A DNA stretch of 49,838 bases from Nitrospiria bacterium. Its GTDB lineage: Bacteria; Nitrospirota; UBA9217. Made by a program: the position numbers and the translations under genes. Position 1 is the stretch's first letter, and every line of letters starts with the position of its first letter. Positions 1-49,838 of this stretch are shown here, piece after piece. The notes beneath the pieces are model-generated. The model made no database searches and was not told the origin of the DNA. It was given only the letters and a program-made list of their open reading frames with translations. The stretch lies in contig CAKKRC010000059.1 in the NCBI GenBank assembly GCA_919902495.1, positions 1 through 49,838 on the forward strand, written 5' to 3'.

Positions 1-564
1 GACCTTGTCTTCACCGCAACCCGCCGGGAGGATGTGAAGCGCCGGTTCATCAAGCGGGGTACGACCGCGCGGCGGCTCCTGCCGGGCCTCCCCTGTTCCG
101 TGGCGCTGGTCCGTGTCGTTCACATGGGCAGGATCCATCCCCGGGAGATCCTTGTCGCCCTCAAGGGTCGGATCCACAGCATCCCCGAGCGCGCCGAGTT
201 CACCGCACTGTTGGCCAGGGCCTTCGAGGCCAGGATCCATCTCTTCCACGTGACAAAACCCGTCAAGAAGTTCTTCCACGGCGAAACACACCTCACACCC
301 GTAGAATGGGAGGAGAAGGTCCCGCCCGACATGTCCCGCTTCATCAGCCATCTCGACGGTTTCGGCGTGGAGCATGAGAAACGGTTGATGCCGGGCAAGG
401 CGGGCAGGAACATCGCCGTCGAAGCGGCGTCCCGGCGTCGGGACCTCATCATCATGGGGGCCAGCGGACGCGGCGTCATTGATCATCTCCTGCACCGGGC
501 GCCGGTGGACGAGGTCCTGGCTGATACACCCTGCAATCTCATCATCCTGAAACCGGGGGAATGA
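1..564 (+). CDS. Tandem universal stress protein (UspA family), 3' part
   Basis: The reading frame is open to the left edge of the window, so the gene starts outside it; the GTG at 34 is only an internal codon. The visible 187 residues hold the tail of a first Usp domain (ending near ..SVALVRVVHMG) and one complete second Usp domain (about residues 55-187). The second domain has the family's strand-loop DLIIMGASGRG and ends LADTPCNLIILKP. The usual ATP-binding pattern G-x2-G-x9-G-(S/T) is only half present: GASG is there, but the following G-S/T is replaced by R-A, so nucleotide binding by this domain is doubtful. Known role of the family: cytoplasmic stress-response proteins. No promoter is visible because the start is missing. 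Confidence 0.85.
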   Translation, partial: DLVFTATRREDVKRRFIKRGTTARRLLPGLPCSVALVRVVHMGRIHPREILVALKGRIHSIPERAEFTALLARAFEARIHLFHVTKPVKKFFHGETHLTPVEWEEKVPPDMSRFISHLDGFGVEHEKRLMPGKAGRNIAVEAASRRRDLIIMGASGRGVIDHLLHRAPVDEVLADTPCNLIILKPGE

Positions 565-839
565 CTCAGACGCGGCGACGCGGGGATTACGTCAGACACG
601 GGGACACGGAGACGCGGGGACGGGGAAAACAACAATACTCATTACTCTTTGAGCATGAATTTCACGAATGGACGAATGACACAAATTATCGCTCTTCCGA
701 ATTCTCATGTATCTTCCTGCACTACCGCTGTAAACCGTGTCGCATAGAGGCGCCTACTTTTGTTCATCCGTGGTCATCAACAGAAGTTGCCATTAGTCTT
801 TCTCCGTGACTCCGTGGTTAGGTCGGCTTTTATAAATCC
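565..839. repeat. Intergenic region with degenerate short repeats
   Basis: No credible gene. Positions 566-626 are a run of GACACGGGG/GACGCGGGG-like 8-9-mers. Further on come paired words such as CACGAATGGACGAATGACAC (663-682) and TCATCCGTGG / CTCCGTGACTCCGTGG (764-820), roughly complementary to one another. The 13-mer GCGCCTACTTTTG (750-762) recurs at 8497-8509 in another repeat-filled gap. The 82-codon frame across this stretch (561-809) is repeat translation and is rejected as a gene. Confidence 0.6.
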
Positions 840-3476
840 ATGAAGATCAACGAACTCACCCGGGAAGATGTCTTTCGCACCCTCGTCACCTCCAGCCAGG
901 GACTGTCCGGCGATGAGGCTGGCCGGCGCCTCGCCGAGTTCGGACCCAATGCCATCCAGGCAGTGCGAAAGCGACCCCTGCCGCTCCGGTTCCTCGGACA
1001 ATTCACCCACTTCCTCGCCGTGCTCCTCTGGATAGCGGCGGCACTCTCGTTCCTCTCTGAATATTTCCAGCCCGGCGAGGGCATGCTCACCCTTGGTCTC
1101 GCCATCGTCGGCGTCGTCGTGATCAACGCCGTCTTTACCTTCATCCAGGAGTACCGCGCCGAAAAGGCGCTCGAAGCGCTCAAGAAGCTGCTTCCCTTCA
1201 AGGTCACGGTCCGGCGCGGCGGCCGGGAGCAGGAGATGCCGGCCGAGGACGTGGTCCCGGGCGATATCGTCCTCATCGCCGAGGGCGACAAGGTCCCGGC
1301 CGACCTCCGGCTCGTGGAGGCCAACGAGCTCCGGGCGAACAACGCCTCGCTCACCGGCGAATCGGAACCGGTTCCGCGCGACACGAAGCAGGTCCCGGGC
1401 GATCCCATCAACAGCTCCAATATCGTCTTCGCGGGCACCACGGTCGTGAACGGCAATGGCACGGGCGTCGTCTACGCCACGGGCATGCGGACCGAGTTCG
1501 GCAGGATCGCGCAGTTGACCGGCACGGTGACGCCCGGCCTTTCGCCCCTCCAGAAGGAGATCGTCAAGGCCACACGGCTCGTGGCGGCCATCGCCGGGGT
1601 GGTGGGGATATTCTTCTTCGCGCTCGGCTTTGTCATCGGCAGGAGCTTCTGGGACAATTTCATCTTCGCCGTGGGCATCACGGTGGCCCTCATTCCCGAG
1701 GGCATGCTGCCCACGGTCACCCTCGCCCTTGCCATGGGCAGCCAGCGCATGGCGAAGCGCAACGCCCTGATCAAAACCCTCACCTCCGTCGAAACGCTTG
1801 GTTCGGTCTCGGTCATCTGCACCGACAAGACCGGCACGCTCACGCAGAACCGGATGGAGGTGAAGGAGGCGGCAGGGCTCGGCATGCTGAGCGATGCGCT
1901 CCGCGACAAGATATTCACCGTGGCACTGCACTGCAACAACACGAAGGAGAACGGCGGAACGCTCAAGGGCGAGCCGACGGAGATCGCGCTGTACAGCAAG
2001 GCCCGGGAAACGTTGCACGGCGGCGCGGCCGAGCGGGTCCGCGAGTTCCCCTTTGACTCCGAGCGAAAACGCATGAGCACACTGACCAGGATCGACGGCA
2101 GGACCCTGGTGCTGACCAAAGGCGCGCCGGAAAGCGTCCTTTCGGTCTGCACAAGCTGTTACCGGGACGGCGAAAAGACCGCCTTCGACGACGACCTGAA
2201 ACGCGAGGCATCCGATCTGTTCCACCGTCTCATGGACAAGGGGCTTCGGGTCCTTGCCTTCGCCGAGCGGGAGGTCCCGGCAGGAGAGGACGTACCGGAC
2301 GTCGGCGCCGCCGAACGGGACATGGTCTTCTCCGGCTTCATCGGCCTCGAGGACCCGCCGCGGCCGGAGGTGCCCGAGGCTCTCCGGAGATGCCGCGAGG
2401 CCGGCATCCGCATCATCATGATCACCGGCGACGCGTCGAGGACCGCCGTCGCCATCGCCCGGGAGATCGGGCTCGTATCCGGCGAACCCGTCGTGGTCGA
2501 AGGAGCGGATTTCGCGAAGCTCTCCGACGCTGACCTGCGGAACGTCCTGGCGAAGCCCGAGGTGCTCTTCACGCGCATGACGCCCAAGTACAAGCTCCGG
2601 GTGGTGAGCGCGCTCAAGGACCAGGGAGAGCGCGTGGCCGTGACCGGCGACGGCGTGAACGACGCCCCCGCGCTGAAGCGCGCCGACATCGGCATCGCCA
2701 TGGGCATCACGGGAACGGACGTGGCCAAGGAGTCCGCCGACATGATCCTCCTGGACGACAACTTCGCCACTATCATCAACGCAGTTGAAGAAGGCCGCAC
2801 GGTCTACGAGAACATCCGGAAGTTCATCACCTACATCTTCGCGTCCAACATCCCCGAGGCGGTCCCCTTCCTCGCCTACATCCTGTTCCGGATCCCGCTG
2901 CCGCTCACGATCATGCAGATCCTTGCCGTGGACCTCGGCACCGATATGCTGCCGGCCCTGGCCCTGGGCTCGGAGAAGCCCACGCCGGGCGTGATGAAGC
3001 TCCCGCCGCGCGACCCGTCGGAGCGGCTCATCGGTCTTCCGCTCATCTCGCGGGCGTACCTCTTCCTCGGTTCCATTGAGGCGGCTGCCTGCATGTTCGG
3101 CTTCTTCTGGGTCCTCACGAGCGGCGGCTGGTCCTGGGGACAGGTCCTGGCGCTTACCGACCCGCTCTATCTCCAGGCGACCACGGCCTGCCTCACGGCC
3201 ATTATCGTCTGCCAGGTGGCCAATGTCTTCGCCTGCCGCTCACACCGGGAGTCCATCTTCACCATTGGCTGGGCCTCGAACAAATTGATCTTCCTCGGCA
3301 TCGGTGCGGAACTGCTGCTCCAGTTCTTCATCGTCTACCATCCCTTCGGGAACGCCCTCTTTGCCACGGCCCCTCTCCCGCTCAGCACCTGGCTCATGCT
3401 CATACCCTTTGCCCTCTTCCTGCTTCTCGCGGAGGAGGTGCGGAAGCTCATCGTCCGGCGGGCAAGCCCCGCTTGA
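840..3476 (+). CDS. Cation-transporting P-type ATPase, IIC (Na,K/H,K-ATPase)-like
   Basis: An 878-residue inner-membrane pump with the full P2-type layout: N-terminal cation-ATPase domain (1-70), M1-M2, actuator loop with SLTGESEPV (about 176), M3-M4 with PEGMLPT (286-292), phosphorylation motif DKTGTLT (D329), nucleotide-binding domain with KGAPE, hinge GDGVNDAP (about 602) and six C-terminal membrane segments. The ion-site segments resemble eukaryotic Na,K-ATPase rather than SERCA: PEGMLPT in M4, NIPEAVPFL in M5 and DLGTDMLPA in M6, keeping the acidic residues that bind Na+/K+. The substrate cannot be fixed from sequence; Na+, K+ or H+ is more likely than Ca2+ or a heavy metal, since no CPC motif or metal-binding domain is present. 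The ATG at 840 starts just before the conserved N-terminal domain; its ribosome site is weak. Confidence 0.93.
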   Translation: MKINELTREDVFRTLVTSSQGLSGDEAGRRLAEFGPNAIQAVRKRPLPLRFLGQFTHFLAVLLWIAAALSFLSEYFQPGEGMLTLGLAIVGVVVINAVFTFIQEYRAEKALEALKKLLPFKVTVRRGGREQEMPAEDVVPGDIVLIAEGDKVPADLRLVEANELRANNASLTGESEPVPRDTKQVPGDPINSSNIVFAGTTVVNGNGTGVVYATGMRTEFGRIAQLTGTVTPGLSPLQKEIVKATRLVAAIAGVVGIFFFALGFVIGRSFWDNFIFAVGITVALIPEGMLPTVTLALAMGSQRMAKRNALIKTLTSVETLGSVSVICTDKTGTLTQNRMEVKEAAGLGMLSDALRDKIFTVALHCNNTKENGGTLKGEPTEIALYSKARETLHGGAAERVREFPFDSERKRMSTLTRIDGRTLVLTKGAPESVLSVCTSCYRDGEKTAFDDDLKREASDLFHRLMDKGLRVLAFAEREVPAGEDVPDVGAAERDMVFSGFIGLEDPPRPEVPEALRRCREAGIRIIMITGDASRTAVAIAREIGLVSGEPVVVEGADFAKLSDADLRNVLAKPEVLFTRMTPKYKLRVVSALKDQGERVAVTGDGVNDAPALKRADIGIAMGITGTDVAKESADMILLDDNFATIINAVEEGRTVYENIRKFITYIFASNIPEAVPFLAYILFRIPLPLTIMQILAVDLGTDMLPALALGSEKPTPGVMKLPPRDPSERLIGLPLISRAYLFLGSIEAAACMFGFFWVLTSGGWSWGQVLALTDPLYLQATTACLTAIIVCQVANVFACRSHRESIFTIGWASNKLIFLGIGAELLLQFFIVYHPFGNALFATAPLPLSTWLMLIPFALFLLLAEEVRKLIVRRASPA

Positions 3477-3606
3477 CGATATTCCCCTTTTTCTATCAAT
3501 GACTTAGCAAAATGGATCACGCTTCCTTCCCGGAAATATATATCTTTTAATATCAACGGCTTGCTGTTTGCTCATTCCCCCAATCGTTTCATTGTTTCGA
3601 ATCTTA

Positions 3607-3634
3607 TTGACAATTGCAGGTCCAGTGCTATACT
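3607..3634 (+). promoter_or_regulatory. Sigma70-type promoter with extended -10
   Basis: TTGACA (3607-3612), 16-nt spacer, TATACT (3629-3634), preceded by TG one base upstream of the -10 (extended -10). Predicted start near 3641, leading into the small secreted protein at 3678. Confidence 0.7.
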
Positions 3635-3677
3635 TGAGATAAGGAACCAATGCAGTGTGGAAAGAGAGGTACCTGCT

Positions 3678-3932
3678 ATGAAAACACTATTTACCGTTGC
3701 AGTAATGACGCTGTTCCTGCTCGCCGTCGGTACGGCCTATGCGGATGAAATGCCGGTATTCGGCAGCAGCAAGGATATCGGCACGGAACTGTTCATTGCC
3801 GCCTTTGCGTCCCCTGACGTTGCCCTGGCAGAAAGAGAAGCAAAAGGTTCTGCTGCTGGAGGAGTGGCGAAAGAGGACGAGAGAACCAGGATCTGGGATA
3901 GTCTTCTCGCTGTCCCCCTCAGTACGGAATAG
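3678..3932 (+). CDS. Small secreted protein of unknown function
   Basis: 84 residues. Start chosen at ATG 3678 because it follows a GAGAGG ribosome site and opens a signal peptide (MKTLFTVAVMTLFLLAVGTAYA, cut expected after AYA); an upstream in-frame start at 3561 lies before the promoter and is rejected. The mature part of about 62 residues is alanine- and charge-rich with no recognised motif, cysteine or second membrane segment. It is monocistronic: its own promoter (3607-3634) lies upstream and a terminator (4005-4033) downstream. Function unknown. Confidence 0.6.
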   Translation: MKTLFTVAVMTLFLLAVGTAYADEMPVFGSSKDIGTELFIAAFASPDVALAEREAKGSAAGGVAKEDERTRIWDSLLAVPLSTE

Positions 3933-4004
3933 CTTTAGTCGCATAAGTAAGCATCTGATCACGTGACAGGCTGGTACAAGAAATACAGCGCAGTTGATCA
4001 TCGA

Positions 4005-4033
4005 GCAGGCCGGATCTCCGGCCTGCTTTTTTT
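4005..4033 (+). terminator. Rho-independent terminator
   Basis: Stem GCAGGCCGGA / TCCGGCCTGC with a minimal loop, followed by seven T (4027-4033). Ends the transcript of the small secreted protein. Confidence 0.85.
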
Positions 4034-4065
4034 ATCCGTCCCGCCATCTGAACCATCACGGAAAT

Positions 4066-4098
4066 AAAAAAAAGACCGGTCAAGAATAGACCGGCCTT
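4066..4098 (-). terminator. Rho-independent terminator on the minus strand
   Basis: Read on the minus strand: stem AAGGCCGGTC / GACCGGTCTT (one G-U pair), 7-nt loop, then eight T (plus-strand A run 4066-4073). It lies just beyond the stop of the metalloprotease-like gene at 4136. Confidence 0.8.
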
Positions 4099-4135
4099 CC
4101 GTATGTCGTGCGTACCTTCTACCGGAGCGGTTCGG

Positions 4136-4786
4136 TCAGGGAAATACCGCCCCTTGAGCACTGCCGTGGTACGTCGCTTCATCATACTCCTTCGCGTCGG
4201 CGTCCAGCTTCCTCATCCGTTCGCGGCACAAGGACCTGACCGCCCGATCGAGCTCCGCACAGGTAGGCGCCGGGGCGAGACCGGCCACAGCCAGGGAAAG
4301 TTCGGCCGCGGCCTCCACAGCCATGTCGCGATGCCCGGTTTCATGTTCCACAAGGCTTTTCATGTAACTGTCCCATTTGACCGCAAGCGGCCCGGGAACA
4401 CCGCCGGTTTTGATCCATTTGGGATAGCGGAAGGTGATATTGACGGTGGCCCTGAAGGAATCGGCGGAACAGGCCTGCGGGGCCCGTTCATGATCGTAAT
4501 CCCACGTTACATGCCAGTTGGTCACGGAATCGTAGATCTTCCCGTCCTTCCATTTGCAGCCATTCCGGCACATTTCACTTCGCAACTCGTCCTCGCTGTT
4601 CCCCCTGATCTCATAGTATTCATATGCCTCCTTCACCGCCGGAGGAACGACCAGGCTCGTTGTCTGCCGGCGCGTCTTGGTGTCAATGCTCGCAACTTCG
4701 ACCTTCTCCCCGGCCGGGCAGGTCGCGGCGGCTGTCATGAGCAGCAGGATGGCGCAGAGCGCTTTTCTCTTACCTGATATTCCCAT
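4136..4786 (-). CDS. Putative secreted Zn-dependent protease, DUF922-like
   Basis: 216 residues from the start preferred here, which gives a clean signal peptide (MGISGKRKALCAILLLMTAAATCPAG); two more in-frame ATGs lie upstream at 4804 and 4813, and none has a strong ribosome site. The mature protein has the DUF922 pattern: a central region with paired cysteines (C-R-N-G-C, then ACS) and a late HETGH-R-D motif (an HExxH variant with an acidic residue three positions on), as in secreted zinc metallopeptidase-like proteins. It also has VEHETGHRDMAVEAAAELS followed by a cysteine-bearing helical tail. Likely periplasmic. Proteolysis is inferred from the motif only. Confidence 0.7.
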   Translation of the reverse strand: MGISGKRKALCAILLLMTAAATCPAGEKVEVASIDTKTRRQTTSLVVPPAVKEAYEYYEIRGNSEDELRSEMCRNGCKWKDGKIYDSVTNWHVTWDYDHERAPQACSADSFRATVNITFRYPKWIKTGGVPGPLAVKWDSYMKSLVEHETGHRDMAVEAAAELSLAVAGLAPAPTCAELDRAVRSLCRERMRKLDADAKEYDEATYHGSAQGAVFP

Positions 4787-4879
4787 TTCGATAAACCGGC
4801 CCATATACCACACGTCTATCGGATGTTACGACTTTAGAAGGTCCGTTTCAAGACAGAACAGCCGAGAGGAGTAAATGCT

Positions 4880-4907
4880 GAAGCCGGCAGAAGGACCTGC
4901 CGGCTTC
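4880..4907 (+). terminator. Terminator-like hairpin
   Basis: Perfect 11-bp stem GAAGCCGGCAG / CTGCCGGCTTC with 6-nt loop, followed by TCTTGTTG. The T tract is poor and no plus-strand gene precedes it, so it may be a structural element rather than a working terminator. Confidence 0.4.
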
Positions 4908-5012
4908 TCTTGTTGAAGGATCCATGAGCGAGCGATGAGAATTAAGAAACAACCTTGAGGATCGAATATTCCCTGTCCCGCCAGGGCGGGACTGCAGGGC
5001 GCTTCAATTCCG

Positions 5013-5357
5013 CTACTGCCTCTGCTCTCCGGCCGGCCGGGGAGGCCGCTGCTGTCCGGGACCGCCCTGCATACCGCCGCCCGGCCGCTCAGGTCTGCAT
5101 TTTTTCAGCTCCTCTCCGTTCTTGGAGGCCTCCACGCACGCCTTCTCCTGGTCGATCCTGAGTCTGCGTTCGTCGAGCATCTTCAGTATCCTGGCCTTTA
5201 CCTCGGGGAACTGCTCCGGCGTGATCTCTTTTCCCATCCCTTCGCGCATCGCTGGGCCCGGGCCGCCGCCGGGACCCTGCTGGGCAAGTACCGCCTGGGA
5301 CAATGCCGCCAGGAACAACACCACAATTATCGTGCTTGCAACAGCTCTTTTACTCAT
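5013..5357 (-). CDS. Small secreted Gly/Pro-rich protein, possibly Spy/CpxP-like
   Basis: 114 residues. The ATG at 5357 sits 9 nt after AGGAGG; a second ATG two codons upstream is too close to that site. Signal peptide MSKRAVASTIIVVLFLAALSQAVLA, then a Gly/Pro-rich segment, a helical middle (EITPEQFPEVKARILKMLDE..) with cysteines at EKACVEA and KKCRPE, and a Gly/Gln/Pro-rich tail. The charged helix with a ..TPEQFPEVK.. start resembles small periplasmic chaperone-like proteins of the Spy/CpxP type, but the similarity is weak. Likely periplasmic. It may share a transcript with the SDR gene upstream (111 nt gap). Confidence 0.6.
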   Translation of the reverse strand: MSKRAVASTIIVVLFLAALSQAVLAQQGPGGGPGPAMREGMGKEITPEQFPEVKARILKMLDERRLRIDQEKACVEASKNGEELKKCRPERPGGGMQGGPGQQRPPRPAGEQRQ

Positions 5358-5468
5358 GACCATACTCCTCCTTTTTATTACCGGCGTTTCTTCCTGCATG
5401 ATGAGACCGCCGATCACGAAAAAGGTTAAAAAGCGCGGTGATGAAATCGCAGCAGCCCTGATCACAGT

Positions 5469-6443
5469 TCAGTTCCTTTTCTTCGCGTACCATGCCACCA
5501 TTTCGCGAACCGCGTCGCGAAGGTCATGGTACACCGGCTCCCAGCCCAGCACCAACCGCGCCCTGCCGTTGTCGAAGTGAACATCCCGGGAGATATAAGA
5601 AACGTAGGACGGCAGGTCAAGTGACTGGCCGAATATCCCGGTGAACAGGTCGAAGAACATGGCCGGAAGCCGCGCCAGTGCGGGGTGGACCGGTATGATC
5701 CGGAACCGCTTATGTCCTGCCTCGGCTATGGCCGTGAAAAATTCGAGCCACGTGCGGCGTTCGCCGTCGGTTACGTTCAGTGTCTGGTTGGCCGCACCCG
5801 GGACGGTGCCCGCAAGAAAGACAGCCCGTGCAAGGTCCTTCACGTGGATCAGCGGCATGAGGTTCGTCCCCTGGCCGATGAACGGCAGGCCGAGCGGTCC
5901 GAAACGCCTGATGGTGTCGACCAGCCTCCCGAGATACCGTGAGCCGGGACCGTACACCACGCCGGGCCGCAGGATGACATGCTCAACGCCTGCGGGAGAC
6001 TGACGAATGATCTCCTCGGCCTTCCGCTTATATTCCGTGTACTGGTCGCGAAGGACCTGGCTGGCCGGTGTGTGCTCGGTCGCCGGGATCGCCAGGGGGA
6101 TGCCGGCCACCGAGAGGGAGCTTACGAACACCAGCCGCTTCACCCCCGACGGTTTCAGCCGGGCGGCCATGCGCTCCACCAGGTCGACATTCAGCGAGGC
6201 ATTGCCCGCCGACGTGGTCCTTACTTCGCCGACGTGGAAGACCGTGTCCATGCCCTGCATGGCGCCGATCACCGCATCGGCATCCCGGAGGTCTCCCGGA
6301 ACGACCGTGATGTCCTTTCCCGTCCAGCGTTCCGGGACCGCCTGCTTACGCGACAAGAGCGTTACCGAATGGCCGTTCTCCAGGAGCAGATCGACGACAT
6401 GACTGCCGATAAACCCCGTACCGCCGGTGACGAGCGCTTTCAT
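5469..6443 (-). CDS. NAD(P)-dependent epimerase/dehydratase (extended SDR)
   Basis: 324 residues. N-terminal Rossmann motif TGGTGFIGSHV (residues 6-16), a conserved acidic/valine stretch at VVPGDLRDAD, SSLSVAG around 109-115 and the catalytic Y-x3-K pair in YTEYKRKAEE (about 136-139), followed by ILRPGVVYGPG, typical of 3-beta-HSD/sugar-epimerase-like extended SDRs. The substrate cannot be told; sugar nucleotides, steroid-like or isoprenoid alcohols and flavonoid-like ketones are all family options. It is the last large gene of the run GNAT - selenoprotein A - polyferredoxin - SDR, 92 nt after the polyferredoxin. Confidence 0.88.
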   Translation of the reverse strand: MKALVTGGTGFIGSHVVDLLLENGHSVTLLSRKQAVPERWTGKDITVVPGDLRDADAVIGAMQGMDTVFHVGEVRTTSAGNASLNVDLVERMAARLKPSGVKRLVFVSSLSVAGIPLAIPATEHTPASQVLRDQYTEYKRKAEEIIRQSPAGVEHVILRPGVVYGPGSRYLGRLVDTIRRFGPLGLPFIGQGTNLMPLIHVKDLARAVFLAGTVPGAANQTLNVTDGERRTWLEFFTAIAEAGHKRFRIIPVHPALARLPAMFFDLFTGIFGQSLDLPSYVSYISRDVHFDNGRARLVLGWEPVYHDLRDAVREMVAWYAKKRN

Positions 6444-6535
6444 GGTCCCCTCCTTGAGCGACCGGACGCGACTGAACCGCTTTGCTTCTTCTTCGATGAA
6501 AGTATATCAGATTTGCGCCGAGGAGAGGGGGCCGG

Positions 6536-7540
6536 TCAGTGCCGCAGGCTATCGACATGAGGAACGAGGCGCTGGTATTCCTCATAGGGTATCTGTGAAT
6601 GCCACTTGCCCGCAAGGACACCGATGCCGATGATGAGATAGAAAAACGCGATGAGCAGGACGGGATAGGCCAACGGTTTGAGGATGAAGGTCATTTTTCC
6701 CGCCTTCACGGTCATGTCCAGGGCGCCCGGCGACGGGCAGCGGCTCACGCAGGTCATGCAGCCGAAACACTCGCCGGACTTGATGACGTCTTTCTTCTCC
6801 ACATCGATAAGTGTGGGGCAGGCGGTCGTGCAGGCGTGGCAGTGGATGCACTTCTCCTCATTCCTGCGTATCTTGAGCGGGCTCCACCGGCTGATGATGC
6901 CGAGGAGCGCGCCGTAGGGGCAGAGGTAGCGGCACCAGAAGTTCTTGTACAGCAGTGACAGGACACCCAGGGCGACGAGGACCCAGAAGGTCAGTGCGGT
7001 CATGTCGGTGAAGAACTTGAGCATCTTGACGTCCGCAACCTTGTAGTAGTCGGTACCAAAGAACATGAGGATCCAGTTGCTGCCCATGGCGATGACGATC
7101 GCAACGAAGAAGAATGCAAACAGGGCGTACTTGATGGACCGCAGGCCGATGTCGGTGTACTTCTCGATCCGGAAGTTCCTGCCGAAGACCTTCTCACCGG
7201 CCATCCAGACATACTGTGACAGCGTACCGACCGGGCAGATCCAGCCGCAGAAGCCTTTTTTCAGGAACAGGGAAACGCCGGTGATGGCGATGAACAGGAC
7301 GAGGCCCGAGGGGTGGAGAGGCTCCACGAGACCGGTGACGGCGAAGAATTTGAAGGCCATGAGCCCGCCGATGGGAAGGAACGCGTCCACGGACGGAGGC
7401 CGCTGTACAAAGGGATTGGCCGGGTCCTCGAAGTGCAGCACGAACTGGTGGAATTCCCAGCCGGCATAGAGGGTGATCAGCAGGAACGCGATCTGTACCA
7501 CGTACCGGACGAAGCGGATCGAACTGCGGGGATAGGTCAT
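6536..7540 (-). CDS. Membrane polyferredoxin, NapH/CcoG-like 4Fe-4S protein
   Basis: 334 residues with about five membrane segments. Two paired cysteine signatures of the NapH/YccM type lie at helix ends (GWICPVG and CRYLCPYG), and two cytoplasmic 4Fe-4S ferredoxin motifs follow: CIHCHACTTACP and CFGCMTCVSRCP. Known family role: passing electrons from the quinol pool or cytoplasmic donors to a partner reductase. The partner is not identified; the gene lies directly downstream of selenoprotein A, so a role in supplying electrons to that protein or its substrate is possible (inference). An extended -10 (TGCTATAAT, minus strand 7547-7555) lies 7 nt before the ATG with no ribosome site between, so a leaderless transcript could start here in addition to read-through from upstream. 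Confidence 0.88.
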   Translation of the reverse strand: MTYPRSSIRFVRYVVQIAFLLITLYAGWEFHQFVLHFEDPANPFVQRPPSVDAFLPIGGLMAFKFFAVTGLVEPLHPSGLVLFIAITGVSLFLKKGFCGWICPVGTLSQYVWMAGEKVFGRNFRIEKYTDIGLRSIKYALFAFFFVAIVIAMGSNWILMFFGTDYYKVADVKMLKFFTDMTALTFWVLVALGVLSLLYKNFWCRYLCPYGALLGIISRWSPLKIRRNEEKCIHCHACTTACPTLIDVEKKDVIKSGECFGCMTCVSRCPSPGALDMTVKAGKMTFILKPLAYPVLLIAFFYLIIGIGVLAGKWHSQIPYEEYQRLVPHVDSLRH

Positions 7541-7546
7541 GAAAAG

Positions 7547-7555
7547 ATTATAGCA
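7547..7555 (-). promoter_or_regulatory. Extended -10 promoter element, possible leaderless start
   Basis: Minus-strand TGCTATAAT; the expected start falls at about 7540, the A of the polyferredoxin ATG. No good -35 is visible, which extended -10 promoters tolerate. Confidence 0.4.
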
Positions 7556-7560
7556 TCACG

Positions 7561-7602
7561 TCCGCGGACGCAGTATGATTATTATCATACCCTGTTCGCG
7601 GA
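7561..7602 (-). other. Two-tier stem-loop in the selenoprotein A / polyferredoxin spacer
   Basis: Outer arms TCCGCG (7561-7566) and CGCGGA (7597-7602) enclose an inner perfect hairpin GTATGAT-TATT-ATCATAC (7573-7590). It fills most of the 62-nt spacer. It lacks a T tract, so it is more likely an mRNA processing or stability element than a terminator. Confidence 0.45.
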
Positions 7603-7848
7603 TCAGGACCGCTGCTTGATAGCGGCCTCAAGTTGTTCCTGCGTGATGTCGCAGCCCTCGAAGACCACCTTACCGTCGATCTCAACGGCCGGGAACTTGG
7701 GCAGGGACGCCCGCTGGAACAGGCCGAAGGAGGTCTTCTTGACGATCTCAACATCGAACGGATACTTCTTCTTCAGGTCCGTGACCACGGAACCGATATG
7801 ATTTCACCGTCCTCCCTGCGGATCGTTGAAGTAGAGCCGGATAAGCAT
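7603..7848 (-). CDS. Selenoprotein A: small thioredoxin-like protein with Sec15 (UGA read-through)
   Basis: 81 residues when the in-frame UGA at 7806-7804 is read as Sec. The ATG at 7848 has a perfect AGGAGG 7 nt upstream, inside the last codons of the GNAT gene, which ends 2 nt before it. The reading is MLIRLYFNDPQGGR-U15-NHIGSVVTDLKKK.., then EIVKKTS, LPKFPAVEIDGKVV and a C-terminal helix: a thioredoxin/glutaredoxin-like beta-alpha-beta pattern with U at the redox loop. Without read-through the product would be 14 residues and the remaining 66 codons, fully protein-like, would have no proper start. A close paralogue (21612-21878) has U at the same aligned site. A SECIS-type hairpin follows 9 nt after the UGA. 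Role inferred as a thiol/selenol redox protein; substrate unknown. The family name is not known to me. Confidence 0.8.
7776..7794 (-). promoter_or_regulatory. SECIS element of selenoprotein A
   Basis: Minus-strand GGTTCCGTGGTCACGGACC, 9 nt after the UGA. It folds as GGU/ACC, one bulged U, CCGU/ACGG and apical loop GGUC. This copies the architecture of the E. coli fdhF SelB-binding hairpin (GGU, bulged U, GCA, loop GGUC, from memory) with one more base pair. UGA to loop is 17 nt. Confidence 0.75.
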
Positions 7849-7850
7849 GT

Positions 7851-8291
7851 TCAGCCTCCTGTAAGGTCTTTGTGCATCGTAATATGGGGGATCGTGACTT
7901 CCGTAAAGACACCGGACTCTGCGATATAGCCCAACCGCTCAAAAAATCCGCGTGCCGTCACACGGCCATGAAGCGTCACCGTTCGGATGTTGCGGGCAAG
8001 GATGGCATCTTCCGCGCGCTTCATGAGCTCGATGCCGATCCCCCGGCCCCGGTACGCCCCTTCGACGGCAAGCTGCCGGGCCTTCGCGACGTCCCCGGAA
8101 AAAGCGATCAGCACGCATCCGATCACCTGGCCCTTGCCGTTTACGGCCACCAGATGGACCTGCTCGTCCTCGTCGCGCACATCCTGTTCGGACAGATGGA
8201 GGCCCAGGGGCATTCGCAGGACCCTGTTCCTCAGCTCCTTCTCCAGGGCGTACTCACGATCGTGCGTGGTTATTTGGCGATAGAGGATCAT
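7851..8291 (-). CDS. GNAT-family N-acetyltransferase
   Basis: 146 residues from the start preferred here (MILYRQITT..); upstream in-frame ATG (8309) and TTG (8318) add only 6-9 residues and none has a clear ribosome site. The GNAT acetyl-CoA signature is present: QLAVEGAYRGRGIGIELMKRAE, with the R-G-x-G-x-G/A-type loop RGRGIG, then a strand and ARGFFERLGYIAESGVF near the end. The small-molecule or protein substrate is unknown. Its last codons hold the ribosome site of selenoprotein A, so the two genes are probably translated from one message. Confidence 0.85.
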   Translation of the reverse strand: MILYRQITTHDREYALEKELRNRVLRMPLGLHLSEQDVRDEDEQVHLVAVNGKGQVIGCVLIAFSGDVAKARQLAVEGAYRGRGIGIELMKRAEDAILARNIRTVTLHGRVTARGFFERLGYIAESGVFTEVTIPHITMHKDLTGG

Positions 8292-8365
8292 GGGACAGTT
8301 CCCGGCCATCACGGACAAAATGATCGCGGGCAGTGTTTAGTAACTGCAGAATACAATTCTACTCA

Positions 8366-8522
8366 AAAGGGCAAGAATATTTCTCGCAAAGTCGCAAAGG
8401 CCGCCAAGAATACTTAAGCGACGACTTGCTTTATGTTTTTAAACTAAAAAAGATTTAGATTCAAGGTTTCCTTTGCGCTCTGCAGCTCGCTTAGAAGCGC
8501 CTACTTTTGGTTGCGAGAGATG
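8366..8522. repeat. Quasi-palindromic intergenic repeat, CGCAAAG family (copy 1)
   Basis: Left arm TTCTCGCAAAGTCGCAAAGG (8381-8400) and right arm words CCTTTGCG (8470-8477) and TTGCGAGAGA (8511-8520) are inverted copies about 70 nt apart. A second copy with the same ends lies at 36781-36900. The 13-mer GCGCCTACTTTTG inside (8497-8509) also occurs at 750-762. It occupies the gap between the tctA stop and the GNAT gene; no gene is seen in 8292-8565. Confidence 0.7.
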
Positions 8523-8565
8523 CCTTTTGGTTCCGGCTTGTCCGGGTTAGGTACGGATAACGTGA

Positions 8566-10068
8566 TCAATCACCGCGGAAGGCCTCTTCGCGTTTCTTGT
8601 ACAGCGAAGGGATGCTCGCGGCAATGATCGCCAGCACGCCGAGAGCGAGCAGGGTCGCGCTGATCGGCCTTCGTAAGAACACCATCGGATCGCCGCGCGA
8701 GAGCAGCAGGGCACGGCGCAGATATTCTTCCATCATCGGGCCGAGGATGAAGGCAAGCAGCATCGGCGCCGGTTCGCAGTCCAGCTTGGTAAAGACATAC
8801 CCCAGCACTCCGAACAACGCCATGAAGTAGATGTCGAACTCGGTGTTCTTCAGGCTGAACACGCCGATGGTGCAAAACACGAGTATGGCCGGGAACAGGT
8901 GCTGGTAGGGAACCATGACGATCCGCACCCACATCCCGATCATGGGCAGGTTGAGGATGATCAGGAAAAGGTTGCCGATCCACATGGAAACGATGATGCC
9001 CCAGAACAGCGCCGGCTGTTCGACCATCACCGAAGGGCCCGGCTGGATGCCCTGGATGATCATCGCGCCGACCATGAGCGCCATCACCGGGTTGGACGGG
9101 ATCCCCAGGGTCAGCATGGGGATGAACGAGGTCTGGGCGCCTGCGTTATTGGCCGATTCGGGGGCTGCGACGCCTTCGATGGCTCCCTTGCCGAATTCCG
9201 CCGAATGTTTCGAGACCTTCTTTTCAATGGAGTAGGCCGCGAAGGAGCCCAGGATGGACCCGCTGCCGGGAAGGATGCCGAGGGCCGAGCCGATTGCGGT
9301 CCCGCGCAGGATCGGCCCCACCATGCGCTTCCAGTCCTCTTTGGTCGGCATCAGGCTGGTGATCCTGGTCACCGCCGATGTGCGGTCACCCTCGCGCTCC
9401 AGGTTGCGGATGATCTCCGCCAGTCCGAACATGCCCATGGCGACCACCACGAATCCGATGCCGTCGGCGAGCTGGGGCATGCCGAAGGTGAACCGTTGCG
9501 CGCCGGAATTGACATCCGTGCCGACCAATCCCAGGAGCAGGCCGAGCACGACCATGCCGATGGCATGGAGCAACGAACCCTGGGCGAGCACCACCGAGGC
9601 AAGCAACCCCAGCACCATGAGCGAAAAATAATCGGCAGGACCGAACTTGAGCGCGAACTCCGCGAGCGGCGGCGCGAACAGGGCGAGCAGGAGGGTCGCG
9701 ACCGTACCGGCGAAAAAGGAGGCGATGGCGGACGTTGCCAACGCCACGCCGGCGCGCCCCTGGCGCGCCATTTGATATCCGTCCAGCGTGGTGACCACCG
9801 AAGCCGCCTCTCCCGGCACATTGATCAGGATGGAGGTCGTGGAACCGCCGTACTGGGAACCGTAGTAAATGCCTGCCAGCATGATAAGGGCGGAGATCGG
9901 CGGCAGGGTGAACGTGATAGGAAGCAGCATGGCGATGGTGGCGGTCGGTCCGAGCCCGGGCAACACCCCGATGAGGGTACCGAGAAAAACTCCCGCCAGG
10001 CAGTACAACAGGTTGCCCGGAGTTAATGCGGTCGAAAATCCTAAACCGAGGTTTGCAAGAAGTTCCAT
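8566..10068 (-). CDS. tctA: Tripartite tricarboxylate transporter, large membrane subunit TctA
   Basis: 500 residues, the usual length for TctA. The N-terminal signature VLPGLGPTATIAMLLP (about 38-53) and the Gly/Pro-rich loops GIYYGSQYGGSTTSIL, LPGSGSILGSFAAY and AAPESANNAGAQTSFIPMLTLGIP are diagnostic of the large permease. About 12 membrane segments. With TctB it forms the membrane part of a secondary transporter fed by the periplasmic receptor TctC, taking up citrate or other carboxylates driven by an ion gradient. Last gene of tctC-tctB-tctA; the 199-nt gap to tctB carries an inverted repeat. Confidence 0.96.
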   Translation of the reverse strand: MELLANLGLGFSTALTPGNLLYCLAGVFLGTLIGVLPGLGPTATIAMLLPITFTLPPISALIMLAGIYYGSQYGGSTTSILINVPGEAASVVTTLDGYQMARQGRAGVALATSAIASFFAGTVATLLLALFAPPLAEFALKFGPADYFSLMVLGLLASVVLAQGSLLHAIGMVVLGLLLGLVGTDVNSGAQRFTFGMPQLADGIGFVVVAMGMFGLAEIIRNLEREGDRTSAVTRITSLMPTKEDWKRMVGPILRGTAIGSALGILPGSGSILGSFAAYSIEKKVSKHSAEFGKGAIEGVAAPESANNAGAQTSFIPMLTLGIPSNPVMALMVGAMIIQGIQPGPSVMVEQPALFWGIIVSMWIGNLFLIILNLPMIGMWVRIVMVPYQHLFPAILVFCTIGVFSLKNTEFDIYFMALFGVLGYVFTKLDCEPAPMLLAFILGPMMEEYLRRALLLSRGDPMVFLRRPISATLLALGVLAIIAASIPSLYKKREEAFRGD

Positions 10069-10135
10069 AGCATAGTACCTTCTCAGATATCTCTACGAGT
10101 TACCAAAGAGTCAAATACCCTTCACAGAACCCTTA

Positions 10136-10238
10136 GCCACAGAGGTCACCGAGTGCACAGAGAAAGGCTTGAATAATTTACACACCTGCGAGATGTGTTT
10201 TACAGTTCTCCCTCGGTGATCTCTGTGTCCTCTGTGGC
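10136..10238. repeat. Quasi-palindromic intergenic repeat, CCACAGAGG family
   Basis: Left arm GCCACAGAGGTCACCGAGTG..CACAGAG (10136-10162) and right arm CTCGGTGAT..CTCTGTGTCCTCTGTGGC (10212-10238) are near-complementary. The element sits between tctB and tctA, inside what should be one operon. A related half-word (CTCTGTGACCTCTCGTACCTCTGTGGC) is at 41526-41552. Confidence 0.7.
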
Positions 10239-10267
10239 AAATTTTTTCGTGTCACGTCCGGGTTGGT

Positions 10268-10729
10268 TCATCTGCCGAACCATGATCCCAGCATGGGAAG
10301 CGGCACTCCCAGACCCTTCAGGAATATCAGGATACAGAACACGGTGAGTCCCGCGGCCATGGCCAGTGAATATTTCCAGCGGAACTGATGGCTGGCATAC
10401 GAACTGATGATCACCAGCAGCGGCAGCGCGATGACAAGGCCGGCGCCCCGGACGACCAGGCCGAACAGGACCGTCGAGGCAGTTACCAGCAGGAGTCCCT
10501 TGAACGCGTACCTGCTTATAGGACTGCCCGGCCGGATGAACGAGCGCACAAGCGAAGCGACCCCGATCAGGATGAGCATGACGCTGAGCACCATGGGAAA
10601 ATAGGCGGGGCCCATCTTGAGGGCGCTGCCCATGCCGTAGTCTCGGGCGATGATGATCGCGGCCGTTCCGAAAACGATGTAGATGATGCCGGTCCAGAAA
10701 TCCTTCGGATTGCGGATGGGTGAGGTCAA
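10268..10729 (-). CDS. tctB: Tripartite tricarboxylate transporter, small membrane subunit TctB
   Basis: 153 residues from a TTG start at 10729, which has GGAG 7 nt upstream and begins right before the conserved RNPKDFWTGIIYIVFG motif of TctB. An upstream ATG at 10804 would add 25 residues (MRTKSFRRSAASERG..) of unconvincing composition. Four membrane segments: residues about 10-27, 43-61, 80-110 and 118-140. TctB proteins are poorly conserved four-helix partners of TctA. Downstream of tctC after an intercistronic hairpin (10819-10849). Confidence 0.88.
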   Translation of the reverse strand: MTSPIRNPKDFWTGIIYIVFGTAAIIIARDYGMGSALKMGPAYFPMVLSVMLILIGVASLVRSFIRPGSPISRYAFKGLLLVTASTVLFGLVVRGAGLVIALPLLVIISSYASHQFRWKYSLAMAAGLTVFCILIFLKGLGVPLPMLGSWFGR

Positions 10730-10818
10730 GACATTCTCCGGAAGGTCAGAGCAACGATTCCCGCGTTCGGATGCTGCGCTGCGGCGAAACGATTTCGTGC
10801 GCACACGTAGTGAGAATT

Positions 10819-10849
10819 AAAAGCGAGGCCGGGAATGGATCCCGGCCTC
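10819..10849 (-). terminator. Intercistronic terminator/attenuator between tctC and tctB
   Basis: Minus strand: perfect 10-bp stem GAGGCCGGGA / TCCCGGCCTC, 5-nt loop, then GCTTTT. The short T tract suggests partial termination, which would give more receptor (TctC) than permease. Confidence 0.6.
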
Positions 10850-10867
10850 TGCTGCATGGTTATCTGC

Positions 10868-11839
10868 TCAGTCGGCGTAGACACCGGCCTTTTTGATGAT
10901 CGGGGCCCATTTATCGATCTCGGACTTGAGGTGCTTGCGCAGTGCCTCGGGGGTGGCGTTCTCTTTCGAGGCGGCTTCGGTCCCCAGCTCATCAAAACGC
11001 TTCCTCAGAGCGGGATCGGCCAGCGCCGTCTGCAGCGCCTTGACGAGCGTGTCGATGACCGCCTTCGGCGTCGCCTTCGGCACGTACAGTCCCTGCCACA
11101 CGGAAACCTCGAAGCCCGGCAAGCCGGCTTCCTGCAGCGTCGGCACGTCGGGCAGCGCGGACACCCGTGTCTTCGTCGTCACCCCGTAGACCTTGACCTT
11201 GCCGGCCTTGATCTGGCTGATGGTATTGGAGGTCTGGTCGCACATGAAGTCCACCTGTCCTCCGAGGAGGTCGTTCATTGCCGGTCCCGTGCCTTTGTAG
11301 GGGATGGTGGTGAACTCCGTCTGGATCGCCGACATGAAGAGCATGCCGCACAAGTGCGAGGCGGCGCCCAGTCCGGCGTTGGCCAGATTGACCTTCTCCT
11401 TATTGGCTTTGACGTACGTGATCAGCTCCTTGAGGTCCTTGGCAGGGAAATCCTTCCGCGCGACCAGCGTCATCGCCACATCGCCGATCAGGCCGATAGG
11501 CTCAAAGTCCTTGATCGTATCATAGGGCAGTTTGCGATAGAGGGACGGTGCGGTGGAAAATCCGATATGGTGAAAAAAGACCGTGTATCCGTCGGGAGGG
11601 GAACCGGCCACCTTAGCGGCGGCGATCGTGCCTCCGGCGCCGGCCACGTTCTCCACGATCATCTGGGTCTTCAACGCGGCGCCCATCGTCTGGCCGAGCA
11701 GACGTGCGGATGTGTCCGTGGGACCGCCCGCGGAGAACGGCACGACGATGGTGATCACTTTTGACGGATACTGTTCAGCATGCGCCAGCGACACACCGAA
11801 AAACGCAAAGCACAGGAGCACTCGTACGATCTTGTCCAT
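10868..11839 (-). CDS. tctC: Tripartite tricarboxylate transporter receptor TctC (Bug family)
   Basis: 323 residues. Start at ATG 11839, after GGAGGTGG, opening a signal peptide MDKIVRVLLCFAFFGVSLAHA (cut after AHA). The mature N-terminus YPSKVITIVVPFSAGGPTDTSAR is the classical Bug/TctC motif that lines the carboxylate site; later GLGAASHLCG and VPKATPKAVIDTLVKAL match the family. Soluble periplasmic receptor delivering a carboxylate to TctAB; the ligand cannot be named from sequence. First gene of the tct operon. Confidence 0.95.
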   Translation of the reverse strand: MDKIVRVLLCFAFFGVSLAHAEQYPSKVITIVVPFSAGGPTDTSARLLGQTMGAALKTQMIVENVAGAGGTIAAAKVAGSPPDGYTVFFHHIGFSTAPSLYRKLPYDTIKDFEPIGLIGDVAMTLVARKDFPAKDLKELITYVKANKEKVNLANAGLGAASHLCGMLFMSAIQTEFTTIPYKGTGPAMNDLLGGQVDFMCDQTSNTISQIKAGKVKVYGVTTKTRVSALPDVPTLQEAGLPGFEVSVWQGLYVPKATPKAVIDTLVKALQTALADPALRKRFDELGTEAASKENATPEALRKHLKSEIDKWAPIIKKAGVYAD

Positions 11840-11981
11840 CACGGTCCACCTCCAGCAGGTCAGGATTATGGTGCGTGGTTCTCTTCGATCAGAACCAGGA
11901 TGCAAGCATGAGAAAGCATATCATAGGAGAGGAAAATTATCAAAACAAAAACCTTCTCCTATTGCATGAGAAAACATCAAA

Positions 11982-13274
11982 TTAGAACTCATACCTCGCT
12001 TGCGCATAGACATTGTCATTATTCGCAAATTGTCCGAACTGGCCCCACGGTTTGCCCCCGCCGAACACGTTCCCGCCAAGCGCTATCCATACTGAATCCG
12101 TAAGGTTGTACTTCACTTCGGGGTTCAGCAGGTAGTCTCTGTCCGAAAGACCGTAGAACGCGAAGAAGGACAGCCTCAGAGTTTGATGGATCATGAATTG
12201 CGTGAGGCGCACGGAAGCAAGCTGATGAAGACGCTTCTCCCGCGGGAAACCGGAAGGAAGATTCTGGACATAGGCTGAATGGTCCTGCATATGCTCGCCG
12301 TAATACTGTGCCCCGACGGTAAAGTCCTCCCAAAGCTGACGCTGATATCCGATCAAGTAGCGTGTTTGCGAATTGGGGATCATCGGATCAGTACCGTGCC
12401 GGTCCTGGCGGGAATCATAGTAGCCAGTTTCAAAACTCAGGACGCCGTCCAAGGCCCTGCCCTGAACGCTCGCGCCATATACGGAAAGCTCGGGATAGAA
12501 CAGGGTGAGCCTGGTCGGCGCGACGGGATTGTCCGGCAATACCGATGGTTGGCGTGAGAAGCCGTGATAGTAATACAATGAGGCATCGAATCCGGCCACA
12601 TCGCGATACACGCGCAATGCTTTCTCCGCCTTGTGAAAGTCTCTGTACGGATCTTGTGTTTCCCTATTCGTGATGCTTGCCATCGGATCGAACATCCGGA
12701 ATCTACTTGGGTCAGGATACTTGTTCGGCTCGAAATACGGGACCGCAATGAACTCGAACGATGCGAATCCCGGATACAGACCGACCTTTGCGCCGTCCAC
12801 TCCATTTTTCAGGTACTCCATCGGACGGCCTGAGAAGAACGCAGCGAAGTCTTTCGGGAACACGTCGTTGATGAACAGCAGGTCGCCGACACCCCAGGTG
12901 ACGACCTGCCTGCCGATCCGCGCATCCCATTTTTCGGATGTGTAGTCAGCGTAACCCTCCCGCAGTTCCATTATCGAATGTTTATCGATGTTGTCGTGAA
13001 ACGCATCGCCCTTGATAAACAGGCTGAACTGATCAGCCGTGGCTTCAAGCTTGACTTGAGCGCGCTCCTCGGACCACTTGAAATCCTTTCCATCGGGATT
13101 ATCCTCGGTCGTATTCATTGAATAATTTCCCTGCACGAAGCCGTGCAGGGACGTTTCTACGGCCACAGCAGACAACGGCCACACGAGCAAGAGCAAACAG
13201 CAGGCGACCAGCGATACGACGTCTGATTTCTGTTGTCTGTTGTCTGTCGTCTGTCTTCTGCTCACTCGATCCAC
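11982..13274 (-). CDS. Outer-membrane beta-barrel protein, DUF1302-like
   Basis: About 430 residues from GTG 13274; a second GTG at 13265 overlaps the stop of the LolA-like gene (GTGA) and is equally possible. A signal-peptide core LVACCLLLLVWPLSAVAV is preceded by an odd n-region (RQTTDNRQQKSD) that is simply the translation of an ACAGACGACAGACAAC-type repeat. The mature part is rich in alternating aromatic strands (LHGFVQGNYSMN, WDARIGRQVVTWGVGDLLFINDVFP) and ends in phenylalanine (YAQARYEF), as outer-membrane barrels do. It lies last in a three-gene run with an MMPL exporter and a LolA-like protein, the usual context of DUF1302-type proteins. Confidence 0.82.
   Translation of the reverse strand: MDRVSRRQTTDNRQQKSDVVSLVACCLLLLVWPLSAVAVETSLHGFVQGNYSMNTTEDNPDGKDFKWSEERAQVKLEATADQFSLFIKGDAFHDNIDKHSIMELREGYADYTSEKWDARIGRQVVTWGVGDLLFINDVFPKDFAAFFSGRPMEYLKNGVDGAKVGLYPGFASFEFIAVPYFEPNKYPDPSRFRMFDPMASITNRETQDPYRDFHKAEKALRVYRDVAGFDASLYYYHGFSRQPSVLPDNPVAPTRLTLFYPELSVYGASVQGRALDGVLSFETGYYDSRQDRHGTDPMIPNSQTRYLIGYQRQLWEDFTVGAQYYGEHMQDHSAYVQNLPSGFPREKRLHQLASVRLTQFMIHQTLRLSFFAFYGLSDRDYLLNPEVKYNLTDSVWIALGGNVFGGGKPWGQFGQFANNDNVYAQARYEF
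13219..13262. repeat. CTGTTGTCTGTCGTCTGT repeat inside a coding start
   Basis: Degenerate tandem CTGTTGTCTGTTGTCTGTCGTCTGTCTTCTG, the same word family as in the gap at 18423-18530. Here it lies at the junction of two overlapping genes and supplies about a dozen codons of the barrel protein's N-terminus. Confidence 0.7.
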
Positions 13275-14062
13275 CTCTTCGGCGGCTGCTTGAGATACCG
13301 CTCGGTAAAGAGACTGTCCTCGATTCCCACATTGTATTCTGCTTTGAGAAACGATACTTCGGTCATGTGTCCGCTCAAGAGGTTTTTCATCGATCTTTTT
13401 ATGATCGTGGGATGACCTTTCACGTCCTTGATCTCGTCCGCGCTGAAGACCCGGTACAACTCGCCCTTCTTGTCATAATACTCTTCCTTGATCGGCAAAA
13501 AAGTGCCCTTGTCGATCCAAGAGAGCTTGTAGCTGTATTCCATCTCAGCCGCCTTTGGAGTGCTCTTGATGACCGTGCAATCACAGTCGCCGATTTTTTC
13601 ATCCTTCACGACGGCGTGGGTATCATCTTCCAGATTCCGGCCTGAAATGTCCTCGTAGGTAAAATCGGAGCCCACGAAACTGGACCGCTTGTCCTGTGCA
13701 GCGATCCGCCTGACCATGTTGATGGCGGGGACAAAGAGCCACCGGTCGGCGTCCTTGCCCGGATATTTGTAGACCATGAACGTCATGTTCCGCACGTCGG
13801 CCGGCTGGAAGAAATACATGAAATACTTCTGCTCGCCGCCAGGCTGGCCGTAGTTCTTCCTGAGCATCATCATTTCGCGCACCCGTTCCTGGCCGCCTTT
13901 GCTGACGAGCTTCATCATGACCCGCGCCTTGAGATCGGCGCCGGGGTAGAGAAAGGCCGCCTGGGACTTCTTCATGATCTCATCAGCGGTCATGGCATGT
14001 ACATGACCTGAGACAAAAACGACCGTGATCAGTGCAGCCGCCAGTAGAAATATCTTTTTCAT
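13262..14062 (-). CDS. Outer-membrane lipoprotein-sorting (LolA-like) protein
   Basis: 266 residues. Signal peptide MKKIFLLAAALITVVFVSGHVHA, then a domain typical of the LolA-like outer-membrane lipoprotein-sorting family: ADLKARVMMKLVSKGGQERVREM, FFQPADVRNMTFMVYKYP, DRWLFVPAINMVRRIAAQDKRSSFVGSDFTYEDISGR (with the conserved F-x-GSDFTYED segment) and a C-terminal half of barrel-like strands. Probably periplasmic, binding a lipid or hydrophobic molecule for transfer to the outer membrane. Its start overlaps the exporter's stop (ATGA) and its stop overlaps the barrel's start, so all three are translationally coupled. Confidence 0.9.
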   Translation of the reverse strand: MKKIFLLAAALITVVFVSGHVHAMTADEIMKKSQAAFLYPGADLKARVMMKLVSKGGQERVREMMMLRKNYGQPGGEQKYFMYFFQPADVRNMTFMVYKYPGKDADRWLFVPAINMVRRIAAQDKRSSFVGSDFTYEDISGRNLEDDTHAVVKDEKIGDCDCTVIKSTPKAAEMEYSYKLSWIDKGTFLPIKEEYYDKKGELYRVFSADEIKDVKGHPTIIKRSMKNLLSGHMTEVSFLKAEYNVGIEDSLFTERYLKQPPKRWIE

Positions 14063-16359
14063 CGCACTTCCCCCTTGAATAGCCAGCCCTGCGTCAACGT
14101 AATGAGGGCCGGAAGATAGAGAATCGTCATCAATGCGCTCAGCAGCATCATGCTCACGATGAACGCGCCCACGGTGATATACGGCGTAAGCGGCGCGAAG
14201 AGCATGACCGCGAAGGCGGCGGCGAACAGGATCGCGTTCCGCATGATGCCCTTGCCCGGCCGCGCGGCGGTCCAGAGCAGCGCATCGGCCAATGATTCTC
14301 CGGGCGTTTCCTTCATACGCTGCCGCAGCCTGCTCACGAAGTGGATGGCGAAGTCAACTGCCATGCCCAGGGACAGGCAGCTCATCACCGAGATCGGCAT
14401 ATCGAAGTCTTTCCCCACGAAACCGACAACCCCGTAAATGAGAATGATCGTGAACAGGAGAGGTATATAGCCGATCAGTGCCCATTTGATGGAACGGAAG
14501 TCATAGGCAAGGATCGCGAACACGGCGATCAGCGCCAGGATAAGGCCTTTTACCATATCCCAGAGGACTTCATGGTTCCAGACCAGGTTGAAGTAGGCGA
14601 TGCCTGCGGGCTTGAACACCATGAGCGTCGGGTTTTCCTTCCGGTATTCGTCGACCGCCGCGATGACCGATTCCATCGCCTTCGCGTCCCACGTCTTGAG
14701 CTGCACCCAGATATTGGCTTTGCGGAAAGGATAGTCCGCGACATTGTCGAGGTCGGACGGCTTTGCCGACATGGCGAAGAGGAACAGGTACTGTCCGATC
14801 ATCTCCTTGTTCTCGGGGACCGCGTCGTACTTCGGGTCGTCATTATGAAGCACGCGGTTGATCCGTTTCACATAATCCACAACTGACGTCGTCTTGCCCA
14901 CGACCGGCAGCTTTTCCAGGCGCCGCTGCAGCCCTTCGATATAGCGCATGGCTTCCGGCGTTTTTATGTAATCGTCCTTGTCGGAGATCGCCACAATGTA
15001 GCCGAGCGACGTTCCGCCCAGGGCCTTGTTCATGACCGTGTCCGCTACGCGGACATCGCTGCCTTTTTTGAACCATTCCACGAGATTATTGTTCACGACC
15101 GTCTTCGAGATGCCGATAATGGCCGCGACAACGAGCACAACGCCGACGAGAACCGTCGTAGCGGGTTTCCGGATGCCGAGCCCGGCAAGCTTCTTGAGGA
15201 ACGACGACCCGCCCGCCTCACTGTCCTCCGACCGGGATATCTTCTCTATTTTCTCGTCCTTTACAAAGGTGAACATGGCGGGAATGAAGCTGAAGCTCAA
15301 TACTCTGAGGACGATGGTCCCGAACGCCACAAGACCGCCGAAAACCTTGACCGGGATGATATTCATGAACAACAGCACGCCAAAACCCGCTGCCGTTGCC
15401 AGGGCGGTATTGCGCACAGGCCTGCTTACGGCGTTCATGGTCGCGATGATCGCGGCCCGCTTGTCCTTCTTTTCACGATAGCGGAAATAGAACTCATTGA
15501 AGATGTGCATGCTGTCCGTTGCGATGGCCATCATGAACACGGGGGCCATGGAGCTCATGATATGGATCGGGAAGCCGAGCCCGATAAGAAGTCCCATGCT
15601 CCAAACAATGCTGATCATGGCGTCCATCATGAGCGTCATGGAGAGGAACAGGTCCTTGAACATAAGGAACCTGACCAGCAGCATGACCATCCCGGCTATG
15701 GGCGCGAATACCGCCATGAGCTTGAACATGTCCGCTCCGAAGGTGTCCCGCGCCACGGGATCGCCGGCAACGTAATAGGTCTCGTCGCCCTTCTCTGTCT
15801 TGATGATCTCCCTGATCTTGTCGGCGATCTCTTTTCCATTGCCGCCTTTTTCAAGGGGAACATAGATCGCCGTGGTCTTGCCGTCCTTTGAAATGATCCG
15901 GTCGATAAAAAGCGGGTTTTCAAAAAGCGCCTTGCGCATAACGGCCATCTCTTTATCCGTCTTCGGCGCCATGATCATGAGAGGGCCGACCTTCAGCGTT
16001 TCGCCTTCAACAGTCACATTGTCGATGGTCGTGAAGCTCGATACGTCCCGGGCCGCAACGCCTTTGATCTTCAGGATCTCATCGGTGATCCTCTGTACCT
16101 TGCCGAGCGTATCGGAATTCAGGATGCCTTTCTCGTTCTGAATGCCGAGGACGATCATGTCCTCATAGAGGCCAAAGGTTTTCTCAACCTCGTCGTTTCC
16201 CACCCGGACGTCCGACGTTGGCGGCAGCATGTTCTTGGGATTGGTGTCCGTCCTCACCTTCGGGAACTGGGTCAGGAAGAGGAGCGTGAGGATAATCGAC
16301 AGAGCGACAATCAGCTTCGGGTGGTCGACCGAGAATTCGACCAGAGAAAATTTCTTCAT
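14059..16359 (-). CDS. MMPL/RND-superfamily exporter
   Basis: 766 residues. Start at ATG 16359, which has AGGAGG upstream and directly precedes MKKFSLVEFSVDHPKLIVALSIILT; the longer frame adds 31 unlikely residues. Layout: TM1, large periplasmic loop (50-220), TM2-6 with AIATDSMHIFNEF, second loop (about 430-590), TM8-12 with SLGMAVDFAIHFVSRL; the two TM4/TM10-type acidic residues needed for proton coupling are present. MMPL proteins of this kind move lipids or hydrophobic compounds across the inner membrane. Together with the LolA-like protein and barrel it suggests an envelope lipid-export path. Confidence 0.92.
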   Translation of the reverse strand: MKKFSLVEFSVDHPKLIVALSIILTLLFLTQFPKVRTDTNPKNMLPPTSDVRVGNDEVEKTFGLYEDMIVLGIQNEKGILNSDTLGKVQRITDEILKIKGVAARDVSSFTTIDNVTVEGETLKVGPLMIMAPKTDKEMAVMRKALFENPLFIDRIISKDGKTTAIYVPLEKGGNGKEIADKIREIIKTEKGDETYYVAGDPVARDTFGADMFKLMAVFAPIAGMVMLLVRFLMFKDLFLSMTLMMDAMISIVWSMGLLIGLGFPIHIMSSMAPVFMMAIATDSMHIFNEFYFRYREKKDKRAAIIATMNAVSRPVRNTALATAAGFGVLLFMNIIPVKVFGGLVAFGTIVLRVLSFSFIPAMFTFVKDEKIEKISRSEDSEAGGSSFLKKLAGLGIRKPATTVLVGVVLVVAAIIGISKTVVNNNLVEWFKKGSDVRVADTVMNKALGGTSLGYIVAISDKDDYIKTPEAMRYIEGLQRRLEKLPVVGKTTSVVDYVKRINRVLHNDDPKYDAVPENKEMIGQYLFLFAMSAKPSDLDNVADYPFRKANIWVQLKTWDAKAMESVIAAVDEYRKENPTLMVFKPAGIAYFNLVWNHEVLWDMVKGLILALIAVFAILAYDFRSIKWALIGYIPLLFTIILIYGVVGFVGKDFDMPISVMSCLSLGMAVDFAIHFVSRLRQRMKETPGESLADALLWTAARPGKGIMRNAILFAAAFAVMLFAPLTPYITVGAFIVSMMLLSALMTILYLPALITLTQGWLFKGEVR

Positions 16360-16414
16360 GCGCACCTCCTGCAATTTGGATACAAGAATAAAGATATTTG
16401 CATATATATACTCT

Positions 16415-16445
16415 AAAAACATCCCCCGCCGCAATTGCAGCGGGG
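16415..16445 (-). terminator. Rho-independent terminator closing the sulfur run
   Basis: Minus strand: stem CCCCGCTGC / GCGGCGGGG with loop AATT and one mismatch, then GATGTTTTTAG (A run 16415-16419 on plus). It lies just after the DsrE2-like gene and separates the sulfur genes from the exporter run. Confidence 0.65.
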
Positions 16446-16455
16446 ATTGCATGGC

Positions 16456-16887
16456 TTAGAACGTGAGATTCATATCAGCGGGAATGACTGTTTCTTTATA
16501 GTATTTTGCGGGATCGGCAACCTTCACGCCGTCGATCAACTCTGACGGTACAATATTGAACAGCGCAACGTTCAAAGGACAGGCAAGAACCGTCCCGCCT
16601 TCGGCGATCAGCATGAAGAACATGTCTTCCACGCTCGGCAGGTTCATCTCCTCCATCTTTTGCATAACCGCGTCGCCCTCTTCCTTCGGCTGATCAGGCA
16701 GACACTTGAGGGTCTTCACCTTTTCCTTGTGCACGGCATTAATGCCCCGTGAGCCGAAGAACATCGTGACCTTCGAGCCCTCTCGCAGCAGGCTCAGCGC
16801 GGTCATGAGCGCGTTATAGACCTGACAGAGCTCCTCGTGAAAGCACATGATCGACACATTCTTGACAATCTTTGTCATTGAGTTCAT
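16456..16887 (-). CDS. DsrE2/DsrEFH-like sulfur-carrier family protein
   Basis: 143 residues from ATG 16887, which overlaps the stop of the ArsR gene (ATGA). A second ATG at 16878 is an alternative start. The fold pattern is that of DsrE-like proteins: VSIMCFHEELCQVYNALMTALSLLREGSKVTMFFGSRGINAV, then a charged linker, then FFMLIAEGGTVLACPLNVALFNI, where the cysteine of LACPLNV sits at the usual DsrE2 active-site position. Two further cysteines lie near the N-terminus. Probably a cytoplasmic sulfane-sulfur carrier; last gene of the sulfur run, followed by a terminator. Confidence 0.82.
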   Translation of the reverse strand: MNSMTKIVKNVSIMCFHEELCQVYNALMTALSLLREGSKVTMFFGSRGINAVHKEKVKTLKCLPDQPKEEGDAVMQKMEEMNLPSVEDMFFMLIAEGGTVLACPLNVALFNIVPSELIDGVKVADPAKYYKETVIPADMNLTF

Positions 16888-17213
16888 CTCCCTTCCCTGA
16901 TAGTTCTTGCCCTTGGCGCCTTCCCTATCATGCCGGCAAGAGCTTCCTGCATAACGACACAGGCATGGGCGATCTTGTCGTCTGCAATGCTGTAGTAGAT
17001 GTTGGCTCCATCCCTCTTTGCCTTCAAAACTCCTTTCATGCGCATTACGGACAGCATAAGCGAGGTATGGGACTTCGATTCGCCGATCTTCTCCTGAATG
17101 GCCGTGACGCGCATTTCACCTGTCCGCAGCAGATCCAAGATCTCGATCCGTTTCGGGTTTGTGAAGGTCTTGCAGAATTCAGCGTGTAATTCGTAAAATT
17201 CTTTTTTCTTCAT
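16884..17213 (-). CDS. ArsR-family regulator, possible reactive-sulfur sensor
   Basis: 109 residues. ATG 17213 overlaps the stop of the SQR-like gene (CCATGA), fixing the start. Winged-helix pattern: CKTFTNPKRIEILDLLRTGEMRVTAIQEKIGESKSHTSLMLSVMRMKGVLKAKRDGANIYYSI. Only two cysteines, C14 and C85, placed near the N-terminal and C-terminal helices. That resembles the two-cysteine layout of persulfide sensors SqrR/BigR, though spacing is not identical and the metal-type ELCVCD motif is absent. Its position next to an SQR-like gene supports sulfide or polysulfide sensing (inference). Confidence 0.85.
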   Translation of the reverse strand: MKKKEFYELHAEFCKTFTNPKRIEILDLLRTGEMRVTAIQEKIGESKSHTSLMLSVMRMKGVLKAKRDGANIYYSIADDKIAHACVVMQEALAGMIGKAPRARTIREGR

Positions 17214-18400
17214 GGCAGATTGCTCACCCCATTTTTCATCTTCCACAGGAAGTACTTTTCAAATCCGACCTTCATCCATTTTGCCCAGACAGCCTTCTTT
17301 GTATACGAGCTCTGCCTCGGCGGCAGGACCGGATAGGCCTTCATGATGGCCGCTGTGTTCCCCATGTCCATGAGGCAGATGACACCGAGTTCGTCCGCGA
17401 TGGGCGGCGTCTTTCCGGTGACATCGGAAGCGATCGTCGCCGCGGCCGTCTTGGCCATCTTGACGGTCATGAATCCCGTTTTTGGAACGCCCGTGGGCAC
17501 CGGCGTCACCTCGGGCGGCGCGATGGCTATCGCGACTCCGATCGCAAATATATTTTTGTGCTTTGTGTGACGGTAGTTCTTGTCAACGGGGATGAAGCCC
17601 CGCGGATTACCGAGCGGCGCGACAGCGGGAACGCCCTTGAACGGCGGCGCGATCATGGCGAGCTTGAAGGGGATCTTCGTACCGTCCTTTAATTTGATCT
17701 CTCCCGGCGTGACCTCTTCGATGGCCTGGCTGACGATCGGCTTGATGTCCCGCTCAGCGAACTCGTACTCCATGAAGGTCTTGGAAGCGCCGAGTCCGCC
17801 TACGCCCATATGGCCGAGGTAAGGCTCGGAGGTGAGATAGAGGATAGGAACCTTATGGCGCATCTTCCGCCTGCGAAGCTCGGCATCCATCTCGAAAGCA
17901 AGCTCGTAGGACGGGCCGAAGCAGCTCACCATCTGCGATGAGCCGAGGACTATGGGACCGGGATTTTCGAGAACGCTCCTCCACGTCGCTCCGGTCTTCA
18001 CCGCATGATCGAGCGTGAACGTGCAGGCGGTATATCCTTTATCCGGTCCGAGGCCGGGAATCTCATCAAAGGCGAGATGCGGACCGGTTGAGATGACGAG
18101 AAAGTCATACGGCAGCTCTTTCCCTTTTGACGTGATGACCTTCGATGCGTCGGCATCTACCTGTTTCGCAGCCTCATGGACGAAATCAATTCCCTTCGGT
18201 TTGAGTATTTCGCTCACCTTGAGCGTGATGTCCTCCGGCTTCCGCCACCCCATGATGAGCCACGGCAGGGACGGCAGGAACACGAACCGGTCGTCATCGC
18301 TCACCACGGTCACATCCGCTTTCTTGCCGAGCAGCCGCTTAAGTTCAAACGCCGCCGTCAACCCCCCGAACGATCCACCTAAAACAACGATCTTTGCCAT
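17210..18400 (-). CDS. Sulfide:quinone oxidoreductase-like FAD flavoprotein
   Basis: 396 residues. N-terminal FAD-binding GGSFGGLTAAFEL (8-20), a second dinucleotide-binding stretch around residue 150, ISTGPHLAFDEIPG and the late FAD motif NIFAIGVAIAIAP (283-295). Three cysteines, C126, C160 and C342, fall where the SQR catalytic triad lies (C128, C160, C356 in the Acidithiobacillus enzyme, from memory). This favours true sulfide oxidation over a generic NADH dehydrogenase II. The C-terminal amphipathic helix (WAKWMKVGFEKYFLWKM) suits membrane attachment. Predicted reaction: sulfide to polysulfide or sulfane sulfur, electrons to quinone. The product could be handed to the neighbouring Tus/Dsr-like carriers. 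Confidence 0.88.
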   Translation of the reverse strand: MAKIVVLGGSFGGLTAAFELKRLLGKKADVTVVSDDDRFVFLPSLPWLIMGWRKPEDITLKVSEILKPKGIDFVHEAAKQVDADASKVITSKGKELPYDFLVISTGPHLAFDEIPGLGPDKGYTACTFTLDHAVKTGATWRSVLENPGPIVLGSSQMVSCFGPSYELAFEMDAELRRRKMRHKVPILYLTSEPYLGHMGVGGLGASKTFMEYEFAERDIKPIVSQAIEEVTPGEIKLKDGTKIPFKLAMIAPPFKGVPAVAPLGNPRGFIPVDKNYRHTKHKNIFAIGVAIAIAPPEVTPVPTGVPKTGFMTVKMAKTAAATIASDVTGKTPPIADELGVICLMDMGNTAAIMKAYPVLPPRQSSYTKKAVWAKWMKVGFEKYFLWKMKNGVSNLP

Positions 18401-18422
18401 GATATCCTCCCCTTGGTTCAGA

Positions 18423-18530
18423 GTACAGATGTCAGATTGCAGATGACAGACTAAAACCCATAAGCATTGTTGTGCCTGCTATCGATATCTGTCGTCTGTT
18501 GTCTGTCCTCTGTTGTCTGTCGTCTGTCTT
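18423..18530. repeat. ACAGACAACAGACGACAG-type repeat in the TusB/SQR gap
   Basis: The 129-nt gap between the TusB-like stop and the SQR start is filled by degenerate tandem words: CTGTCGTCTGTTGTCTGTCC and relatives at 18489-18530, and an inverted partner CAGATGTCAGATTGCAGATGACAG at 18426-18449. Same family as 13219-13262. No promoter was recognised inside. Confidence 0.65.
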
Positions 18531-18811
18531 CAAAACATTCCTGCGACCTTCTCGCCGCCCGTTATGATGTCCGTCATTTTGTCGTAGTCGATGATTGTTA
18601 CGCGGTCATCCATCTCGGAATCCTTGAGACCCCGAAGCCTCTTGTCGTCATCGAGGACATACACTGCGCCCGAAACAGCCCCCAGCCGCTCCTTCTGACC
18701 AAAATAGACACCGTTCTGCAGAAGGATAAGATCGGCCCCGCTTTCCTTCGCGAGGGTCAATCCGAGTGCTCCATCAGTCGTATCCGGCGCGCTTTTTATC
18801 ATCACAAGCAT
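18530..18811 (-). CDS. TusB/DsrH-like sulfur-relay protein
   Basis: 93 residues with GAGGAGG upstream of ATG 18811. It begins MLVMIKSAPDTTDGALGLTLAKESGADLILLQNGVYFGQ, the TusB/DsrH pattern, including the LLQNGVY strand-turn and later AVYVLDDDKRLRGL. DsrH normally carries a single C-terminal cysteine; none is present here, so it may be a structural partner. Forms a set with the TusC-like gene 10 nt upstream and the DsrE selenoprotein before that, i.e. a DsrEFH/TusBCD-like trio. Confidence 0.8.
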   Translation of the reverse strand: MLVMIKSAPDTTDGALGLTLAKESGADLILLQNGVYFGQKERLGAVSGAVYVLDDDKRLRGLKDSEMDDRVTIIDYDKMTDIITGGEKVAGMF

Positions 18812-18821
18812 GGCATCCTCC

Positions 18822-19175
18822 TCAGAATATCATTGTCGTTGTCGCTTCTTTCACCAGTCCGGCGATCTCTTTGCTGCTGACTATCTTTACGTTTTCAACA
18901 AGATCATTCGATGCGACGCGCTGCGCCTTAAGTGAAGCAACGTCGGCATAGACCGCGACTCCCATCTCCAGGCAATCCTTGAGCGTGCCCTCAAGATTCG
19001 TGAATCCGGTCCCGGTGTCGTCCTGTCCTTTTTTTGCAAGCAGCACCCCGCCGTCCACCAGGATCAGGTCAACACCCATTTCGAACGACACCGCGCCGAG
19101 AGCATGCCTCACAGCCTCAGCCGCATTGATGTCTCCGTAGGGCGATCGTTTCAGTATCATTGCAATGGATGCCAT
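18822..19175 (-). CDS. TusC/DsrF-like sulfur-relay protein
   Basis: 117 residues from ATG 19175, preceded by AAGGAGG; a longer frame from 19235 reads through the CCGCATTC repeat and is rejected. Sequence start MASIAMILKRSPYGDINAAEAVRHALGAVSFEMGVDLILVDGGVLLAKKGQ fits DsrF/TusC. It includes the glycine-rich VDGGVLL turn and DLENVKIVSSKEIAGLV-type end. One cysteine in LKDCLEMGVAVYADV. Cytoplasmic, expected to assemble with the DsrE-like and DsrH-like partners encoded on each side. Confidence 0.82.
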   Translation of the reverse strand: MASIAMILKRSPYGDINAAEAVRHALGAVSFEMGVDLILVDGGVLLAKKGQDDTGTGFTNLEGTLKDCLEMGVAVYADVASLKAQRVASNDLVENVKIVSSKEIAGLVKEATTTMIF

Positions 19176-19195
19176 TTCATCCTCCTTGTGTTTTG

Positions 19196-19226
19196 ATTCC
19201 GCACTCCGCATTCCGCACTCCGCATT
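19196..19226. repeat. CCGCATTCCGCACT-type short tandem repeat
   Basis: ATTCCGCACTCCGCATTCCGCACTCCGCATTTT-like run in the 56-nt gap between the DsrE selenoprotein and the TusC-like gene. Relatives occur at 42134-42165 and 49379-49402. Confidence 0.7.
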
Positions 19227-19231
19227 TTGAA

Positions 19232-19588
19232 TCATGCCCCGAGATTAAGCCAGACATCGGTCTCGCCCATGGTTACGAACAGTCCTTTCAGGGAGCCGAC
19301 CTCCGTGTTTGCAAGATAATCGTCTTTCGCCGCACGGCGAAAGTTCACGCAGCCTCCTCAGAGATACACCTTTAAGCCTTTCTGGATGAGCCGGGCAAAC
19401 TCCTCCTCGGCGTTCAGAATGCCCTTCGCCTTCTGCTTTGTCAGAAAACAGTAGATGCCGTCAGCAGATGCGATGAGGTTCACGGTGTGGCCCTTGTTCA
19501 GGGCCGATTCAGCGATGCGGGCGCTCGTCAGCGTGTTCTCGTAGGAATAGGGCGATGTTGACAGATACAGCGTGATCGTTTTCGGCAT
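19232..19588 (-). CDS. DsrE/TusD-like selenoprotein with U-G-G-C motif (UGA read-through)
   Basis: 118 residues when the UGA at 19360-19358 is read as Sec77. Start ATG 19588 follows GAGGAGG. The first 76 residues (MPKTITLYLSTSPYSYENT..KGHTVNLIASADGIYCFLTKQK..LIQKGLKVYL) are a DsrE N-terminal half, which would be truncated at the exact place where DsrE/TusD proteins have their active-site cysteine loop. Reading on gives U-G-G-C, then RRAAKDDYLANTEVGSLKGLFVTMGETDVW, the expected DsrE C-terminal half ending at a proper TGA. A hairpin of SECIS type lies 14 nt after the UGA. Expected role: sulfane-sulfur carrier with a selenol-thiol pair; DsrE-like selenoproteins are known from surveys of Sec-using bacteria. 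Confidence 0.85.
19324..19343 (-). promoter_or_regulatory. SECIS element of the DsrE-like selenoprotein
   Basis: Minus-strand CTTTCGCCGTGCGGCGAAAG: perfect 8-bp stem with apical loop GUGC, 14 nt after the UGA (UGA to loop 22 nt). G and U at the first loop positions match the bacterial SECIS rule. Confidence 0.75.
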
Positions 19589-19613
19589 AGGGTCCTCCTC
19601 CCTGCCCCTGGCC

Positions 19614-20765
19614 TCATTGCTGCGGACCAAGGGGAATTCTTGCGTGGTATAGGAAATAGGCGATCGGCTCGACATTGTTATAGCCTATCTTTTTCCGCCG
19701 TGCTTCATCAAGAAGATGGTACCTGACGGTCACGTCCACGGCGGCGGGAGCGCCGGGGCCGCTCCTGATCAGGGGAAGCCTGAACTCTCTCGGCTGCTGG
19801 TACGGCAACCGCGTGTCCCGGAGATCGACGATGAACGGCCTCCAGAGGATGTACCGTTTCATCGCGTACGCCTTTTCCTTCAGCACCTCCCCTCCCGGTC
19901 CCAGGAGTTTCAACTCGAGGGTCAGATGCCGGTCCGGGGTGCCGGTCGGAAGATAGTGGGCCGCCCCCACGTTCGTCAGCGTGACGACCAGCCCGTCATC
20001 CTCCAATCTATGGTCGACCTGCAGCGACTCCTTCACGCGCTCAGGTTCATGTCCTCCGTGGAACAGATGCTGTCGCCCTTTCCGGGCCGGCATCCCCTCG
20101 GCTGCCGGCCGCACGACGGGCGGCATGTGGCAGGAAACGCAGTCTATCGTCTGTTTACCTGCTTCTATCTCCGCGACGGTGCCGCATGGTGGAATAGTGT
20201 AGAACGTGTCCCATCGTTTTCCCGCTACCACATGGCACTTCAGACAGGGTTTGATCCCCTGCGACATATTGGGATCATGCTCTACAGGATGGGGCGCCCT
20301 GTCCGTCGGGAACGGGCCGACGATCCTGCCGTTGCGAATGTGGCAGACCGCGCAGGTCACGCCTTCGTCCCGGAGCGATGCGTCGAATTCCGGGTTCGGT
20401 ATAAGAATGGGATCGAATTTATCGCGGTCCCGGAATCCCAGCACGAGGTCCTGCTGCTGGTTCACCAGCGGCGTATGGCAGTTGAGACATATCTGCAGGG
20501 ACCCGTCGTATTTGAAATCAACCTGGAAGTACGGCTCGGTCCACGCCCGGGCGTGCATGCTGCCGGCCCACTCGCGGTAGATCTCCCGGTGGCAGGTCCC
20601 GCAGTCCTTTGCGCTCAACGATGCGATGCCGCGGGGCGTCTCGACCTGCATCGGCCTTTCAAATCGCTCGTCGACGACAAAGATGTTCATAGGCCGCAGG
20701 AGCCGCCAGAGCAGGAACAGGACGATCAGCGCCGAAAGGATCAGCCATGCCGTTTTCTTTGTCAT
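19614..20765 (-). CDS. Membrane-anchored pentahaem cytochrome c
   Basis: 383 residues. An uncleaved N-terminal membrane segment (about 5-23) is followed by five CxxCH motifs: CGTCH, CLNCH, CAVCH, CLKCH and CVSCH, all in the first 225 residues, with many extra histidines as distal ligands. The C-terminal 150 residues (RLEDDGLVVTLTNVGAAHYLPTGTPDRHLTLELKLL..) are a beta-rich domain without haem. It resembles cytochrome c-554-type multihaem proteins. Periplasmic electron carrier. It lies 26 nt before the DsrE selenoprotein and 58 nt after the TauE gene, so it is embedded in the sulfur run. Confidence 0.9.
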   Translation of the reverse strand: MTKKTAWLILSALIVLFLLWRLLRPMNIFVVDERFERPMQVETPRGIASLSAKDCGTCHREIYREWAGSMHARAWTEPYFQVDFKYDGSLQICLNCHTPLVNQQQDLVLGFRDRDKFDPILIPNPEFDASLRDEGVTCAVCHIRNGRIVGPFPTDRAPHPVEHDPNMSQGIKPCLKCHVVAGKRWDTFYTIPPCGTVAEIEAGKQTIDCVSCHMPPVVRPAAEGMPARKGRQHLFHGGHEPERVKESLQVDHRLEDDGLVVTLTNVGAAHYLPTGTPDRHLTLELKLLGPGGEVLKEKAYAMKRYILWRPFIVDLRDTRLPYQQPREFRLPLIRSGPGAPAAVDVTVRYHLLDEARRKKIGYNNVEPIAYFLYHARIPLGPQQ

Positions 20766-20823
20766 TTACCGCTCCGCCGCCGGACCAGTGCTGGTCTGCG
20801 CACCCCCGCTCAGAAATTCCGGA

Positions 20824-21615
20824 TCATCGGCCGGTCACTATCTGATACCACATCCTGAGGCCCGTGACCGCGATGATGACCGCGATGGCCATCCGCAGGT
20901 ATTTTGTGTTCACTTTCTTGCTCATGGTCCCGCCGAGCTGGGCGCCGGGCACCGTACCGACGACGAGCGCGAGCGCAGCCGGCCAGAGGATCTGGCCGGT
21001 GATCATTTTCCCGATCGTTCCGGTGACCGCGCCGAAGAAGACGATCCCGAGGGTGCTGCCGATCACGATGCGCGTGGGAATGTTCAGGAGATAGATCATG
21101 ACTGGAATATAGATGAAGGCGCCCGGCGCTCCCACCATGCCTCCGAAGCATCCGATGGCGAGGCTGACCGCCGCGGCCAGGGGTCTGTTATACTCGATCG
21201 CCTCCGGCGCGATGCCCTCGCCCTGCTCCCGCTTTGGAATGAACATGGCCATCGCGGCGATCACGGCCAGGGTGGCAAAGATGGCGAGAAGGAGTTCACT
21301 CTGCGTATTCCGGGAATAGAGGGAGCCGGCGAGATTCCCGGCGGCATTGGAGATGCCCATGGTGAACAGGAGCGACCTGCTCACGAACCTGTTCTTGTGA
21401 TGGACGATGACGCCGGTGAGGGACGCCGAGAGGACCTGGACCATGCTGACCGCGGCCACCTGCTTCATGTCGAACTGCCCCACCCCGAGAAGCGGCGGAA
21501 CATACAGAAGCAGGGGGATCATGAAGATGGCGCCGCCCAGACCCAAAGGGCCCGACAGAAATCCGCCGCCGAGGCCGAGGCAGAGCAGCGTGATGATGAG
21601 GGAGAGGTCCATCAC
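20824..21615 (-). CDS. TauE/SafE (DUF81) membrane permease
   Basis: 263 residues, about eight membrane helices. Two glycine-rich repeats typical of the family: GGGFLSGPLGLGGAIFMIPLLL near the N-terminus and GGMVGAPGAFIYIPVMIYLL in the middle, followed by GTVPGAQLGGTMSKKVN. Family members move sulfite, sulfoacetate, taurine-related or other sulfur anions. The ATG at 21615 overlaps the stop of selenoprotein B (TGATG), so the two are translationally coupled; this suggests a shared task in handling a sulfur compound (inference). Confidence 0.9.
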   Translation of the reverse strand: MMDLSLIITLLCLGLGGGFLSGPLGLGGAIFMIPLLLYVPPLLGVGQFDMKQVAAVSMVQVLSASLTGVIVHHKNRFVSRSLLFTMGISNAAGNLAGSLYSRNTQSELLLAIFATLAVIAAMAMFIPKREQGEGIAPEAIEYNRPLAAAVSLAIGCFGGMVGAPGAFIYIPVMIYLLNIPTRIVIGSTLGIVFFGAVTGTIGKMITGQILWPAALALVVGTVPGAQLGGTMSKKVNTKYLRMAIAVIIAVTGLRMWYQIVTGR

Positions 21616-21878
21616 GCGCCTTCCCTTGGCCTGCCGGTCAGGGCCGCCCGCAACTGCTCAACATCGGCCACGCCGTCCCGTACGATGAAGGTCCCGTCCA
21701 CGATGACCGACGGGCAGGGGGGCTTGTCTGCAAGCACGGCATATTCCGGTGATGTCTTCTTGATGATCCTGATCTCGGCCCCGAACTCCTGCGCCGCCCG
21801 CAGGGCGGCGTCCTGGTTCGCCGATCATCGCTTCCCCAGGGGATCGTTCGCGTACAAGGTGATCGTGTGCTTCTGCAT
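21612..21878 (-). CDS. Selenoprotein B: small thioredoxin-like protein with Sec18 (UGA read-through)
   Basis: 88 residues with the UGA at 21827-21825 read as Sec. The ATG at 21878 directly follows the ArsR stop (TAGATG) and has GGAG 7 nt upstream. Reading: MQKHTITLYANDPLGKR-U18-SANQDAALRAAQEFG, then EIRIIKKTS, PPCPSVIVDGTFIVRDG and a C-terminal helix; one further cysteine in the PPCPS loop. It aligns end to end with selenoprotein A (LY-NDP-G-RU, I-x-KKTS, P-x-V-x-x-DG shared). Conventional calling sees no gene here, leaving a 264-nt hole in an otherwise packed operon. Probably a cytoplasmic thiol/selenol oxidoreductase; substrate unknown. Confidence 0.82.
21788..21810 (-). promoter_or_regulatory. 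SECIS element of selenoprotein B
   Basis: Two overlapping foldings on the minus strand: CCTGCG-GGCGG-CGCAGG (21788-21804; loop starts with GG, 26 nt after the UGA) and CGCCGCC-CTGCG-GGCGGCG (21792-21810). The first meets the apical-G rule better. Confidence 0.55.
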
Positions 21879-22220
21879 CTATCGTCTCCTCTCTCCGGGA
21901 TACGTTCCTTTTCTCGTCACCGGACAGCAGGCCGGTGCAGGAATATCTTCTTCATACTGTTTCTTGAGGATTTCGAGGAGGTCAGGAATGAAGGGTTCTT
22001 TGAGAAAATAGCACTTGAGCCTGCCGTCGACGAAATAATCGACGATATGATGCGAGCGCAGCAGTTTGAGGTGCTGCGACACGTTCGGCTGGCTGATGTC
22101 GAGAGCGTCCTCGAAGTCACTCACGCACTTGACACCCTGCACAAGTTCTTCAAGGATCCTGATCCGGGCGGGATGGGCGATCACTTTTAATAGCTCTAAC
22201 CTTCCGTCTGTAGAAATCAT
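21879..22220 (-). CDS. ArsR-family transcriptional regulator heading the sulfur run
   Basis: 113 residues. ATG 22220 follows GGAGGT; an in-frame start at 22253 lies within the operator region and is rejected. Winged-helix pattern HPARIRILEELVQGVKCVSDFEDALDISQPNVSQHLKLLRSHHIVDYFVDGRLKCYFL. Cysteines: C32 in the KCVSDF helix (the place of the ArsR metal motif ELCVCD), C70, and a C98-C99 pair in ACCPV near the C-terminus. It may sense a thiophilic metal(loid) or a reactive sulfur species. It is the first gene of the run and presumably autoregulates through the palindrome at 22237-22264. Confidence 0.88.
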   Translation of the reverse strand: MISTDGRLELLKVIAHPARIRILEELVQGVKCVSDFEDALDISQPNVSQHLKLLRSHHIVDYFVDGRLKCYFLKEPFIPDLLEILKKQYEEDIPAPACCPVTRKGTYPGERRR

Positions 22221-22236
22221 CGAGTGGACCTCCAGC

Positions 22237-22264
22237 AAAACATATGCAAACATTAATATGTTTT
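22237..22264 (-). promoter_or_regulatory. Candidate ArsR operator (9-bp inverted repeat)
   Basis: Perfect arms AAAACATAT (22237-22245) and ATATGTTTT (22256-22264) around a 10-nt spacer, 17 nt upstream of the ArsR start codon. It lies immediately downstream of a minus-strand TTGACA (22273-22278), so a bound repressor would cover the promoter. Confidence 0.65.
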
Positions 22265-22278
22265 AATGGATTTGTCAA
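22256..22278 (-). promoter_or_regulatory. Promoter of the ArsR-selenoprotein B-sulfur run
   Basis: Minus-strand TTGACA at 22278-22273 with an AT-rich -10 region (TAATGT at 17-nt spacing) inside the ArsR palindrome. The -10 match is only 3 of 6, so its exact position is uncertain. Confidence 0.45.
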
Positions 22279-22469
22279 TAAGAATTTCGTCCCCGCTCCC
22301 CTCATCCCTAAAGATTTATGGCTGCTTTTCTTGACGCAGAAGAATCCGCCGCATTGTATAGCCAGCCGGACCGGCCCACAAAAATAGGTTGACTTTCCCA
22401 TTATAAAATGTGAATATTATATACTTTTGTGTCCGCACGTCACGTCATCGACCGGTAAGGAGGTATCTT

Positions 22470-23363
22470 ATGCGCTTACGACGGCTGATCGTCCTTTTCC
22501 TGGCCTGCATGCTGTTCCTCCCGGCCGCGGCGGTCCCCCAGCCCCCGCAGCAGAAGATATACATCGGCCTCATCCCGGAAATGAACATCTTCAAGCAGAA
22601 GCAGCGCTTCAAGCTGCTGGGTGATTACCTGTCGAAGAGGACCGGGATCCCGGTGGAATTCACCATCCTCAGCCGGTACGGCAACATCCTCGAGAGTTTC
22701 ACAGCGGAAAAGATGGACGGGGCCTTCTTCGGTTCCTTCACCGGCGCCCTGGCGATCCAGAAACTCGGGGTGGTTCCCCTTGCCCGGCCGGTGAACCTTG
22801 ACAATACCTCGACCTATCAGGGCTACCTGTTCGTGCGAAAGGACAGCCGCATCCGGTCCGCGGCAGATATGAAAGGGAAGAAAATGGCCTTCGTGGAAAA
22901 GGCCACCACGGCAGGTTATATCTTTCCCCGGGCCTACCTGCGGGAGAACGGGATCACCAATATTGATTCCTATTTCAGCGAACATTTCTTTACCGGGAGC
23001 CATGACGCCGCGGTCTTCGCCGTGCTCAACAAGAAGGCCGACATCGGGGCGGCCAAGCACAGCATCTATGACCGTGTTCGCAAGGAAGACCAGCGGGTGG
23101 ACCAGGAACTCGTCATCCTCGCCAAGTCCCCCTGGGTTCCGTCGAACGGCCTGTGCGTCAGAAAGGACCTGGGAGCGGATATCAGAAAAAAACTGAAAGA
23201 TGCCCTGCTCAGCCTGAACACCGAGCCTGGGGGCAAGCAGGTCCTCGAACAATTCGGAGCCCTGAAATTCATAGAAACGACGGCAGCGGATTATAAACCG
23301 GTGTTCGACATGGCGAAAAAGGCCGGCATCGACATGCTGCGCTATAACTATCGGAATGAATAG
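22470..23363 (+). CDS. PhnD-like periplasmic phosph(on)ate-type binding protein
   Basis: 297 residues. ATG 22470 follows AAGGAGGT and opens a signal peptide MRLRRLIVLFLACMLFLPAAA. The mature protein shows the PhnD/PtxB-type binding fold: IYIGLIPEMNIFKQKQRFKLLGDYLSKRTGIPVEF, FFGSFTGALAIQKLGVVPLARPV, TYQGYLFVRKDSRIRSAADMKGKKMAFVEKATTAGYIFP. No ABC permease or ATPase follows; instead the next gene (33 nt on) is a haem-sensor GGDEF-EAL protein. It is therefore more likely a sensory co-receptor than a nutrient transporter component (inference). Confidence 0.88.
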   Translation: MRLRRLIVLFLACMLFLPAAAVPQPPQQKIYIGLIPEMNIFKQKQRFKLLGDYLSKRTGIPVEFTILSRYGNILESFTAEKMDGAFFGSFTGALAIQKLGVVPLARPVNLDNTSTYQGYLFVRKDSRIRSAADMKGKKMAFVEKATTAGYIFPRAYLRENGITNIDSYFSEHFFTGSHDAAVFAVLNKKADIGAAKHSIYDRVRKEDQRVDQELVILAKSPWVPSNGLCVRKDLGADIRKKLKDALLSLNTEPGGKQVLEQFGALKFIETTAADYKPVFDMAKKAGIDMLRYNYRNE

Positions 23364-23396
23364 CATGCCGGTCCCCGCGGAGGCTCGGAACACCCT

Positions 23397-25892
23397 ATGA
23401 AACGCAAGATCATTCTGTCACTGCTCATGCTCTTCGTTATTTCAGCGTCCGGAGCGGTGCTGTCGGCATTCTACATCTCCAGCACCAGTTCCACGCTGAA
23501 CAAGATCGTCAAGCTCCACCAGATCGAGGACCTGCGCCAGAATCTCATCATCTCCATCCAGACCGTCCAGTCCGACCTGTACACCGTCCACACCATGCTC
23601 GGCCGCAAGGTGGACGCCATCGTCGATAACGTGTCCAACCTCGACGACGCGGCCGGCCGATGCATCGGCTGTCACCATGAGCCGGGCATCGCCAAGAATA
23701 TCAGCGAAATACAGGACCTCGTGCACGCCTACCAGGACTCCCTCAGTTATTACATCACTGCTGCGGCAAACAAGCAGCGGATCGCAAAGCTCCAGTTCGA
23801 TGCGGCGGCCATCGGGAATGATATCCTGAAAAAGACCGAGGCGATGACCATCGAGGCAAGCAAGAAGCTTACGGCAACGACCGCAAAGGCCACGACGAAT
23901 GTGCGGGATGCACAGCTCATCCTGTTCTTCACCATGGGCATCACGCTCGTGCTCGGCACCGTTGTCGCCGTGAAGCTGACCCGTTCTGTAACAGGACCGA
24001 TCGACAACCTCGTGAAAGCGACCCGCGCCATTGCCGGCGGGAATCTCGGACATACCATCGAGAACAAGGACAAGACCGAGTTCGGAGAGCTCGCCTCCCA
24101 CTTCAACGCAATGAGCGTCGCCCTGCAGGAGAATTACGAGGAGCTCGTGCGGGAAATAACCGAGCGCAGACAGACGGAAGAAGCGCTCCGGGAAAGCGAA
24201 GAGCGGTACGCCCTGGCCGCGCGGGGCGCCAATGACGGTCTCTGGGACTGGAACATCCGGAGCAATACGGTCTATTATTCCTTCCGCTGGAAGTCCATGC
24301 TCGGATTCGACGATGCCGAGATCGGAAACACCCTTGAAGAATGGCTGTCGCGGGTCCACCCTGATGATCGTGAACCGGTGGAGGCGAAGCTTTCCGCGCA
24401 TATCAACAGCCAAAGCCCGCAGTTCGAGTACGAGCACCGCATCCAGCATAAGGACGGGACCTACCGATGGATGCTCAACCGCGGGCTCGCTGTGCGTGAT
24501 ACGCACGGGAAGGCCTACCGCATGGCGGGTTCCCAGACCGACATCACCAGCAGGAAGAATGCCGAAGCACAGCTCCTCTACGACGCCTTCCACGATGCCC
24601 TCACGGGCCTGCCTAATCGCGCCCTGTTCATGGACCGCCTCGAACATGTGATTGCCAGCGCCCGGCGGCATCCCCAGTACCTCTACGGCGTCCTGTTCCT
24701 TGACCTCGACCGCTTCAAAGTGATCAACGACAGCCTCGGTCATGGCGTCGGCGACAAACTGCTGATCGAGGTCGGACAGCGCCTCAAATCCTGCCTCCGC
24801 CCGGGAGATACCGTCGCGCGACTCGGCGGGGACGAGTTCGCGATCCTGCTGGAGGACATCACCGATGCAGCGGACGCCGAAGAGATCACCCAGCGCATCG
24901 AGCAGGTCCTCTCGCCGCACTACACGATCCAGGGCAACGAGATATGCACAACACAGAGCATCGGCCTTGCGCTGAGATCGGACCGCTACGAATGGCCGGA
25001 GCAGATCCTGCGCGACGCCGACATAGCCATGTACGAGGCTAAGTCCAAAGGCAGGTCGCGGCATGAGTTCTTCGACACAAAAATGCACGCAAGCATCATC
25101 GACCGCCTCCAACTCGAGTCCGACCTGCGGATCGCGGTCGAACACCCTGCAGGGTTCCTCCTGCACTATCAGCCGATCATGGACCTGAAAGAACATCGTC
25201 TCATCGGTTTCGAGGCCCTCGTCCGTTGGAGACATCCCACCCGGGGCCTGCTCTATCCGCTTGAGTTCATTTCACTCGCTGAAGAGACCGGGTTGATCTT
25301 CCCGCTCAGCAACTGGATCATCCGGGAGTCATGCGGCCAGATCGGGGCCTGGCAAAAGAAATATCCCGGGCACCCGGAGCTCCGCATGAGCGTGAACATC
25401 TCGAGCAAGCTTCTCCTTCAGATCGGATTCGCCGAATCCATCCAGGCGAACCTTCTCGAGTATGGCCTGGAGCCTGGCAGCCTCGCCATCGAGATCACGG
25501 AAAGCGTTATCATGGAGCACCCGGACAGGGCGGTGGAGACCATGACGAAGCTGCAGCATATGGGGGTCCACATCCATATCGACGATTTCGGCACCGGATA
25601 TTCCTCGCTGAGCTATTTGCACAGTTTCCCCGTCAACGCGCTCAAGATCGACCGGTCCTTTATCGCCAAAATGTCGGCAAACTGCGAAAATCAGGAGATC
25701 ATCAAGACCATCATCGCACTTGCCCAGAACCTGAAACTCGAAGTGATCGCCGAGGGTCTGGAGCAGGACCATCAGCTTTCAACGATCAAGGGCCTGGAGT
25801 GCGGCTTTGGCCAGGGTTTCCTTTTCTCCAAGCCCCTTCCCCCCGAAGCGATCGAGAACTGGATCCTGGCGGGAAAAAGCGCTCCTGCCTGA
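23397..25892 (+). CDS. Haem-c sensor diguanylate cyclase/phosphodiesterase (HAMP-PAS-GGDEF-EAL)
   Basis: 831 residues. TM1 (5-27), a periplasmic helical domain with one c-type haem motif CIGCH (C89-C92-H93), TM2 (about 174-194), HAMP (about 195-250), PAS/PAC (about 265-390), GGDEF (about 395-560; LGGDEF intact near 478) and EAL (about 575-825; FEALVRW near 604, DDFGTGYSSL near 728). Both catalytic motifs look complete, so it may make and break c-di-GMP, with the balance set by a periplasmic haem signal such as redox state, NO or CO, and possibly by the PhnD-like protein upstream. A CxxCH in a four-helix periplasmic sensor domain is known from anaerobic metal and sulfur bacteria. Confidence 0.92.
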   Translation: MKRKIILSLLMLFVISASGAVLSAFYISSTSSTLNKIVKLHQIEDLRQNLIISIQTVQSDLYTVHTMLGRKVDAIVDNVSNLDDAAGRCIGCHHEPGIAKNISEIQDLVHAYQDSLSYYITAAANKQRIAKLQFDAAAIGNDILKKTEAMTIEASKKLTATTAKATTNVRDAQLILFFTMGITLVLGTVVAVKLTRSVTGPIDNLVKATRAIAGGNLGHTIENKDKTEFGELASHFNAMSVALQENYEELVREITERRQTEEALRESEERYALAARGANDGLWDWNIRSNTVYYSFRWKSMLGFDDAEIGNTLEEWLSRVHPDDREPVEAKLSAHINSQSPQFEYEHRIQHKDGTYRWMLNRGLAVRDTHGKAYRMAGSQTDITSRKNAEAQLLYDAFHDALTGLPNRALFMDRLEHVIASARRHPQYLYGVLFLDLDRFKVINDSLGHGVGDKLLIEVGQRLKSCLRPGDTVARLGGDEFAILLEDITDAADAEEITQRIEQVLSPHYTIQGNEICTTQSIGLALRSDRYEWPEQILRDADIAMYEAKSKGRSRHEFFDTKMHASIIDRLQLESDLRIAVEHPAGFLLHYQPIMDLKEHRLIGFEALVRWRHPTRGLLYPLEFISLAEETGLIFPLSNWIIRESCGQIGAWQKKYPGHPELRMSVNISSKLLLQIGFAESIQANLLEYGLEPGSLAIEITESVIMEHPDRAVETMTKLQHMGVHIHIDDFGTGYSSLSYLHSFPVNALKIDRSFIAKMSANCENQEIIKTIIALAQNLKLEVIAEGLEQDHQLSTIKGLECGFGQGFLFSKPLPPEAIENWILAGKSAPA

Positions 25893-26285
25893 TCCTCACC
25901 CGCGCCCTCTCCTGCATAATCCTGTCCACGCATTCTTCGATGCCGATGCGAACGCAACGAACGCCATCAACCATCAGGCGCCCTTTCCACGAACATCATT
26001 TAATGGTCTCATAGTTGTCGGCACATACCACGAACCGTCATCCCCGAATGCATCTATCGGGGATCCAGTATGTTGTATAGCAAGGACTGGATTCCCGTAG
26101 ATAACCCCTCCTTACTCCTCCCCTTAAACTAAGGGGAGGGATAGGGTGGGGTTAATGTCCGCGAGGAATGACGATAGTGAAGACGCGACAACGTCGATCC
26201 TGTTATGAAACCGTTAATTTATAATTACGTCGGATGATCAGCGGCAGGTAGATACGGTGAGGAGGAATACCGGTGCTTTGCGAGA
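25893..26285. other. Intergenic region between GGDEF-EAL gene and response regulator
   Basis: 393 nt between two convergent genes with no credible coding sequence. It contains the nested palindromic element 26036-26176 and, after it, an AT-richer stretch (TTATGAAACCGTTAATTTATAATTACG, 26203-26229). No clear terminator was found for either gene. Confidence 0.6.
26036..26176. repeat. Nested REP/MITE-like element, copy 1
   Basis: Outer parts: CGTCATCCCCGA..TCGGGGATCCAG, then CTGGATTCCCG paired with CGAGGAATGACG. Inserted in the outer arms is a 53-bp palindrome TAACCCCTCC..CTCCCCTTA..TAAGGGGAG..GGTGGGGTTA (26102-26154). A longer second copy lies at 32001-32191. Confidence 0.75.
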
Positions 26286-27035
26286 TCAGCGGGGACTGGT
26301 CGAAGCGGCGGCCGGGTCGATATTCTCCTGAATATAGGCCTGGATCAGCGCCTGGTCTTCGGAAGAGATGGTGATGAACTTCATCCCCATGCCCGGGTCC
26401 TTGGAGGGGCCTTCGCCGAAACCGTAGCTGTAAAGGACCTGGGCCTCGACCTTGATGATCTTTTTGCTGAGGATAAAGCTGACCCCGTGGATCGTCCCTT
26501 TGGGCTGGGGGTGAAGTGTTTTGACGAACATGCCCATGCTGGAGATAACGGTCACGAATTCTGCACCGATCCCGCCGCCGTCAACGGACGCCTTGAGGAA
26601 GGTGGGGATCCGGACATTTTTCCGCGGGGTTCGTTCAAGGGATTCCTGGACCGCCCGGTACAGGCTCTCGGCATCAACAGGTTTATTGAGATAGAGGGTG
26701 CATCCCGCCTCGTAGCACCGGTCCTGAACTTTGATGTCGGGGATGGAGGTCTGGACGATGATCGGTATCTTTACAAGGGAGGGTTCCTTCCTGATGCGGG
26801 TCAGAAGATCAACGCCATTCATCCCCGGCAGGACGAGTTCCATGACGATCAGGGCCGGCACCGCGATCGAGATGAACTCAAGGGCCTCTTCCGCGGTCTT
26901 CACGGTCGTGACGCTGTAGCCGAAGTTCTGGAGCATCATACCCGCCTGGAACGAATCCCGGGCGTTGTTGTCCACAACCAGCACGAATTTCTTCTTTTTC
27001 TCTGCTACTTCGGCCCCGTCTACTTGCTCAGCCAT
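26286..27035 (-). CDS. Response regulator with C-terminal PilZ domain
   Basis: 249 residues from ATG 27035, which has AAGGA 5 nt upstream (alternatives at 27041 and 27050). Receiver domain: VVDNNARDSFQAGMMLQNFGYSVTTVKTAEEALEF, ..LIVMELVLPGMNGVDLLTRIR, ..YLNKPVDAESLYRAV with the conserved K. The phospho-acceptor position reads V-M-E-L, i.e. glutamate instead of aspartate, so the receiver may be locked in an active-like state and not phosphorylated. The C-terminal half (RKNVRIPTFLKASVDG..EFVTVISSMGMFVKT) resembles PilZ, a c-di-GMP binder, with only a partial RxxxR motif. It fits functionally with the GGDEF-EAL gene next door. Confidence 0.82.
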   Translation of the reverse strand: MAEQVDGAEVAEKKKKFVLVVDNNARDSFQAGMMLQNFGYSVTTVKTAEEALEFISIAVPALIVMELVLPGMNGVDLLTRIRKEPSLVKIPIIVQTSIPDIKVQDRCYEAGCTLYLNKPVDAESLYRAVQESLERTPRKNVRIPTFLKASVDGGGIGAEFVTVISSMGMFVKTLHPQPKGTIHGVSFILSKKIIKVEAQVLYSYGFGEGPSKDPGMGMKFITISSEDQALIQAYIQENIDPAAASTSPR

Positions 27036-27186
27036 GTGCATCCTTTCCATCCGTCCATCTGTCCGTTTGCTCTCTGGATTACAGTATAGCGTAACTGTCT
27101 CGTTTTGACGATACAATCATTTACTACGGTTTCTACGATCGTTAATCGTAGCTGCCAGCATGTTGCGCGGCCGGCCGGCAAACCCA

Positions 27187-28824
27187 TCACCGGCCGATGC
27201 TGATCCTGTCTCCTTCTTCGATCCCCGACCCCGCAAGCGTCTCGATCACCCAGCGGACCGCCGATCCGGATGGATATACGTCGGACCGTGAAGGCCGGCA
27301 GTCCCGATAGACCCGAGTTACCGTCCCGCCGGAAACGACATATATGATGTCAAGGGGATAGGACACGCTCCCCATCCAGAACGTGACCTCCGCCGGCTTC
27401 TCATAGGGAAAGAGCGCCGCTTCGTCCGCTGCCAGCTGCCGGAATCCCTGCAGGCCCTGGCGCTGTTTCGCATCGCTGTCGCAGAGCAGCGCGACCCGAT
27501 AGACGCGCGCAACACGATCCGGACCGGCTGGAGTGACCGTAATGGTCATTTCCTTAGCCGAGCGCGCCACCGGAGCCGGTTCTGCTCCCTGGGCGATCCG
27601 GACCTCGACGACGAGTATGACGATACCGGCTGCGATCGTGATGATCGTGATCAGGGCGCCCACGCGAAAATGCTCCAGGAACCCGATCTCGACCTGTTTT
27701 CTTGCCTGCTGCACCACGATCAGATTCGCTACGGAGCCGATGAGGGTGAGATTGCCGGCGAGGGTGCTGCTCATGGCAAGTGCGAGCCACGCGACCCGGT
27801 CCCCGCCCAGAGATTCGACAAAGGGCTTCAGCAGCATGACCGCCGGAACATTACTGACCACATTGGAAAGAACGGCGGAGACGACCGACAATCCCGCGAT
27901 CCTGCCGGCAGGAGACAACGCGGACAGATCGCCGGCCCGGCCGATCACGGTCCCGGCAAGTCCCGACACCTCGACGCCGTGCATGACGACAAAGAGTCCC
28001 GAGAAGAACAGGAGCAGCGTCCAGTCCACGCCCTCAAGGACCCGCTCCGTGCGCACCCCGCCGATGAGCATCAGGGACACCGCGCCGGCAGCCGCGGTCA
28101 GGGAGTAGGGATACCCCAGGGAGAATGCCGCCAGCACGCCGGCGCAGACCGCGAGGGATCTCATCAGGAGCGGCCTGTTCACCTCATAGTGCGGCATCGC
28201 AAGACTGTCGCAGAAGGGTTCATCCACAATGTCCCTCCGATAGGCGAAGCGAATGACCATGATGCTTACGGCAAACCCGATGATCGTCACCGGGAACAAT
28301 GCTCCGAGAAAGGACAGATAGGGTATGTTGGAGTAGATGCCGATGAGCATGTTCTGGGGATTGCCGGTGACTGTCATGGCGCCCCCGATGTTCGAGGCCG
28401 TCGCAAGCGCCAGAAGATAGGGCACGGGATTCACGCTGAGCTGGGCCGTCATCGCCAAGATGATGGGAGTATAGAGCAGGCAGATGGTATCGTTCACGAA
28501 CAGCGCGGAAAGGATGCCTGACGAGATCGTGACGAAGACCAGCAGCTGGAATGGCGTTTTTGACAGCGACAGGATCCGGTCGGCCATCAGCTCGAAAAAA
28601 CCCGCTATGCGGAGGTAGACCGTGATGATCATCATCCCGAGGAGCAGCAGGAGGGTGTGCAGGTCGATGGCGGCGAAGGCCTGGTCGAGCGTGAGCACCC
28701 CCGTGATGATCATGAGCACACCGCCCACCAGCGCGCCGGCGGGGCGGTCGATATGAATGCGCGGGATCTGACGGAGGCCGATGAAGAGATAGGTAATAAG
28801 GAAAATGACAAGCGCGGTGATCAC
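27187..28824 (-). CDS. ArsB/SLC13-like anion transporter fused to a DUF192 domain
   Basis: 545 residues in one unbroken frame. Residues 1-420 are a membrane transporter of the ArsB/NhaD/DASS superfamily: about 11 helices, the SNIGGAMTVTGNPQNMLIGI and FVNDTICLLYTPIIL loops and the mirror loops LSNVVSNVPAVMLLKP and LAGNLTLIGSVANLIVV. Residues about 430-545 are a DUF192 domain (GLQGFRQLAADEAALFPYEKPAEVTFWMGSVSYPLDIIYV, ending WVIETLAGSGIEEGDRISI). This domain is usually a separate small secreted protein. The fusion puts DUF192 on one membrane face. GTG start, overlapping a weak upstream ORF by GTGA. Substrate unknown; arsenite, sulfate or dicarboxylates are family options. Confidence 0.9.
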   Translation of the reverse strand: MITALVIFLITYLFIGLRQIPRIHIDRPAGALVGGVLMIITGVLTLDQAFAAIDLHTLLLLLGMMIITVYLRIAGFFELMADRILSLSKTPFQLLVFVTISSGILSALFVNDTICLLYTPIILAMTAQLSVNPVPYLLALATASNIGGAMTVTGNPQNMLIGIYSNIPYLSFLGALFPVTIIGFAVSIMVIRFAYRRDIVDEPFCDSLAMPHYEVNRPLLMRSLAVCAGVLAAFSLGYPYSLTAAAGAVSLMLIGGVRTERVLEGVDWTLLLFFSGLFVVMHGVEVSGLAGTVIGRAGDLSALSPAGRIAGLSVVSAVLSNVVSNVPAVMLLKPFVESLGGDRVAWLALAMSSTLAGNLTLIGSVANLIVVQQARKQVEIGFLEHFRVGALITIITIAAGIVILVVEVRIAQGAEPAPVARSAKEMTITVTPAGPDRVARVYRVALLCDSDAKQRQGLQGFRQLAADEAALFPYEKPAEVTFWMGSVSYPLDIIYVVSGGTVTRVYRDCRPSRSDVYPSGSAVRWVIETLAGSGIEEGDRISIGR

Positions 28825-29084
28825 GATCGGTACTGTAGCACGGAACAGACGGACATTTCAAGCACGTCGTAACAAACCGTCACGACAGGCGCATCGTCCT
28901 GCAGCTCTGGGGAAAAGACGAGGGCCACGGAGAAATCAACCAGAGCATTAAATACCGGGTCATCTCCAATGCGAGTGGGTTCCTTTTTTTTCTGCGCCCC
29001 GGTTCTCATCGCCGTGCTGACATGCCATCTTGTCTTCTGTTTTTCCTGATCATACAGCCATCCATGTGCGCTTACGCTGCGCAC
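28821..29084 (-). CDS. Doubtful small ORF upstream of the transporter
   Basis: 87 codons; the stop overlaps the GTG start of the ArsB-DUF192 gene (GTGA), and the C-terminal part (GDDPVFNALVDFSVALVFSPELQDDAPVVTVCYDV..) looks protein-like. Against it: no ribosome site, a basic low-complexity N-terminus, and no recognisable family. A shorter start at 29009 is possible. Confidence 0.3.
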   Translation of the reverse strand: MRSVSAHGWLYDQEKQKTRWHVSTAMRTGAQKKKEPTRIGDDPVFNALVDFSVALVFSPELQDDAPVVTVCYDVLEMSVCSVLQYRS

Positions 29085-29114
29085 GCGCAGTCATGAACGG
29101 TGAGTTCACCATAA

Positions 29115-29432
29115 CTATTCCGGGCATGTAACGTACGGTCGATGTTCACGGGATGCAGGGGCCTTTGGAAAGACAAAGCCAAATCCAATGCCAATGCTAT
29201 TGACGTACCCAAGCGCCGGGTAGTCTGGTGCGAAGCCTGTGCGTTCAGCATGCCCCAACCAAGCCAGGAACAACAACCGGCCTAAAAGCAGCGCGTCCGC
29301 AGGGGAAGCGCTGCCGGGGATTTGCGCAAAAAATAGCGATTGTGCGGAATCTCCCTGCATGCTGAGCACAGCAAGCCACCGGGCTACCCAAAAAAGAACA
29401 AGCATCTTGAACATCCATGATGCCTGAATCAC
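29115..29432 (-). CDS. Doubtful ORF, possibly a decayed membrane-protein fragment
   Basis: 105 codons beginning MIQASWMFKMLVLFWVARWLAVLSM, with a hydrophobic N-terminus and an aromatic-rich middle, but no ribosome site, no family match known to me and a competing frame (29245-29571). The 690-nt stretch 28825-29512 around it holds no other gene I can support and may be degraded sequence. Confidence 0.25.
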   Translation of the reverse strand: MIQASWMFKMLVLFWVARWLAVLSMQGDSAQSLFFAQIPGSASPADALLLGRLLFLAWLGHAERTGFAPDYPALGYVNSIGIGFGFVFPKAPASREHRPYVTCPE

Positions 29433-29512
29433 TTATCTTATCTTTTATTACTTCTGGATTCACTGGGATGCAAGGCGCCCTGGAATCGGGGGTTCCCGGT
29501 GGCAAAATGATA

Positions 29513-30211
29513 CTACCGGAGGAGAGCGGAAAAATACGGGGTGATCTTTTCGAGCATGCTGTCCGCCGCAAGGGGGACCATTTTGGCGAAGGCGTCCAGG
29601 TTCACGAGGGCATTCACGTTCACATCGTTCTTCGCCGCGCCGAGCAGCCGGTCGACAAAGTCCTTGTTCACCTGCGCTACCTGCGCGTAGACCCGGGTCA
29701 GCCCGTCAAGGTTCCACTCCGCGGACTTGCCCGCCTGCTTCCGAAGGTACTGCGCCACGAGATGCATGGAAACCATGCGGAAGATCGTCTCTTCCAGCGT
29801 TGCGAAGGGCAGGTGAAAACGCACCATGGGCTTGAGCTGTTCCATCACGGGACAGCCGCTCGTGGTCATGATGATCCCGAGGAGGGGGCTCAGACCCATC
29901 TGGACCGTCGTGTCCTTTGAATAGGTGCGCTCGTCAGTGATAACGGTCACGCCCACCCGGTCATGGGCGACAAAGTCCTTGAACTTCTCGACGACCCCGG
30001 AAAAATTCGCGGCTACCGGGCATCGGGGATACATGCTCTCATCGAGCGGACAGTTCGCGCACTGGTGATACTGCAGCAACGTCCATTCCGGCTGTTCCGT
30101 GCGCTCCCCGGCGACGAGCGAGAGGGTCCCCCGGTCCAGGCGGAGGTCGAATCGAATGACCGAGCCGTCGGTGAACGTGTATGCGTACGCGATCTTGTAA
30201 TCGTTCGTCAT
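29513..30211 (-). CDS. Conserved hypothetical protein with cysteine cluster
   Basis: 232 residues, cytoplasmic (no signal peptide or membrane segment). The N-terminal third is beta-rich (YKIAYAYTFTDGSVIRFDLRLDRGTLSLV), then a compact cysteine cluster YHQCANCPLDESMYPRCPVAAN that could bind a metal or Fe-S centre (C-x2-C-x9-C), then SGVVEKFKDFVAHDRVGVTVITDERTYSKDTTVQ and a helical C-terminal half. The pattern is one I associate with a DUF6901-type family of Nitrospirota/Deltaproteobacteria, but the assignment is tentative. Function unknown. Start ATG 30211; stop followed by a monocistronic gap. Confidence 0.75.
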   Translation of the reverse strand: MTNDYKIAYAYTFTDGSVIRFDLRLDRGTLSLVAGERTEQPEWTLLQYHQCANCPLDESMYPRCPVAANFSGVVEKFKDFVAHDRVGVTVITDERTYSKDTTVQMGLSPLLGIIMTTSGCPVMEQLKPMVRFHLPFATLEETIFRMVSMHLVAQYLRKQAGKSAEWNLDGLTRVYAQVAQVNKDFVDRLLGAAKNDVNVNALVNLDAFAKMVPLAADSMLEKITPYFSALLR

Positions 30212-30396
30212 TCCGGCGCCGCCCCGTGGCCGGCCGGTTCGCCCGTTTCGAAATCGGGTGAACTGCTTAAAAAGGAGTCATAGTTGCGCGCGGTGACCAT
30301 GGGTGAAGTGTACCATAGCTGGCGGCCTTTCGTCCAGCGAGACAGCCGATATCCGGCGATTGCGGACCGCGAGAAATTCGTCTATACTGGCACAGC

Positions 30397-30906
30397 ATGA
30401 GAACAATAGGTCGAACCATCGGCAGCTCTACCGCCCTCTCGCTCTGCGTCATGGCCGTATTCGCATGCTGCACCGCGGCATGGGCATCGGACCTGAAGGA
30501 CTTCGCGAGCGACGGCTGCAGCCTCTTTCCCGACGGGACCATGGGCGACCGGGCAAAATGGTGCGAATGCTGCCTGCAGCACGACATCACTTATTGGCAC
30601 GGAGGGACGGAGCAGGAGCGAAAGACGGCCGATGAGAGGCTTCGGGCCTGCGTATTCGAACGCACACGGGACAAAGCGCTTGCCGATACGATGTACCTCG
30701 GCGTCCGCGCCGGAGGCCATCCGGTGTTCCCGACCTGGTATCGCTGGGGATACGGCTGGAAGTATGGCAGGGGCTACGGTCCGCTCACTGAGCAGGAGCA
30801 GCAGCAGGTCCGGGAAAAGCAGGATAACTATGCAAGAAAGCATCCCGCAGGATACTGCGGTGAACGGTCCGGCAAAAAAGCCTCAAAGGAGAGGAAAGAA
30901 CCATGA
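30397..30906 (+). CDS. Secreted phospholipase A2-like protein
   Basis: 169 residues. Signal peptide MRTIGRTIGSSTALSLCVMAVFACCTAAWA. The mature part has the PLA2 core: SDGCSLFPDGTMGDRAKWCECCLQHDITYWHGG, where C-C-x2-H-D carries the catalytic histidine and the calcium-side aspartate, followed by ERTRDKALADTMYLGVRAGGHP. Rich in cysteines as expected for a disulfide-stabilised extracytoplasmic enzyme; the tail (RKHPAGYCGERSGKKASKERKEP) is basic. It may hydrolyse phospholipids, though only the core motif supports this. Overlaps the next gene by ATGA. Confidence 0.75.
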   Translation: MRTIGRTIGSSTALSLCVMAVFACCTAAWASDLKDFASDGCSLFPDGTMGDRAKWCECCLQHDITYWHGGTEQERKTADERLRACVFERTRDKALADTMYLGVRAGGHPVFPTWYRWGYGWKYGRGYGPLTEQEQQQVREKQDNYARKHPAGYCGERSGKKASKERKEP

Positions 30907-31478
30907 GAACGAAGATAGTCATTCCGAGAATTGCAGTCCTTATCCTGGCGCTCTGGGTTTCGACCATCTCCGCCGCGGAGCTGCAGGCACGTCCTGCTGA
31001 GTGGGCAGCGCCGGTCCCTTCTGCGTCCCTCAAGAACTTCTACAAACTCGACGAGAAGGTCTACCGTTCCGCTCAGCCGAACCGCAAGGGATTCGAAGAG
31101 CTGAAGCGGCTCGACATCAGGAACGTACTAAGCTTCCGCGACCATCATGCAGACGACCGTGACGCGAAGGGCCTGGGCCTGACGCTCCACCGCGTAAAGA
31201 TGGAGGCGGGCGAGATCAGGGACGAGCAGGTGGTCGAGGCCCTCCGGATCATCAGGACGGCGAAAGGCCCCATCGTGGTCCACTGCTGGCACGGCTCCGA
31301 CCGCACCGGCCTCATCAGCGCGATGTACCGCATCCTGTACCAGAACTGGTCAAAAGAGGAGTCGATCGAGGAACTGATGAAGGGCGGCTATGGTTATCAC
31401 TCGCTCTACCGGAACATCCCGGAGTATATTCGGAAGGTGGACGTCGAGAGCATCAGGCAGCGCGTCCTCGCGCCCTGA
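30903..31478 (+). CDS. Secreted protein tyrosine/dual-specificity phosphatase
   Basis: 191 residues. N-terminal signal MRTKIVIPRIAVLILALWVSTISAAEL. Phosphatase body: FYKLDEKVYRSAQPNRKGFEELKRLDIRNVLSFRDHH, general-acid aspartate in the D-D-R-D region, and the P-loop HCWHGSDRTG (HC-x5-R-T) near residue 130, then a helical C-terminus. This is the DSP/phytase-like class often found in the periplasm. Start overlaps the PLA2-like gene's stop, implying coupled synthesis; together the two could act on phospholipid headgroups or phosphoinositol-like substrates (inference). Confidence 0.85.
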   Translation: MRTKIVIPRIAVLILALWVSTISAAELQARPAEWAAPVPSASLKNFYKLDEKVYRSAQPNRKGFEELKRLDIRNVLSFRDHHADDRDAKGLGLTLHRVKMEAGEIRDEQVVEALRIIRTAKGPIVVHCWHGSDRTGLISAMYRILYQNWSKEESIEELMKGGYGYHSLYRNIPEYIRKVDVESIRQRVLAP

Positions 31479-31512
31479 TATGCCGCGAAAGCAATGTGTT
31501 ACGACTGGTAGC

Positions 31513-31545
31513 CGTCCCGCTTTGCGGGGCGTAATTAGTTTTTCA
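31513..31545 (+). terminator. Weak terminator-like hairpin
   Basis: CCCGC-TTT-GCGGG stem followed, after GCGTAATTAG, by TTTTT. Downstream of the phosphatase gene; the T run is displaced, so the call is weak. Confidence 0.35.
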
Positions 31546-31607
31546 ACAGCCTGACCATAACCGACCCGCTGCGCTCTTTCCTGTAGTTTTACCGCATGAC
31601 CTGCAGA

Positions 31608-31946
31608 CTATTCCTCGACACAGTTTTCGCAGCGTGTGGTTGTCGGGTCAACCAAAAGCCCGCGAGCGTCAAGTTCTTCCTCGCATGCAAAACACTGCCC
31701 GTACGCACCGGTCTCTATCCGGCGCAAAGCACCGTCGATCTTCTGGAGTTGACGCTTGCGCAGCCGTGGGCCTTCCTCGGCCAGTTGCTGAGCTTGCATG
31801 TAATCCCTGCGGGATAGGCAGCCCATGCCGGTTTGATCAAGCTCCACCGGCCGAGTCGCCTCTCTCGATGATCCTTCAAAATCCAGAAGCTCCGCCCGAA
31901 GACTCAGCAGCTTTTGCCTGCATTGTTCGATCTCTGATCCATTCAT
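31608..31946 (-). CDS. DksA/TraR-family zinc-finger protein
   Basis: 112 residues: an N-terminal coiled-coil (EIEQCRQKLLSLRAELLDFE..) and a C-terminal zinc finger CFACEEELDARG..TTRCENC (C-x2-C-x17-C-x2-C). DksA/TraR proteins bind the RNA polymerase secondary channel. Between them the helix-helix linker LRKRQLQKIDGALRRIETGAYGQC is the diagnostic segment. The protein is shorter than E. coli DksA (151) and lacks the acidic DxxDxA coiled-coil tip, so it is probably a DksA-like accessory regulator rather than DksA itself. Flanked by a repeat element upstream (32001-32191). Confidence 0.88.
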   Translation of the reverse strand: MNGSEIEQCRQKLLSLRAELLDFEGSSREATRPVELDQTGMGCLSRRDYMQAQQLAEEGPRLRKRQLQKIDGALRRIETGAYGQCFACEEELDARGLLVDPTTTRCENCVEE

Positions 31947-32000
31947 TAACGCATACTACCACTTATTAACGGTCTCAATATAGTTTTTCATTCTCCTGAC

Positions 32001-32191
32001 CGTCATCCCCGAATGCTTTTATCGGGGATCCAGACATCGTCCCCGTGAAACTTGTCCTCGAAGGCACCAATCGGGGAGCGGGGAACCAGTAATATATTGT
32101 ACAAATGGATTCCCTTCGATGACCCCTCCTTACTCCTCCCCTTGCCAAGGGGAGGGATAGGGTGGGGTTAATGGCCGCGGGAATGACGATA
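32001..32191. repeat. Nested REP/MITE-like element, copy 2
   Basis: Same ends as 26036-26176: CGTCATCCCCGAATG..ATCGGGGATCCAG at the left and GGGAATGACGATAG at the right. It also carries the inner ACCCCTCCTTACTCC..CTTGCCAAG..GGGTGGGGTTA palindrome (32121-32170). This copy has an extra 50 nt in the outer part (TCGGGGAGCGGGGAACCAG). Confidence 0.75.
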
Positions 32192-32201
32192 GAGTGTACG
32201 A

Positions 32202-32753
32202 TTATGTCGGTCTTTGCACAAATTTCACGATCAAGCAGATGCTCCAGAGCGTCGTGAAGAGCACGTACCCCACGATGCTTATCCAGGGATGTTCCAGGGC
32301 CTGGGCCTTGCCGAGATGCACTCTAAAGGTTTGATGCATCATATCCAGCATTAGCAGGAGCGTTGCCGAGCCGAACCAGAGGAATTGCCGGGACAGGACA
32401 GCGACGGTTTCCTGCTTGCGCTCAGGCGACAGCCAGTAGTCCTTGTTCGGCAGATTGATCAGGGAGGCGGGGGTCTTTCTGAGAATGAGCCCTCTGCCCG
32501 GGAACAGGACCGCGATGAAAGCCACGACGATGATATAGATCTTCACGAAAGACCCTTTGCCCGACCATGCGTCCGGCCGACCCGAGGCCCCGAAGTGTGA
32601 GGCGACACGGTCGGGAAGGAGGGGATAGTAATAGACGGCGTGCGTTATGCAGAGCAGGAGGAGAATGATAAATACTATGAGGGATATTTTACGCATAGGT
32701 ATCGTTTTTATTGGCAGGGAGGTATCCGCGCTGATGGCTTTGCCGGACGTCAC
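32202..32753 (-). CDS. DUF1648-domain membrane protein
   Basis: 183 residues from GTG 32753, which has GAGGAA upstream; a shorter ATG start at 32696 begins right at the first membrane helix and is a fair alternative. DUF1648 signature after TM1: YYYPLLPDRVASHFGASGRPDAWSGK (x-LPDxxxxHFxxxGxxDxW). Four membrane segments in all (about 24-41, 70-90, 125-145, 153-175 in the long form). Family function is unknown; some members accompany SdpI-type immunity proteins. Adjacent downstream of the MDR dehydrogenase gene (30-nt gap). Confidence 0.8.
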   Translation of the reverse strand: MTSGKAISADTSLPIKTIPMRKISLIVFIILLLLCITHAVYYYPLLPDRVASHFGASGRPDAWSGKGSFVKIYIIVVAFIAVLFPGRGLILRKTPASLINLPNKDYWLSPERKQETVAVLSRQFLWFGSATLLLMLDMMHQTFRVHLGKAQALEHPWISIVGYVLFTTLWSICLIVKFVQRPT

Positions 32754-32783
32754 GCCTATTGCTTCCTCAACGATTGAAGGAGG

Positions 32784-33773
32784 CTACGCATGCGCCTTCT
32801 CGCCGGCCGGCCTCACGTTGATGACGACGATCCCGGTCTTCTGCCCTGTCTCCACATAGCGATAGGCGTCTGCGATCTTCTCAAGGGGATACTCCCGATC
32901 GATGACCGCGCGGAATTCGCCCGCCTCCATGCGGGTTTTCAGGAACTCGACACACGCTCTTGCCGTGCTGCTCAGCGGCAGCGGGAAGATGACCCTGTGG
33001 CTCCCGGTGATCGACGACCAGATCACGAGCAGGGGATTCTGGCACCATGGCCCGAGATCCGTCGCTGCGAAGACCCCTTCGGGCTTCAGCAATCGCCGGC
33101 AACGAAAATACGTCGTCTTGCCCACCGCGTCGAACACATAATCGAAAGTCTCGCCGATCTGCGTGAAGTCCTCCGCCGTGTAGTCCACTGCGGCGTCAGC
33201 GCCGAGGGTCCTGACGAGGTCCAGGTGCCGCGTCGCGACGACCGCCGTTACCCGGGCGCCATAGGATTTCGCGAGCTGCACTGCCGCCGTGCCGATGGCG
33301 CCTGACGCGCCGTAGATGAGGATTGTCTGACCCGGCTTGAGGCGGAACCCTCGCAGATACGTGTCCGCATACCAGGCTCCCTCGCAGACGACAGCCTTTT
33401 CGAAGCGAACTCCCGCCGGCATGGCAGCGATAGCCCCCGTTTCGGGCACGCAGAGATATTCAGCATGCGCACCGAAGACGTCCGGCGACAGGCCGAAGAC
33501 GCGATCCCCAGGCTTGAACAGGGTGACGCCCGAGCCGATTGCCTCGACCTCCCCTGCGAAGTCCATGCCGAGGATCGTGCGCTTCGGCCGGAGGAGCCCC
33601 GCGAAGAGCCGGATGAAATAAGGGTGGGGTCGGAGCATGCCGCAATCGGTCCTGCTGACCGTCGTCGCATGGACCCTGATCAGGACCTCGCCCGCTTTTG
33701 GTTCCGGTTTCGGCGCCTGCCGAATCTCCAGGACATCCGGCGATCCCCAGCGTGCATTGATAACAGCTTTCAT
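32784..33773 (-). CDS. MDR-family NAD(P)-dependent oxidoreductase (quinone-reductase-like)
   Basis: 329 residues. GroES-like N-terminal half (EVLIRVHATTVSRTDCGMLRPHP, GMDFAGEVEAIGSGVTLFKPGDRVFG) and a Rossmann half with IYGASGAIGTAAVQLAKSYGARVTAVV (nucleotide-binding A-x-G-x-x-G variant). The zinc ligands of classical alcohol dehydrogenases are absent, placing it with quinone reductases/zeta-crystallin and related enoyl reductases. GGGAGACC ribosome site precedes ATG 33773. Substrate unknown. Confidence 0.9.
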   Translation of the reverse strand: MKAVINARWGSPDVLEIRQAPKPEPKAGEVLIRVHATTVSRTDCGMLRPHPYFIRLFAGLLRPKRTILGMDFAGEVEAIGSGVTLFKPGDRVFGLSPDVFGAHAEYLCVPETGAIAAMPAGVRFEKAVVCEGAWYADTYLRGFRLKPGQTILIYGASGAIGTAAVQLAKSYGARVTAVVATRHLDLVRTLGADAAVDYTAEDFTQIGETFDYVFDAVGKTTYFRCRRLLKPEGVFAATDLGPWCQNPLLVIWSSITGSHRVIFPLPLSSTARACVEFLKTRMEAGEFRAVIDREYPLEKIADAYRYVETGQKTGIVVINVRPAGEKAHA

Positions 33774-33786
33774 ACTCGTGGTCTCC

Positions 33787-34587
33787 CTATATGCTCATGC
33801 TGTGCTTTTCCTGGCCGACGTCCTGATGGGAAGCGGCATATACTGCAAAGTACAGATAGGCCATTGCCGCCAGAAAATACACTAGCACGTGGAATGGGAT
33901 CTTGATGCCGATCATGCCGAAGACCGTACTTACGATGATCACCGGAGTGACCGCCATGACGGAAAGGCGAAGAAGCGTCTGATAGGGCCTGTCCGTCTTG
34001 CACATGCGGGCGAAGAGGATCCCTATCGCGGCATAGATCAGCACCTGCGCAACTCTGAATGCAAAGGACCCGACGACCGCAAAGGGGAATGCGACAACTG
34101 CGACGTATTTGCGCACTATCGCAAGCCAGCCTGTCACCTTCTCCTGGTCCAGGACGAAAGCGTTTATCTCCTTCAAGCTGAAGTTTCTGGTCTCAATGGC
34201 GCTTTTCTTGTATATCACCTCGGCTCTTGTCAAGAGCACCCGGGCCTCGCTCCCTTCCAATGAAACGGTCTTGCCGGTCGTATCTATCAGTGCGATAACC
34301 ATTTTGCTGTCGGGGTCGGTGATCTTGTAGGGCTGTGCAACAGCGACGGACGCTTCGCCCTTGATAATCGTGATTGTCGGGAGCTGTTCGATGAGGGCCG
34401 GGGCACCATTTTCGACATAATCGCCGACCGAATGATGCAACTGAATAATGCCGGGGATCCAGCAGATCGTCAAAAGCAGAAGCAGGTAGGCGAATCCGGT
34501 GCCCTTCCAATGCGTGTCCACATCACGGTAGAAACTTTGCGAGAAAAATGACATAAACGGCGCGTGGAACATTCCATATTGTCTCAT
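33787..34587 (-). CDS. DUF1189-like membrane protein
   Basis: 266 residues from ATG 34587 (the longer frame to 34653 lacks a ribosome site). N-terminal FFSQSFYRDVDTHWKGTGFAYLLLLLTICWIPGI with TM1, a periplasmic segment of about 120 residues, and three to four C-terminal helices (WLAIVRKYVAVVAFPFAVVGSF, VAQVLIYAAIGILFARM, LSVMAVTPVIIVSTVFGMIGI, VLVYFLAAMAYLYFAVYAAS). This matches the DUF1189 layout. The function is unknown. It precedes the dehydrogenase by 13 nt, so the two are probably co-transcribed. Confidence 0.78.
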   Translation of the reverse strand: MRQYGMFHAPFMSFFSQSFYRDVDTHWKGTGFAYLLLLLTICWIPGIIQLHHSVGDYVENGAPALIEQLPTITIIKGEASVAVAQPYKITDPDSKMVIALIDTTGKTVSLEGSEARVLLTRAEVIYKKSAIETRNFSLKEINAFVLDQEKVTGWLAIVRKYVAVVAFPFAVVGSFAFRVAQVLIYAAIGILFARMCKTDRPYQTLLRLSVMAVTPVIIVSTVFGMIGIKIPFHVLVYFLAAMAYLYFAVYAASHQDVGQEKHSMSI

Positions 34588-34688
34588 GACCCTGTATTCC
34601 TCCGTTTTGCTGGCGACGAAAGCATAGATAGAAACAACGTCACAGTCCTGCATATTTTAAAACGCAAGCCTGACCCGCAACCATCCCG

Positions 34689-35177
34689 TTATAGCTTGTA
34701 CCCGATCTTCCTTAAAAACTCTTTTCGCTGTGCCTTGTCGGATTCCTTCTCAACGCCCTTAGGTGATGAACCGTCGATCACGCCCAGGATGCCCTTTCCC
34801 CGGGACGTGGATGCGACCACGACCTCGAGCGGATTTGCCGTGGCGCAGAAGATCCTGCAGACCTCGGGGCAGTTCTTGATGGGATTCAGCACGTTGACCG
34901 GAAAAGCATTCCTGAGGTATATGCAGAATACATGGCCCGCACCGATGGCATCGAGCGTTGTGACGCATGCGCTGATGAGCGCATCATCGTTCCCTTCGGT
35001 CCTGATCAGGCAGGGACCGGAGGCCTCGGTGAAAGCGATGCCGAACTTCGCCTGGGGCACGGTCGTGGCAATGATCTCATAGAGGTCTTCGGCTGTCTTG
35101 ATGAAATGCGTCTGGCCCAGAATGATGTTGCATCCCTCGGGAATATCCACCCGCACCGTGGTTGTTTCCATGGCCAC
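34689..35177 (-). CDS. Adenosine-specific kinase-like protein (PF04008/DUF355)
   Basis: 162 residues, no signal or membrane segment. Conserved blocks: VDIPEGCNIILGQTHFIKTAEDLYEIIATTVPQAKFGIAFTEASGPCLIRTEGND, then CVTTLDAIGAGHVFCIYLRNAFPVNVLNPIKNCPEVCRIFCATANPLEVVVAST..GKGILGVIDGSSPKGVE. The set is near-diagnostic for the adenosine-specific kinase family first described in archaea and found in many anaerobes. It would phosphorylate adenosine or a related nucleoside. GGAGGTGGCC ribosome site; likely own promoter at 35224-35252. Confidence 0.9.
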   Translation of the reverse strand: MAMETTTVRVDIPEGCNIILGQTHFIKTAEDLYEIIATTVPQAKFGIAFTEASGPCLIRTEGNDDALISACVTTLDAIGAGHVFCIYLRNAFPVNVLNPIKNCPEVCRIFCATANPLEVVVASTSRGKGILGVIDGSSPKGVEKESDKAQRKEFLRKIGYKL

Positions 35178-35223
35178 CTCCGCATGTGCTTGATGTTCTG
35201 GCTGTCCTTGCCCGGCATGGGGG

Positions 35224-35252
35224 ATTATTGCATAAATGGAAGGCGATTACAA
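35224..35252 (-). promoter_or_regulatory. Sigma70-type promoter, minus strand
   Basis: TTGTAA (35252-35247), 17-nt spacer, AATAAT (35229-35224). Start expected near 35217, giving a 40-nt leader to the adenosine-kinase-like gene. The rest of the 35178-35445 gap holds only AT-rich sequence and the S1 terminator. Confidence 0.45.
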
Positions 35253-35391
35253 ATGAAGAGAACCGTATTGCTTCAACGCTGACAAAACCATGAAAAGAAC
35301 TATGATTAGCGCTGCAAGACAAAGAACTTACATCGTATTTTACATAATAATTTCAGCGAAAATATGCGTTGAAGACCTGTTGTGTGGAATT

Positions 35392-35423
35392 AAAAAAGGC
35401 CGCTGTCATCGCTGACAGCGGCC
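35392..35423 (-). terminator. Rho-independent terminator after the S1 gene
   Basis: Minus strand: perfect 11-bp stem GGCCGCTGTCA / TGACAGCGGCC, 4-nt loop, then TTTTTT. Confidence 0.9.
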
Positions 35424-35445
35424 TTTCGATCTTTGACGGTGAAAG

Positions 35446-36660
35446 TTACTTGCTCTTGTTCTGCTCCATCTTCGCCTTCAGCAGTTCCCCGAACGATCCC
35501 AGGTTCTGAGGCGCCGCGGTGGCCTGCTGCTTGTATTCCTTGATCGTCGCGGCTTCCTCTTCCTCGGCGCGCCTGATCTCGGCAAGTGCCAGCGAGATCT
35601 TTCTCTGCACGCGGTCCACAGACTCGATCTGCACCTCGACGGCCTGACCTTCTTTCAACACCTCGCGGGGATGGCTGAGCCTCCGGCCCGCGCCCAGCTT
35701 AGAAATATGGATCAGCCCGTCCAGCCCGTCCTTCATCGTTACGAAGGCGCCGAACGGCGCAAGCCGGGAGACGGTCCCGGTATGATAGGAGCCCACGGTA
35801 AAGTTGTCGGCAGCGGCTTCCCAGGGATCGAGCAGCGCATCCTTCAGGCTGAAGGAGAAACGGTTCTGCTCCCAATCCAGCTTCTTGATGATGACCTCGA
35901 CGGTCTGGCCCGCGGAAAGGACATCACTGACCTTTTCGGTCCTGCTCCAGGCGATCTCCGATACCGGCAGGAGCCCTTCCATTCCGCCGATGTCCACAAA
36001 GGCCCCGAATTTCTGGATGGAGGTCACCGTCCCGGTTATCTTCATTCCCTCCTTCAGCGACCCTTTCAGGACCGACATCTTGTCCTGCCGCTCGCCTTCA
36101 AGGATCGCCTTGCGGGAAAGGACGATATTTCTGCCGTTCTCAGCGAACTCGGAGATGTTGAAGGTCAGGGACCGGCCGATGATGTCGGTCTGCGGTTCAT
36201 CCCGCCGGAGCCCCATCTGGGAGAAGGGGCAGAAGGCGCGAACAGAGCCGCCGATCTTGACCTCGAACCCTCCCTTTACTTCCTTCGCGACCGTGCCTTC
36301 GATGGGGATGCCGTTCCGATACGCGTCCTCGAGCTGTGTCTGCTTCCCCTGGCCCGACCCGATCTTCGTGGTAAAATGCATCTCATTGTTCGCCGATGAC
36401 TGGAAGTAGGCGCGAATCGTATCGCCTTCCTTGACCGTCAGGTTCCCGGCCTCGTCGGCAAGTTCCTTCCGGTCGAGGTACCCCTCGCCTTTGCCGCCCA
36501 GGTCGAGGAATACCCATTCAGCCGTGATCTTTACGATCATCGCCTCGACCATCTGTCCGGGTTCAAGACGGCCCGGCTTTTTATCCATGCTCTTCTCGAA
36601 CATCTCGGCAAAGTTCTCTTCGCCGTTCCCTGCGTTCACTGGCTGGTCGTTGGTATCCAT
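35446..36660 (-). CDS. rpsA: S1-domain RNA-binding protein, ribosomal protein S1-like
   Basis: 404 residues from ATG 36660 (GAGGAAGGGA upstream). Four S1 domains: about 30-95 (VEAMIVKITAEWVFLDLGGKGEGYL), 110-180 (GTVAKEVKGGFEVKIGGSVRAFCP), 198-268 (ITGTVTSIQKFGAFVDIGGMEGLLPVSEIAW) and 286-355 (HTGTVSRLAPFGAFVTMKDGLDGLIHISKL). It is shorter than E. coli S1 (six domains) but like many S1 proteins of other phyla. It ends in a charged Glu/Lys tail. The first two domains are more divergent (ribosome-binding type), the last two RNA-binding type. Confidence 0.85.
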   Translation of the reverse strand: MDTNDQPVNAGNGEENFAEMFEKSMDKKPGRLEPGQMVEAMIVKITAEWVFLDLGGKGEGYLDRKELADEAGNLTVKEGDTIRAYFQSSANNEMHFTTKIGSGQGKQTQLEDAYRNGIPIEGTVAKEVKGGFEVKIGGSVRAFCPFSQMGLRRDEPQTDIIGRSLTFNISEFAENGRNIVLSRKAILEGERQDKMSVLKGSLKEGMKITGTVTSIQKFGAFVDIGGMEGLLPVSEIAWSRTEKVSDVLSAGQTVEVIIKKLDWEQNRFSFSLKDALLDPWEAAADNFTVGSYHTGTVSRLAPFGAFVTMKDGLDGLIHISKLGAGRRLSHPREVLKEGQAVEVQIESVDRVQRKISLALAEIRRAEEEEAATIKEYKQQATAAPQNLGSFGELLKAKMEQNKSK

Positions 36661-36780
36661 AATGTCCCTTCCTCGCACATAATTTCCAAATGGCAAATCT
36701 CAAATAATGTCCAGATTGAAGCTCCCGCAGCAAACTGCAGGAACATCGATCCTTAATCAGTTACAGATCAAATTCTTCTC

Positions 36781-36900
36781 AAAACGGCAAGATATTTTCT
36801 CGCAAAGACGCCAAGCTCGCAAAGAAGGCCATATCCATTGGTTTTAATAACAGGATTTAAAGATTTCCTTTGCGTCCTTTGCGGCTTTGCGAGAGATGCC
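36781..36900. repeat. Quasi-palindromic intergenic repeat, CGCAAAG family (copy 2)
   Basis: Left arm TTTTCTCGCAAAGACGCCAAG (36795-36815) and right arm CCTTTGCGTCCTTTGCGGCTTTGCGAGAGA (36867-36896) are inverted copies; same family as 8366-8522. Just upstream, 36689-36708 has CCAAATGGCAAATCTCAAAT, related to the repeat at 40549-40655. Confidence 0.75.
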
Positions 36901-36901
36901 G

Positions 36902-38257
36902 TTAGCTTTTGCTTCCGCTCTTGGCTTGTGATTTGGTGCCTCTTGTTCCCTTTCCCACGAGATCATACTCCGTCGCATCGGTGATCGTAACTTCCACGAA
37001 CGTACCGGGCAGGGCCTCGGTCTCGGAGAGATAGACCACGCCGTCGATCTCAGGCGCCTGTGCCTGCGTCCTGCCGAAAAGGACGTTGTCTTCCATCCCG
37101 TCCACGAGCACCGTCCGGGTCGCGCCGACGAGCGCCTTGTTCTTTTTGAGCGATATCTTCGCCTGCGCCTTCATGATCAGGTCGAGCCGTTTCTGCGCTG
37201 CCTCGGCCGGGACCTGTTTCTGCAGCAGCGCGGCAGGCGTCCCTTCCTCGGGAGAATAGGTGAACACCCCGAGGTGTTCGAATGCCGCTTCGCGCACGAA
37301 CGCCAGCAGCCGCTTGAATGCGGCGTCAGTCTCGCCGGGGAAGCCCGTGATGAGCGATGTCCTGAGCGCTATCCCCGGAACCCGCTTTCGCAGCTTCTCG
37401 ATGGTGCGCCTGATGTCCTGCGAGGTCCCCTTGCGGTTCATGGCCGCGAGAACGGCATCGTCGATATGCTGGACCGGGATATCGAGATACTTGCAGACCT
37501 TTGCTTCCTCCGCCATGACCGCCATGAGCTCATCGCTGATACGGCCGGGATACGCGTACATCAACCGGACCCATTGAATGCCGCGGACCCGTGTCAGCTT
37601 CTTTAAGAGCGCCGGAAGGTCGGTGCTACGATTCCGGTATCCCGTCGAGTCCTGGGCCAGAAGCACGAGCTCCCTCGCTCCGTCGTCCGCAAGTCTCCTG
37701 GCCTCATCGATGATCGACGCGGAGGGCCTGCTGGCGAAGTTCCCCCGGATGATCGGGATGGCGCAGTACGAACAGCGGTTGCTGCATCCTTCGGCGATCT
37801 TGAGGTACCGGTAATGGCGCGGCGTCGTGCTCACTCGCGGGAGGCCGAAGACCAGTTTCGGCGCGGAGACCCGCGTGACCGGCGCTCCGCCGCCAAGGGC
37901 GCGATCGCAGATCTCGCCGATGCGGGCGATCTCCGCCGTGCCGATGATGGCGTCGGCCTCGGGAAGCTCCTTCCGCAGCTCGTCGCTGTAGCGCTGCGCG
38001 AGGCAGCCGGCAACGATGAGGGCGCGGCACTTCCCGCTCTTTTTCATCTTCGCGGCGTCAAGGATCGCCTCGATGGACTCATCCTTTGCTGACTCGATGA
38101 AACCGCACGTATTCACCACGATGACATCCGCCTCGGCCTGGTTGGGCGTGACCTCAAATCCGGAATCAGAAAGCACCCCGAGCATTTGCTCCGCGTCCAC
38201 CTGGTTCTTGGGGCATCCCAGGCTGATCATACCTATTTTGTACGGTTTTATTCTCAC
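36902..38257 (-). CDS. rimO: Ribosomal protein S12 methylthiotransferase RimO
   Basis: 451 residues, normal for RimO. N-terminal UPF0004 domain (GMISLGCPKNQVDAEQMLG, with cysteines C15, C51, C85-type cluster ligands), radical-SAM core with CSNRCSYCAIP (C-x3-C-x2-C) near residue 155 and a C-terminal TRAM domain (LVDGMEDNVLFGRTQAQAPEIDGVVYL). Adds a methylthio group to S12 aspartate using two 4Fe-4S clusters and SAM. The LFGRTQAQAPEIDG segment separates RimO from the tRNA enzyme MiaB. Confidence 0.95.
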   Translation of the reverse strand: MRIKPYKIGMISLGCPKNQVDAEQMLGVLSDSGFEVTPNQAEADVIVVNTCGFIESAKDESIEAILDAAKMKKSGKCRALIVAGCLAQRYSDELRKELPEADAIIGTAEIARIGEICDRALGGGAPVTRVSAPKLVFGLPRVSTTPRHYRYLKIAEGCSNRCSYCAIPIIRGNFASRPSASIIDEARRLADDGARELVLLAQDSTGYRNRSTDLPALLKKLTRVRGIQWVRLMYAYPGRISDELMAVMAEEAKVCKYLDIPVQHIDDAVLAAMNRKGTSQDIRRTIEKLRKRVPGIALRTSLITGFPGETDAAFKRLLAFVREAAFEHLGVFTYSPEEGTPAALLQKQVPAEAAQKRLDLIMKAQAKISLKKNKALVGATRTVLVDGMEDNVLFGRTQAQAPEIDGVVYLSETEALPGTFVEVTITDATEYDLVGKGTRGTKSQAKSGSKS

Positions 38258-38391
38258 GTGTTTGTTCGTGTGGCTGTGCTGCGAGCAGGAGGGGAATCAT
38301 CTGGCAGATGTGATCACCGCAACCACGACACTCTCGGATACGTTACATTATACTATACCACGGAGGGGCCGCATCGGACAATGCAAATCCC

Positions 38392-38850
38392 TTAGAACCC
38401 TCCGGACATGGCGAGGAAACTTGCCATCTTTTCATTGGTCTCCCGCAGCCGTTTCGACAGGGTCTTGGTAAAGGCCCAGAGCAGTTTGTAGCCCAGCTCA
38501 TGGTCCATGATCAGGATCTTGTCGAGCTCGGTCTTGTTGATGGAGAGCAGCGCTGCATCGCTGTTGACAATGGCATGGGCGGACCGGGGGAAGTTGTCGA
38601 TGAGCGCCATTTCGCCGAAATAGTCCCCTGGCTTCAGGACCGCGAGGGCCTCCTCGCCTATGTGCGGGATGAACTTGCTGATGCGGACCTCGCCCTTCAT
38701 GATGATATAGCACCGGTCGCCATCGTCCCCTTCCTTGAAGAGGACCGTGTCCTTGGCAACGGCCTCTGGCCGGCAGATCTTCTCGATCTTCGCCAGTTCC
38801 GGCTCCAGAAGCGTTGCGAACAAATGGATCTTCTTCAGCAGTTCGATCAT
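38392..38850 (-). CDS. Cyclic-nucleotide-binding domain protein
   Basis: 152 residues from ATG 38850, with GGAGGT upstream; the frame from 38877 is a longer alternative. One cNMP-binding beta-barrel: LFKEGDDGDRCYIIMKGEVRIS, LKPGDYFGEMALIDNFPRSAHAI, with the phosphate-binding cassette GEMALIDNFPRSA (G-E and R present), then a C-terminal helix. No DNA-binding HTH or other output domain. It therefore could be a stand-alone sensor or a regulatory subunit. A nearby palindromic repeat (38921-38980) separates it from yraN. Confidence 0.85.
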   Translation of the reverse strand: MIELLKKIHLFATLLEPELAKIEKICRPEAVAKDTVLFKEGDDGDRCYIIMKGEVRISKFIPHIGEEALAVLKPGDYFGEMALIDNFPRSAHAIVNSDAALLSINKTELDKILIMDHELGYKLLWAFTKTLSKRLRETNEKMASFLAMSGGF

Positions 38851-38920
38851 GGGTACCTCCCTGTCTGACCGGGACAAACAGGAACGAAAACCTTGGAACC
38901 GCCAAGGCGCGACTAATAAT

Positions 38921-38980
38921 TGTAGGGGCGGACCTGCGTGGCCGCCCTGATCGGGGTAACCACATAGGGTTACCCCTACA
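38921..38980. repeat. TGTAGGGG..CCCCTACA palindromic repeat element
   Basis: 60 bp with matching ends TGTAGGGG and CCCCTACA, and two internal hairpins: GGGCGG..CCGCCC (about 38926-38946) and GGGGTAACC-ACATAG-GGTTACCCC (38953-38976). Compact intergenic REP/MITE type, non-coding. Confidence 0.7.
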
Positions 38981-38985
38981 GGTAA

Positions 38986-39351
38986 TTACCGATGGGTCCT
39001 GTCCATCTCGAAGGCGTTCCGGATGAGCTCCACCTGTTCGCCGCTGATGGCGACCACATCGAACCGGCAGGGCATCTGGTGGAGCTTCTTGAACTTCAGG
39101 TAGCCCAGCGCGGCCTTGACCATGCGTTCCTGCTTCCTCGGATTCACCGCCAGTTCGGGCGCGCCATAGGCGTCGGTCGTCCGGGTCTTTACTTCCACGA
39201 ATACCACCATGCCGTTGTCCATGGCGACCAGGTCGATCTCGCCGTAAGGCATGCTGTAGTTGCGCTCCAGGACAACATAGCCCTGGTCGGCGAGATACTT
39301 CGCGGCGCGGTCCTCGCCGGACCGTCCGAGGATCTTCCGGAGCAGGCTCAC
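38986..39351 (-). CDS. YraN-family (UPF0102) endonuclease-like protein
   Basis: 121 residues. Restriction-endonuclease-like fold with the YraN motifs GEDRAAKYLADQGYVVLERNY, GEIDLVAMDNGMVVFVEVKTR (E-x6-D...E-x-K catalytic pattern) and a C-terminal helix. Its ATG at 39351 overlaps the rnhB stop, as is usual in the trmD-rplS-rnhB-yraN cluster. Function uncertain, presumably nucleic-acid cleavage. Confidence 0.93.
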   Translation of the reverse strand: MSLLRKILGRSGEDRAAKYLADQGYVVLERNYSMPYGEIDLVAMDNGMVVFVEVKTRTTDAYGAPELAVNPRKQERMVKAALGYLKFKKLHQMPCRFDVVAISGEQVELIRNAFEMDRTHR

Positions 39352-40037
39352 CGCTGCCGTTCCTGCAGCATCCCCGCGACGGGCTGGAAGCTTTTCCGAT
39401 GGGCGTCGCAGGGGCCGTACAACCGGATCAGCTCCATATGCTCCTTCGTGCCATAGCCTTTGTGCTTCTGGAAATTATACTGAGGATACCGCTCATGAAG
39501 GTCCCGCATGAGCCGGTCGCGCGTTACCTTGGCAAGGATCGAGGCCGCGGCAATGGAGTGGCTGAGACAGTCGCCTTTGACGATAGGTCGCTGCGGAATG
39601 GATATGCGCGGGATGGTGAAATTGCCGTCGATCAACAGATGGTCCGGCGGCGGGGAGATGCATTCGAGCGCCCGCTCCATCGCGATGATGGATGCCTCGA
39701 GGATATTGACCTCGTCGATCGTGCGTTCATCGACGATACCGATCCCATAGGCAACCGCGGCGGCCGTGATCTCCGTGTACAACCGCTCCCGCCGGCCCTC
39801 CGCCACCTGCTTCGAATCCGTGACCCCGGGGATCAGGAGGCCCTCGGGAAACACGACGGCTGCGGCCACCACCGGCCCTGCCAGCGGCCCCCGGCCCGCC
39901 TCATCCAGGCCCGCGACGCGGAGAGCGCCGGCCTCGCGCGCGCTCCGCTCAAAAAAAAGGAGGTCGCACGCGCCCGAAGATAGTTCCACCCTGCCGGTTA
40001 CTCGAACATTACGCGGAAGGGCGCCTTCTCGGGGCAT
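39348..40037 (-). CDS. rnhB: Ribonuclease HII
   Basis: 229 residues from ATG 40037 with GAGGT upstream. Catalytic motifs AGLDEAGRGPLAGPVVAAAVV (D-E pair), VTDSKQV and a later IDGNF..AAASILAKVTRD(R) with the remaining acidic residues. It removes RNA from RNA-DNA hybrids and single ribonucleotides. A 35-residue N-terminal extension (MPREGALPRNVRVTG..) precedes the usual start and may be non-native. Confidence 0.95.
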   Translation of the reverse strand: MPREGALPRNVRVTGRVELSSGACDLLFFERSAREAGALRVAGLDEAGRGPLAGPVVAAAVVFPEGLLIPGVTDSKQVAEGRRERLYTEITAAAVAYGIGIVDERTIDEVNILEASIIAMERALECISPPPDHLLIDGNFTIPRISIPQRPIVKGDCLSHSIAAASILAKVTRDRLMRDLHERYPQYNFQKHKGYGTKEHMELIRLYGPCDAHRKSFQPVAGMLQERQR

Positions 40038-40064
40038 AGGGACCTCGGTCTGAATTCAATTAGA

Positions 40065-40124
40065 TGTTCAACGTTGAATGTTCCAGGAGAACACCTTAAA
40101 CATTGAACCTTAAACTTTGAATGT
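40065..40124. repeat. GTTCAACGTTGAATGTTC / TTAAACTTTGAATG degenerate inverted repeat
   Basis: Short repeated words of TTGAATG and TTCAAC type flank the rnhB start, in the gap between rplS and rnhB. Same style as the other quasi-palindromic gaps. Confidence 0.55.
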
Positions 40125-40131
40125 GATCTTC

Positions 40132-40530
40132 TTACTTTGCCGCTTCGGCGGACTGATCGGGACCGGCCACGGAAGCCAGGGCGCGTTCCTTCTCTTTGAT
40201 CCTTGCGGCCTTGCCGCGCAGTTCGCGGAGATAGTAAAGTTTGGCCCTGCGGATCTTGCCTTCCTTAGCGATCTCGATCTTGTCGATCATGGGCGAATGG
40301 ACCGGGAAGAGACGCTCCACGCCGACGCCGTAGGATAGCTTCCGCACACGGACGACCTCGCGCGATCCCGCTCCCTGGCGACCGATCACCACGCCCTCGA
40401 AGATCTGGATCCTTTCCTTGTCGCCTTCCACGACCTTCGCGTGGACCTTGATCGTGTCGCCCACCCGGAAGGCCGGGATCCCCTGCTTCAGCTGGGGCTT
40501 CTCGATTGCGTTCAGAATGATATTGCTCAT
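40132..40530 (-). CDS. rplS: 50S ribosomal protein L19
   Basis: 132 residues from ATG 40530 (AGGAGGT upstream). Diagnostic L19 blocks: [64 protein letters not shown] and [17 protein letters not shown]. The C-terminal 20 residues ([13 protein letters not shown]) are an extension beyond the E. coli protein. Part of the classical 30S-16/L19 cluster. Confidence 0.97.
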
Positions 40531-40548
40531 GGTAAACCTCCTGCGATA

Positions 40549-40655
40549 AATTCCAAATTTCAAATCTCAAATGACAAATAAATTCCAACTGGAAAGGGCC
40601 CAATTTCGAAATTGGATCCTTGGAGCTTATTTGTAATTTGGTGCTTGGTGCTTAA
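40549..40655. repeat. CAAATTTCAAATCTCAAATGAC inverted repeat between trmD and rplS
   Basis: Left arm AATTCCAAATTTCAAATCTC..CAAATAA and right arm TTATTTGTAATTTGGTGCTTGGTGCTT are inverted near-copies around AATTCC..GGATCC. Related words lie at 36689-36708. Confidence 0.6.
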
Positions 40656-40660
40656 GCTTA

Positions 40661-41413
40661 TTATCCCCGTTCTTGCTTCAGTTCCTCAAGGACCTTCCTG
40701 TCCTCATCGGACAGGTCCGCGGTCTCTAATAGATCAGGCCTCTTGATGAGCGTGGCCCTGAGGGACTGGCGGCGGCGCCATTTTCCAATGGCGTCGTGAT
40801 TTCCCGAGAGCAGGACCTCGGGCACCTTCATGCCCCGGTATTCCGCCGGACGGGTATAGTGCGGATGGTCCAGCAGTCCATCGCCGAAGGAGTCCCGGTA
40901 GGCCGACTCCTCGTCGCCCAGGACCCCGGGGATCAGTCTTGCCGCGGCGTCGATCACCACCAGCGCCGCGAGCTCCCCGCCGGTCAGCACATAATCGCCC
41001 AGGGAAAGCTCTTCATCGACGACCGCATCCTTCACGCGCTCGTCGATGGCCTCGTAATGTCCGCAGAGCAGGATGACCCTCCGCGTTTCGCGGGAGAGCC
41101 GTTCCGCGTACCGCTGGTCGAACAACCTGCCTTGCGGAGAAAGCAGGATGGTAAGCGTTTCTTCACCGGGGCTTGCGGCCTTGACCGCTTCCACGGCCTT
41201 CATGATGGGCTCGGGCTTCAGCACCATGCCGGCTTCTCCGCCATACGGGCTGTCGTCGGCGGTGCGGTGTTTGTCCCCGGTGTAATCCCGGATATTCCAG
41301 GTACGCACGGAAAGAAGTTTCTTCTCCTGTGCACGCTTCAAAATACTTTCACTGAGCGGCCCGGTCAGGATTCCCGGAAAGAGGGTGAGCACTTCAAAAT
41401 TCAGCGTTCCCAT
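40661..41413 (-). CDS. trmD: tRNA (guanine37-N1)-methyltransferase
   Basis: 250 residues, standard for TrmD. Trefoil-knot SPOUT motifs LLCGHYEAIDERV, SLGDYVLTGGELAALVVIDAAARLIPGVLG and HPHYTRPAEYRGMKVPEVLLSGNHDAI. N-terminal NFEVLTLFPGILTGPLSES fixes the start. Methylates G37 of proline, leucine and arginine tRNAs. Transcribed with rplS (130-nt gap with a repeat). Confidence 0.97.
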   Translation of the reverse strand: MGTLNFEVLTLFPGILTGPLSESILKRAQEKKLLSVRTWNIRDYTGDKHRTADDSPYGGEAGMVLKPEPIMKAVEAVKAASPGEETLTILLSPQGRLFDQRYAERLSRETRRVILLCGHYEAIDERVKDAVVDEELSLGDYVLTGGELAALVVIDAAARLIPGVLGDEESAYRDSFGDGLLDHPHYTRPAEYRGMKVPEVLLSGNHDAIGKWRRRQSLRATLIKRPDLLETADLSDEDRKVLEELKQERG

Positions 41414-41430
41414 AGCTCAGGCCCAAGGAC

Positions 41431-41552
41431 ATGAAGTTAAGAAGGTGGGAAGGTATGAAGATAAGAAAACGAAATTTCCGTATATTTATCTTCGCTTCTT
41501 CTTACGTTCTTATCTTCGCATTATCCTCTGTGACCTCTCGTACCTCTGTGGC
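41431..41552. repeat. AAGATAAGAA / TTCTTATCTTC and CTCTGTGACCTC repeats
   Basis: The 153-nt gap between rimM and trmD holds the inverted pair GAAGATAAGAAAACGAAATT (41457-41476) / TTCGCTTCTTCTTACGTTCTTATCTTCGC (41491-41519), then a CCTCTGTGACCTCTCGTACCTCTGTGGC half-word of the family seen at 10136-10238. Confidence 0.6.
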
Positions 41553-41566
41553 AAAGGCTTTTGACC

Positions 41567-42070
41567 TTAATCCAGCAGACCTTCCGTCACATGAATGACC
41601 ATGCGCTTTGTCGTGCGGTCGATCCGGCGGATCACTTCGCGCGTGGCGGGAAGATAGGTCTCTTTCCTGCCCGCTTTCATCACGTATACATCGTTGCTTC
41701 CCGTCTCAAAGATATCGATGATCGTGCCGAGCTTTTCGCCGGCTTCCGATTCTACCTCCATACCAATGAGCTCGAACCAGTAGTACTGCCCTTCGGGCAG
41801 CGGGACCGCCTCTTCCCGGGGAATCTGCACCAGCCAGCCGTTCAACTCGCATGCCTTCTCGGGAGTGTCATAGCCCTCGAGCAGGAGCACCGGGTCGCCG
41901 TTCATATATCTGACCGACAGTACCGTGCACGCCTTTTCCTCCCCGCGGGGGGAGGTAAGGTAGACCCGTCGCAGGTCCTTGAACCGCTCCGGATGGTCCG
42001 TCATGGGTTCGATCTTGATCTCCCCCTTGACGCCAAAGGTCTTCCGCGCCTTGCCGATGGTGATGAGCAT
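41567..42070 (-). CDS. rimM: 16S rRNA processing protein RimM
   Basis: 167 residues. N-terminal RimM barrel (TIGKARKTFGVKGEIKIEPMTDHPERF) and C-terminal PRC-barrel (YYWFELIGMEVESEAGEKLGTIIDIFETGSNDVYVMK..ETYLPATREVIRRID). Binds S19 and helps 30S assembly. Sits in the conserved order rpsP-rimM-trmD-rplS; the small KH-domain gene often found between rpsP and rimM is absent here. Confidence 0.95.
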   Translation of the reverse strand: MLITIGKARKTFGVKGEIKIEPMTDHPERFKDLRRVYLTSPRGEEKACTVLSVRYMNGDPVLLLEGYDTPEKACELNGWLVQIPREEAVPLPEGQYYWFELIGMEVESEAGEKLGTIIDIFETGSNDVYVMKAGRKETYLPATREVIRRIDRTTKRMVIHVTEGLLD

Positions 42071-42133
42071 ACGAAGTGGTCACACGGAGCACAGAATCTC
42101 ATGAAGACTCTCTTCTGCGGTTTTGAGGTTCTC

Positions 42134-42165
42134 ATTCCGCAATCCGCATTCCGCAATCCGCAATT
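42134..42165. repeat. ATTCCGCAATCCGCATTCCGC short tandem repeat
   Basis: Four to five degenerate 8-mers in the rpsP-rimM gap; relatives at 19196-19226 and 49379-49402. Confidence 0.7.
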
Positions 42166-42171
42166 CAGGAC

Positions 42172-42435
42172 TTACTTCGACGCCGCGAACTGCTTCATGA
42201 CCCCTACCTTGGAGAGCAGGGATCTTACCGTGTCGGTCGGGACAGCGCCCTTCTTCAGCCAGTCCAGGGTCTTTTCCTGGTTCACGATCACCGGCGCGTC
42301 CTTCTTGAGCGGATCGTAGGTGCCGATCATCTCGATGAAACGTCCGTCCCGCGGAGAGCGGGAATCGGCGATCACCACCCGGTAGAACGGCTTCTTGTGG
42401 GTGCCCATCCTCTTCAGTCTGATCTTTACAGCCAT
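42172..42435 (-). CDS. rpsP: 30S ribosomal protein S16
   Basis: 87 residues, typical length. [42 protein letters not shown] is diagnostic for S16. GAAAGAGGTG ribosome site. Downstream of ffh with a 138-nt repeat-filled gap. Confidence 0.97.
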
Positions 42436-42479
42436 TGTGTCACCTCTTTCTTCTTCTTAGGAAAATTCTCTGATGTTCT

Positions 42480-42558
42480 GCCACGAAGGCACCAAGTCAC
42501 GAAGAAATCCAACTGGCAACTGCTTCATCCCTTCTTCGTGTCTTCGAGTCTTTGTGGC
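42480..42558. repeat. GCCACGAAGGCACC / TTCGTGTCTTCGAGTCTTTGTGGC inverted repeat
   Basis: Arms GCCACGAAGGCACCAAGTCACGAAGAA (42480-42506) and TTCTTCGTGTCTTCGAGTCTTTGTGGC (42532-42558) match nearly base for base as inverted copies around a 25-nt centre, between ffh and rpsP. Confidence 0.75.
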
Positions 42559-42573
42559 AAGCGTATTGTTCTT

Positions 42574-43908
42574 CTAGAACGGCATGCGGCCGCCCAGCAT
42601 CCGGCCCATGTTCTTCATCTTCCCGCCCTGCATCGCCTTCATCATCTTGCGCATCTCGGCGAACTGTTTCAGGAGCCGGTTCACGTCCTGCACCTGGGTG
42701 CCGCTGCCTTTTGCGATGCGCGACCGGCGGCTGCCGCTGATGATCGTATGATCCCTGCGCTCCCGCGAGGTCATGGAACTGATGATGGCGTCCACCTTCG
42801 TCAGTTCCTTGTCGTTCACGTCGGCGTCCGGGAGCTTCATCTTGTTCATCCCCGGGATCATGCCCATGATCGATCCGAGGCCGCCCATCTTCTTCACCTG
42901 CTTCAGCTGGCCCCGGAAATCCTCAAGGTCGAACTCGTTCTTCTTCAGCTTCTTGGCGAGCTTTCCGGCCTCTTCCGCGTCGACCGTCTCCTGCGCCTTC
43001 TCGATGAGCGACATCATGTCGCCCATGCCGAGGATGCGCGAGGCCATGCGGTCCGGGAAGAACGGCTCCAGGGCGTCCAGCTTCTCGCCCATGCCGGAGA
43101 ACTTGATCGGCTTGCCGGTGACCGCCTTGACCGACAAGGCCGCGCCGCCGCGTGCGTCGCCGTCGAGCTTGGTCAGCACGACGCCGTCGAAACCGATCTC
43201 GCGATTGAACGCCTCGGCGATGTTCACGGCTTCCTGGCCGGTCATGGCGTCGGCCACGAACAGGACTTCCTGCGGCTTTACTCCGGCCTTGATCTGCCGG
43301 AGCTCGTCCATGAGCGGCTCGTCGATCTGGAGCCGCCCAGCCGTGTCGAGGATCACCACATCAAAGAGCGACCGCTCGGCCCAGGCCTTCGCGTCCTTGC
43401 AGATGGCAACGGGGTCCATGGACTCCGAGGTGAATGCGTCGACGCCCACCTGACGGGCGAGGGTCTTTAACTGTTCGATCGCCGCCGGCCGCCGGGTGTC
43501 CGCCGGGACGAGAAGGACCTTTCTGCCGTCCTTCTTGAAGTTCTTCGCCAGCTTGCCGGCCGTGGTCGTTTTGCCGGAGCCCTGCAGGCCCACCATCATG
43601 ATGACCGTGGGCGGGTTCGGCGACAGGTGCAGTTTGGACTGCGTGCCGCCCAACAGCCTTACCAGTTCATCGTGTACGACCTTGATGACCTGCTGTCCCG
43701 GCGTCAGGCTGGTCAGGATATCCTGGCCGACCGCACGCTCCTGGACCTTGCCGATGAACTCCTTGACGACCTTGAAGTTGACATCCGCTTCGAGGAGCGC
43801 CAGACGCACTTCGCGCAAGGCTTCCTTGACGTCGTCTTCCTTTAGGACGCCCCTGCCGCGAAGCTTCTTGAAAACGCTCTCTAATTTACCTGTTAAGGCG
43901 TCAAACAT
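42574..43908 (-). CDS. ffh: Signal recognition particle protein Ffh
   Basis: 444 residues. N domain (FDALTGKLESVFKKLRG), GTPase G1 GLQGSGKTTTAGKLAK, DTAGRLQIDEPLM, TKLDGDARGGAALS, and a methionine-rich M domain ending MRKMMKAMQGGKMKNMGRMLGGRMPF. Binds 4.5S RNA and signal peptides. A near-consensus promoter lies 29 nt upstream of its ATG, so it heads the ffh-rpsP-rimM-trmD-rplS-rnhB-yraN unit. Confidence 0.97.
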   Translation of the reverse strand: MFDALTGKLESVFKKLRGRGVLKEDDVKEALREVRLALLEADVNFKVVKEFIGKVQERAVGQDILTSLTPGQQVIKVVHDELVRLLGGTQSKLHLSPNPPTVIMMVGLQGSGKTTTAGKLAKNFKKDGRKVLLVPADTRRPAAIEQLKTLARQVGVDAFTSESMDPVAICKDAKAWAERSLFDVVILDTAGRLQIDEPLMDELRQIKAGVKPQEVLFVADAMTGQEAVNIAEAFNREIGFDGVVLTKLDGDARGGAALSVKAVTGKPIKFSGMGEKLDALEPFFPDRMASRILGMGDMMSLIEKAQETVDAEEAGKLAKKLKKNEFDLEDFRGQLKQVKKMGGLGSIMGMIPGMNKMKLPDADVNDKELTKVDAIISSMTSRERRDHTIISGSRRSRIAKGSGTQVQDVNRLLKQFAEMRKMMKAMQGGKMKNMGRMLGGRMPF

Positions 43909-43936
43909 GGGAACCTATAATTGGCAAAGGATAAGA

Positions 43937-43965
43937 ATAATAAAAGAAAAGCCCATAATTGTCAA
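43937..43965 (-). promoter_or_regulatory. Sigma70-type promoter of the ffh operon
   Basis: Minus strand TTGACA (43965-43960), 17-nt spacer, TATTAT (43942-43937). Start near 43930, leader about 22 nt. Confidence 0.7.
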
Positions 43966-44060
43966 GGATTTTCTCGACAAGGGAAGCAGTTTCCGCCAAG
44001 GTGATAGCGAGCTTGGCTGGCAGGTCCTGTATCGACATATATATTTAGTTGCTAAACATG

Positions 44061-44089
44061 TTGACTATGACTATAACTGTGATTATAAT
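44061..44089 (+). promoter_or_regulatory. Sigma70-type promoter upstream of the rhodanese selenoprotein
   Basis: TTGACT (44061-44066), 17-nt spacer, TATAAT (44084-44089) in an AT-rich stretch. Start near 44096; the leader would be about 245 nt, long for an ordinary gene. Confidence 0.65.
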
Positions 44090-44256
44090 ATGTGTTGTAA
44101 ATTGCAATATACTATTTAAAACGCTGGCCTGGCATTGAATATCAGGACGTCCAAAGCCGCTGATTTTTCTTCATTTAGCACCCTACAATCCTGCCCTGGC
44201 GTCACATGGAGCTTCTATCCTCAGGGTTGAACTGAATCATTCTGATCGCTCGCTAC

Positions 44257-44270
44257 CCCCGTATACGGGG
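44257..44270. promoter_or_regulatory. Perfect palindrome CCCCGTATACGGGG
   Basis: Self-complementary 14-mer 71 nt before the rhodanese start codon, in the leader. G/C-tract palindromes with a TATA-like centre are typical of CsoR/CstR-type operators, but no such regulator is in the window; it could also form an RNA hairpin. Confidence 0.4.
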
Positions 44271-44340
44271 AACGCGCTTGCTCCTGGATTCACGATACAA
44301 AATCTGCCTTTAAAAGGCATAGCATGAGGAGGAGAGAACC

Positions 44341-45744
44341 ATGTTGCGAAAACGCATCAGCACCTTTTCGCTCGCAGCGGCCCTGATGATCGGCTCATTC
44401 GCCGGTCAGGCCGTGGCGCAGGAAAAGGCCGCAGCACCGCCGACCAGGCCCACTGTGGCCAAGATCTGCGGGAACTGCCACCAGCCGCAGCCCGGGTCCA
44501 TCCGGGGGAACTTCGACAGCGTCGCGTACAAGACCAGGTCGATCCAGGTGAAGATCGATGAGACGACGGAGATCCTGAGGTTCGACGACAAGCTCAAGAT
44601 CGTGAACGTTCAGGCCCCGGCAGACAGCCCGGACCAGCCGCTCCGCAGTCTCAAGAAAGGCAAAGAGGTCCGCATCGAGTACACCGAAAAGGACGGCAAG
44701 AAGTTCGCCACCCTTATTTCTGCCAAGACGCCCATCAAGGTCGCTCCCGAGAAGCAGGTGAAGACCGAAGAAATGGAGAAGCTCGTCGCCCAGGGACCGG
44801 AGAAGGGCAAGTACATGCTCATCGACGCCCGGCCGCTCCCGCGTTTCCAGGATGGCTCCATTCCCACGGCCGTGAACATCCCCTTCCCGGCCTTCGAGAA
44901 GATGAAGGACAAACTGCCCGCGGACAAGACGATGCTCATCATCTATTACTGCGCGGGCGTCACCTGAGCGATGAGCCCTGACTCTGCCCGGCGGGCGGAG
45001 AGCTTAGGTTACACCAACGTAAAAGTTTACCATGACGGCGTGCCGGAGTGGGTGAAGCGGAATTACCTCGTACTGTCAACGCAATTTCTAAAGGAAGCGT
45101 GGATCGAAAAGGATATCCCGCACGTGCTGGTTGACGTGCGTCCCGCGGCAGACACTGAGAAGGGATCCATCAAGGGCGCCGTGACCATCCCGGTCGCGGA
45201 CCTGGAAAAATCTATCACCAAATTCCCGCCCAAGGACAAGAAGGCCCCGATCATGATCTATGACCAAAAGGGCGGCGGCGACGCGGTGAAGGCCGCGAAA
45301 GCGCTCATCGCCGCGGGCTACGCACCCGTGGACATCGTGTCGGGCGGGTTTGACGCCTGGAAAGCAGCGGGATTCCCGGTCCAGACAGGCAAGCTCACCG
45401 AGACGATCGTCTATGTGCCCAAGCCGCGACCCGGTGAGATATCCATCGAGGACTTCACCAGGATCGCCAAGGCCACACCGGCCGATACGCTCATCCTCGA
45501 CGTGCGGAACCGAGACGAGGGCAACGCCGGCATGATTCAGGGCGCGAAACTTGTGCCCGACGAAGAGATCCTGGACCGGTTAGCCGATATTCCAAAGGAC
45601 AAAAAGATCGTAGCCCACTGCTCGACGGGGGTACGAGCCGAAATGGCCTACCACAAGCTGAAGGAAAAGGGCTACAACGTCCAGTTCCTGAACGCCAAGG
45701 CCGATATCAACGACAAGGGTGAGTTCAAGATCGAGAAACTGTAA
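44341..45744 (+). CDS. Haem-binding triple-rhodanese selenoprotein (UGA read-through, Sec209)
   Basis: 467 residues when the UGA at 44965-44967 is read as Sec. ATG 44341 follows AGGAGG. Signal peptide ending AVAQ, one c-haem motif CGNCH (C43-C46-H47), a beta-rich linker domain (about 60-135), then three rhodanese domains. Domain 1 (about 150-235): LIDARPLPRFQDGSIPTAVNIPF..IIYYCAGVT-U-AMSPDSARRAESLGYTNVKVYHDGVPEW; C204 and U209 form C-x-G-x-x-U where homologues have C-x-G-x-x-C. Domain 2 (about 260-345): the active-site position is D308 (MIYDQKGGG), so catalytically dead. Domain 3 (about 375-460): intact HCSTGVRA (C427). Read as two ORFs, the split would cut domain 1 exactly in its active-site loop. 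Periplasmic; moves sulfane sulfur or selenium. SECIS follows. Confidence 0.87.
44982..45000 (+). promoter_or_regulatory. SECIS element of the rhodanese selenoprotein
   Basis: CTCTGCCCGGCGGGCGGAG: 8-bp stem with one U-G pair and loop GGC, 14 nt after the UGA (UGA to loop 22 nt). Loop starts with GG. Confidence 0.7.
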
Positions 45745-45756
45745 ACCGCTGATACT

Positions 45757-45794
45757 AAAAAAGCCCCGAAGGTTCACACCTTCGGGGCTTTTCT
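45757..45794. terminator. Bidirectional rho-independent terminator
   Basis: Stem AGCCCCGAAGG / CCTTCGGGGCT with flanking A and T runs on both sides; serves the rhodanese gene (+) and oppF (-). Confidence 0.88.
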
Positions 45795-45811
45795 TGTTAA
45801 TGGATATATTA

Positions 45812-46819
45812 TTACAGCGGAAAGTGGCAAGCCACCTGGTGGCCGCCTTCGATCTCTCGGAGAACAGGCTCCGAGGCGGCGTTGGTGCAGATATCAGGCC
45901 CGCCTTTGGCTTCATAGACCGGACAGCGCGGCGCGAACCGGCAGCCCTCGAGCGGCCGCTCAAAGTCGAATACGCCCCACTTGCCCGCCTGGACGCTCTT
46001 CGCCTTCTTGCCCACCTCCCTGCTCTGCTTCTCTACAAGCGATGACCAGAGGATATGGGTGTAGGGATGGCTGGCTTTGTTCGCGATCCGCCCGGACATC
46101 CCCATCTCCACGATCTTCCCCAGGTACATCACCGCCACCTTGTGGCTTACCAGCTCGACAACGCGAAGGTCATGGGAGATGAACAGGAAGGAAAGGCCGA
46201 GCTGTTTCTGGAGGTCCCGGAGCAGGTTCACGACCTGCGCCTGGATCGAAACATCGAGGGCGCTCGTGGGTTCGTCGGCAACAAGGAACTGCGCCCCCAC
46301 GGAAAGCACGCGCGCAACACCGACCCGCCGCTTCTCCCCGCCCGACAGTTCGTGAGGGAAGTTCGAAAGCTTGCTCTTTTTTAAGTTGACCTGCTCCAGC
46401 AGCTCGGCGATCCGCTTGTCCACCTCGGCGCCGGTCAGCTTATGATGGACCGTGATGGCCTCGTTCAGGATCTCCCTGATGCGCATCCTGGGATTCAGCG
46501 CGGCGTCGAGGTCCTGGAAGATCATCTGCATCTTGCCCCGTAGCTTCCGGAGTTCATCGGTGTCGAGAGCAGTGATGTCGGTGCCGTCGAAGATGATCCT
46601 GCCCGACGTCGGCTTCTCCAGACGTAAGATCGTCCTGCCGATGGTCGTTTTGCCGCATCCCGACTCGCCCACGAGGCCGACCGTCTCGTTCTCCTTGAGG
46701 TAGAAGCTCACCCCGTCCACGGCCGGGATGGAGCGCTGCTGCCCCCCGAGGGAGAAGAGCCCCTTCCGTTGGAAGAAGTGCTTCTTGAGATCAATGACTT
46801 CAAGTATGGTCTTGGACAT
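45812..46819 (-). CDS. oppF: Oligopeptide ABC transporter ATP-binding protein OppF/DppF
   Basis: 335 residues. Walker A GESGCGKTTIGRTIL, Q-loop IFQDLDAALNPRM, signature HELSGGEKRRVGVARVL, Walker B FLVADEPTSALD, H-loop FISHDLRVV, and the C-terminal oligopeptide-type domain with the C-x-R-C-P cysteines (GCRFAPRCPVYEAKGGPDIC). The Q-loop has LD in place of the usual PY. Probably partners OppD upstream. Confidence 0.95.
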   Translation of the reverse strand: MSKTILEVIDLKKHFFQRKGLFSLGGQQRSIPAVDGVSFYLKENETVGLVGESGCGKTTIGRTILRLEKPTSGRIIFDGTDITALDTDELRKLRGKMQMIFQDLDAALNPRMRIREILNEAITVHHKLTGAEVDKRIAELLEQVNLKKSKLSNFPHELSGGEKRRVGVARVLSVGAQFLVADEPTSALDVSIQAQVVNLLRDLQKQLGLSFLFISHDLRVVELVSHKVAVMYLGKIVEMGMSGRIANKASHPYTHILWSSLVEKQSREVGKKAKSVQAGKWGVFDFERPLEGCRFAPRCPVYEAKGGPDICTNAASEPVLREIEGGHQVACHFPL

Positions 46820-46838
46820 AGATCAAATGCCTTTTTTC

Positions 46839-46967
46839 ACCGCAGAGTACGCAGAGCACGCGGAGGAAGACCAGACTAAAGCCATATTTCTATCCGCTTA
46901 TTTTACGTTTCTAAAACCAAGGAAACTTTTCTTTGCTTCACTCTGCGCTCTCAGCGATCTCTGCGGT
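46839..46967. repeat. ACCGCAGAGTACGCAGAG / CTCTGCGCTCTCAGCGATCTCTGCGGT inverted repeat
   Basis: Arms at 46839-46866 and 46941-46967 in the gap between oppD and oppF; same style as the other word-based palindromes. Confidence 0.75.
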
Positions 46968-46979
46968 AAACAAGATTTT

Positions 46980-48077
46980 TCAATCGAAGTAAAGCCAGCA
47001 CCGCGCCTTGTGACCCGGTGCGATCTCCCGCAGGTCCGGCTCCTGTCGCTCGCACCGTTCACGGATCCTGTCGGTCACCCGATTGCACCTGCCGTAGAAC
47101 CGGCACCCGGCAGGAATATTGATGGTGTCCAGCACGTCGCCTTCGATGGCCTGGAGGTAGCCCTTGCCCCGTATGTTCTCGGCGCTCGGTATGGAGGTGA
47201 GCAAGGCGGACGTGTAGGGATGTTTCTGGTCGTCCTTTTTCGCAAGAATGGACTTCGCGGGGCCGGTCTCCACCACCGTGCCGCCGTACATCACCGCCAC
47301 GGTGTCGGACAGGCGCGAGATGATGCTGATGTCGTGGCTTATCAGCATGGTCGTGATGCCGAGATCCGCCTTCAGCTCCGCGAGCAGGTCCACGATCTTG
47401 GACTGGATCGTCGCGTCGAGGCCCGTGGTCGGCTCGTCGGCGATCAGGAGCGACGGCTCGCAGGAGAGCGCCATGGCGATCATGGCCCGCTGGCACATGC
47501 CGCCCGAGAGACCGAAGGGATGGTTGTCGAACCGGAGCCGCGGTGTGTCGATCTTCACCCGGTCAAGCCAGTCGAGCGCCCGCTCCTTCGCCGCCTGCTC
47601 GCTCTTGTATTCGGTATGGAGCTGGACGGCCTCGGCGATCTGCCTCCCCACGGTCATGAAGGGGTTCATGGACTGCTTCGGGTTCTGGAAGATCATGGAG
47701 ATCTCCTTGCCCCGGACCTTGGACATGCGGTGCTCGGAGCGCTCCTGCCAGCCGTCCTCGTCCTTTTGCACGGCCATGACCTTGCCGTCCTTCATCGTGA
47801 GCTTCACGAAGTCGTCCAAATCTTGTAGAAGGTTCTTCTGGACCCGGTCGGACTTGAACCCGATCTTGCCGGTAATGACGCCGGGGCCGGCCGAGAGAAG
47901 CCCCATGACCGACAGCGCCGTGATGCTCTTGCCGCTGCCGCTTTCGCCCACCACGCCGAGCGTCTCGCCCTTGCCGATCTCGAGGTTCACGTTGTCCACG
48001 GAGCGGATGAAGGCCTGCTTGCTTTTCGAGTAGAAGTAGGTCCGGAGGTCCTCGATCTTGAGAAGGGGCGCCGTCAT
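46980..48077 (-). CDS. oppD: Oligopeptide ABC transporter ATP-binding protein OppD
   Basis: 365 residues from ATG 48077, which overlaps the oppC stop (ATGA); the 416-codon frame is not used. Walker A GESGSGKSITALSVM, Q-loop IFQNPKQSMNP, Walker B LLIADEPTTGLD, H-loop LISHDISII and an oligopeptide-type C-terminal domain (GCRFYGRCNRVTDRIRERC). Two oddities: about 50 extra residues between Walker A and Q-loop (KSDRVQKNLLQDLDDF..SEHRMSKVRG), and a signature LSGGMCQRA with Cys where LSGGMRQR is normal. Confidence 0.93.
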   Translation of the reverse strand: MTAPLLKIEDLRTYFYSKSKQAFIRSVDNVNLEIGKGETLGVVGESGSGKSITALSVMGLLSAGPGVITGKIGFKSDRVQKNLLQDLDDFVKLTMKDGKVMAVQKDEDGWQERSEHRMSKVRGKEISMIFQNPKQSMNPFMTVGRQIAEAVQLHTEYKSEQAAKERALDWLDRVKIDTPRLRFDNHPFGLSGGMCQRAMIAMALSCEPSLLIADEPTTGLDATIQSKIVDLLAELKADLGITTMLISHDISIISRLSDTVAVMYGGTVVETGPAKSILAKKDDQKHPYTSALLTSIPSAENIRGKGYLQAIEGDVLDTINIPAGCRFYGRCNRVTDRIRERCERQEPDLREIAPGHKARCWLYFD

Positions 48078-48970
48078 TTGTTCCTCTTCCCTTCCAATAT
48101 ATTGTTCAGCCCGTCGCCCAATAGATGGAATCCGAGGATCGTGAAAAGGATGGCGAGCGACGGCGCGGTTGATGGCCAGAACTGGCCCTTCATGAAATAG
48201 TTCGACCCAGCCTGGACCATGTTGCCCCACGACGGCGTGGGCTCCTGTACACCGAAACCTAGGTAACTGAGCGATGTCTCCATCAATATCGCTTCGCCCA
48301 TGCCGAGCGTCGCCTGGATGATAAGGATGGACCGGCAGTTATGCCAGAGAATGTGCTTAAGAATAATGGTCCTGGTCGGCAGGCCGAGCGCGATGTCCGC
48401 CTCGATGAAGTTCTTTTGTTTAAGGAACAGTATCTTGCCTTTGATGTGAGAAGCGACCGCCGGGATATTCGTGATGCCCACGACCAGCATGATATAGTAG
48501 ATGTCCGGCTTGAACGCCGCGATCACCAGCAGGATCAGCACGAGCCGCGGGAAGGAGTCCACCAGGTTCGCGAAGTAGGTGATGCCGGTATCGAATCCCG
48601 CCTTGGCGGGATAACCGGAAAGCACGCCGAGCACCGTTCCGAAAAAGAGCGCGATGAAGATGGCGAGCAGCCCCGGCAGGAAATAGGCCTGAATGCCCAC
48701 GATGAGCCGGGTCAGCATGTCCCTGCCCATGAAGTCCGTGCCGAGCAGGTGGCCGGAGGTAAGCGGCGGCGCCATCATCAGCTCGAGGTTGATGTCCTGA
48801 GGATCGTGCGGCAGGAGGTTGAAGGCTCCAAGAAAATAGGACAGAATGACCAGCGTCACGACGAACAGGCCGTAGCCCACGTAGGCAAGGTCGATGTCGT
48901 CCGCCTTCTTCCAGAACGGCAGGTCCGAGAACTCACCGATCTCACCGGATATTTGGGTGTAGGATTTCAT
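48074..48970 (-). CDS. oppC: Oligopeptide ABC transporter permease OppC/DppC
   Basis: 298 residues, six membrane helices. N-terminal GYGLFVVTLVILSYFLGAFNLLPHDP, then LLGTDFMGRDMLTRLIVGIQAYFLPG (typical DppC/OppC entry to the permease core) and the EAA-type loop EADIALGLPTRTIILKHILWHNC. The expected partner OppB and the binding protein OppA are not upstream; the next gene is an unrelated membrane protein. Confidence 0.92.
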   Translation of the reverse strand: MKSYTQISGEIGEFSDLPFWKKADDIDLAYVGYGLFVVTLVILSYFLGAFNLLPHDPQDINLELMMAPPLTSGHLLGTDFMGRDMLTRLIVGIQAYFLPGLLAIFIALFFGTVLGVLSGYPAKAGFDTGITYFANLVDSFPRLVLILLVIAAFKPDIYYIMLVVGITNIPAVASHIKGKILFLKQKNFIEADIALGLPTRTIILKHILWHNCRSILIIQATLGMGEAILMETSLSYLGFGVQEPTPSWGNMVQAGSNYFMKGQFWPSTAPSLAILFTILGFHLLGDGLNNILEGKRNK

Positions 48971-49025
48971 ATGACTTATTTAGCCAAAAGAAGCTCTACT
49001 TGATGTCTTGAACAGCATTGCTGGA

Positions 49026-49292
49026 CTAACAGAACTTTACTAGAACAACGCCTATGATCCCTGCCCAACCTAATGCAATCGATGCAATATTCAATTTCTT
49101 CTCTATGCTATTTAAGCCTATCCCATCAAAGGAATAGACCGCTCTTAGATTAGACCCCTCTCCAAGTGCTCGTACAAGGTACATAATGCCCTGAATACCC
49201 TGTAAGAATAAAGCGATAAGGAAACAAATGAGCGGGGGGATCAGCCAAACATCTCCAAAATGTTTATTAAATAGAGTTGCTATTGTATCCAT
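49026..49292 (-). CDS. Small AT-rich membrane protein of unknown function
   Basis: 88 residues with two clear helices (VWLIPPLICFLIALFLQGIQGIMYLV and IASIALGWAGIIGVVLV). Local GC is well below its neighbours, suggesting acquired DNA. No family recognised. It lies where oppB would be expected. Confidence 0.55.
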   Translation of the reverse strand: MDTIATLFNKHFGDVWLIPPLICFLIALFLQGIQGIMYLVRALGEGSNLRAVYSFDGIGLNSIEKKLNIASIALGWAGIIGVVLVKFC

Positions 49293-49344
49293 AATATTTT
49301 TCTCCGAATTAGATACTTTCAGCGTTCTGAATCTTACTTCATGG

Positions 49345-49364
49345 ATTCCTGCTTTCGCAGGAAT
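49345..49364. repeat. ATTCCTGC-TTTC-GCAGGAAT REP-like hairpin
   Basis: Perfect 8-bp stem within ATGGATTCCTGCTTTCGCAGGAATAACGG, resembling the GGATTCCCG..CGGGAATGACGG ends of the nested elements. Confidence 0.6.
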
Positions 49365-49378
49365 AACGGTCTTTTATT

Positions 49379-49402
49379 CAGCACTCCGCATTCCGCACTA
49401 TT
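49379..49402. repeat. CAGCACTCCGCATTCCGCACTATTCC short tandem repeat
   Basis: Third member of the CCGCATTC word family (others at 19196 and 42134). Confidence 0.6.
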
Positions 49403-49480
49403 CCTTCGACGCTCTCGGATTCACCGCCACATATACCAGGCCCCCAATTAGGTCACGTCTACTTTCTTGTCATTTTATCC

Positions 49481-49750
49481 CTATACTCGTTTTTTCGTCT
49501 TGCGTTTGGTACGGTACGACGCCGCTGCCTCAGCCACACGCATCCCGGCGCCTTTCTTCACGGGCTCGAACACAACGCGGACGCGGGCATGCAGGACCTT
49601 GGCGACATTCCGCAGGGTACTGAGGGAATGGCCTTCATAGCCCGGCGATTCCAGACGGCTGATCTGCTGCTGGGTCACTTTAAGGAGCTTCGCGAGGTCT
49701 TTTTGCGTAAGTCCTGCCTCGCGACGAAGCGCGGCGATCTGGAGCGCCAC
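49481..49750 (-). CDS. XRE-family HTH regulator (HigA/antitoxin-like)
   Basis: 89 residues from GTG 49750. HTH: LRREAGLTQKDLAKLLKVTQQQISRLESPGYEGHSLSTLRNVAKVL, followed by a strand ARVRVVFEP and a basic tail. The reading frame stays open and protein-like for about 20 codons upstream of the GTG (..YRGHFERAGEAWDVAL), so the true start is uncertain; an in-frame TGA at 49816-49814 ends it. Any toxin partner would lie beyond the window. Confidence 0.75.
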   Translation of the reverse strand: MALQIAALRREAGLTQKDLAKLLKVTQQQISRLESPGYEGHSLSTLRNVAKVLHARVRVVFEPVKKGAGMRVAEAAASYRTKRKTKKRV

Positions 49751-49838
49751 ATCCCAGGCCTCACCTGCGCGCTCGAAGTGCCCCCGATAGACATAATGGT
49801 TGACAGTTGAAAATCAAGTGACCTGCCCCTTGCAACGT

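Follow-up and report, generated by a model that had tools for sequence, protein, structure and literature searches.

A sister subfamily of the selenoprotein TsoC encoded among sulfide:quinone reductase and DsrE-type genes in a Nitrospiria bacterium

The stretch of DNA analysed here, called the window, comprises 49,838 nucleotides of contig CAKKRC010000059.1 (assembly GCA_919902495.1) from a Nitrospiria bacterium. Two short genes in it, A and B, each contain an in-frame TGA. Are these genes for selenoproteins, to which family do they belong, and what might B do among the sulfur-related genes that surround it? The initial annotation placed both genes correctly; both lie on the minus strand. A plus-strand reading of the two ORFs gave nonsense and was rejected. 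The elements are as follows.

7603..7848, minus strand: gene for selenoprotein A, a TsoC (NF045708) of 81 aa with U15
7804..7806, minus strand: UGA (Sec) codon of A
7773..7796, minus strand: SECIS-like hairpin of A, with a GGUC apical loop (CCGU-GGUC-ACGG)
21612..21878, minus strand: gene for selenoprotein B, of a TsoC-like sister subfamily, 88 aa, with U18 and an invariant Cys55 before a predicted cis-Pro
21825..21827, minus strand: UGA (Sec) codon of B
21792..21810, minus strand: SECIS-like hairpin of B, with a core stem that starts 16-19 nt past the UGA and an apical loop containing G

With TGA read as U, the translations are MLIRLYFNDPQGGRU...QRS for A and MQKHTITLYANDPLGKRU...REGA for B. 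The two had been said to match over their whole length with U in one column, and this holds: they align without gaps over 78 residues (33% identity, E = 3e-12), U opposite U. Both carry the motif N-(E/D)-P-x-G-x-x-U with Sec, as NDPQGGRU in A and NDPLGKRU in B.

Is the TGA read as selenocysteine? Homologues of B were found in about 30 genomes, mostly of Nitrospirota, with the TGA at the same codon and 39-60% identity on either side of it. In a sample of 396 genomes of that phylum, 33 have matches, most of them with the TGA inside; six B-type genes have no stop there. Counted as distinct genes, the U codon is TGA in 25 and TGC in six, and no other codon occurs. The six thus supply the Cys homologues that the initial annotation had proposed to look for. 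The named relatives are nearly all labelled "Nitrospirae bacterium", plus one Desulfobacterales bacterium; a search of plasmids and viral contigs found no homologues of B. Since an Rfam search of the window gave no match, the SECIS was tested by comparison. Among TGA genes, the inner five pairs of the B hairpin form in 123 of 125 cells (98%), and the six core pairs are 90% paired, versus 19-59% in controls with slid partners; one pair occurs as all four standard pair types. In the Cys-type (TGC) genes, pairing has decayed to 61%. TsoC genes have a conserved hairpin of their own, with the GGUC loop. The genome also encodes the Sec machinery, that is, selA, selB and tRNA-Sec.

That the TGA codons are true stops in decayed or spurious ORFs is thus hardly credible, although frame-shifted or truncated copies of B do occur at two loci (L045 and L078). 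Against it stand the 25 distinct genes with TGA at the same codon, the conservation of the protein on both sides, the covarying stem, the Sec machinery and the Cys orthologues. Judged from the sequences, the match of B around its TGA is not a chance one: the shared codon, the conserved flanks and the TGC genes all speak for this. The earlier view of A and B as paralogous small selenoproteins is borne out by the same-codon TGA in relatives, the SECIS-like hairpins and the Sec machinery. As for the broken copies (7738-7577 in L045, 8301-8402 in L078), the ArsR-DsrE-TusC-DsrH-SQR operons around them are otherwise intact, and one genome (G053) has a second, intact B elsewhere (L044).

The pair had been put forward as a possibly undescribed family. 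For A this fails. The NCBIfam model NF045708 (TsoC, the NEPxGxxU motif selenoprotein) has a curated cut-off of 45 bits; A scores 77.7 bits (69.5 by genome search) and B 33.6. Across the 396 Nitrospirota genomes, scores run from 46 to 117 bits for TsoC-type genes and from 23 to 43 for all genes of B type. In a tree built from 44 sequences, the B and TsoC groups are set apart with support of 99/98; its inner branching is uncertain, owing to a short alignment and to the long branch of the Desulfobacterales TsoC. On these scores, A is a clear member of TsoC. B, below the cut-off and in a clade of its own, is by the same measures an unmodelled sister subfamily of TsoC, not a new family without known kin. 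Matches to other known Sec families had been named as a possible refutation. The TsoC match of A is one; for SelW-like, Grx-like, ArsC-like, SaoT and HUIPC families, neither A nor B has an NCBIfam or Pfam match above cut-off. TsoC and the "three selenoprotein operon" appear in a 2026 review (PMC13188914) that cites Haft & Tolstoy 2025; the review lists TsoC by motif and states no function. The TsoC-naming paper (mSystems 2025) may already report part of the B subfamily or of the operon linkage described below.

B has the signature PPCPSV, in which Cys55 belongs to an invariant PCPS before the predicted cis-Pro; Sec-type TsoC have no Cys there. Several Cys-type TsoC have a CxxC shortly before the predicted cis-Pro. 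Within one such group (family f17; L147, L149, L151, L072), an extra CxxC or CxxxC-like cluster lies a few residues before it, as if a second thiol pair had accompanied the loss of Sec.

The structure prediction proposed at the outset gives B a small thioredoxin fold (AlphaFold pLDDT 81, pTM 0.67). A sequence search of solved structures with the B profile found no match. With the model, Foldseek finds thioredoxins at TM 0.5-0.66, ArsD (3mwh) at 0.61 and MTH895 at 0.54. The thioredoxin core (beta-alpha-beta-alpha-beta-beta-alpha) is recovered with moderate confidence, given the pTM of 0.67 and an rmsd of 4-5 Å. The TsoC profile aligns CPYC of the archaeal thioredoxin 1nho onto G-x-x-U, which places U at the second Cys of CxxC, the first Cys being replaced by Gly. 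Thus, the description of a thioredoxin-like protein lacking CxxC stands, with GxxU instead. The accompanying remark that U has no close Cys is true of the sequence and doubtful for the fold of B, since a Cys at the position of the invariant Cys55, just before the predicted cis-Pro, would be expected in this type of fold to face U18.

What surrounds B? From 22253 down to 11982, genes on one strand form the row ArsR-B-TauE-multihaem cytochrome-DsrE-TusC/DsrF-DsrH-SQR-ArsR2-DsrE2-MMPL-LolA-like-barrel, with these members besides B.

21879..22253, minus strand: ArsR/SmtB regulator, with Cys 43, 81, 109 and 110 invariant in the orthologues beside B
20824..21615, minus strand: TauE/SafE permease
19614..20765, minus strand: multihaem c-type cytochrome (c554-like)
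19358..19675, minus strand: DsrE-like protein
18822..19235, minus strand: TusC/DsrF-like protein
18530..18811, minus strand: DsrH/TusB-like protein
17210..18400, minus strand: sulfide:quinone reductase (SQR), sharing its redox cysteines with the Aquifex enzyme
16884..17246, minus strand: second ArsR-type regulator
16456..16887, minus strand: DsrE2-like protein
14059..16452, minus strand: MMPL/RND-type transporter
13262..14062, minus strand: LolA-like lipoprotein-sorting protein
11982..13274, minus strand: outer-membrane barrel as predicted from sequence, kept together with the MMPL and LolA genes

Comparison of SQR with the Aquifex enzyme (3hyv) gives E 1.4e-99, with the cysteine motifs VSCFGPSYE and ICLMDMG aligned. 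The predicted barrel has no Pfam or NCBIfam match. All 18 ArsR orthologues located upstream of B retain the four cysteines. The spacing C43-C109 is 66 residues, equal to that of C41-C107 in SqrR, and C43 aligns at the ELCV metal-sensor position of SmtB. Since the cysteines fall at metal-sensor positions and do not clearly match those of SqrR, the protein is not put forward here as a persulfide sensor, and a metal or metalloid could act as inducer.

This setting is conserved. The context was read at 31 B loci, at 24 of which an ArsR gene is directly upstream of B. SQR (at least 69% identity) is nearby at 16, almost always with DsrE, TusC and DsrH, and is missing from the stretch read in about half; a TauE-type permease is found in about half. 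At L153 and L155, TsoC occupies the place of B (ArsR-TsoC-DsrE-TusC-DsrH-SQR), and it adjoins TauE at L147-L151 and L072. A slot that holds either B or TsoC, ArsR-(B/TsoC)-TauE-DsrE-TusC-DsrH-SQR-DsrE2-MMPL-LolA-barrel, is a new observation. A Desulfobacterales genome (G396) has the row MMPL-LolA-barrel-ArsR-TsoA-TsoB-TsoC-B-VTT protein, where TsoB is a rhodanese/DsbD fusion; in it, B comes right behind the three described selenoprotein genes, as a fourth. The Cys-type B genes of family f4 adjoin a TlpA-like redoxin. The MMPL, LolA and barrel genes (11982-16452 in the window, minus strand) accompany B or TsoC in two phyla, with 59-88% identity, and may have an export or envelope role.

Locus A is arranged differently, in the order GNAT-TsoC-NapH-like ferredoxin-SDR.

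7851..8318, minus strand: GNAT acetyltransferase, upstream of A
6536..7540, minus strand: NapH-like membrane ferredoxin beside A, as also in genomes of the same genus (L047, L069)

In those two genomes the order TsoC-NapH-SDR is kept, and SQR lies directly upstream in L069. A and B are each followed by a membrane protein gene, as had been noted: the NapH-like ferredoxin after A and the TauE permease after B. Genes of a TctABC transporter lie between A and the B cassette, so A and B do not form one operon. An ORF in this interval suspected of being selD was rejected, as it encodes the TctC-like receptor of the TctABC operon. Elsewhere in the window, 44341-45744 (plus strand) encodes a protein of 467 aa, probably a third selenoprotein. 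It combines three rhodanese-like domains, the first of them similar to the one in TsoB, with a TGA in frame (U209, motif YYCAGVTU).

What, then, is the role of B? The conserved operon with SQR, DsrE/DsrF/DsrH, DsrE2, TauE and ArsR, together with the Sec/Cys orthologues and the predicted thioredoxin fold, suggests a role in handling sulfane sulfur. We give about an even chance to the proposal that B is a cytosolic Sec/Cys thioredoxin-fold acceptor or reductase of sulfane sulfur (persulfide or polysulfide), acting with SQR and DsrE-type carriers. The steps would be as follows. SQR would oxidise sulfide and release the product as sulfane sulfur. U18 of B would attack the persulfide or polysulfide, and Cys55, before the cis-Pro, would resolve the Se-S intermediate. 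B would then deliver the sulfur to a carrier of the DsrE type or reduce it to sulfide. TauE may export a product, and ArsR may be the switch that turns the operon on. Where TsoC takes the place of B in related genomes, the mechanism would have to do without Cys55. It could also be that the operon serves general thiol stress and that SQR is only a bystander in it. The fuller proposal, that B represents an undescribed subfamily and a fourth Tso selenoprotein, which would reduce or transfer sulfane sulfur from SQR anaerobically by means of a split Sec-Cys pair, one residue in helix 1 and the other in the cis-Pro loop, is held tentatively, at somewhat less than an even chance.

The main rival, on account of the metal-sensor-like ArsR cysteines and a fold that ArsD also has, holds that B and TsoC use thiol/selenol groups to handle metal(loid)s, as ArsD- or ArsE-like chaperones or reductases for As, Sb, Hg or Se, with a metal-sensing ArsR and with TauE and MMPL as exporters. 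The ArsR Cys at the metal-sensor position and the C-terminal CC pair agree with it, as do a weak similarity to the MTH895/ArsE family, the Foldseek match to ArsD and the annotation of TsoR as an ArsR/SmtB metalloregulator. We nevertheless consider it unlikely: the conserved neighbours included no identified ArsA, ArsB, ArsC, Acr3 or MerA, conservation is strongest for the partners SQR and the DsrE-type sulfur proteins, and the Foldseek scores are about equal for ArsD and for ordinary thioredoxins.

A general low-molecular-weight redox protein, either a disulfide reductase or a peroxide scavenger induced incidentally by sulfide stress, would account for the thioredoxin fold and for the TlpA-like redoxin beside Cys-type B genes. 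It would leave unexplained the lack of a CxxC or CxxU motif in B and the fixed slot among sulfur-transfer genes, for which a housekeeping reductase would have no use; this reading appears improbable. Selenium metabolism offers another setting, in which B would carry or reduce selenium species for selenophosphate synthetase while TauE or YeeE moved oxyanions of Se or S. A selD-like gene does adjoin B at L054, L061 and L063 and lies near TsoC at L144, and a YeeE-type Sulf_transp gene adjoins B at L056 and L058. We think such a role quite improbable, as selD is close to B at only three of the 31 loci, some B genes are of the Cys type, SQR with DsrEFH turns up near B far more often, and the window gene once taken for selD is the TctC-like receptor. 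The selD-like ORFs at L061, L063 and L054, beside B and a TauE permease, start late; extended to their true start, they may contain another TGA.

Of these results, the operon linkage is the most useful. The association of TsoC and B with SQR, DsrE-type carriers, TauE and ArsR yields a testable hypothesis of Sec-based persulfide handling in anaerobes. If a split Sec-Cys pair does act on SQR-derived sulfane sulfur, the whole Tso group would be assigned to reactive-sulfur metabolism. In addition, the PPCPSV and GKRU signature could allow annotation pipelines to recover B genes that would otherwise be truncated by gene callers at their TGA.

Among known systems, the small thioredoxins of the MTH895/ArsE type (TIGR00412, PF13192) resemble A and B in their small thioredoxin fold and a weak match in the core. 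They differ in having CxxC where A and B have GxxU, and the scores of 23.1 bits for A and 14.6 for B lie below the TIGR00412 cut-off of 62. Sulfide-response operons controlled by SqrR/BigR (SQR, rhodanese, TauE) likewise combine an ArsR-family regulator with SQR and sulfur-transfer genes. The window cassette, by contrast, includes a selenoprotein and no identified persulfide dioxygenase, and its ArsR cysteines appear to lie at other positions. The Tso system (TsoA, TsoB, TsoC, TsoR) differs from the window genome, where TsoA is absent, TsoB is represented by partial rhodanese and DsbD-type matches only, and the cassette has SQR, DsrEFH and TauE instead; the likeness lies in the Desulfobacterales genome, where TsoA-TsoB-TsoC and then B stand behind ArsR-type and window-type MMPL-LolA-barrel genes. 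The closest relative is TsoC itself. B falls below its cut-off, forms a separate clade and has PPCPSV with an invariant Cys, whereas the two agree in length, fold, N-D/E-P-x-G-x-x-U motif and U column. TsoC adjoins B in that Desulfobacterales genome, and the two occur together in one operon at L049 and L057.
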